A stretch of DNA of 33,620 bases from Betaproteobacteria bacterium (GTDB lineage: Bacteria; Pseudomonadota; Gammaproteobacteria; Burkholderiales; Burkholderiaceae_C), in assembly GCA_009921465.1 (NCBI GenBank), contig RFXS01000009.1, positions 1 through 33,620 of the forward strand, in the 5' to 3' direction. Below are positions 1 through 33,620 of this stretch, in pieces. Each line of letters opens with the position of its first letter. Position 1 is the stretch's first letter. The position numbers and the translations under genes are program-made. The notes beneath the pieces were generated by a model. It was given only the letters and a program-made list of their open reading frames with translations. It was not told the DNA's origin and did no database searches.

Positions 1-339
1 ATCGTCAAAGACGGTGTGGTGGTGCGGGGTTGGGTGGGTGTGGAGCCCAACGATTTGTCGCCAGAGCTGGCCGAAACTTTTGGCATTGCCCGCCAACAAG
101 GGGTGGTGGTCACGGGGGTGCTGCAAAGCGGCCCGGCCGCCACGGCGGGTGTTCGCCCTGGGGACGTGCTGCTTGGGGTGAATGGCAAAACAGTCGACAA
201 CGTGGACCAGTTGCTCGCCGCCATTGCGGCCCTCAAGCCTGGCGTGGCAGCCACATTGTCCGTGGAGCGCAAGGGCAACCCCATGTCGATGTCGGTCACA
301 CCGGCCCAGCGGCCCAAGCAAAAACCGGTGGCGCGATGA
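1..339 (+). CDS. Deg-family serine protease, C-terminal PDZ part (partial)
   Basis: The frame is open from base 1, so the gene starts upstream of the window and only about 112 C-terminal residues are seen. They form one PDZ domain: a carboxylate-binding-type region (GWVGVEP), then GVVVTGVL, the AGVRPGDVL turn and the final strand TLSVERKG, followed by a basic tail. This matches the C-terminus of single-PDZ DegQ/DegS/AlgW-type periplasmic proteases involved in envelope quality control or sigma-E signalling. The catalytic His-Asp-Ser domain is outside the window, so activity and exact subclass cannot be judged. The stop overlaps the next gene's ATG (ATGA), which implies translational coupling to the Nif3-like gene. 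Confidence 0.85.
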   Translation: MVKDGVVVRGWVGVEPNDLSPELAETFGIARQQGVVVTGVLQSGPAATAGVRPGDVLLGVNGKTVDNVDQLLAAIAALKPGVAATLSVERKGNPMSMSVTPAQRPKQKPVAR

Positions 340-1103
340 GTGTGCACCGCGATCAACTGTTGGCAGCCTGCCAAAGCCTGCTCACACCGGAGCGCTTCAA
401 AGATTACGGGCCCAATGGCTTGCAAGTCGAGGGCAAGGCACAGGTTAAAAAGCTGGTGTCTGGCGTGACCGCATCCAAGGCCTTGATCGAGGCGGCGATC
501 GATGCCCAAGCCGATGCCATCTTGGTCCACCACGGTCTTTTTTGGCGCGGGCAAGAGGGCACGGTCACCGGTTGGATGAAGCAGCGTTTGCGCTTGTTGC
601 TGGCCCATGACATCAGTTTGTTGGCCTATCACTTGCCGCTGGACGCACACCCCGAGTGGGGCAACAACGCGCAATTGGGTCAGCGTTTGGGTTGGCGCAC
701 CGACAGCCATTTTGGCGAGCAGTTGCTCGGCTGTTTGGGCCAATCGATGGAACTAACCGGTTGGTCCAGCGCGCAAGCTTTGGCGACCCATTTGGAGCAT
801 GGCTTGGGCCGTGCACCGGTGTGGGTGGGGCCCACCGATGGCGCTCGACCGATTCATCGCGTGGCCTGGTGCAGTGGGGGCGCGCAGTCTTACTTTGAAG
901 CCGCCATTGCGGCGGGGGCCGATGCTTTTGTGACCGGGGAAATCTCCGAGCCCCAGGCCCACTTGGCGCGCGAAACCGGGGTGGCCTTTTTTGCCTGCGG
1001 CCACCATGCCACCGAGCGTTATGGTGCGCCCGCTGTGGCCCAACAAGTGGCTGCGCAGTTGGGCTTGGCCCATGCATTCATCGACATTGACAACCCGGCC
1101 TGA
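336..1103 (+). CDS. Nif3-like dinuclear metal center protein (YbgI family)
   Basis: The protein has 255 residues. The ATG at 336 was chosen over the longer ORF because it overlaps the upstream stop by four bases and gives the family's normal N-terminus (MSVHRDQLL). The candidate metal ligands of the NIF3 fold are visible: VHHGLFW near residue 64, AYHLPLDAH about 40 residues later, and CGHHATERYG near the C-terminus. The family forms toroidal hexamers with a two-metal site in each subunit. Its reaction is unsettled; E. coli YbgI is a homologue, and a role linked to GTP cyclohydrolase-type or DNA-repair functions has been suggested. It lies between an envelope protease and pdxA, apparently in one transcript. 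The family call is safe; the function is not. Confidence 0.9.
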   Translation: MSVHRDQLLAACQSLLTPERFKDYGPNGLQVEGKAQVKKLVSGVTASKALIEAAIDAQADAILVHHGLFWRGQEGTVTGWMKQRLRLLLAHDISLLAYHLPLDAHPEWGNNAQLGQRLGWRTDSHFGEQLLGCLGQSMELTGWSSAQALATHLEHGLGRAPVWVGPTDGARPIHRVAWCSGGAQSYFEAAIAAGADAFVTGEISEPQAHLARETGVAFFACGHHATERYGAPAVAQQVAAQLGLAHAFIDIDNPA

Positions 1104-1114
1104 GAGGAAGCGCC

Positions 1115-2092
1115 GTGCCTGACCTGAGGCCTGTGGCCATCACCTTGGGAGATGCGGCTGGCATTGGCCCGGAGATCATTGCCAAAGCATTTGCCAGCCA
1201 CCCCCAGGCCACCCAAGGTTGTGTGGTGTTTGGTGACGCGCGTGTCATGGCCCAAGCGGTGCAAGCTTTGCCCCAGGCTGCGTCCCTCACGTTCACAGTG
1301 ATCAACGATTTGGCACATGCGCTGCATGCGCCTTCGGGGGTGATTCCTTTGTGGCAAGTCGGTAAGTTGGACGTGCTGCCCCCTTTGGGACAGGTCAGCG
1401 CGGCCAGCGGTCGATTGGCTGCCGACTGTGTGCGCACCGCCGCCCAAGCGGCTTTGCGAGGGCAGGTTCAGGCCGTGGTCACGGCGCCTTTGAACAAAAC
1501 GGCCTTGGCCGCGGGGGGGGAAGATTTTCCCGGCCACACCGAGCTGCTTCAGGACTTGGCCGCCACACACTTGGGCGTGCCTGTGGACCAGTTGCCCGTG
1601 CGCATGATGCTGGCCAACCAGGAGTTGCGCACCGTGTTGGTGAGCATCCACGTGTCTTTGCGCCAAGCCATCGAGGCGGTCACCGTGGAGAACGTGCTGC
1701 AAACCTTGCGCATTGCCCATGCCAGTTTGCGCAACTTGATGGGGCGCGAGGAAATCGACATCCTCGCCCCAGCGATTGCGCAGGCCTGCGCGATGGGAAT
1801 GGATGTCAGTGGGCCATACCCGCCCGACACGGTTTTCATGCGCGCGCGCGCCAGCCATGGGCAAGCCGATGCGATTGACGCTGTGGTCGCGATGTACCAC
1901 GACCAGGGCTTGATTCCGGTCAAATACCTGGGGCTGTCGCAGGGCGTGAATGTCACCTTGGGCTTGCCTTTTGTGCGCACCAGCCCCGACCATGGCACGG
2001 CCTATGACATTGCCGGTCTGGGGGTGGCCGATCCGGCCAGCTTACTGGCCGCGTTGCACATGGCCAGGGGTTTGGCGGTCAAAACCAATTGA
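1115..2092 (+). CDS. pdxA: 4-hydroxythreonine-4-phosphate dehydrogenase PdxA, with internal deletion
   Basis: The protein has 325 residues from a GTG start preceded by GAGGAAG. PdxA oxidises 4-phosphohydroxy-L-threonine with NAD in the DXP-dependent pyridoxal phosphate pathway, in the cytosol as a metal-dependent dimer. Recognisable blocks are GDAAGIGPE near the N-terminus, FPGHTELL with metal ligand His141, MYHDQGLIPVKYLG with His262, and TLGLPFVRTSPDHGTAYD. What is odd is that LRNLMGREEID (about residues 205-215) joins two segments that in E. coli and Pseudomonas PdxA are separated by about 22 residues carrying NPHAGEGG, whose His is the third metal ligand. The frame is intact. The product may therefore be inactive, or the locus may be mis-assembled. 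A PdxA paralogue acting on another phosphorylated acid is possible, but those also keep this motif as far as I recall. Confidence 0.85.
   Translation: MPDLRPVAITLGDAAGIGPEIIAKAFASHPQATQGCVVFGDARVMAQAVQALPQAASLTFTVINDLAHALHAPSGVIPLWQVGKLDVLPPLGQVSAASGRLAADCVRTAAQAALRGQVQAVVTAPLNKTALAAGGEDFPGHTELLQDLAATHLGVPVDQLPVRMMLANQELRTVLVSIHVSLRQAIEAVTVENVLQTLRIAHASLRNLMGREEIDILAPAIAQACAMGMDVSGPYPPDTVFMRARASHGQADAIDAVVAMYHDQGLIPVKYLGLSQGVNVTLGLPFVRTSPDHGTAYDIAGLGVADPASLLAALHMARGLAVKTN
1720..1760 (+). other. Deletion junction inside pdxA
   Basis: Around base 1738 the coding sequence runs directly from the helix ending in HASLRNLM to GREEIDILAP. Relatives place about 22 residues here, including the metal-binding NPHAGEGG motif. 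The join is in frame, so about 66 bases appear to be missing. The comparison uses E. coli and Pseudomonas PdxA sequences from memory, not a run alignment. Confidence 0.7.
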
Positions 2093-2095
2093 AGC

Positions 2096-2533
2096 TCAGC
2101 GACCGTTTTGCAAGTTGTCTCGAATCTGGCGCAACAGCAGCACTTCTTCGGGCGGGCTTTCTGGGACGATCGGGGGGGCTGTCGATCCCGCTTGTTCCCC
2201 TTTGAGCCGGTTGATTTGGCGAATCAACATGAAAATGATGAACGCCAACAACACAAAATTGACCGCCACCGTCAGAAAGCTGCCGTAGGCCAACACCGGC
2301 ACCCCGGCTTTGCGCAGGGCATCCAAACCCGGTCCGGTGCCAGCGGGGACTGCGGCCAAAGTGATGAACAGGTTGGAAAAATCGAGTCGGCCAATCAATG
2401 CAGACACCACGGGCATGATGACGTCACCCACCAAGGAGTCGACAATCTTGCCAAAGGCACCACCAATGATGACGCCCACAGCCAAATCGATCACATTGCC
2501 CTTGACAGCAAAGGCCTTGAATTCTTGCAGCAT
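2096..2533 (-). CDS. mscL: large-conductance mechanosensitive channel MscL
   Basis: The protein has 145 residues, typical of the family. MscL forms a homopentameric pore in the inner membrane that opens under membrane tension and releases solutes during hypo-osmotic shock. The signature N-terminus is clear: [20 protein letters not shown], then [18 protein letters not shown] closing TM1, a periplasmic loop, TM2 (about residues 84-105, rich in Val/Leu/Phe/Ile), and a charged C-terminal helix ([13 protein letters not shown]). The ATG has a good AAAGGAG Shine-Dalgarno six bases upstream. The gene is convergent with pdxA, with only three bases between the stops, and is divergent from petA across 151 bases. 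Confidence 0.97.
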
Positions 2534-2614
2534 GCCCGCTCCTTTGTGAGTTATTTGGTATTCAATGATAAGCCGCTTGAGCAGGCCTGTGATGCAGGCT
2601 GACAGGGCAGCGTC

Positions 2615-2643
2615 AGTTCAGCTGCTTGCGCCTCAGTTACAAT
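2615..2643 (+). promoter_or_regulatory. possible sigma-70 promoter for petABC
   Basis: A TACAAT -10 hexamer lies at 2638-2643, with a weak AGTTCA -35 at 2615-2620 (17-base spacing). It sits about 40 bases before the petA start, in the gap between divergent mscL and petA. The -10 is good and the -35 is poor. Confidence 0.4.
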
Positions 2644-2684
2644 CTTCGGTTGACCCAACTAGCGACCTAAGTTCGAGGATTTTC

Positions 2685-3284
2685 ATGAGTGACACCCGTT
2701 TGGACACCAGCAAGCGCACCTGGCTCATCGCCTCTGGGTGCGCTGGTGCAGTCGGCGGCATCGCCACGGCCGTTCCGTTTGTCAGCACTTTTCAGCCCTC
2801 CGAAAAAGCCAAGGCGGCCGGCGCAGCGGTGGAAGTGGACATCAGTGCCATCAAGCCGGGCGAAAAGCTCACGGTGGAGTGGCGTGGCAAGCCAGTTTGG
2901 ATCGTGCGCCGCACCACCGAACAACTCGAGTCCCTCAAAAAGACCGAGGCCCTATTGGCCGACCCCAAGTCACTGCGCAACCCCGACGACCTCACCCCCG
3001 CGTATGCGCGCAACGAGGCGCGATCGATCAAACCAGAATTTTTTGTGGGCGTGGGCATTTGCTCCCACTTGGGTTGTTCCCCCTCGGACAAGTTTCAAAC
3101 CGGTGCCCAGCCATCTTTGCCAGACGACTGGGCAGGTGGTTTTTTGTGCCCCTGCCACGGTTCGACCTTTGACATGGCCGGTCGGGTGTTCAAAAACAAG
3201 CCAGCGCCAGACAACTTAGAGGTGCCACCGCACATGTACCTGTCTGACACGCTGTTGGTCATTGGCGAAGACAAAAAGGCCTGA
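2685..3284 (+). CDS. petA: ubiquinol-cytochrome c reductase iron-sulfur subunit (Rieske)
   Basis: The protein has 199 residues. ATG 2685 was chosen over the longer ORF because it gives the standard N-terminus and follows GAGGAT. It is the Rieske 2Fe-2S subunit of the cytochrome bc1 complex, carrying electrons from ubiquinol at the Qo site to cytochrome c1. An N-terminal anchor/Tat-like segment (SKRTWLIAS then a Gly/Ala-rich hydrophobic stretch) precedes the periplasmic domain. The cluster motifs CSHLGC and CPCHGS are intact, including the disulfide Cys and both His ligands, separated by the usual proteobacterial insertion (DKFQTG...DDW). It is the first gene of petABC. Its last bases overlap the only available petB start. 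Confidence 0.96.
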   Translation: MSDTRLDTSKRTWLIASGCAGAVGGIATAVPFVSTFQPSEKAKAAGAAVEVDISAIKPGEKLTVEWRGKPVWIVRRTTEQLESLKKTEALLADPKSLRNPDDLTPAYARNEARSIKPEFFVGVGICSHLGCSPSDKFQTGAQPSLPDDWAGGFLCPCHGSTFDMAGRVFKNKPAPDNLEVPPHMYLSDTLLVIGEDKKA

Positions 3285-4626
3285 CAGGAATCAACGCTTT
3301 CCTGCAACCAAGCTGTACAAAGAGCATTTGAGCGAGTATTACGCGCCCAAAAACTTCAATTTTTGGTACTTCTTTGGCTCCTTGGCCTTGTTGGTGCTGG
3401 TCATCCAAATCGTGACCGGTATCTTCTTGGTCATGCATTACAAGCCCGATGCGGCACAGGCGTTTGCCTCGGTCGAGTACATCATGCGCGATGTGCCTTG
3501 GGGTTGGCTGATTCGCTACATGCACTCCACCGGCGCCTCGGCCTTCTTTATCGTGGTTTATTTGCACATGTTCCGTGGCTTGATCTATGGCTCTTACCGC
3601 AAACCGCGCGAACTGGTGTGGTTGTTTGGTTGCGCCATTTTCTTGTGCCTGATGGCCGAGGCTTTTATGGGCTATTTGCTGCCTTGGGGCCAAATGTCTT
3701 ATTGGGGTGCCCAGGTGATCGTGAACCTGTTCGCCGCTGTGCCCGTGATTGGCCCCGATTTGGCCTTGCTCATTCGTGGCGACTATGTGGTGAGCGACGC
3801 AACCCTTAACCGATTCTTCAGCTTCCACGTCATTGCGGTGCCTTTGGTGCTGCTCGGCTTGGTGGCGGCGCACATCATTGCGCTGCACGAAGTGGGCTCG
3901 AACAACCCTGATGGGGTTGAAATCAAAAAGTACAAAGACGCCCAGGGCAAGCCCTTGGACGGCATTCCATTCCACCCCTATTACACGGTGCACGACATCA
4001 TGGGTGTCAGCGGGTTCTTGGTGGTGTTCACCGCCATCATCTTTTTTGCGCCTGAATTGGGCGGCTACTTTTTGGAGTACAACAACTTCATCCCAGCCGA
4101 CCCCCTCAAGACCCCTTTGCACATTGCGCCCGTCTGGTATTTCACGCCTTACTACTCGATGCTGCGCGCCATCACCTCTGAGATGATGTATGCGCTGGTT
4201 GTGTGTGTGTTGGGTGCAGCCTACCTGGGGGCAACACGCACCGCACTGCCCAGTTACCTCAAGGGCACCATCGTGGCCGCTGCGGTCATCGCGGTGGGCT
4301 TGATGCTCAAAATTGACGCCAAGTTTTGGGGTGTGTTGGTCATGGGTGGCGCGGTCATCATTTTGTTTTTCTTGCCGTGGTTGGACAACTGCGCGGTCAA
4401 ATCCATCCGTTACCGCCCCGACTGGCACAAATACCTGTACGCCATTTTTGTCATCAACTTTGTGATACTGGCCTACTTGGGCGTGCAGCCGCCGTCCCCG
4501 ATTGGTGAGCGTGTCTCGCAAGTGGGCACCTTGTATTACTTTGGCTTTTTCCTCCTGATGCCGTGGTGGAGCCGCTTGGGTGACACCAAGCCTGTGCCAG
4601 ATCGCGTGACATTCACCCCTCACTGA
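3262..4626 (+). CDS. petB: ubiquinol-cytochrome c reductase cytochrome b, N-terminus shortened
   Basis: The protein has 454 residues if translated from TTG 3262, the only plausible in-frame start before the conserved RFPATKLYKEHLSEYY. Cytochrome b carries two hemes in the inner membrane and forms the Qo and Qi sites of complex III. The heme-ligand histidines are present (RYMHSTGAS and VVYLHMFRG; SFHVIAVP and AAHIIALHE), as is the Qo region with a PVWY version of the PEWY motif, and eight or more membrane helices. What is odd is that relatives carry about 23 residues before RFPAT, starting with a proper ATG after the petA stop. Here petA ends at 3284 and RFPAT follows almost at once, so the normal start and about 20 codons look deleted. 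TTG 3262 lies inside petA and has no clear Shine-Dalgarno. Confidence 0.9.
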   Translation: MAKTKRPDRNQRFPATKLYKEHLSEYYAPKNFNFWYFFGSLALLVLVIQIVTGIFLVMHYKPDAAQAFASVEYIMRDVPWGWLIRYMHSTGASAFFIVVYLHMFRGLIYGSYRKPRELVWLFGCAIFLCLMAEAFMGYLLPWGQMSYWGAQVIVNLFAAVPVIGPDLALLIRGDYVVSDATLNRFFSFHVIAVPLVLLGLVAAHIIALHEVGSNNPDGVEIKKYKDAQGKPLDGIPFHPYYTVHDIMGVSGFLVVFTAIIFFAPELGGYFLEYNNFIPADPLKTPLHIAPVWYFTPYYSMLRAITSEMMYALVVCVLGAAYLGATRTALPSYLKGTIVAAAVIAVGLMLKIDAKFWGVLVMGGAVIILFFLPWLDNCAVKSIRYRPDWHKYLYAIFVINFVILAYLGVQPPSPIGERVSQVGTLYYFGFFLLMPWWSRLGDTKPVPDRVTFTPH

Positions 4627-4644
4627 GTGCGCAGGAATCACACC

Positions 4645-5403
4645 ATGAAAAAAATCCTCATCTCTTTGCTGGTTTCACTTGGTTGCGTTTCAGCTGCTTG
4701 GTCGTCTGGCGGCGACAGCATTGCTTGGGACAAAGCGCCCAACAAAACCAATGATCTGGGTGCCTTGCAAAACGGTGCCAAGTTGTTTGTGAACTACTGC
4801 CTGAGTTGCCACTCGGCTGCTTTCATGCGCTTTAACCGCTTGACTGACATTGGTTTGACCGAACAACAAATCAAGGACAACTTGCTGTTCACCACCGACA
4901 AGGTGGGTGACACCATGAAGGCCAACATCGATGCGCGCCAAGCCAAAGAGTGGTTTGGCGGTTTGCCACCCGACCTCACATTGGTGGCGCGCTCTCGCTC
5001 AGGCGGGGGTGGCACGGGGGCAGATTACCTCTACACCTATTTGCGCACCTACTACCGCGACGAGACCAAGGCCACGGGTTGGAACAACTTGGCGTTCCCC
5101 AGCGTGGGCATGCCCCATGTGTTGTGGGAGTTGCAAGGCGAGCGCCGCCCGGTGTATGACGTGATGCAGCAGCACGGACACGAGGTTCAGGTTTTCAAAG
5201 GCTGGGAGCAGGTCAAGCCTGGCACCATGACCCCTTTGCAATACGACCAAGCGGTGGGTGACTTGGTCAGCTACTTGCAATGGATGGCCGAGCCGGTTCA
5301 AAATTCCCGTGTGCGCATTGGCGTTTGGGTATTGATATTTTTGTTGGGCTTCATGGTGATTGCTTGGAGGCTTAACGCGTCTTACTGGAAAGACATCAAA
5401 TAA
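4645..5403 (+). CDS. petC: cytochrome c1
   Basis: The protein has 252 residues. ATG 4645 was chosen (not GTG 4627) because it begins a clean signal peptide (MKKILISLLVSLGCVSAAWS) and follows CAGGAATCACACC. It is the c-type heme subunit of complex III, facing the periplasm and passing electrons from the Rieske protein to soluble cytochrome c or an oxidase. The heme motif CLSCH is at residues 52-56, and the methionine ligand is probably in GMPHVLWEL. A C-terminal membrane anchor (IGVWVLIFLLGFMVIAW) is followed by a short basic tail. Length and blocks match Burkholderiales PetC. It ends the petABC operon, just before a terminator. Confidence 0.97.
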   Translation: MKKILISLLVSLGCVSAAWSSGGDSIAWDKAPNKTNDLGALQNGAKLFVNYCLSCHSAAFMRFNRLTDIGLTEQQIKDNLLFTTDKVGDTMKANIDARQAKEWFGGLPPDLTLVARSRSGGGGTGADYLYTYLRTYYRDETKATGWNNLAFPSVGMPHVLWELQGERRPVYDVMQQHGHEVQVFKGWEQVKPGTMTPLQYDQAVGDLVSYLQWMAEPVQNSRVRIGVWVLIFLLGFMVIAWRLNASYWKDIK

Positions 5404-5408
5404 TTTTT

Positions 5409-5473
5409 CCCAACCCAGGCCACTCGGCTGGGGTTGGATTTGGGAATGTGGGGGGTGACCCCCCATTCTTTTT
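5409..5473 (+). terminator. tandem hairpins ending the pet operon
   Basis: Two stems lie between petC and sspA. The first pairs CCAACCC with GGGTTGG (about 5409-5437). The second, TGGGGGG-TGA-CCCCCCA (5449-5465), is followed by TTCTTTTT and is a good intrinsic terminator. The stem can extend outward as GAAT/ATTC with a two-base bulge. Confidence 0.75.
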
Positions 5474-5493
5474 GAATTTCAGGAGCCTTCATC

Positions 5494-6105
5494 ATGATGG
5501 TGCTTTATTCCGGTACTACTTGCCCCTTTTCACATCGCTGCCGATTTGTTTTGTTCGAAAAAGGGATGGATTTCGAAATCCGCGACGTTGACCTTTACAA
5601 CAAGCCAGAGGACATCAACGTCATGAACCCGTACGGCCAGGTACCCATCCTGGTCGAGCGTGATTTGATTTTGTATGAGTCCAACATCATCAACGAGTAC
5701 ATCGACGAGCGCTTTCCTCACCCCCAGCTGATGCCCGGGGACCCTGTCGACCGTGCTCGCGTCCGCCTGTTCTTGTTGAACTTCGAAAAGGAATTGTTTG
5801 TGCACGTCAGTACCTTGGAGTCACGCACCTCCAAGGCCAACGAAAAGGCCTTGGAAAAGGCCCGCTCACACATCCGTGATCGTTTGACGCAACTGGCCCC
5901 TGTGTTTTTGAAAAACAAATACATGCTGGGTGACAATTTCTCCATGCTCGATGTGGCCATCGCACCATTGTTGTGGCGCCTGGATCACTTTGGCATCGAC
6001 TTGTCCAAAAACGCAGCCCCTTTGCTCAAGTACGCAGAACGCATCTTTTCTCGGCCGGCTTATATAGAAGCGCTGACGCCGTCTGAAAAAGTCATGCGCA
6101 AGTGA
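5494..6105 (+). CDS. sspA: stringent starvation protein A (GST-like regulator)
   Basis: The protein has 203 residues (E. coli SspA has about 212), with AGGAG upstream; ATG 5494 and ATG 5497 are both possible starts. SspA has the glutathione S-transferase fold but acts as an RNA-polymerase-associated regulator in stationary phase and stress. The thioredoxin-like N-terminal domain shows YSGTTCPFSHRCRFVLFEKG, then MNPYGQVPILVERDLILYES and the helical domain from about residue 85 (RARVRLFLLNFEKEL ... MLDVAIAPLLWRLD). Position directly after petABC and before sspB is the conserved betaproteobacterial order. A terminator separates it from petC, so sspA may depend on read-through or a local promoter; I could not identify one. 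Confidence 0.95.
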   Translation: MMVLYSGTTCPFSHRCRFVLFEKGMDFEIRDVDLYNKPEDINVMNPYGQVPILVERDLILYESNIINEYIDERFPHPQLMPGDPVDRARVRLFLLNFEKELFVHVSTLESRTSKANEKALEKARSHIRDRLTQLAPVFLKNKYMLGDNFSMLDVAIAPLLWRLDHFGIDLSKNAAPLLKYAERIFSRPAYIEALTPSEKVMRK

Positions 6106-6127
6106 TCTGCTCGGGTCGGTTTGAACC

Positions 6128-6628
6128 ATGCTCAACGTAGCGGATTCGAATTCAACGCGGCCGTACATGATCCGCGCCCTCTATGAGTGGTGTATGGACA
6201 ACGGTTTCACGCCTTATGTGGCCGTGCACGTGGACGAGACCGTTCAAGTGCCTCAAGAGTATGTGAAAAATGGCGAGATCGTCCTCAACATCAGCTATGA
6301 CGCCACCAGTGGTCTGAAGTTGGGCAATGACTTCATTGAGTTCAAGGCGCGCTTTTCTGGAACTGCCCGTGGCATCATGGTGCCGGTCAGCCGTGTGTTG
6401 GCCATTTACGCCCGTGAAAACGGACAAGGCATGGCCTTTCCCCTCCAGTTGCAAAGCCCAGATGCCGATGCAGACACAGAAGAGGGCATGGCACCCAACG
6501 CCAGCCCCGCAACACCACCTGTCAAGGCCACGCGCAACCTCAACTTGACTTTGTCTGGCGAAGGCCCGGCACCCAACCCACCACCCAAGGGTGGCGGCAA
6601 ACGCCCACAATTGAAGCGCGTGAAGTAA
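6128..6628 (+). CDS. sspB: ClpXP specificity-enhancing factor SspB
   Basis: The protein has 166 residues. SspB is an adaptor that binds ssrA-tagged and other substrates and delivers them to ClpXP. The folded substrate-binding domain covers about residues 10-110, with STRPYMIRALYEWCMDNGFTP, VKNGEIVLNISYDATSGL and ARFSGTARGIMVPVSRVLAIY, ending in ARENGQGMAFP. A disordered Pro/Asp/Glu-rich linker follows, and a basic tail (KRPQLKRVK) fits the ClpX-tethering peptide of the family. It lies 22 bases after sspA, in the standard sspA-sspB pair. Confidence 0.95.
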   Translation: MLNVADSNSTRPYMIRALYEWCMDNGFTPYVAVHVDETVQVPQEYVKNGEIVLNISYDATSGLKLGNDFIEFKARFSGTARGIMVPVSRVLAIYARENGQGMAFPLQLQSPDADADTEEGMAPNASPATPPVKATRNLNLTLSGEGPAPNPPPKGGGKRPQLKRVK

Positions 6629-6639
6629 AATTTAACAGC

Positions 6640-6715
6640 GCCGATTTAGCTCAGTTGGTAGAGCAACCGCCTTGTAAGCGGTAGGTCATCAGTTCGAATC
6701 CGATAATCGGCACCA
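6640..6715 (+). tRNA. tRNA-Thr (anticodon UGU)
   Basis: The 76 bases fold into a full cloverleaf with encoded CCA: acceptor GCCGATT/AATCGGC, D stem GCTC/GAGC, anticodon stem ACCGC/GCGGT with loop CTTGTAA (anticodon TGT), and a T loop TTCGAAT. The T stem ATCAG/CCGAT has one A-C mismatch (positions 52/62). The gene begins 11 bases after the sspB stop. Confidence 0.97.
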
Positions 6716-6721
6716 TTTCCC

Positions 6722-6755
6722 AAGCCAGCACCTTCCAAAGAGGGCTGGCTTTTTT
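6722..6755 (+). terminator. intrinsic terminator after tRNA-Thr
   Basis: AAGCCAGC (6722-6729) can pair with GCTGGCT (6744-6750), and six T's run to 6755. It ends the sspA-sspB-tRNA unit on the plus strand and abuts the stop codon of the minus-strand DUF721 gene. Confidence 0.85.
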
Positions 6756-7056
6756 AACGCGCCAAGATCTTCAGGCGCAATTGCTGCACATTCCAGCCAC
6801 GGGTTCTCAGGTGAGCGAGCAAAGCTGGCTCCATTTGGCGCAATTTGGCGCTGGCCGCGTTGCTGGGCACCAGCAGGCACCAGGTTTGTCCGTCAATCGG
6901 GCCTGCTTTGAGGCCTTCACGCAGGCCCGGCGGCAAAAGTGGGGCGATGGCAGCCAGGCGCTGCAAAGATTCTTGACCCAAAGCACCCAAGCGCGCCAGC
7001 CCGGGTTCCAAACGGGCCGCTTGCTCGGCTGTAACGGTGGGTGGGCGCTTTTGCAT
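6754..7056 (-). CDS. DUF721 (DciA-like) protein
   Basis: The protein has 100 residues from the ATG at 7056 (MQKRPPTVT); the longer ORF is antisense to secA and was rejected. DUF721 proteins include DciA, which helps load the replicative helicase DnaB in bacteria that lack DnaC. The visible domain runs from about residue 18 to the end: a helical region, then [22 protein letters not shown] and a final strand ([13 protein letters not shown]), consistent with the KH-like DciA fold. It is shorter than classical DciA proteins but has the size I expect for this secA-linked Burkholderiales version. It is divergent from secA, with about 100 bases between starts. The family call is good; the helicase-loading role is inferred. 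Confidence 0.8.
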
Positions 7057-7116
7057 GCGGCCATTATCCGACGAGGCCGCGCTAAAATGCCCGGCTACTT
7101 CAAAGGAACCCTTCAC

Positions 7117-7141
7117 CCCTTTGGACGCTTGTGTCCAAGGG
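7117..7141 (+). promoter_or_regulatory. secA leader hairpin covering a Shine-Dalgarno-like AAGGG
   Basis: CCCTT.GGAC (7117-7126, one-base bulge) pairs with GTCCAAGGG (7133-7141) around a six-base loop. The 3' arm holds AAGGG, the only good ribosome-binding sequence close to the secA start, so folding would hide it. This is a sequence-level prediction only. Confidence 0.45.
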
Positions 7142-7145
7142 TTTG

Positions 7146-7175
7146 ATGCACCATCCATGGCCTTTAAATTTTTGA
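7146..7175 (+). CDS. putative nine-codon leader ORF upstream of secA
   Basis: ATG 7146 opens a frame of nine codons (MHHPWPLNF) that ends in TGA at 7173-7175, 16 bases inside secA and in a different frame. AAGGG sits four bases upstream of this ATG, a better fit than to the secA ATG 7157. It could couple or compete with secA translation. It may also be chance; there is no evidence that it is translated. Confidence 0.25.
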
Positions 7176-9913
7176 CCTTGATCTTCGGCAGTCGCAATGA
7201 GAGGCTGCTCAAACAATATGGCAAGACCGTGGCACGCATCAATGCCTTGGAGTCGGGTCTGGAGCAGCTCAGCGACGAAGCACTCAGAGCCAAAACGGAA
7301 AGCTTTAAGCAGCAAGTGGCACAAGGTGCAGCTGTGGATGACTTGCTGCCAGAGGCGTTTGCGGTGGTGCGCGAAGGCTCCAAGCGCAGCATGAAGATGC
7401 GCCACTTTGACATTCAACTCAGCGGCGGCATGGCCCTGCACCAAGGCAAAGTCGCCGAGATGCGCACGGGTGAGGGCAAAACACTCACCGCCACCTTGGC
7501 GGTGTATCTCAATGCGCTGTCGGGGCGCGGTGTTCACGTGGTCACCGTCAATGACTACTTGGCACAGCGCGACGCCCAATGGATGGGCCGCTTGTATAAC
7601 TTCTTGGGGCTGACTGTGGGGGTCAACCTGCCCCAAATGTCGCGCGAAGAAAAGCAATCGGCTTATCGCTGCGACATCACCTACGGCACGAACAACGAGT
7701 TTGGCTTTGACTATTTGCGCGACAACATGGTCTACGAGCCCGCTGACCGGGTGCAGCGCAAGTTGCATTACGCCATTGTCGACGAGGTTGATTCCATATT
7801 GATTGACGAAGCGCGCACACCGCTGATCATCAGTGGTCAGGCCGAAGATCACACCGATCGCTATGTCGCCATGAACCGCTTGGTGCCCAAACTGCAGCGC
7901 CAAGAGGGCGAGGAAGACTTGCGCACGGGCGAGGGCGTGACCAAGCCCGGGGACTTCACGGTCGATGAGAAATCCCACCAAGTGTTTCTCACCGAGCAAG
8001 GGCACGAGAACGCAGAGCGTTTGCTGGTCGAAATGGGGATGTTGCCCGAGGGTGCGTCGTTGTACGACCCCGCCAACATCAGCTTGATGCACCACTTGAC
8101 CGCATCTTTGCGGGCCCATCACCTCTACCACCGTGATCAGCACTATGTGAACCAAAACGGTGAGATTGTCATCGTCGACGAATTCACGGGCCGCTTGATG
8201 TCGGGCAGGCGCTGGAGCGATGGGCTGCACCAAGCGGTAGAGGCCAAAGAGGGCGTCCACATCCAGGCTGAAAACCAAACCCTGGCGTCCATCACCTTCC
8301 AAAACTATTTCCGTTTGTATCAAAAACTCTCCGGGATGACCGGAACGGCTGACACAGAGGCCTATGAGTTCCAAGAAATTTACGGTTTGGAGACGGTGGT
8401 CATTCCACCCAACCGCATCAGCCGTCGTGAAGATCAGCTCGATCGGGTTTACAAAACGACGCAAGAAAAATACAAAGCCGCGATCGATGACATCCGCGAT
8501 TGCCATGAGCGTGGCCAACCGGTTTTGGTGGGCACCAGCTCGATTGAAAATTCTGAAATCATTTCTGCATTGCTGACCCAGGCCAAGTTGCCCCACCAGG
8601 TGCTCAACGCCAAACAGCACGAACGTGAAGCCGAAATCGTGGCCCAAGCGGGGCACAGCACCATGATCACCATTGCCACCAATATGGCAGGCCGTGGCAC
8701 CGACATTGTGCTGGGTGGCAACCTCGAAAAAATGATCTCTGCGATGCAGGCTGACGCCAGCATCGCACCCGAGCAGCATGCGCATCGCGAGCAAGAATTG
8801 CGGGCACAGTGGCAAACCGATCACGACAAAGTGGTGGCCCTGGGCGGCTTGCGCATCATTGCCACCGAGCGCCACGAGTCGCGCCGCATCGATAACCAAT
8901 TGCGCGGTCGCTCGGGACGCCAAGGCGACCCTGGGTCATCGCGTTTTTACCTGAGTTTGGATGACCCGTTGATGCGCATCTTCGCGGGTGACCGTGTCAA
9001 GTCCATCATGGATCGCTTGAAAATGCCCGAGGGCGAGGCGATCGAAGCGGGCATCGTCACGCGCAGCATCGAGAGCGCACAACGCAAAGTAGAAGCCCGT
9101 AACTTTGATGTGCGCAAGCAATTGCTCGAATACGATGACGTCTCCAACGACCAGCGCAAGGTGATTTATCAGCAGCGCAACGACATCTTGGACGCCAGTG
9201 ATTTGAGTGCCCAAATCACAAGTTTGCGCGAAGGTTGCTTCACTGACTTGGTGCGCCAATACGTGCCGTTCGAATCGGTCGAAGAGCAATGGGACATCCC
9301 GTCCTTGGAGCGCGCATTGGCCATGGAGTGGCAAATCCATTTGGGCTTGCAAACTTGGATCGAAGCAGCCACGTCGGTGTCAGACGAGGACGTGGTTGAG
9401 AAAGTGGTTGCCGCCGCCCATGCCGCCTTTGCCGAGAAAGTGGCCCAAGTGGGGGCCGATCAACTCACCCCCTTCATGCGGGTGGTGTTGCTTCAAAGCA
9501 TTGACAACCATTGGCGCGAACACCTCTCGTCGTTGGACTATTTGCGCCAAGGCATTCATTTGCGGGGCTACGCCCAAAAGCAGCCCAAGCAAGAGTACAA
9601 GCGCGAAGCGTTTGAATTGTTTGGCCAATTGTTAGACCTGGTTAAAAACGAGGTCACACGTGTTTTGATGACCATGCAAGTGCAGTCACAACAGCAAATT
9701 GATGAAGCTGCCCAGGCACTGGAAACCCAGGCCGAGCAAATCAGCAATGTGACCTATACCGCTCCGACTGAAACCGGTGAGGCCTATACCTATGCCGGCC
9801 CTGCCAGCGAGTTTGAGTTGGCGCCACAGGGATTGACCAAAGTTGGGCGCAACGAACCCTGCACTTGTGGCAGTGGCAAAAAATTCAAAAACTGCCACGG
9901 TAAGCTGGCTTGA
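7157..9913 (+). CDS. secA: preprotein translocase ATPase SecA
   Basis: The protein has 918 residues (E. coli SecA has 901). ATG 7157 gives the standard start [18 protein letters not shown]; the longer ORF adds an atypical extension. SecA drives Sec-dependent export through SecYEG using ATP. Motifs in order are Walker A MRTGEGKT (about residue 105), [19 protein letters not shown], the preprotein cross-linking domain, [14 protein letters not shown], the second RecA-like fold with [18 protein letters not shown], the helical scaffold, and the C-terminal zinc finger [14 protein letters not shown] used for SecB/lipid binding. No gap was seen against relatives. It is divergent from the DUF721 gene and is followed five bases later by argJ, so the two are probably co-transcribed. 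Translation control through the leader hairpin is possible. Confidence 0.98.
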
Positions 9914-9917
9914 CACC

Positions 9918-11147
9918 ATGGCTGTGAATTTATTGCCCCCTCAGGCCGGCGATTTGCATGCTGTTGCTGGTTTGCGCATTGGCGTGGTAGAAGCCGGCGT
10001 GCGCAAAGCCAATCGCAAAGACCTCACGGTTTTTTTGCTGGAGCCCGGCAGTTTGGTGGCTGGCGTGTTCACCCAAAATCGGTTTTGTGCCGCTCCAGTG
10101 CAACTGTGCCGCGCACATTTGGCCACTGGCCTGGGCATCCGTGCCCTGGTCATCAACACCGGCGTGGCCAATGCCGGTACCGGTGCCGATGGCCTCAAGC
10201 GTGCTCAGTCGGTGTGTGCCGCACTGGCGAATCAACTCCATATCAGCCCACAACAGGTGTTGCCTTTTTCCACCGGCGTGATCATGGAGCCCTTGCCCCA
10301 TGAGCGCATCGTGGCGGGCCTGCCCGCTGCCGTTGCTGCTGCTGATGCAGGGCAATGGTTGCAAGCTTCCCATGGCATCATGACCACCGATACCGTGGCC
10401 AAGGCATTTTCTGTGCAGGTGATGCTGTCGGGTGTGCCGGTGACCGTGACGGGCATCAGCAAAGGGGCAGGCATGATTCGCCCCAACATGGCCACCATGC
10501 TCGGCTTTGTCGCCACCGATGCGTGCATTGACGCGGGCCTGATGGATGCCATGGCGCACGATTTGGCAGAGGCGTCATTCAATCGCATCACGGTCGATGG
10601 CGACACCTCGACCAACGATTCATTCATTGTGATGGCCACCCAAAAGGCCAAGCACCCACCGGTGACCGATTGGTCCTCTAGCGATGGCCAAACCCTGCGC
10701 CGCGCTTTGATGAATGTGTCTCGCCTATTGGCCCAAGCCATCGTGCGCGATGGGGAGGGTGCCACCAAGTTCATCACCGTCACCGTCGAGGGTGGGCGCT
10801 CCAGCGCCGAGTGTCGCCAAGTGGCTTATGCCATTGCCCATTCGCCTTTGGTCAAGACCGCTTTTTTTGCCAGCGACCCCAACTTGGGCCGCATCTTGGC
10901 CGCAGTGGGTTATGCGGGCATTGAGGACTTGGAGCAAACTGGGATTGATTTGTACCTGGATGACGTTCAAGTGGCCGTGCACGGTGGACGCAGCCCCAGC
11001 TACCAAGAGGCCGATGGACAGCGCATCATGAAGCAGTCCGAAATCACCGTGCGGGTGGTGCTGGGTCGGGGCTCGTCCAGTGACACGGTTTGGACCTGTG
11101 ACTTCAGCCACGAGTACGTCACCATCAACGCAGACTACAGAAGTTGA
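9918..11147 (+). CDS. argJ: bifunctional ornithine acetyltransferase / N-acetylglutamate synthase ArgJ
   Basis: The protein has 409 residues from ATG 9918, four bases after secA. ArgJ moves the acetyl group from N-acetylornithine to glutamate (arginine cycle) and in bifunctional forms also uses acetyl-CoA. It self-cleaves before a conserved Thr, visible in [10 protein letters not shown] (about residue 190), into alpha and beta chains. [10 protein letters not shown] (oxyanion region), [20 protein letters not shown] and [16 protein letters not shown] are intact, as is the C-terminal INADYRS. One unusual residue: [10 protein letters not shown], where most relatives have NTGNANAGTG. It is transcribed with secA and ends at a strong terminator. 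Confidence 0.96.
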
Positions 11148-11149
11148 CC

Positions 11150-11171
11150 GCCTGCCACACGGCAGGCTTTT
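11150..11171 (+). terminator. intrinsic terminator after argJ
   Basis: GCCTGCC (11150-11156), loop ACAC, GGCAGGC (11161-11167), then TTTT. It is a perfect seven-base-pair GC-rich stem starting two bases after the argJ stop. It ends only 14 bases before the next start codon. Confidence 0.85.
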
Positions 11172-11185
11172 AAGAGCCCTTTTTC

Positions 11186-12070
11186 ATGAACGATAAATTC
11201 GATGCCCTGGTTGAGCGATTGCACGCCTTGATGGACCGGGTAGAACTGGTGTTGCCCCGCCCGTTGTCGGCCCCCGATTGGTCGGCCAGCGTGGCCTTTC
11301 GCTACCGCAAGCGCGCCAGTGGCCATGGGGCCTTAGAGCCGGTGGCCCATGTGGCCCCGTTGCGCCTGGATGACCTCAAAGAAATTGACCCGCAAAAAGA
11401 AAAGATCCAGCAAAACACAGAGCAATTTGTGCAAGGCTTGTCGGCCAACAATGTGCTGCTCACAGGGGCTCGCGGGACGGGCAAGTCTTCGCTCATCAAG
11501 GCTTGTCTGAACCATTACGCCCCGCAAGGTCTGCGTTTGATCGAGGTCGACAAGGCCGATCTGACCGATTTGCCCGACATCATGGACTTGGTGGCCCATC
11601 GGCCCGAGAAGTTCATCATCTATTGTGATGACCTGAGCTTTGAAGACGGCGAGTCAGGCTACAAAGCCCTCAAGTCCATTTTGGATGGCACCGTTTCTGC
11701 GGCCTCGCCCAACGTGCTGATCTACGCCACCAGCAATCGGCGCCATTTGCTGCCCGAGTACATGAAAGAGAACCTGTCATACACCCACACCGATGATGGC
11801 GAGGTGCACCCAGGTGAGGTGATCGAAGAGAAAATTTCTTTGTCTGAACGTTTTGGACTGTGGGTGAGCTTTTACCCATTCACCCAGGATGAATATCTCA
11901 CCATCGTCGAGCAGTGGCTGTCTGCGCTGGGTGTGCCGTCCGACCTGTTTGAAGCTGCCCGCCCTCAGGCCTTGGTTTGGGCGCTCGAGCGCGGCTCGCG
12001 CAGCGGGCGCGTGGCACACCAATTTGCGCGTGACTTTGCGGGCCACCATGTGGGCCGTCAACCTTCGTGA
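11186..12070 (+). CDS. DUF815 family AAA-type ATPase
   Basis: The protein has 294 residues. A helical N-terminal part is followed by a AAA+-like ATPase core with Walker A LLTGARGTGKSSLI (about 90-103), Walker B KFIIYCDDLSFE (142-153), a sensor-type ATSNRRHLLPEYM, and a C-terminal region with the typical LSERFGLWVSFYPF and RSGRVAHQFARDF. The DUF815 family is widespread in proteobacteria; its cellular role is not established to my knowledge. The stop overlaps the GTG of the Nudix gene by four bases, so the two are translationally coupled. No clear Shine-Dalgarno precedes the ATG, and a strong terminator sits just upstream, which leaves the source of transcription unclear. Confidence 0.9.
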   Translation: MNDKFDALVERLHALMDRVELVLPRPLSAPDWSASVAFRYRKRASGHGALEPVAHVAPLRLDDLKEIDPQKEKIQQNTEQFVQGLSANNVLLTGARGTGKSSLIKACLNHYAPQGLRLIEVDKADLTDLPDIMDLVAHRPEKFIIYCDDLSFEDGESGYKALKSILDGTVSAASPNVLIYATSNRRHLLPEYMKENLSYTHTDDGEVHPGEVIEEKISLSERFGLWVSFYPFTQDEYLTIVEQWLSALGVPSDLFEAARPQALVWALERGSRSGRVAHQFARDFAGHHVGRQPS

Positions 12071-12537
12071 TTGAACCGCTGGTGGCCGATGCCGTTCAAC
12101 CACGCCAAGGTGGTTCGGACAGGCCATTGGTTCAGGTCGCGGTGGGTGTGCTGATTGAAGGCGATGGGCGTTTTTTGCTCACGTCACGCCCTGCGGGCAA
12201 GGTGTATGAAGGCTACTGGGAGTTCCCCGGCGGCAAGCTAGAAGCCCATGAGACGGTGGAACAAGCCCTCGCACGCGAGTTGCATGAAGAGCTGGGCATT
12301 CACACGACCCAAGTGCAAAGCTGGCGCAGTACGCAAGTCGATTACCCCCATGCCTGGGTACAACTGAACTTTTGCAAAGTGTGGGCTTGGCAAGGTGATT
12401 TGCGCATGCGTGAAGGGCAGCAATTTGCATGGCAGACCTTGCCGGTGCAAGTCACGCCCGTATTGCCCGGTACTGTGCCTGTGTTGCAGTGGCTGGCCCA
12501 AGAGCAGGGGCACATGGGGCCCACCCACCACGCTTAA
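12067..12537 (+). CDS. mutT: Nudix hydrolase, MutT type (8-oxo-dGTP diphosphatase-like)
   Basis: The protein has 156 residues from GTG 12067, overlapping the upstream stop as GTGA. The complete Nudix box is GGKLEAHETVEQALARELHE followed by ELGI, matching GX5EX7REUXEEXGU with all metal-binding glutamates. The preceding FLLTSRPAGKVYEGYWEFPGG is characteristic of MutT-like enzymes that remove 8-oxo-dGTP from the nucleotide pool. Substrate cannot be proved from sequence. The gene ends convergent to yacG with 22 bases between them. Confidence 0.85.
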   Translation: MIEPLVADAVQPRQGGSDRPLVQVAVGVLIEGDGRFLLTSRPAGKVYEGYWEFPGGKLEAHETVEQALARELHEELGIHTTQVQSWRSTQVDYPHAWVQLNFCKVWAWQGDLRMREGQQFAWQTLPVQVTPVLPGTVPVLQWLAQEQGHMGPTHHA

Positions 12538-12559
12538 GGCGAGACCAGGGTGACGCCCT

Positions 12560-12772
12560 TCATTGGGGCAAGGGGGGTGGGGGCAAGTCGCCGACGATGT
12601 CGAAATCGTCGACCGGGTTGTCGTCGGGCAAGCGGTGTTGCTCGCTGGCCCAGGCACCGAAGTCATGGTTTTTGCAGGGCCCTGAGCAAAAAGGGCGATA
12701 TGGGTTGGATGCTGCGTAAACGCTCTCTCCCCCGCAGCCGGGGCACTTGACCTTGCGCGTTGTAGTCACCAT
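12560..12772 (-). CDS. yacG: DNA gyrase inhibitor YacG (zinc-binding)
   Basis: The protein has 70 residues. A short zinc protein with CPGC near residues 10-13 and CSGPC near 29-33 (C-X2-C-X15-C-X3-C), joined by YAASNPYRPF, and the typical KNHDFGAWASEQHRLP. In E. coli YacG binds GyrB and inhibits gyrase. The C-terminus is acidic then proline-rich, as usual. It is the last gene of the minus-strand run pilB-pilC-coaE-zapD-yacG. Confidence 0.95.
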   Translation of the reverse strand: MVTTTRKVKCPGCGGESVYAASNPYRPFCSGPCKNHDFGAWASEQHRLPDDNPVDDFDIVGDLPPPPLPQ

Positions 12773-12825
12773 GGCGTGTGGCCTGATACCCGTTGGCGCT
12801 GGTGGTCAATGTGGGCGGGTGTGGC

Positions 12826-13578
12826 TCACACGCACAAAGCGACTTCGAAAGTCACATCTTGGGTGCAAGACTGCATGCGCCCGCTCTCATCGGCTTTCAT
12901 CATGCGCACCCAAATCATCAAACGATTGCCGCTGATTTCAGGGATCAAGCCCAGTTCCGGGTCAAGGCGCAAGCGCATCAGTTGAAAGCGCCCTTGCGGC
13001 AGGGCTTGCTGAAACTGTCCGGCTGTGGCCACCACTTTTTGCGTCATGCCGTTGTCGCGCAGCAGGCGCAACAGCAAATTGACGGCATTTTGAATCGGGC
13101 GCAGGCTTTCACCCCACTGTTTCAAATTTTTGCAGCGCGATACGCTGGTGTGTTGTTGCCACGCATGGTAGTAGGGCAAGTCAAAACCGCAGGTGCCACC
13201 AGGAATACCAGAGCGGTTGCGCAGGCTCGACAGCCACTCGTTGTCTGTCACGGCTTGCCCAATGCGGCCCGACACCGATTTGAGCAACTCCAAGTGCATG
13301 TCAAGTTCGGCAATGATTTCGTTCAGGGCCGCTTCAGACACCGACGGATTGCCCCGAAACGATAAAAATTGCTGGCGATTTTTCTCCAGGTCTTTCAGCA
13401 CCTCGGTCTTGAGGTCGGCCCGGCCACCCACATCCACCAATTCAAACAAAGTGGTCAAGGCGAAGTGGTGATCAACGGCTTGTTCGCGGGTGATCAATTC
13501 GTCAAATCGATGGAACAAATGTTCAAGCCGCAAATAGGTGCGGACTCTTTCATTGAAGGGGTGCTCGTAGAGGATCAC
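12826..13578 (-). CDS. zapD: cell division protein ZapD
   Basis: The protein has 250 residues from a GTG start (13578) that gives the standard MILYEHPFNERVRTYLRLEH. ZapD (YacF) binds the FtsZ C-terminal tail and bundles FtsZ filaments at the division ring in the cytosol. The helical first half (FDELITREQAVDHHFALTTL) and the second, beta-rich part (GGTCGFDLPYYHAWQ, then FQLMRLRLDPELGLIPEISG) match the family along its full length. It lies between coaE and yacG, an order conserved in many proteobacteria. Confidence 0.95.
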   Translation of the reverse strand: MILYEHPFNERVRTYLRLEHLFHRFDELITREQAVDHHFALTTLFELVDVGGRADLKTEVLKDLEKNRQQFLSFRGNPSVSEAALNEIIAELDMHLELLKSVSGRIGQAVTDNEWLSSLRNRSGIPGGTCGFDLPYYHAWQQHTSVSRCKNLKQWGESLRPIQNAVNLLLRLLRDNGMTQKVVATAGQFQQALPQGRFQLMRLRLDPELGLIPEISGNRLMIWVRMMKADESGRMQSCTQDVTFEVALCV

Positions 13579-13647
13579 TGCGCATTAATTCCAAACGCGA
13601 TGATAACCTTGTCCGAGGCGGCCAGTCGGGGCAAGGGGGCGCGTTTT

Positions 13648-14304
13648 TCAGGCGGCAGGCGGTGGGGTCGCGCCCAACACCCCAGGTGCGGCGGCATCCA
13701 AACCCCAGAGATGTGCCAACTGAGTCACTTTGTCTTCAAATATTGAAATGCCAATATCCTCGTTGAGGATGACCCAATCGGCGGCGGCCTGCCTTTGGGC
13801 CCGGCTGGCTTGCACGTGGATGACCGCCATGACTTGCTCGCGCGTCCAGCCATTGCGGGCTTGAACCCTGGCCACTTGGGTCTCGGTGCTGCAGTCAATC
13901 ACCAGGACCCCATCAACTTGGCTGCGCCAGCGCCCGGACTCGACCAATAAGGGGATGTCAAATACCAGCACCCGAGCGCCCGCTTCCAGTGCCGCTTGCG
14001 CTTGCTGATCGATCGCTTGCTTGACCAGGGGATGAACGATGGCTTCTAAATGTTGCTTTGCGCTGGCATCGGCAAACGCAATTTGGCGCATCTTTGGGCG
14101 ATCCAATGCGCCTTGGGCGTCGATCAGCGCGTCGCCAAAGTGCGCACGCAATGGTGCGATGGCCAATCCCCCGGGGGCCGTGACCGAGCGTGCTATGGCA
14201 TCGGCATCGAGCACGGCAGCCCCCAAGCCCGCCAGCACTTTGGCAGCAGTGCTCTTGCCGCTGCCAATGCCGCCCGTCAAACCAATGCGCCAAACTTTGT
14301 CCAT
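13648..14304 (-). CDS. coaE: dephospho-CoA kinase
   Basis: The protein has 218 residues. CoaE phosphorylates the ribose 3'-OH of dephospho-CoA, the last step of coenzyme A synthesis. The P-loop GLTGGIGSGKS is at residues 8-18, followed by VLDADAIAR (substrate-binding Asp), FDIPLLVESG (about 115-124), and VQARNGWTREQVMAVIHVQA of the lid/core region. The C-terminus carries a short Ala/Pro tail beyond the usual end. It follows pilC after only 22 bases on the same strand; a prepilin peptidase gene often found between them is missing here. Confidence 0.96.
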   Translation of the reverse strand: MDKVWRIGLTGGIGSGKSTAAKVLAGLGAAVLDADAIARSVTAPGGLAIAPLRAHFGDALIDAQGALDRPKMRQIAFADASAKQHLEAIVHPLVKQAIDQQAQAALEAGARVLVFDIPLLVESGRWRSQVDGVLVIDCSTETQVARVQARNGWTREQVMAVIHVQASRAQRQAAADWVILNEDIGISIFEDKVTQLAHLWGLDAAAPGVLGATPPPAA

Positions 14305-14326
14305 GCTTGCAGTCTAATCCAGCGCA

Positions 14327-15586
14327 CTAAAGCACTTGCCCCAGTTGAAAAATGGGCAAGTACATGGCGATCACCAACCCCCCGATCAGCACACCCAACA
14401 CCACAATCACGGCAGGCTCCATCAGCACAGCGATCTTTTTTTGCAGCCACTGCACCTGCGCATCGTGCATGCGTGCGACTTGCATCAGCATCACATCCAG
14501 CCGCCCAGTGGCTTCACCCACCGCCACCATTTGCACCACTTGGGGTGCAAACAAAGTTTTCGATCCAAACGGCCTCAAAGCAGCTGTACCGGTGCTGTCC
14601 CAAGCGGCCAAGGCGGTACCGGTCAGCACATCAGCGCGGACCTGGGCCAGGCGCTGCACAAAGCACAGGTTGCCGCTGGCATGCGCACTGATGTCCATGG
14701 CTTCGTGCAGTGACACACCTGCGCGCATCAAACTTGACAAGGTGCGTGCCCAACGCGAGACGCAAGACAGCTGCACCAAAGGCCCCCAGATAGGCCACCC
14801 CAATGCCAGCCTGGCTTGGATGTATTTGCCACGGGGGTCCAGTCGCAACCAATGCCTCAGCAGCCATGCACAGGCCAAGCCGCCAGCGGCAAAGACCCAG
14901 CCTTGCGCCACCCACCAGCGACTCAAAGACAAGACCAGTCGGGTGGGGGCAGGTAACTCGGCACCCATCGAGGAGAAGATGGACTCAAAGGCCGGTACCA
15001 CCCAGCCCAACATCAAGCCCACCACGACCGCAGACAAGGCCAGCACCGCCAGCGGATAGGTCAAAGCAGCTTTCAACGCTTCACGCAAGGCCAAATCACG
15101 CTCCAAGTGTTGTGCCAGTTCTTCCAAAATAACGTCGAGTTGACCCGAGGCTTCGGCCGCCGCCACCATTCCCAAGTAGACCGCATCAAAACAAGCATGG
15201 GTTTGCATCGCCTGGTACAGGCTGGTGCCGCTTTCGATGCGCTCCATCAAGTCTTGTGCCATCGATCGCAAGCCTGCGTTGTCTGCGCCCTTGGCAATGA
15301 CTTCCAAAGCGCTTAACAAAGGAATGCCCGCTTGCACCAAGGTGGCCAACTGGCGGGTGAAGCGAACCATGTCGGCGGCATTGGGTTGCTTGCCCTTGTT
15401 GGGTTTGCGAGTGCGCTTGATTTGCAAAGGTCGGATGCGCTGGGCGTGTAAATGTGCTTCTATGTCAGCGGCATGCAGAGCCAACATCTGGCCACTTTGG
15501 TTTTGTCCTTGCGCATTTCGGCCGCTCCAAGCGTACCAATGACCGGGGTTGGAAAAGTGTTCAGGGCCATCTGATGGGTTAGGCAT
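14327..15586 (-). CDS. pilC: type IV pilus / type II secretion inner-membrane platform protein (PilC/GspF)
   Basis: The protein has 419 residues. This is the polytopic platform that couples the PilB ATPase to pilus polymerisation. An N-terminal domain (WYAWSGRNAQGQNQSGQ) is followed by two T2SSF repeats: one beginning VRFTRQLATLVQAGIPLLSA (about residue 75) and one at VSRWARTLSSLMRAGVSLHE (about 275), each followed by hydrophobic helices (VLALSAVVVGLMLGWVVP; AVIVVLGVLIGGLVIAMYLP). The start overlaps the pilB stop by eight bases, so they are co-translated. No prepilin gene lies nearby. The sequence cannot decide between pilus and secretion use; pilus is favoured by the usual context. Confidence 0.9.
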   Translation of the reverse strand: MPNPSDGPEHFSNPGHWYAWSGRNAQGQNQSGQMLALHAADIEAHLHAQRIRPLQIKRTRKPNKGKQPNAADMVRFTRQLATLVQAGIPLLSALEVIAKGADNAGLRSMAQDLMERIESGTSLYQAMQTHACFDAVYLGMVAAAEASGQLDVILEELAQHLERDLALREALKAALTYPLAVLALSAVVVGLMLGWVVPAFESIFSSMGAELPAPTRLVLSLSRWWVAQGWVFAAGGLACAWLLRHWLRLDPRGKYIQARLALGWPIWGPLVQLSCVSRWARTLSSLMRAGVSLHEAMDISAHASGNLCFVQRLAQVRADVLTGTALAAWDSTGTAALRPFGSKTLFAPQVVQMVAVGEATGRLDVMLMQVARMHDAQVQWLQKKIAVLMEPAVIVVLGVLIGGLVIAMYLPIFQLGQVL

Positions 15587-17297
15587 GCGTCACCCCCAGT
15601 ACCTCTTGCACCGAGGTCAGGCCTGCAAACACTTTGACCCAGCCAGCTTCGCGCAGGGTGCGCATCCCTTCACTTTGGGCATGTTTGGCAAGGGTTTGGG
15701 CGTCTTGGGTCTGCACCAGCAAAGTGGCCATGCCCGGGGTGATGGGCATGATTTGAAAAATGCCTACACGCCCCTTGAAACCATCCATGCATTGGGCGCA
15801 GCCCAAGGGTTTGCAGACGCGCTGAGCGGGGTCGGGGGCAACTGCAAAACCCAGTAATTCCATGCCCTTGCCATGCAATCCCAGGCGATCCAACTCTTGG
15901 GCCAAGGTGCTTTCTTGCTTGCAAAGGGGGCACAAACGCCGCACCAACCGCTGGGCCGTGATGAGGTGAACGCTGGCGGCCAACTGAAAGGCTTCTACGC
16001 CCATGTGCATCAGCCGCGTGAGCACGCCTGGCGCATCGTTGGTGTGCAAGGTGGTCAACACCAAGTGCCCAGTCTGAGCCGCTTGGAGGGCTATGCCAGC
16101 GGTGGTGCGGTCGCGGATTTCGCCCACCATCAGCACGTCCGGGTCTTGGCGCAAAAATGCGCGCAAGCCTGTGGCAAAGTCCAACCCCGCCCGTTCATTG
16201 ACATTGACTTGGTTGACCCCGGCGACCACCATCTCACACGGGTCTTCGATGCTCGCAATGTTGACATGGGCCAGGTTCAGCACATCCAAGCAAGCATATA
16301 ACGACAGTGTTTTCCCAGAACCGGTGGGCCCGGTGACGATGATCATGCCGCTGGTTCGCTCGAGTGCAGCGTGCAGGTGTGCCAAGTCGTCGGCTTCATA
16401 GCCCAAATCGCTCAGTGCAGGGCGGTGCTTGTCGCCCAACAACCGCACAACCAACTTTTCGCCATGCAAGGTGGGCAATGAACTGACACGCAAGTCAATG
16501 CGCGTGTTTTCCACCGTGGCCCCCATGCGGCCGTCTTGAGGCAAGCGCTTTTCCGCGATGTCCATTTGCGCCAACACCTTGATGTGGGACACCAAACGGG
16601 GCCTCAATTCTGGTGAGGCTGGCGGCAGCGCGCGCAGCAAACCATCCACGCGCAGTCGCACCTGAAAGCCGATTTCTTGCGGTTCGATGTGGATGTCCGA
16701 TGCCCGCCAGGCCACGGCTTGCGCCAAGATGCGCTGCCAAAATGCGACCGCATTGCCGTCTTCATCAGGTTCAGATTGCATGTGCACATCGTCCCCGGTG
16801 GGCTGCGGATGATAGAAGTCCAGCATGCGCTCCAACTGCTCAACGTTGACCACCACCCACTGCACCTTGGAGCGCAAGGCCTGCTCCATGGCGTGGCGCG
16901 CAGTGCTGTCAGTGGGGTCTGCAATGGCCACCACCACGGCTGCGTCTTTGCGCTCAATGGGCATGGCCCAATGCTGTCGGCAGCGTGCCGCATCGATCAA
17001 TTGCCGCGGTACTTTGCGTGGGTTGATGTCTTCCAAGTCTTGCCAGGGCATTTTGTAGGCACTGGCAAGCATTCGGCACAGTGCCATGCCTTCGATTGCA
17101 CCGCTGCGCACGCAGGCCACCGCCACTGGGTCACCATGCTGGAGCAGCGACTGGGCTTGGGCGAAGGTGATGCGTTTGTGTTGCAGCAGCAATTGCAGCA
17201 CCGGGTGCGCCAGGCTGGCGCGAGGTTTGGGTGATCCGGTTGCCGTGTGCTGCAGGCCAGAGGTCGAGGGTGTCTCAAGATGTGGCGCAAGATTCAT
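15579..17297 (-). CDS. pilB: type IV pilus assembly ATPase PilB (GspE family)
   Basis: The protein has 572 residues, with AGGGGG seven bases before the ATG. It is a cytosolic hexameric ATPase powering pilus extension. The N-terminal GspE_N-like domain (to about 165) is followed by the ATPase core: ASDIHIEP (about 199), Walker A VTGPTGSGKT (321-330), Asp box SIEDPCE, Walker B DPDVLMVGEIRD (385-396), His box TGHLVLTTLHTN, then the tetracysteine zinc site CPLC (456-459) and CKPLGCAQC (495-503). All catalytic blocks are intact. It heads the minus-strand run. The zinc site argues for PilB/GspE over the retraction ATPase PilT. Confidence 0.93.
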   Translation of the reverse strand: MNLAPHLETPSTSGLQHTATGSPKPRASLAHPVLQLLLQHKRITFAQAQSLLQHGDPVAVACVRSGAIEGMALCRMLASAYKMPWQDLEDINPRKVPRQLIDAARCRQHWAMPIERKDAAVVVAIADPTDSTARHAMEQALRSKVQWVVVNVEQLERMLDFYHPQPTGDDVHMQSEPDEDGNAVAFWQRILAQAVAWRASDIHIEPQEIGFQVRLRVDGLLRALPPASPELRPRLVSHIKVLAQMDIAEKRLPQDGRMGATVENTRIDLRVSSLPTLHGEKLVVRLLGDKHRPALSDLGYEADDLAHLHAALERTSGMIIVTGPTGSGKTLSLYACLDVLNLAHVNIASIEDPCEMVVAGVNQVNVNERAGLDFATGLRAFLRQDPDVLMVGEIRDRTTAGIALQAAQTGHLVLTTLHTNDAPGVLTRLMHMGVEAFQLAASVHLITAQRLVRRLCPLCKQESTLAQELDRLGLHGKGMELLGFAVAPDPAQRVCKPLGCAQCMDGFKGRVGIFQIMPITPGMATLLVQTQDAQTLAKHAQSEGMRTLREAGWVKVFAGLTSVQEVLGVTHA

Positions 17298-17361
17298 GCA
17301 ATTCCCCCTGTCTGATGCATTGATTCAGTGGTGCCTTGGAACTGCTGGCGTCGAGGTTCTC

Positions 17362-17389
17362 ATTTTGCGCAACTGGTGACAAATTGCAA
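17362..17389 (-). promoter_or_regulatory. possible promoter for pilB
   Basis: On the minus strand TTGCAA (17389-17384), a 16-base spacer and CAAAAT (17367-17362) form a sigma-70-like pair 65 bases upstream of the pilB ATG. It is a moderate match only. A sigma-54 promoter, known for pilins in other bacteria, was not seen. Confidence 0.35.
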
Positions 17390-17416
17390 GCGCGCTAGCC
17401 CATCCCATCGGACAGC

Positions 17417-17464
17417 CCCCATGGCCAACCCAGCTTAGACAAGGGCCAGCCCAATGGGGTTTTT
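17417..17464 (+). terminator. terminator-like hairpin with no obvious upstream gene
   Basis: CCCCATGGC (17417-17425) can pair with GCC.CA.ATGGGG (ending 17459, with a two-base bulge), followed by TTTTT. It points along the plus strand, although the gene to its left is on the minus strand. It could insulate or attenuate transcription into the small locus, or be a remnant. Confidence 0.4.
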
Positions 17465-17635
17465 CCAATATGGCAGCAGCGAGGTTTATTGAGACATTCT
17501 GGGAATTTGTGAGGGTTTTGACGTGCCCGCCAATTAAGATAAATCATCAATCACAACTGCATGTATGGGCAGTGTGTGTGTTTGAACATCACCACGGCGC
17601 GCCCATGTCATGGATGAAGTATTTAAAGGTGTGCC

Positions 17636-17857
17636 ATGACCTCACTTCAAGAAAATCTCAGAAAAGCATTGAAATTCCACCGCGAGGGCGACCTTCAGCG
17701 TGCCTCACATTTCTATGCCAAATTTTTGCTGGAAGATTGCGCGGGCGATGGGGGACGTATTTTCAACCTGCCACAGCAACCTGGCTGTGCCAATGCAGAT
17801 CACTTTAAAGGCAAAAGTGGTTTGAGGCACTTGCAATTGGTGGCGGGACATAAATGA
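17636..17857 (+). CDS. short TPR-like protein, possibly a truncated remnant
   Basis: The ORF encodes 73 residues from an ATG preceded by AAAGG at good spacing. Residues 1-34 resemble the first helix pair of a tetratricopeptide repeat (ENLRKALKFHREGDLQRASH, then FYAKFLLED), like the N-termini of larger TPR proteins in Burkholderiales. From about residue 35 (CAGDGGRIFNLPQQPG) the similarity stops and the sequence is unlike a TPR. Either a longer TPR gene was cut and fused to other sequence, or this is a genuine tiny protein. Its TGA overlaps the ATG of the next small ORF as ATGA, which favours translation. No function can be assigned. Confidence 0.45.
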   Translation: MTSLQENLRKALKFHREGDLQRASHFYAKFLLEDCAGDGGRIFNLPQQPGCANADHFKGKSGLRHLQLVAGHK

Positions 17858-18033
17858 ACAAGTGCGGGATTGCTTTGGTTCTTGGTTTGTTGATGCAGGC
17901 TGCGGCGCTGGCACAAGACTGCGAAGCCTTTGCCCATGGGGACGATCGGTCCATGTGTGCGGCCCTGCAGCAAAAAACCTTGAACCCTGACTTACAGCGC
18001 CAGCGAATTCAGGTGGTGGCGCGACCCTGGTGA
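17854..18033 (+). CDS. small secreted protein of unknown function (59 aa)
   Basis: This ORF is too short for the supplied track. It encodes 59 residues with a convincing signal peptide: MNKC, a hydrophobic core (GIALVLGLLMQAAALA), and a likely cleavage at ALA-QD. The mature part is about 38 residues with two cysteines (QDCEAF and RSMCAA), so a disulfide or a partner is possible after export. The start overlaps the previous stop by four bases. A GTG that overlaps its own stop (GTGA) opens the Sel1 frame. I do not recognise the family. Its place before a Sel1-repeat gene suggests a functional pair, but this is inference. Confidence 0.5.
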   Translation: MNKCGIALVLGLLMQAAALAQDCEAFAHGDDRSMCAALQQKTLNPDLQRQRIQVVARPW

Positions 18034-18089
18034 ACGCCGCCCCAGATACGCTGGCCCCAGGCACGCCCCAATGCCAGCCTGCTTGGCCG

Positions 18090-18119
18090 TTGCCAGCCCC
18101 GGTGGCCGTCATGTATATT
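18090..18119 (+). promoter_or_regulatory. possible promoter for the Sel1-repeat gene
   Basis: TTGCCA (18090-18095), an 18-base spacer and TATATT (18114-18119) form a fair sigma-70 promoter. It lies about 50 bases before ATG 18168 and supports that ATG as the start. Confidence 0.45.
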
Positions 18120-18167
18120 CCCGCCGATATATGGCAATCAAGATTTGCCCATCAAACAGGAATATCT

Positions 18168-18638
18168 ATGCGTGATTTGATGATGAATGCTGTTCAGGGC
18201 GACGCCGCCGCAGCCTACCAATTGGGTTATTTGTACGAAACGGGTGACGGTGTCGCTGCTGACGAAAAAGAAGCCCTGCGTTGGTATGTGATGGGGGCCA
18301 ACAAGGGCAGCAGCAAAGCCCAATTCAATTTGGCCGTCATGCTAGAAGAAGGGCGTGGCCAGGCTTGTGACCTGCGCAAAGCCCTTTATTGGTATGAAAA
18401 ATCGGCCCAGCAAGGCGAAACGAACGCGCAGTACAACCTGGCTTTGTTCTTTACCTTGGGCAAAGGCTGTGAAATCGATTTGCCCCGGGCCCACATGTGG
18501 TTCACGTTGGCCGCGCGGCAGGGCAACTCTGATGCCATCCACAACCGCGATGCAGTGGCCAAGCAACTCAATGCAGAGCAACTGGCCCTGTCCCAGCAAT
18601 GGATTGCGGCATGGCTGCAAAAGCAAACGGATGCCTGA
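18168..18638 (+). CDS. Sel1-repeat (tetratricopeptide-like) protein
   Basis: The protein has 156 residues from ATG 18168, which has AGGA six bases upstream and a promoter-like pair before it; a GTG at 18030 would add 46 low-complexity Pro/Ala-rich residues and overlap the previous stop. Three to four Sel1-like repeats are visible: DAAAAYQLGYLYETGDGV, then AQFNLAVMLEEGRGQACD with ALYWYEKSAQQGETNAQYNL, then ALFFTLGKGCEIDLPRAHMW and FTLAARQGNSDA. Sel1 repeats form alpha-solenoids that bind proteins or glycans. The C-terminus (LNAEQLALSQQWIAAWLQ) is the typical closing helix. No signal peptide is visible from this start, so it is probably cytosolic. Partners are unknown. Confidence 0.8.
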   Translation: MRDLMMNAVQGDAAAAYQLGYLYETGDGVAADEKEALRWYVMGANKGSSKAQFNLAVMLEEGRGQACDLRKALYWYEKSAQQGETNAQYNLALFFTLGKGCEIDLPRAHMWFTLAARQGNSDAIHNRDAVAKQLNAEQLALSQQWIAAWLQKQTDA

Positions 18639-18664
18639 ACACAGGGGGGCACATCGCCCACCCA

Positions 18665-18686
18665 CTGACCCATGATTTCGGGTCAG
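18665..18686 (+). repeat. inverted repeat upstream of the first Bug-type gene
   Basis: CTGACCC (18665-18671) and GGGTCAG (18680-18686) form a perfect seven-base-pair stem with an eight-base loop, 28 bases before ATG 18714. There is no T run. It could be a weak terminator of the Sel1 gene or an operator/leader structure. Confidence 0.4.
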
Positions 18687-18713
18687 ATCGAAACAGACAA
18701 ACAGGAGGCAAGC

Positions 18714-19691
18714 ATGCGACTCAAAGGTAAATTTCTGACCCCCGTTTTGGCCTGGGTGCAGTTGGCGTCGTTGGGCCTGCTGGCCAGTACAACACATGCG
18801 GCCGACTACCCGCAAAAACCCGTCACCATCGTGGTCGGTTATTCGGCCGGTGGCGGTGTGGACGCCATCGCCCGTGTGTTGGCCGAAAAACTCCCGTCTG
18901 TGATTGGCCAGTCGGTGGTGGTGGAAAACCGCCCCAGTGTCGGCGCGATCGTGGGCAGCACATACGTGGCCAAGGCCAAGCCAGATGGCTACACCTTGTT
19001 GATGGGAGCCCCCGGACCCATCATCTTCAACCATGCGGTGTACAACAAGTTGCCATACGGACCACAAGATTTCACGCCCATTTCGTTTGTCAGCGACTCA
19101 CCCTTGGTGTTGCTGGTCAATGTCAACAACCCGGCGAAATCCGTGCAAGAGTTGGTGGCCCAGTCGATTCAAACCCCTGATAAATCCAATTACGGTGCCA
19201 GTTCTGCTTCGTTTCAGTTGATCACCGAGTTGTTCAAGCGCAAGACCGGTGCCACCCACACCCACATTCCCTACAAAGGGGCCAACGATGCTGTCACTGC
19301 CGTGATGTCGGGCGACGTCACCATGACCTTGGCCGATGCGGGGCCCGCCTTTGTGGGCATGCAAAGTGGTCGTGTCAAGGCGCTGGCGGTGACATCGGCC
19401 AAGCGCATGAAAGAGTACCCCAACACGCCAACACTGGCCGAGTTGGGCATCGACATCAAGGTATCGCTGTGGATTGGTTTGCTCGCGCCCGCTGGTACGC
19501 CAGCCGACATCATCAAAATACTGCAAGATGGCGTGGCCAAGGTGGTCGATATGCCAGATGTGCAAAAGAAGCTCACCACCATGTCGGTCGCGCCGATGAG
19601 CAACACCTCGGACGAGTTTGCCAAGATCATTGCCACTGAAATACCCATGTGGCGTCAATTGGCGATCGACAACAAAATACAGGCCAATTGA
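18714..19691 (+). CDS. Bug-family tripartite tricarboxylate transporter substrate-binding protein
   Basis: The protein has 325 residues from ATG 18714, which has AGGAGG seven bases upstream; the ORF-track start lies in a hairpin loop and was rejected. The signal peptide runs MRLKGKF to a cleavage near THA-ADYP. The mature protein has the Bug/TctC pattern: YPQKPVTIVVGYSAGGGVDA, VVVENRPSVGAIVG, YTLLMGAPG, HIPYKGANDAVTAVMSGDV, and LWIGLLAPAGTPADIIK. These periplasmic proteins bind small carboxylates and pass them to TctA/TctB membrane subunits, which are not encoded here. Burkholderiales carry many such orphan receptors. The ligand cannot be read from the sequence; the nearby tartrate/malate dehydrogenase hints at a hydroxy-dicarboxylate. 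Confidence 0.92.
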   Translation: MRLKGKFLTPVLAWVQLASLGLLASTTHAADYPQKPVTIVVGYSAGGGVDAIARVLAEKLPSVIGQSVVVENRPSVGAIVGSTYVAKAKPDGYTLLMGAPGPIIFNHAVYNKLPYGPQDFTPISFVSDSPLVLLVNVNNPAKSVQELVAQSIQTPDKSNYGASSASFQLITELFKRKTGATHTHIPYKGANDAVTAVMSGDVTMTLADAGPAFVGMQSGRVKALAVTSAKRMKEYPNTPTLAELGIDIKVSLWIGLLAPAGTPADIIKILQDGVAKVVDMPDVQKKLTTMSVAPMSNTSDEFAKIIATEIPMWRQLAIDNKIQAN

Positions 19692-19778
19692 CACCCCCGT
19701 GCTCGACGAAGATCGGGCAGGCTTGCGCGCAGACAATGTGTTGTGCACCAAGTGGCGCCAGCGCGACCTGAACGCAGC

Positions 19779-20228
19779 TCACCCCTTGGGGTCGTAAAAG
19801 GTCAAGCCCGGGATGAGACTGTCTTCGCCTGCTTTGAGCCGCGCTCGCAACTCGATGGTGTTGCGGTCCGGGTCGCGCACAAAGACCGATACATGGCCGT
19901 CGCCAAAGGTCACTGGGCCTTGGGTGATGGCAATCTGGTGTGCGCTGAGTTGGGCCATGGCCTGCGCGATGTCGGCCACCCGAAACGCCACATGGGTGAT
20001 GCCGGGGTGCTTGTCTGGCATGTCCATCAAGATGTTTTTGCCGCCCGTGTGGTCCACCCCGTTGACGATCAGGTTGATTTCTACCCCGGCGGCGTTTTGG
20101 ATGATGACCACGGCATCGAAGTCCACCGCCAAGATGGGTTCAAAGCCGAGCACAGCGTAAAAGGCCAGCGCGCGCGCTGGGTCGGTGACACGCACACCGA
20201 TATGGTCAATGGCCTCAATGGGGATCAT
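19779..20228 (-). CDS. VOC (glyoxalase/extradiol dioxygenase-fold) protein
   Basis: The protein has 149 residues from the ATG at 20228, with GGAG seven bases upstream. It has a single VOC fold of two beta-alpha-beta-beta-beta modules: IDHIGVRVTDPARALAFYAV at the N-terminus, and HPGITHVAFRVADIAQAM with VFVRDPDRNTIELR in the second module. His9, a second His (ITHVAF) and Glu (NTIELR) are placed like the metal ligands of glyoxalase/epimerase-type VOC enzymes. The exact reaction is unknown; methylmalonyl-CoA epimerase-like, lactoylglutathione lyase-like and dioxygenase activities all occur in the fold. It is divergent from the tartrate dehydrogenase gene across 50 bases, which suggests shared control. 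Confidence 0.85.
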   Translation of the reverse strand: MIPIEAIDHIGVRVTDPARALAFYAVLGFEPILAVDFDAVVIIQNAAGVEINLIVNGVDHTGGKNILMDMPDKHPGITHVAFRVADIAQAMAQLSAHQIAITQGPVTFGDGHVSVFVRDPDRNTIELRARLKAGEDSLIPGLTFYDPKG

Positions 20229-20278
20229 GCGCGGACTCCAAGGTATAAAGCGGTATCTTTGGCTCTTTTTAGCACAGC

Positions 20279-21343
20279 ATGAAAACATACAAAATCGCTT
20301 GCATCCCAGGAGACGGCATTGGCAAAGAGGTGATTCCCGCCGGCCAACAGGTGTTGGCCACTTTGGCCCAGGCGCAGGGCAGCTTTGGCTTTGAGTTTGC
20401 CCATTTCGGTTGGGGTGGGGACTGGTACCGCGCCCATGGCGAGATGATGCCCGCCAACGGTTTGGACGCTTTGCGCGCCATGGATGCCATTTTGTTTGGC
20501 TCGGCTGGCGACCCGCACATTGCCGACCACATCACTTTGTGGGGCTTGCGCCTCAAAATTTGCCAAGGTTTTGACCAGTACGCCAATGTGCGCCCGACCC
20601 GCATCCTGCCGGGCATTGATGCGCCACTCAAACGCTGTGGCCCCAAAGACTTGGACTGGGTCATCGTGCGCGAAAACTCCGAGGGTGAGTACGCAGGCGT
20701 GGGTGGGCGTGCCCACCAAGGCCACCCCATCGAGGTGGCCACCGATGTGTCCATGATGACCCGCGCGGGGGTGGAGCGCATCATGCGCTTTGCGTTTCGC
20801 CTGGCCCAGTCGCGCCCGCGCAAGCTGCTCACTGTGGTCACCAAGTCCAATGCCCAGCGCCATGCAATGGTCATGTGGGACGAAATTGCAGCCCAAGTCG
20901 CCACAGAATTTCCCGATGTGCATTGGGACAAAGAACTGGTTGACGCGGCCACCGCCCGCATGGTCAATCGCCCGACCAGCTTGGACACCTTGGTGGCCAC
21001 CAATTTGCATGCCGATATCTTGAGCGATTTGGCCGCTGCCTTGGCCGGCAGCTTAGGGATCGCGCCCACGGGCAACATCGACCCCGAGCGGCGCTACCCC
21101 AGCATGTTTGAGCCCATCCACGGCTCGGCCTTCGACATCATGGGCCAGGGGTTGGCAAACCCTATTGGCACTTTCTGGAGTTGTGTCATGCTACTGGAGC
21201 ACCTCGGCGAGGTGCCCGCGGCCCAACGTTTGATGGCGGCCATCGAGCAGGTCACCGCGAACCCCGCTTTGCACACCCGTGACTTGGGTGGGCAAGCCAG
21301 CACCGAGCAAGTCACGCGCGCCGTGTGCGCGTCGATTCAATGA
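20279..21343 (+). CDS. tartrate dehydrogenase / D-malate dehydrogenase (decarboxylating)
   Basis: The protein has 354 residues. It belongs to the beta-decarboxylating dehydrogenase family (isopropylmalate/isocitrate dehydrogenase relatives) in the TtuC/DmlA branch, which uses NAD and a divalent metal on tartrate, D-malate or related 2-hydroxy acids. Visible blocks are IACIPGDGIGKEVIPAG, the substrate loop TLWGLRLKICQGFDQYANVR, WVIVRENSEGEYAGVGG, KSNAQRHAMVMWDE, the metal site NLHADILSDLAAAL, and the NAD region FEPIHGSAFDIMGQG. The ATG has no clear Shine-Dalgarno, but the N-terminus is canonical. The stop is 11 bases before the next gene, so it forms an operon with the second Bug-type receptor. 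Choice between tartrate and D-malate is not possible from sequence alone. Confidence 0.9.
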   Translation: MKTYKIACIPGDGIGKEVIPAGQQVLATLAQAQGSFGFEFAHFGWGGDWYRAHGEMMPANGLDALRAMDAILFGSAGDPHIADHITLWGLRLKICQGFDQYANVRPTRILPGIDAPLKRCGPKDLDWVIVRENSEGEYAGVGGRAHQGHPIEVATDVSMMTRAGVERIMRFAFRLAQSRPRKLLTVVTKSNAQRHAMVMWDEIAAQVATEFPDVHWDKELVDAATARMVNRPTSLDTLVATNLHADILSDLAAALAGSLGIAPTGNIDPERRYPSMFEPIHGSAFDIMGQGLANPIGTFWSCVMLLEHLGEVPAAQRLMAAIEQVTANPALHTRDLGGQASTEQVTRAVCASIQ

Positions 21344-21354
21344 GGAGAGCCCCC

Positions 21355-22314
21355 ATGTCGTTTGGTATCCATGTCCGGTCCGTTTTGGCCGTTTTGGGTT
21401 GGCTGGCCACCGCAGCCCTGGCCCAACCATGTTTGGAGAAAAACCTGCAGTACTGGCAGGCATTCCCGCCCGGGGGCGAGTCCGATTTATCCGCGCGCCA
21501 TCAGCAAGCGGTGTTGCGCAAAAAATGCGCCGCCATCGAGACCATTGTTCAGTACAAGGCCGGTGCCGGCGGGGCCTTGATGTGGTCGCAAATGAACAGC
21601 TTGCCCGGTGACGGTTTCAATGTGGTGGGCATCAACTTGCCGCACATTGTGTTTCAACCCATCGAGGGCCAGGTGCAATACAAAACCGCCGACATCACGC
21701 CGGTGTTTTGGTTCCATTACACGCCAGACACCTTGGTGGTGCCCTCGACCAGCACAATCAAAAACTTTGCCGAGTTCATCGAAGCGGCCAAAAAAGACCC
21801 CGGCAAGCTCTCTTTGGGCGGGTCCGGCCTGAACTCGGCCAACCATGCTGCGCATGAGCGGCTCAATGCGGCTTTTGGCATCAAAACCATTTATGTGCCG
21901 TTCAAGGGCACGGGCGACATGACCACTTCGGTGCTGGGCGGGCAGGTGGATGGGGCCATGACCTATGTGCCGTTTGTGGTGGCCAATAAAAGCCGGGTGC
22001 GGCCGCTGGCGGTGGCGATGGACAAGCGCCACCCACTGATCCCCGATGTGCCCACCTTCAAAGAATTGGGCGTGAACTGGGTGGACGGCGCTTACCGTGG
22101 CATTGGGGTGCCCAAATCCACCCCACCCGATCAGCGCAAACGCTTGTCAGACCTGTGGATGGCCTTGAACAACGATGCCGAGATGAAAGAGCTGGCGGCC
22201 AAAAATGGTTTTGAGTTGGTCAACGTGGGCTTGGAGCAAATGGACGCGTTCATGAAAGAGCGAACCCAGCTCTATACCGAAGGTGCCGCCCGGCTGGGCT
22301 TGGGTAAAAAGTAA
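21355..22314 (+). CDS. Bug-family substrate-binding protein, divergent
   Basis: The protein has 319 residues from ATG 21355, with GAGGAG seven bases upstream (ATG 21340, overlapping the previous stop, is an alternative). The signal peptide MSFGIHVRSVLAVLGWLATA ends near ALA-QP. The Bug/TctC fold is recognisable (FPPGGESDLSAR, YKAGAGGALMW, YVPFKGTGDMTTSVLGGQVD, YRGIGVPKSTPPDQRKRL) but the first part differs from the usual YPSKPI...VVPFPPGG start: it reads PCLEKNLQYWQAFPPGG and carries two cysteines about 32 residues apart. It probably delivers a carboxylate for the dehydrogenase upstream. No TctA/TctB partner is in the window. Confidence 0.88.
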   Translation: MSFGIHVRSVLAVLGWLATAALAQPCLEKNLQYWQAFPPGGESDLSARHQQAVLRKKCAAIETIVQYKAGAGGALMWSQMNSLPGDGFNVVGINLPHIVFQPIEGQVQYKTADITPVFWFHYTPDTLVVPSTSTIKNFAEFIEAAKKDPGKLSLGGSGLNSANHAAHERLNAAFGIKTIYVPFKGTGDMTTSVLGGQVDGAMTYVPFVVANKSRVRPLAVAMDKRHPLIPDVPTFKELGVNWVDGAYRGIGVPKSTPPDQRKRLSDLWMALNNDAEMKELAAKNGFELVNVGLEQMDAFMKERTQLYTEGAARLGLGKK

Positions 22315-22352
22315 ACGCACCGCTCCCCGGTCCCCAGCCGGACAGGGGTGCA

Positions 22353-23132
22353 TCACTGGTGGGTGAACTGCGCCTTGCGCTTGCCCACAAAGGCGGCCAT
22401 GCCTTCTTTCTGGTCGCTGGTGGCAAACAAGGCGTGGAACATGCGCCGCTCAAACATCACACCATCGGCCAGACCGCTTTCAAAGGCGCGGTTGACCGAT
22501 TCTTTGGCCGCCATGGTGGCCAATTGCGAGTGCTCGCAAATCATCAATGCCGCGGCCAGGGTTTCGTCCATCAGCTTGTCCAATGGAACGATGCGGCTGA
22601 CCAAGCCAGCGCGCTCGGCCTCGCTGGCGTCCATCATGCGCCCGGTCAAGGCCAGGTCCATCGCTTTGGCCTTGCCCACCGCCCGCGGCAAGCGCTGGGT
22701 GCCGCCCGCGCCGGGGATGATGCCCAGCTTGATCTCTGGTTGACCAAACTTGGCGTTGTCGGCGGCAATGATGAAGTCACACATCATGGCCAATTCGCAG
22801 CCGCCGCCCAAGGCAAAGCCGCTGACCGCCGCAATCACCGGTTTGCGCACAGAACGGATGGTTTCCCAATTGCGGGTGATGAAGTCTTGTTTGTACACAT
22901 CGGCAAAGTTGTAGCTGGCCATGGCACCAATGTCGGCCCCGGCCGCAAAGGCTTTTTCGCTGCCGGTGATGACCATGCAGCCAATGGCCGGGTCGGCGTC
23001 GTAAGCTTTGAGCGCCGCGCCCAACTCGTCCATCAATTCGCCATTGAGGGCATTGAGCTGCTTGGGCCGGTTCAGGGTCACCACGCCCACTTTGTCGGCG
23101 TGGACGGCGGTTTGAATGTTTTGGTGTGTCAT
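22353..23132 (-). CDS. enoyl-CoA hydratase (PaaF/FadB1-like)
   Basis: The protein has 259 residues from the ATG at 23132, preceded by GGAGA; the ORF track's longer start was rejected. Crotonase-fold enzyme hydrating trans-2-enoyl-CoA in fatty acid or phenylacetate degradation. The oxyanion-hole segments [12 protein letters not shown] and [16 protein letters not shown] and the catalytic glutamates (GGGCEL and [20 protein letters not shown]) are present, with the C-terminal FVGKRKAQF usual for the family. It is divergent from paaG across 115 bases. Its place next to paaG-paaI-paaK suggests PaaF, but a general short-chain enoyl-CoA hydratase would look the same. Confidence 0.92.
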
Positions 23133-23247
23133 GGGGTCTCCGGCAAAAAAGGCAGATGTTGGGTTGGATGCGTGACTATACCCAAGGGAAAACATTCACC
23201 AACCAACGGGTCGGCTAATGTTAAATTGCAGGCCCGAGGAGATCCCC

Positions 23248-24042
23248 ATGTCTGAACCCCTAGTCTTGTATGAAGAGCGCGCTGCTGTGGCGTGCATCAC
23301 CCTGAACCGGCCCCAGGCCTTGAACAGTTTCACCCGCGACATGCACAGCCAGTTGTGGGCCGCGCTGGACCGCGTCGAGGGCAACGCCCACATCCGAGCC
23401 CTGGTGATCACCGGCGCCGGGCGCGGCTTTTGTGCCGGGGCCGATTTGTCGGAGTTTGATTTCACGCCTGGGCCCGACATGGTCGAGCGGGCCGACCCCG
23501 GTCCCTTGATCGACCAGTACTTCAATCCCACGGTGCGCCGACTGCAGCAATTGCGCATGCCGGTGGTGGCCGCGGTCAATGGCGTGGCCGCTGGCGCTGG
23601 CGCTTCATTGGCCATGACGTGCGACATTGCGATCGCCGCACCCACGGCCAGCTTCATCCAAGCGTTCAGCAAAATTGGCTTGATCCCAGACGCGGGCGGC
23701 AGTTGGTTTTTGGTCGAGCGGCTGGGCTTGGCACGCGCCATGGCTTTGGCCATGACGGGGGACAAGCTCGGTGCCGAGCAAGCCCATCAATGGGGCTTGG
23801 TGTGGCAACTCGAGGCCGATTGCCTGGCCGCCGCTTGGGCCATGGCCGAGCGGCTCGCGGCCATGCCCACCCAGGCTTTGGTGGCCACGCGCGCCTTGTT
23901 GCGTGACGCCAGCCAGCGCAGCTTGAGTGCCCACCTCGATGTGGAGCGCGACACCCAATCCCAACTGGGCCGCACCCACGATTACATCGAGGGCGTGAGC
24001 GCCTTTTTGCAAAAGCGCCCGGCGCAATTCAAGGGACATTGA
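23248..24042 (+). CDS. paaG: 2-(1,2-epoxy-1,2-dihydrophenyl)acetyl-CoA isomerase (PaaG-like)
   Basis: The protein has 264 residues from ATG 23248, preceded by GAGGAGA. A crotonase-fold protein in which the first hydratase glutamate is absent (GVAAGAGASLAMTCD) and the second site carries Asp (FSKIGLIPDAGGSWFL), the pattern of PaaG isomerases that open the epoxide to an oxepin-CoA. The oxyanion segment GRGFCAGADLSEF and the C-terminal VSAFLQKRPAQFKGH are typical. It starts the paaG-paaI-paaK run, with paaI beginning four bases after its stop. The ring epoxidase (paaABCE) and ring-opening PaaZ are not in the window. Confidence 0.88.
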   Translation: MSEPLVLYEERAAVACITLNRPQALNSFTRDMHSQLWAALDRVEGNAHIRALVITGAGRGFCAGADLSEFDFTPGPDMVERADPGPLIDQYFNPTVRRLQQLRMPVVAAVNGVAAGAGASLAMTCDIAIAAPTASFIQAFSKIGLIPDAGGSWFLVERLGLARAMALAMTGDKLGAEQAHQWGLVWQLEADCLAAAWAMAERLAAMPTQALVATRALLRDASQRSLSAHLDVERDTQSQLGRTHDYIEGVSAFLQKRPAQFKGH

Positions 24043-24046
24043 CCCC

Positions 24047-24475
24047 ATGGACAAGATGGCGCTGGCCCAACAGGTGGGCGAAACCATGTATGCCAACGAC
24101 CGGGCCACGCGCGAAACCGTGGGCATGGACTTGGTCTCTTGCGAGCCTGGGCGCGCACGCATGCGCATGGTGGTGCAAGACAAGCACCTCAATGGCCACC
24201 AAACCTGCCATGGTGGCTTTATCTTTACCTTGGCCGACTCCACCTTCGCCTTTGCCTGCAACAGCCACAACCACAACGCGGTGGCAGCGGCGTGCAGCAT
24301 CGAGTTTTTAAAGCCAGCCCAGTTGGGCGATGTGCTGAGCACCGAAGGGGTGGAGCAAGTGTTGTCGGGCCGGCACGGCATTTATGACGTCAAAGTAAGC
24401 AACCAGCGTGGCGAGACCGTGGCCTTGTTTCGCGGCAAAAGCGCGCAAATTCCAGGAACGGTGGTGAACCCATGA
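24047..24475 (+). CDS. paaI: phenylacetyl-CoA-pathway thioesterase PaaI (hotdog fold)
   Basis: The protein has 142 residues. Hotdog-fold thioesterase of the PaaI type, which hydrolyses stalled CoA intermediates (for example hydroxyphenylacetyl-CoA) and frees CoA. The active region NGHQTCHGGFIFTLADSTFA contains the conserved Gly/His and the catalytic Asp, followed by FAFACNSHNHNAV and the paired strand EFLKPAQLGDVLSTEG. The ATG follows paaG after four bases, and its TGA overlaps the paaK ATG (ATGA), so it is translated with paaK. Confidence 0.92.
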   Translation: MDKMALAQQVGETMYANDRATRETVGMDLVSCEPGRARMRMVVQDKHLNGHQTCHGGFIFTLADSTFAFACNSHNHNAVAAACSIEFLKPAQLGDVLSTEGVEQVLSGRHGIYDVKVSNQRGETVALFRGKSAQIPGTVVNP

Positions 24476-25776
24476 ACACCCAACACGCCTTCGCTCATGA
24501 GGCGATTGAACACGCCAGCGTGGACGAGTTGCGCAGTTTGCAACTCAAACGTTTGCAATCGACCTTGCAGCACGCCTATGCCAACTCGCCGGTTTACCGG
24601 GCCAAGTTTGATGCTGCGGGCGTGCACCCCAGCGACTGCAAAAGCCTGGCCGACTTGGCGCTGTTTCCTTTTACCACCAAACTTGACTTGCGCGACAGCT
24701 ACCCCTACGGCATGTTTGCCGTGCCGCGCGCGCAGTGCGCACGCATCCATGCCTCCAGCGGGACCACGGGCAAGCCCACGGTGGTGGGTTACACGCGCAA
24801 CGACATCGACACCTGGGCGCATTTGGTCGCGCGCAGCATCCGCGCCGCAGGTGCCCGACCGGGCGACCTGGTGCATGTGAGCTATGGCTACGGATTGTTC
24901 ACGGGTGGTTTGGGTGCGCATTACGGCGCTGAAAAACTCGGGCTCACCGTGGTGCCCTTTGGCGGCGGACAAACCGAGCGCCAGGTGCAACTCATCGCCG
25001 ACTTCAAGCCCGACATCATCATGGTCACGCCCAGTTACATGTTGGCCATTGCCGATGAATTTGAGCGCCAAGGTTTGGTGCCTGCGGACAGCTCATTGCG
25101 CATCGGTATTTTTGGGGCCGAGCCCTGGACCAACGACATGCGCCGTGCCATCGAGCAGCGCATGGGTTTGGACGCGGTGGACATTTATGGCCTGAGCGAG
25201 GTCATGGGCCCGGGCGTGGCCAGTGAGTGCGTGGAAACCAAAGACGGTCCCACCATTTGGGAGGATCATTTTTACCCCGAGGTGATCCATCCCGAAACCG
25301 GTCAACCAGTGGCCGATGGCGAGTTTGGTGAACTCGTGTTCACCAGCCTGACCAAAGAGGCCTTGCCCATCATCCGCTACCGCACCCGAGACCTCACGCG
25401 TTTGTTGCCCGGATCGGCGCGCACCATGCGCCGCTTGGAAAAAATCACCGGTCGCAGCGACGACATGATGATCGTGCGCGGGGTCAATGTGTTTCCCACC
25501 CAAATTGAAGAGTTGTTGCTCAAGCATGCGGCCTTGTCGCCGCACTACCAGTGTGTGCTCAGCCGCAGCGGCTCTCTCGATGAACTCAAGGTGGTGATCG
25601 AGACCCGCGCGGGTGTGGACCCGCAAGGCAGCGCCGCTCAAGCCGCCGCCCAGCAACTGCAGCACGACATCAAGGCTTATGTGGGCACCAATGCCGCCAT
25701 TGAGTTGCGCGCCGAAGGCGGGGTCGAGCGCAGCATGGGCAAGGCCAAGCGCGTGGTCGATACACGCCAGTTGTAA
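24472..25776 (+). CDS. paaK: phenylacetate-CoA ligase
   Basis: The protein has 434 residues, the family norm. PaaK activates phenylacetate with ATP and CoA in the cytosol, the first step of aerobic phenylacetate breakdown. Motifs are the AMP-binding loop ASSGTTGKPTVVGYTRND (about residue 94), SYGYGLFTGGLGAHYG, IFGAEPWTNDMR, DIYGLSEVMGPG, RTRDLTRLLPG, the hinge GRSDDMMIVRGVNVFPTQIE, and a C-terminal Lys in GKAKRVVDTR. It overlaps paaI by four bases and ends three bases from the convergent M61 peptidase gene. Confidence 0.96.
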   Translation: MNTQHAFAHEAIEHASVDELRSLQLKRLQSTLQHAYANSPVYRAKFDAAGVHPSDCKSLADLALFPFTTKLDLRDSYPYGMFAVPRAQCARIHASSGTTGKPTVVGYTRNDIDTWAHLVARSIRAAGARPGDLVHVSYGYGLFTGGLGAHYGAEKLGLTVVPFGGGQTERQVQLIADFKPDIIMVTPSYMLAIADEFERQGLVPADSSLRIGIFGAEPWTNDMRRAIEQRMGLDAVDIYGLSEVMGPGVASECVETKDGPTIWEDHFYPEVIHPETGQPVADGEFGELVFTSLTKEALPIIRYRTRDLTRLLPGSARTMRRLEKITGRSDDMMIVRGVNVFPTQIEELLLKHAALSPHYQCVLSRSGSLDELKVVIETRAGVDPQGSAAQAAAQQLQHDIKAYVGTNAAIELRAEGGVERSMGKAKRVVDTRQL

Positions 25777-25779
25777 AGC

Positions 25780-27585
25780 TCAATCCAGCCAGCGTTTGAG
25801 CGCCGCAGCATCGGCCACGCTCAAGCGCCAGGTGCCCACACGCGGGTCGTTGGCCGCTGGCACCGCCAAAGGCAGGCGCAGCAGTTGTTGATCACGCGCC
25901 ACCAAAGCCGTGCAGCGTTTGGCCTGGCCCAGGTACAAGCCCAAGTCATCGATTTTTTGCAGCCGCCAAGCCTGGGCCGGGCGGCCTTTGCTGGCTGGCA
26001 ACTCCAGGCCCAGCCATTCGTCACCCGGGGCCATGCCAGCGTGTTGCGCAGCGCTGTCGCTGAACACAAACTTCAAATGCACGCCTTTGTCCTCGCTCAC
26101 GCGCAGGCCCAAGCGCTGTGCCCAGGCCGATGGCTCCACGTGCACGCGCACACCGTTGTCGCCCAACAAGGCTCGCAGCGGCAACTCGCCCGTGCCGTGC
26201 ACCCAAGCGCGCAGGGTTTTGCCCCAGTTTTCCCCAGTGGTGGCATGCAGCACCGCGAGCAAATCGTCTTCGCCCATGGGCCCACCCGCGCAGCGCTTCC
26301 ACAGGGCTCGCATGACCTCGTCCAGGTTGTGGCCAGTCTGGCGCAAGCGCAGGTCCAGGCACAGGCCCACCAGTGCGCCCTTGGTGTAATAGCTCACGGT
26401 GATGTTGGGGGTGTTGTCGTCGGCGCGGTAGTACTTGGTCCAGGCCTCGAAACTCGATTGCGCCAGCGAATGCACTTGGCGGCCCGGGGTTTGCAGCACT
26501 TGGTTGATGGTTTTGTTCAGGCCTTGCAGGTAGCGCGTGTCGTCCATCAGCCCGCTTCGGCGCAAAAGCAAGTCGTCGTAGTAGCTGGTCAGCCCTTCAA
26601 AAAACCACAACATCTCGGTGTGGTTTTCGCGGCCCCAGTCATAGCGTTCAAATTCTCGCGGGCGCAGTCGCTTGACGTTCCAGGTGTGAAAGTACTCGTG
26701 GCTGATCAGGCCCAGCAAGGTCATGTAGCCCTCACTGGCTTTGTCTTGGCCCGCGCGCGGCAGATCGCTGCGCTGCGCGATCAAGGCGGTGCTGTGGCAG
26801 TGTTCCAGGCCCCCGTAGCCGCTGTCGACCGCATTGAGCATGAACACATAGCGGTCGTGGGCCGGCTTGGTCACGCGCCCTGTGGCTTTGCCCTGCGCGT
26901 GCCAAAAGCGAATGTGTGTTTCGCAAATGCGCTGGGTGTCGTGCAGCAAGCGCTGGCCATCAAAGCTGGGCGTGCTGCCCGCCACCACAAACCGGTGCGG
27001 TACGCCGCAAGCCACAAATTCACCCGACCAAAAGTCGCCTATTTCCACCGGTGAGTCGGCCAGTTCGTCGTAACCGTTGGCCTGGTACACCCCCCAGCCC
27101 TTGGTGTCGGTGCGTTGGGGTGTCAAGGCGGTGGCCACGCGCCAACCTGGGGGCGTGCCCATGGGATCCAGGGCCACGGTGTGGCTGGCATCGCGCTGTC
27201 CGTGCACCTCCAAAAACAGGCTGGTGCCATTGAAAAACCCGCGTTCGCTGTCCAGCCATGCGGTGCGCACCGAGTTGTCGTGGGCGTGCACGCGGTAGTG
27301 CAGCACCAGGGCGTGCCCGGGGTCGGCTTGGATGTCCCAACTGGCTTTGTCATGTTGCGTCACGGCCAAGGGGCGGCCCAACTGCTTGGCGCGCAGGTCA
27401 AACAACTGCTTGGAGAACTCGCGCACCAAATAGCTGCCAGCTATCCACACCGGCAGTTGCACCCGCTGTAGAGCCAAAGGTCGTGCGATGGTGCAGGTGA
27501 TGTCAAACACATGGGCGGCCCAGGCATGGGCTTGCACCACAAAGTGCACCGGCGCGGGTGTGGCGGGTGAACGGGTTTTGGCCAT
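25780..27585 (-). CDS. M61 family (glycyl aminopeptidase-like) metallopeptidase with PDZ domain
   Basis: The protein has 601 residues. A beta-rich N-terminal domain (WIAGSYLVREFSKQ, FFNGTSLFLEVHG), then the catalytic thermolysin-like domain with GYGGLEHCHST (about 257-267), the zinc motif SHEYFHTWNVKRLRP (HExxH at 296-300) and the third ligand Glu330 in FFEGLTSYYDDLL, and a C-terminal PDZ-like domain (HAGMAPGDEWLGLE). M61 enzymes cleave N-terminal Gly or Ala from peptides; the natural substrates in this group are not known. No signal peptide is evident. It lies nine bases after the DUF3429 gene, last in the minus-strand operon. Confidence 0.93.
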   Translation of the reverse strand: MAKTRSPATPAPVHFVVQAHAWAAHVFDITCTIARPLALQRVQLPVWIAGSYLVREFSKQLFDLRAKQLGRPLAVTQHDKASWDIQADPGHALVLHYRVHAHDNSVRTAWLDSERGFFNGTSLFLEVHGQRDASHTVALDPMGTPPGWRVATALTPQRTDTKGWGVYQANGYDELADSPVEIGDFWSGEFVACGVPHRFVVAGSTPSFDGQRLLHDTQRICETHIRFWHAQGKATGRVTKPAHDRYVFMLNAVDSGYGGLEHCHSTALIAQRSDLPRAGQDKASEGYMTLLGLISHEYFHTWNVKRLRPREFERYDWGRENHTEMLWFFEGLTSYYDDLLLRRSGLMDDTRYLQGLNKTINQVLQTPGRQVHSLAQSSFEAWTKYYRADDNTPNITVSYYTKGALVGLCLDLRLRQTGHNLDEVMRALWKRCAGGPMGEDDLLAVLHATTGENWGKTLRAWVHGTGELPLRALLGDNGVRVHVEPSAWAQRLGLRVSEDKGVHLKFVFSDSAAQHAGMAPGDEWLGLELPASKGRPAQAWRLQKIDDLGLYLGQAKRCTALVARDQQLLRLPLAVPAANDPRVGTWRLSVADAAALKRWLD

Positions 27586-27594
27586 GGCGTTGCT

Positions 27595-28047
27595 TCAGGT
27601 GGCCGATGCGCCCAACACACAGCACAACACTGCCACGCTTGTGAGGCGCAAACGCATGGGCAGCCAGGCGGCCCATCCCCAGGCGGCCCAAGTGCGCCGG
27701 TCGACCCAGTAACACACCACCAGCAGCAAGGCCAACAACGGCAGGCCGGCAAAAGCGGGCATCAGCAAGGCCACCCAAGCCACCAATGAAGGCACCACGC
27801 CCCACACCAAGTGAAAGCGCCGCGCAGGCGCATCCAACGGCAAGCCCATGCCCCAATGAATGCCGCCTAAAAAAGATGCAATGGCGGCGGCATAGGCGCA
27901 CAAGGCCATCGCCACAAAGGCGTGCACATCGCCCACCACCAACCACATCAACAGCGCCAACACCACAAACGGGATCAAACCAGCGTAGGCCAGCCGGTGC
28001 ACCAAGGTGGCGATGTCGCCTTGCAAGGCAGATGCGGGGTGTTGCAT
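27595..28047 (-). CDS. DUF3429 integral membrane protein
   Basis: The protein has 150 residues from the ATG at 28047, one base after the dsbC stop. Five hydrophobic segments: LIPFVVLALLMWLVVG, AFVAMALCAYAAAIASFLGG, FHLVWGVVPSLVAWVALLMP, GLPLLALLLVVCYWV, and LTSVAVLCCVLGA, with the conserved FLGGIHWG typical of DUF3429. The function of the family is unknown. The tight spacing to dsbC and the M61 gene implies co-expression. Confidence 0.85.
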   Translation of the reverse strand: MQHPASALQGDIATLVHRLAYAGLIPFVVLALLMWLVVGDVHAFVAMALCAYAAAIASFLGGIHWGMGLPLDAPARRFHLVWGVVPSLVAWVALLMPAFAGLPLLALLLVVCYWVDRRTWAAWGWAAWLPMRLRLTSVAVLCCVLGASAT

Positions 28048-28048
28048 A

Positions 28049-28807
28049 TCAGGGTCGGGCAGCGATGAGTTGCTCAATTTGGGCCAGCGGAATGGCCCCG
28101 GGTACGCGCTTACCGTCTTGGGCCAACAAGGTGGGTGTGCCCGTGATTTTGTGCTTGCGGCCAAACTCCAGGTTGCGTGTCAAGGCGGCGGTGTCGCAAC
28201 TGGCCGGTGATGGGGTCGTGTCGCGTGTCATCATGTCCAACCATGCTTTGCCAGGGTCTTTGGCACACCAAATGTGGCGCGACTTTTCATTTGAATCTGC
28301 GCCCAACACCGGGTATAAAAAAAGGTGAACGGTGATGTTGTCGACCTTTTGCAAGTCGCGTTCAAAGCGCTTGCAATAGCCACAGTTGGGGTCTGCAAAT
28401 ACCGCCAGTTTGCGCTGCCCGTTGCCCCGCACGATGGTGATGGCGTCTTTGAACGGCAGGCTGGCGTAGGCAATGGCGTTGAGTTTGTCGGTGCGCTCTT
28501 CGGTCAGGTTGCGTTTGGTGCGGGTGTCGATCATCGAGCCTTGCACCAGGTAGTTGCCGCTGGCGTCGGTGTAGTAAATGTCGTTGTCTTCGAGCAGCAC
28601 CTCGTACAAACCGCTGATGGGGGTTTTGCTGACCGACTCAATTCTGGGTAAATCGGGGATGCGCTCTTTGAGCGCCTTGCGAATCGCCACCTCTTGGGCC
28701 CCCACTGCGCCGGACCAGGCGGCCCATGTCATGACACAGGCCAGCCAAAAGGCGCGGCGCAGGTGCATTGAGTGGCGTGGTCGATGGGGGCTGGTTAAAA
28801 GCATCAT
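28049..28807 (-). CDS. dsbC: thiol:disulfide interchange protein DsbC
   Basis: The protein has 252 residues from the ATG at 28807, which overlaps the upstream stop (ATGA); the ATG at 28768 (MHLRRAFWLA) would give a shorter, more typical signal peptide, with cleavage near VGA-QE in either case. DsbC is a periplasmic disulfide isomerase. The N-terminal dimerisation domain (SGLYEVLLEDNDIYYTDASG) is followed by the thioredoxin domain with active site NCGYCKRF (Cys142 and Cys145 from this start), a second Cys pair (HIWCAKD and PASCDTA), and the cis-Pro loop ITGTPTLLAQDGKRVPG. DsbC normally depends on DsbD, not encoded here. It is co-transcribed with the UbiH-like gene upstream. Confidence 0.95.
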   Translation of the reverse strand: MMLLTSPHRPRHSMHLRRAFWLACVMTWAAWSGAVGAQEVAIRKALKERIPDLPRIESVSKTPISGLYEVLLEDNDIYYTDASGNYLVQGSMIDTRTKRNLTEERTDKLNAIAYASLPFKDAITIVRGNGQRKLAVFADPNCGYCKRFERDLQKVDNITVHLFLYPVLGADSNEKSRHIWCAKDPGKAWLDMMTRDTTPSPASCDTAALTRNLEFGRKHKITGTPTLLAQDGKRVPGAIPLAQIEQLIAARP

Positions 28808-29925
28808 TGCATGGCCTGTTGTATCACCCATTGTTTCAAAGGTGGGATGGTGTCAAAGTTTTTCATGCCCCATTGGCGCAGGTCTTTGGCCAGCGCATGG
28901 GGGTGGGCAAACAAGCGTTGCAGTGCGTCGCAGGCCACCCAGGTGGGCCACATGCCCGCTTTGCGTTGGCGCTCATACTGGCGCAGCAATCGGCGGTCAT
29001 TCAAGGCCCGCCAGTGGTTCAAATCTTGGCGGGTTTGCAGCACATCTCGCAAGGCTTGGGCATCGGCCAAACCCAGGTTCAGCCCCAAGCCAGCCAGCGG
29101 GTGCACACTGTGTGCGGCGTCACCGGCCAGCACCCAGGCACTGCCATCGCTGTAGGTGCCGCTCCATTGCAGGGCGCGCGCCATTTGCAATGGCCAGGTG
29201 CGCCGCTCGCTGGTCAAGCTCAAATCCCCCAATTGGCCGTGGCTGGCGTGGTGCAAGGCTTGTTCGAAATCGGCCGCGGGCATGGCTTGCAACTGTTGTG
29301 CCCGCGCCGGGCTGAGCGACCACACCAAAGCGGCTTGTTGCCCCTGCGCGCCGCCCATGGGCAGCAAGGCCAAGATGTCGAGTTCAGCGTTCACGTGGTT
29401 GAACCATTGAAAGGCTTGGCCATCATGGGGCACGGTGCATTGCACCCGCGCTGCCAAGGCGTGTTGGTCGTAGGGCAAGACCTCGTGCACCACACCCGCT
29501 TGTTCGCGGCTGGTGCTGTGGCGGCCTTCACACACCACGGTGAGGCTGGCTTTGTCGGGTGCTTGCAATAAGCTGATCAGGGGTTGGTACTGGATCGCTT
29601 GCGCCAGTTGCGCTTGCAACTCGGGCACATCAACGATCCAAGTCAGGCCCTGCGGGCTGGGGGCATCGAGCTGCACTTGCGCACCGCTATCGCCCCACAC
29701 CCGCATGCGCTGCACGGCGGTGGTGTGCGCCTGTGCAGGCCAGCAACGCAGTTCTTGCAGCAGGGCGTGAGAAGAGGCATTGAGGGCAAATGCACGCACA
29801 TCGCTCGCAGGGGTGGGGGTGTCTTGCACCAACCCCACCCGCAAGCGCAAAGCGGCCAGCAGCAAGGCCACCGTTTGCCCCACCACACCGGCACCGCGGA
29901 TACATACATCGAATGCGGGTTTCAT
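28804..29925 (-). CDS. UbiH/UbiF-type FAD-dependent monooxygenase
   Basis: The protein has 373 residues from the ATG at 29925, which starts just before the Rossmann strand; the longer ORF was rejected. FAD-binding GAGVVGQTVALLLA (residues 10-23), a degenerate mid motif (LTVVCEGRHST, where many relatives have ADG), and the C-terminal FAD/GD motif WVLAGDAAHSVHPLAGLGLN. The family hydroxylates the ubiquinone ring during its synthesis; this short Burkholderiales type is usually annotated UbiH-like, but which ring position it would act on is not clear. It is the first gene of the minus-strand operon and is divergent from the MOSC gene. Confidence 0.87.
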   Translation of the reverse strand: MKPAFDVCIRGAGVVGQTVALLLAALRLRVGLVQDTPTPASDVRAFALNASSHALLQELRCWPAQAHTTAVQRMRVWGDSGAQVQLDAPSPQGLTWIVDVPELQAQLAQAIQYQPLISLLQAPDKASLTVVCEGRHSTSREQAGVVHEVLPYDQHALAARVQCTVPHDGQAFQWFNHVNAELDILALLPMGGAQGQQAALVWSLSPARAQQLQAMPAADFEQALHHASHGQLGDLSLTSERRTWPLQMARALQWSGTYSDGSAWVLAGDAAHSVHPLAGLGLNLGLADAQALRDVLQTRQDLNHWRALNDRRLLRQYERQRKAGMWPTWVACDALQRLFAHPHALAKDLRQWGMKNFDTIPPLKQWVIQQAMQ

Positions 29926-30006
29926 GGAAGGGGATTCTAGGTGGGCCTGTGCGGCCTTGCCACGCAGGCACAATTCGACCCTGTTCACTGACATGCCAAT
30001 CTCAAC

Positions 30007-30894
30007 ATGATCGACGCCCAAGCCACCGTGTCCCAGTTGTGGGTCTACCCCGTGAAATCCTGTGCCGGCATTTCCTTGCAAGAGGCCACCCTGACCGACA
30101 TGGGTTTGCTACACGACCGCTGTTGGATGGTGGTCAACGCGCAAGGCGAGATGGTCAGCCAACGCGATTTGCCCCAGATGGCCTTGATTCAACCGACCTT
30201 GCGAGCCTCTGACGTGCGATTGCGCGCGCCCGGCATGCTGGCCTTGCACCTGGCTTTGTACGAGGTGCAAGACGCCGTGCAAGTGCAAGTGTGGGGACAA
30301 CCGGTGAGTGCTTTTGACATGGGCGACGTGGCGTCGCAATGGTTCAGCGACTTTTTGGGCCAAACCGCGCAGGGCCAGGCCATGGGACGCTTGCGTTTGG
30401 TGCGCTTTGACCCCGACCATGTGCGCCCCAGCAACCCCCAATGGACCGCAGGGGTAGAGGCGAAAAACCAATTCAGCGATGGGTTTCCGTATTTGGTGTG
30501 CAGCCACGCATCGCTGGAGGGGCTCAATGCGCGCTTGGCCAGCAGCGGCCACGCCGCGGTGGACTTGCGCCGCTTTCGGCCCAACATCGTGCTCAGCGGC
30601 ATACCCGCGCACGACGAAGATCACATCCTGGGCTTGTCGTGGCAGGCCGAAGAAGGCCGCGTGGTGCTCAAGCCAGTCAAGCCATGTTCGCGCTGCCCCA
30701 TGCCCAACATCGACCCCGATACCGGTGACGTCAACCCACTGCTGGGCGATGTGTTGCAAAGCTATCGGCAAGACCGGCGTTTGGAGGGGGCTGTCAGCTT
30801 TGGCATGAACGCCATTGCCAGCCAGGGCGTGAGCCAAGACAGCGAGCCGCTGCTGCGGGTGGGCCAGGTGCTGGACGTTCAATACCACCTGTGA
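30007..30894 (+). CDS. MOSC domain protein with N-terminal beta-barrel domain
   Basis: The protein has 295 residues. An N-terminal MOSC_N beta-barrel (VSQLWVYPVKSCAGISLQEA ... DRCWMVVNAQGEMVSQRD) is followed by the MOSC domain with FPYLVCSHASLEGLN, DLRRFRPNIVLSG and the cysteine motif KPVKPCSRCPMPNIDP that can bind molybdenum cofactor sulfur. The organisation matches YcbX/mARC-type proteins, which reduce N-hydroxylated compounds with a molybdenum cofactor. YcbX itself carries a C-terminal 2Fe-2S domain that is absent here. Start ATG 30007 has no clear Shine-Dalgarno. Confidence 0.88.
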   Translation: MIDAQATVSQLWVYPVKSCAGISLQEATLTDMGLLHDRCWMVVNAQGEMVSQRDLPQMALIQPTLRASDVRLRAPGMLALHLALYEVQDAVQVQVWGQPVSAFDMGDVASQWFSDFLGQTAQGQAMGRLRLVRFDPDHVRPSNPQWTAGVEAKNQFSDGFPYLVCSHASLEGLNARLASSGHAAVDLRRFRPNIVLSGIPAHDEDHILGLSWQAEEGRVVLKPVKPCSRCPMPNIDPDTGDVNPLLGDVLQSYRQDRRLEGAVSFGMNAIASQGVSQDSEPLLRVGQVLDVQYHL

Positions 30895-30928
30895 CGCTTT
30901 GCGCGTTGACAGCGCCTTGCGCCCAGCG

Positions 30929-30957
30929 GTGTGAGCCTAAACCGCGCTGGCTACAAT
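30929..30957 (+). promoter_or_regulatory. possible promoter for ychF
   Basis: TACAAT at 30952-30957 is a strong -10; a 17-base spacer leads to a poor -35, GTGTGA (30929-30934). It lies 62 bases before the ychF ATG. A GC-rich stem, CCCGC-GTGC-GCGGG (30989-31002 or so), follows in the leader. Confidence 0.4.
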
Positions 30958-31019
30958 CCATCCCCTTTGGCGATACAGCGCGCCCAACCATCCCCGCGTG
31001 CGCGGGTTGAGGACCATCC

Positions 31020-32111
31020 ATGAGTTTGAAATGCGGCATCGTCGGCCTGCCCAATGTGGGCAAGTCCACCCTCTTCAATGCCCTGACCAAGGCCGGCATT
31101 GCAGCCGAAAATTACCCGTTTTGCACCATCGAGCCCAACGTGGGCGTGGTCGAAGTGCCCGACACCCGCTTGGCGCAGCTGTCAACCATCGTCGAGCCCG
31201 AGCGGGTGGTGCCTGCGATCGTGGAGTTTGTCGACATTGCTGGCCTGGTGGCCGGTGCCAGCACGGGCGAAGGCTTGGGCAACCAGTTTTTGGCGCACAT
31301 CCGCGAAACCGATGCGATTGTCAATGTGGTGCGTTGCTTCCAGGACGACAACGTGATCCACGTGGCTGGCAAGGTCGATCCCATCTCCGACATTGAAGTG
31401 ATCCAAACCGAGCTTTGTTTGGCCGACTTGAACAGCGTGGAAAAAGCCCTGCACCGGGTGCAAAAAACCGCCCGTTCGGGCGACAAAGAGGCCGCCAAGT
31501 TGGTGACCATTTTGGAGAAATGCCAGCTGGCCTTGAACGACACCAAGCCGGTGCGCACCATTGACTTCAGCAAAGAAGAAAAGCCACTGCTCAAGCAGTT
31601 TTTTCTGATCACCGCCAAGCCCGCCATGTTTGTGGCCAATGTGTCCGAAGACGGTTTCGAGAACAACCCCTTGCTCGATCGTCTGACCGCTTATGCCCAT
31701 TCACAAAACGCCCCCGTGGTGGCCATTTGCGCCAAGCTCGAAGCTGAGATGAGCGAGATGAGCGACGAAGACCGCGACATGTTTTTAAGCGAATTGGGCC
31801 AAACCGAACCAGGCCTGAACCGATTGATTCGCTCGGCCTACACCTTGCTGGGTCTGCAAACCTACTTCACCGCTGGTGTGAAAGAGGTGCGCGCCTGGAC
31901 CATCCACGTGGGCGACACCGGCCCGCAAGCCGCTGGGGTGATCCACACCGATTTTGAAAAGGGCTACATCCGCGCCCAAACCATCGCCTTTGAAGACTTC
32001 ATTCAGTTCAAAGGCGAGCAAGGTGCCAAGGACGCGGGCAAGATGCGCGCCGAGGGCAAAGAGTACGTGGTCAAAGACGGCGACGTGATGAACTTTTTGT
32101 TCAGCAGTTGA
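31020..32111 (+). CDS. ychF: redox-regulated ATPase/GTPase YchF
   Basis: The protein has 363 residues, the usual length. An Obg-family P-loop protein (OLA1 type) that prefers ATP and associates with ribosomes; in E. coli it affects oxidative stress responses. G1 [18 protein letters not shown] (residues 8-25), the switch segment [18 protein letters not shown]3 [20 protein letters not shown], the non-canonical G4 NVSE that underlies ATP preference, and the C-terminal TGS domain ([20 protein letters not shown] and [18 protein letters not shown]) are all present. GAGGA lies a few bases before the ATG. It probably has its own promoter. Confidence 0.98.
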
Positions 32112-32132
32112 CCAAGCCCTGAGCGGGCCTGG
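32112..32132. terminator. hairpin between convergent ychF and flavin reductase genes
   Basis: CCAAGCCC (32112-32119), loop TGAGC, GGGCCTGG (32125-32132), with one A-C mismatch. It begins at the ychF stop and lies six bases before the convergent stop. There is no T run, so termination would be inefficient or Rho-assisted. Confidence 0.45.
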
Positions 32133-32138
32133 GGCAGC

Positions 32139-32774
32139 TCACTTGGGATGTGTTTTTTGCCAATCATCGTAGCTAGGCACCGTCATGGTGAAGTGGTCCC
32201 GGGTGCGGGTGTACAACTGCCCAAACATGCGCCCGATGGGGTGGTATTTCTCTGGGTTGATGTAGTAGGTTTCGGGGTCGAACAAGCCGTCGCGCACATG
32301 CATCATCACCACCTTGCCCACCACGATATTGCGGTCGGGGCTGATTTGTAAGAAGGTGATTTTTTCGCACTCAAAAGCCACGGGCGCTTGCACAATGCGT
32401 TTTGGCTTGATCAGGGTCGAGGGCACCATGGTCAGACCGGCCATGTCGACTTCGTTCACCTGGGGCGGAAAGTCAATGGCGCAAATGTTCATCGCTTCGC
32501 CCAGGTCTTCATCGACCAAGTGGATCACAAACTGGCCGTTTTTCATGATGTTGATCGTGGTGTCTTTGAGCGACTTGTCGTGGCGGCGGGTCTCTAAGCC
32601 AACCACCAGCACCGGCGGGTTCTCGCCCATCACATTGAAAAAACTAAAGGGCGCAGCGTTGTCGCCCGTTTCCTCGCCAAAGGTGCTGATCAGCGCAATG
32701 GGGCGTGGCACCACGGTGGAGGCGATGAGCTTGTATTGGATGTCTTGCGACATGGCGTTGATGTCAATTTGCAT
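32139..32774 (-). CDS. flavin reductase domain protein (FMN-binding split-barrel)
   Basis: The protein has 211 residues. Flavin reductase-like split barrel: YKLIASTVVPRPIALISTFG at the N-terminus, NAAPFSFFNVMGENPPVLVV, DTTINIMKNGQFVIHLVDED, and IQAP-like PKRIVQAPVAFECEKIT. These proteins bind FMN and reduce it, or other acceptors, with NAD(P)H. This subtype with the C-terminal IGRMFGQLYTRTRDHFTM is common in Burkholderiales, sometimes beside aromatic or nitrogen-compound degradation genes. Exact partner unknown. It is divergent from the AtzG-like gene across about 70 bases that hold a 10-base palindrome. Confidence 0.9.
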   Translation of the reverse strand: MQIDINAMSQDIQYKLIASTVVPRPIALISTFGEETGDNAAPFSFFNVMGENPPVLVVGLETRRHDKSLKDTTINIMKNGQFVIHLVDEDLGEAMNICAIDFPPQVNEVDMAGLTMVPSTLIKPKRIVQAPVAFECEKITFLQISPDRNIVVGKVVMMHVRDGLFDPETYYINPEKYHPIGRMFGQLYTRTRDHFTMTVPSYDDWQKTHPK

Positions 32775-32799
32775 GGGGTGACCTGGCTAAAAATGGATG

Positions 32800-32809
32800 T
32801 TGTGCACAA
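32800..32809. promoter_or_regulatory. 10-base palindrome TTGTGCACAA in a divergent gap
   Basis: A perfect palindrome, TTGTGCACAA, lies 25 bases upstream of the flavin reductase start and 34 bases before the AtzG-like start. It could be a regulator site shared by both genes. Its length is within chance for a window this size. Confidence 0.25.
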
Positions 32810-32843
32810 TAAGGCCCTCCGTGTCGAGGGCTTGCAAACCATT

Positions 32844-33080
32844 ATGCCGATGAATTCTGTTCCCCCTGTGCAAAGCACTTCTCAATCCGATGTGGATGCC
32901 TTGTCCCATGGCTTGACCCGTTGGGCGCGCTACCCCGTGCCCGCCCAACGTGCACAAGAGTTGGCCACCGAATTTGCGCAACTCAACGCTTCGGTGCAAG
33001 CGGGTGCCGCACACTTGCGTTTTGACGACGAACCCAGTGCTTATGTCGCCTGGCTCAACGCAGGTGCCATCGGTGGCTGA
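32844..33080 (+). CDS. small AtzG-like (DUF4089) protein
   Basis: The ORF encodes 78 residues from ATG 32844 (ATG 32850 is an alternative; neither has a good Shine-Dalgarno). It resembles the short AtzG-like/DUF4089 proteins that precede AtzE-type amidases and are thought to assist them, comparable to GatC for GatA. The visible core is RAQELATEFAQLNASVQAGA and the closing DEPSAYVAWL is related to the DEPAxxY-type end of the family; the extra tail LNAGAIGG is unusual. It overlaps the amidase start by eight bases (GTG 33073). Family assignment is moderate and rests partly on the neighbour. Confidence 0.6.
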   Translation: MPMNSVPPVQSTSQSDVDALSHGLTRWARYPVPAQRAQELATEFAQLNASVQAGAAHLRFDDEPSAYVAWLNAGAIGG

Positions 33081-33620
33081 CATCGACCTGGCCTTCATGG
33101 GTTTGACCGAGGTGGCGCAAGCCATTGCGCGGCGGCAGTTATCGGCGGTGGAGGTGACCCAAGCATGCTTGCAACGCATCGCGCAATGGCAGGCCTCGCG
33201 CAAGGCGTTCATCCGCATCGATGCCGAAACGGCTTTGGCCGCTGCGCAAAAAGCGGATGCCCAATTGGCACAGCGTTCGTTTCAGCCGGGCCCATTGCAC
33301 GGCGTGCCCTTGGCGCACAAAGATTTGTTTTACCGGCGCGGCTTGGTGTCGACCTGTGGCAGCCTGATCCGGCGCGACTGGCGTGCCGAAGACACGGCCA
33401 CCTGTTTGACCCGCTTGGACCAGGCCGGTGCCTTGGACCTGGGCACGCTCAACATGTCGGAGTTCGCCGGTGGGCCCACCGGGCACAACATCCACCACGG
33501 CCATTGCGCCAGCGCATTCCACCCAGACCACATTGCGGGGGGCTCTTCCAGCGGGTCGGGCGTGGCTGTGGGGGCCGGCCTGGTGTTTGGCTCTTTGGGC
33601 ACGGACACCGGTGGGTCGAT
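33073..33620 (+). CDS. amidase signature enzyme (AtzE/GatA family), 5' part
   Basis: About 182 residues are visible; the gene runs off the window. Start GTG 33073 overlaps the previous gene; ATG 33097 (MGLTEVAQAI) is an alternative. It carries the amidase signature: catalytic Lys in LHGVPLAHKDLFYRRG, the cis-Ser loop GGSSSGSGVAVGAGLVFGS, and the nucleophile region GTDTGGS at the very end, together the Ser-cisSer-Lys triad. Family members hydrolyse amides such as biuret, carboxybiuret or mandelamide, or act in Glu-tRNA amidation. The AtzG-like gene upstream points to an AtzE-like role; the substrate is not determinable here. Confidence 0.88.
   Translation, partial: MADIDLAFMGLTEVAQAIARRQLSAVEVTQACLQRIAQWQASRKAFIRIDAETALAAAQKADAQLAQRSFQPGPLHGVPLAHKDLFYRRGLVSTCGSLIRRDWRAEDTATCLTRLDQAGALDLGTLNMSEFAGGPTGHNIHHGHCASAFHPDHIAGGSSSGSGVAVGAGLVFGSLGTDTGGS

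Follow-up and report, generated by a model that had tools for sequence, protein, structure and literature searches.

A 63-nt in-frame gap in pdxA of a betaproteobacterial draft genome and its probable origin in assembly

The metal ligands of PdxA in E. coli are the three histidines His166, His211 and His266, and in the open literature no paper was found that directly states them. Local assembly errors in MAGs are documented, as are the incorrect genes that result from them in publicly deposited drafts (PMC7111523). Here the window, i.e. the whole stretch of DNA that was analysed (33.6 kb), is contig C202 of an assembly (G000) of 223 contigs and 1.93 Mb, which is estimated to be 57.6% complete with low contamination. 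Its pdxA gene was compared with these two described systems.

The pdxA gene and its 63-nt gap

1115..2092, plus strand: pdxA, 4-hydroxythreonine-4-phosphate dehydrogenase, with 63 nt missing (TIGR00557 of NCBIfam, 311 bits; colinear with loci L004 and L005 except for the 63-nt gap)
1734..1735, plus strand: junction of the 63-nt loss in pdxA, i.e. 21 codons including LNPHAGEGG with the counterpart of E. coli His211 (aligned at the DNA level with three relatives, and in two pairwise alignments)

The pdxA ORF has a GTG start and a length of 325 aa. As assembled, the whole protein scored 311.2 bits with the TIGR00557 model, above the curated cut-off of 290.35 bits, and the intact PdxA of a neighbour scored 364.8 bits with the same model. 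The nearest same-genus relatives, G015:C440 (L004) and G069:C83 (L005), were colinear with the window at ca. 82–85% DNA identity, and fine alignment against either of them placed the absence of exactly 63 nt at 1734|1735. The loss is in frame and its junction is clean, with no direct repeat of more than 1–2 nt, and the string LRNLMGREEID corresponds to PdxA residues 205–215 (nt 1727–1759). An earlier note on this DNA had described an in-frame loss of the NPHAGEGG segment, which the alignments confirmed; its size estimate of ca. 66 bases was right as to a block being missing and slightly too large as to the length.

Ligand residues were placed by aligning the window protein with E. coli PdxA (1ps7). 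The lost histidine is that of position 211, so the assembled PdxA lacks this metal-ligand segment. The other two ligand positions are kept, as His179 (in SIHVSLR) aligns with E. coli His166 and His262 (in MYHDQG) with His266. Of the two histidines named as remaining in the earlier note, His262 was thus correctly assigned, but His141 (in PGHTE) aligns with E. coli His136, and the second remaining position is that of His179.

The NPH motif was found in 109 of 109 homologous loci, 29 from the same genus and 80 more distant, the latter scored with a looser motif spelling (NPHSGE, NPHCGD, NPHASE). The short form, which might have been shared by close relatives, occurred in none of the 29 same-genus loci. 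Two further genomes of the genus (G032 and G039, 91–99% completeness) gave no match or a weak match to the window pdxA, possibly reflecting true absence of the gene or a divergent form.

In comparison with L004, the dN/dS of pdxA was ca. 0.13 before the junction and ca. 0.06 after it and, as judged from these ratios, both flanks are under purifying selection. Such values on each side indicate that the function of pdxA was maintained until very recently, if it is not maintained still. An inactive enzyme, as considered earlier, is therefore not supported as biology.

The search for a second intact pdxA in the assembly gave only a divergent PdxA-family paralogue on the minus strand of contig C185 (G000:C185:1668-2612, L115), in which an NPHNGDNG segment is intact and PGHTE is absent. 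Its identity is 37%, and with 243 bits it does not reach the PdxA cut-off of 290. The suggestion that another pdxA does the job is accordingly weak, since the C185 protein, the only other family member found, is not convincing as a PdxA replacement.

Losses in petB and gyrB

3286..4626, plus strand: petB, encoding the cytochrome b of the bc1 complex, its native start missing
3294..3295, plus strand: junction of a 70-nt loss at the petB start (alignments to loci L004 and L006 and to the genomes G015 and G069)
G000:C12 (L195), 1312|1313, minus strand: out-of-frame loss of 91 nt in gyrB (comparison with proteins of the relative G026)

Throughout the 33.6 kb of the window, comparison with both G015 and G069 revealed losses of conserved-gene blocks only at pdxA and at 3294|3295. 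The similar small loss named at petB in the earlier note is thus real: it takes away a single intergenic base and 23 petB codons, the start codon among them, and the gap adjoins the petA stop. A TTG at 3262, within the end of petA, is now the sole point from which the petB frame is open. Microhomology at this junction is at most 1–2 nt. The pdxA and petB junctions lie within 1.6 kb of each other and represent two of the three losses found.

A census of losses covered ca. 311 kb of readable letters of the 1.93-Mb assembly, which were compared with proteins from 1.24 Mb of the complete relative G026; the comparable set was 94 genes at ≥50% identity. One further loss was identified, the 91-nt loss in gyrB on contig C12, with microhomology of at most 1–2 nt at its junction. 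The gyrB gene occurs once in the assembly, where the break leaves two open frames (208 aa and 469 aa), and the other gyrB match, on contig C6 (38% identical), looks like parE. A cell with its only gyrB frameshifted cannot live, and the gyrB loss is hence taken as an error. Together, the three losses of 63, 70 and 91 nt heed neither reading frame nor start codon.

The same comparison applied as a control to 262 kb of related genomes returned variation in low-conservation linkers only, and no losses of conserved blocks. Contigs C1, C2, C80 and C140 (20 kb of each, ca. 80 kb) contained no such loss, so the errors are sparse. On contig C150 (L210, 1-17909), almost nothing beyond the first 1.6 kb matches three same-genus genomes; the contig could be foreign or represent a genomic island.

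Origin of the losses

The lengths of 33 of 42 contigs of the assembly are −1, 0 or +1 modulo 30 (binomial p ca. 2e-25), as against 6 of 26 contigs of the relatives. The pattern suggests an unusual 30-base stepwise procedure in the making or cutting of the contigs, to which the three losses may be tied. No 30-base phase was found in the substitutions along the window. The distance between the pdxA and petB junctions is 1560 bases, i.e. 52 × 30, but the gyrB junction gave no simple fit, and the spacing was not relied on.

The gap in pdxA is probably a local assembly error, arising from the same process as the petB and gyrB losses. Losses of the same kind are present in gyrB, which the cell cannot do without, and at petB, and the pdxA loss is not common to close relatives. 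As at least the gyrB loss is an error, it is simplest to regard all three in this way. Faulty joining or consensus building would have dropped stretches of 60–90 nt, those at petB (70 nt) and in gyrB (91 nt, on another contig) by the same process as the one in pdxA. The source cell would then most likely carry a normal PdxA of ca. 346 residues with all three metal-binding histidines. An assembly deletion with a cause common to pdxA and petB had been proposed in the earlier note, and the loss in the sole gyrB and the 30-base regularity of the contigs support it. An assembly error is further favoured by the purifying selection on pdxA next to the junction, by the NPH motif in all 109 homologous loci and by the control genomes, in which conserved blocks were intact. 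Against it speak the sparseness of the losses, two of which lie close together, and the junctions themselves, at which no known error signature or direct repeat was found. Microhomology-driven deletion was considered and rejected, as the sequences at the junctions have at most 1–2 nt in common.

An origin before assembly is improbable, though it is the strongest of the alternatives: the consensus may have been taken from a chimera formed by amplification before sequencing, as with single-cell DNA, or from a strain variant of minor abundance. Amplification chimeras can yield short deletions with little homology, such pre-sequencing chimeras would look identical to the losses seen here, and the low completeness, the 223 contigs and the low contamination would be in keeping with DNA from a single cell or with low coverage. 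Neither version, however, explains contig sizes stepped by 30 bases, and a minor variant would also leave the gyrB frameshift unexplained.

It is very unlikely that the sampled strain underwent a real and recent deletion that inactivated PdxA, vitamin B6 being taken up from outside. The clean, in-frame junction agrees with such an event, which would nevertheless require that the petB start, 1.6 kb away, was also really lost, and independently, in an assembly that the gyrB frameshift shows to make such losses falsely; moreover, the deletion is seen in none of the 29 relatives and the remainder of pdxA is under purifying selection. That the living strain truly lost both the PdxA metal-ligand segment and the petB start, so that a member of this genus would just have given up vitamin B6 synthesis and bc1 respiration, we hold to be even less probable. 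Hardly credible at all is a functional short PdxA whose metal site differs, or the replacement of PdxA by the paralogue on C185. The kept frame and the intact NPHNGDNG of the paralogue speak for these two possibilities, but the removed block contains a metal ligand and core sequence that is present in every homologue compared, and the C185 protein has no PGHTE and falls under the PdxA cut-off.

Implications and comparison with known systems

The loss in pdxA exists in the sequence but most likely not in the organism itself. Where a catalytic motif is absent from this draft through a small in-frame loss, this should accordingly not be taken as biology, and a cheap test of such drafts is provided by gaps that break the frame of indispensable genes, together with unnatural regularity of contig sizes. 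Were the deletion real, vitamin B6 synthesis would have been lost only recently here, but the evidence is to the contrary.

The losses resemble the local MAG assembly errors described in PMC7111523 in being small and local and in producing incorrect protein-coding genes in public drafts, and they differ in the 30-base regularity seen here, which goes unmentioned in the part of that paper concerned with such faults. With E. coli PdxA (1ps7/1ptm; TIGR00557), the window protein has in common its sequence and the motifs PGHTE, SIHVSLR, MYHDQG and DHGTAYDIAG, and it differs, as assembled, by being 21 residues shorter at the segment that includes LNPHAGEGG.
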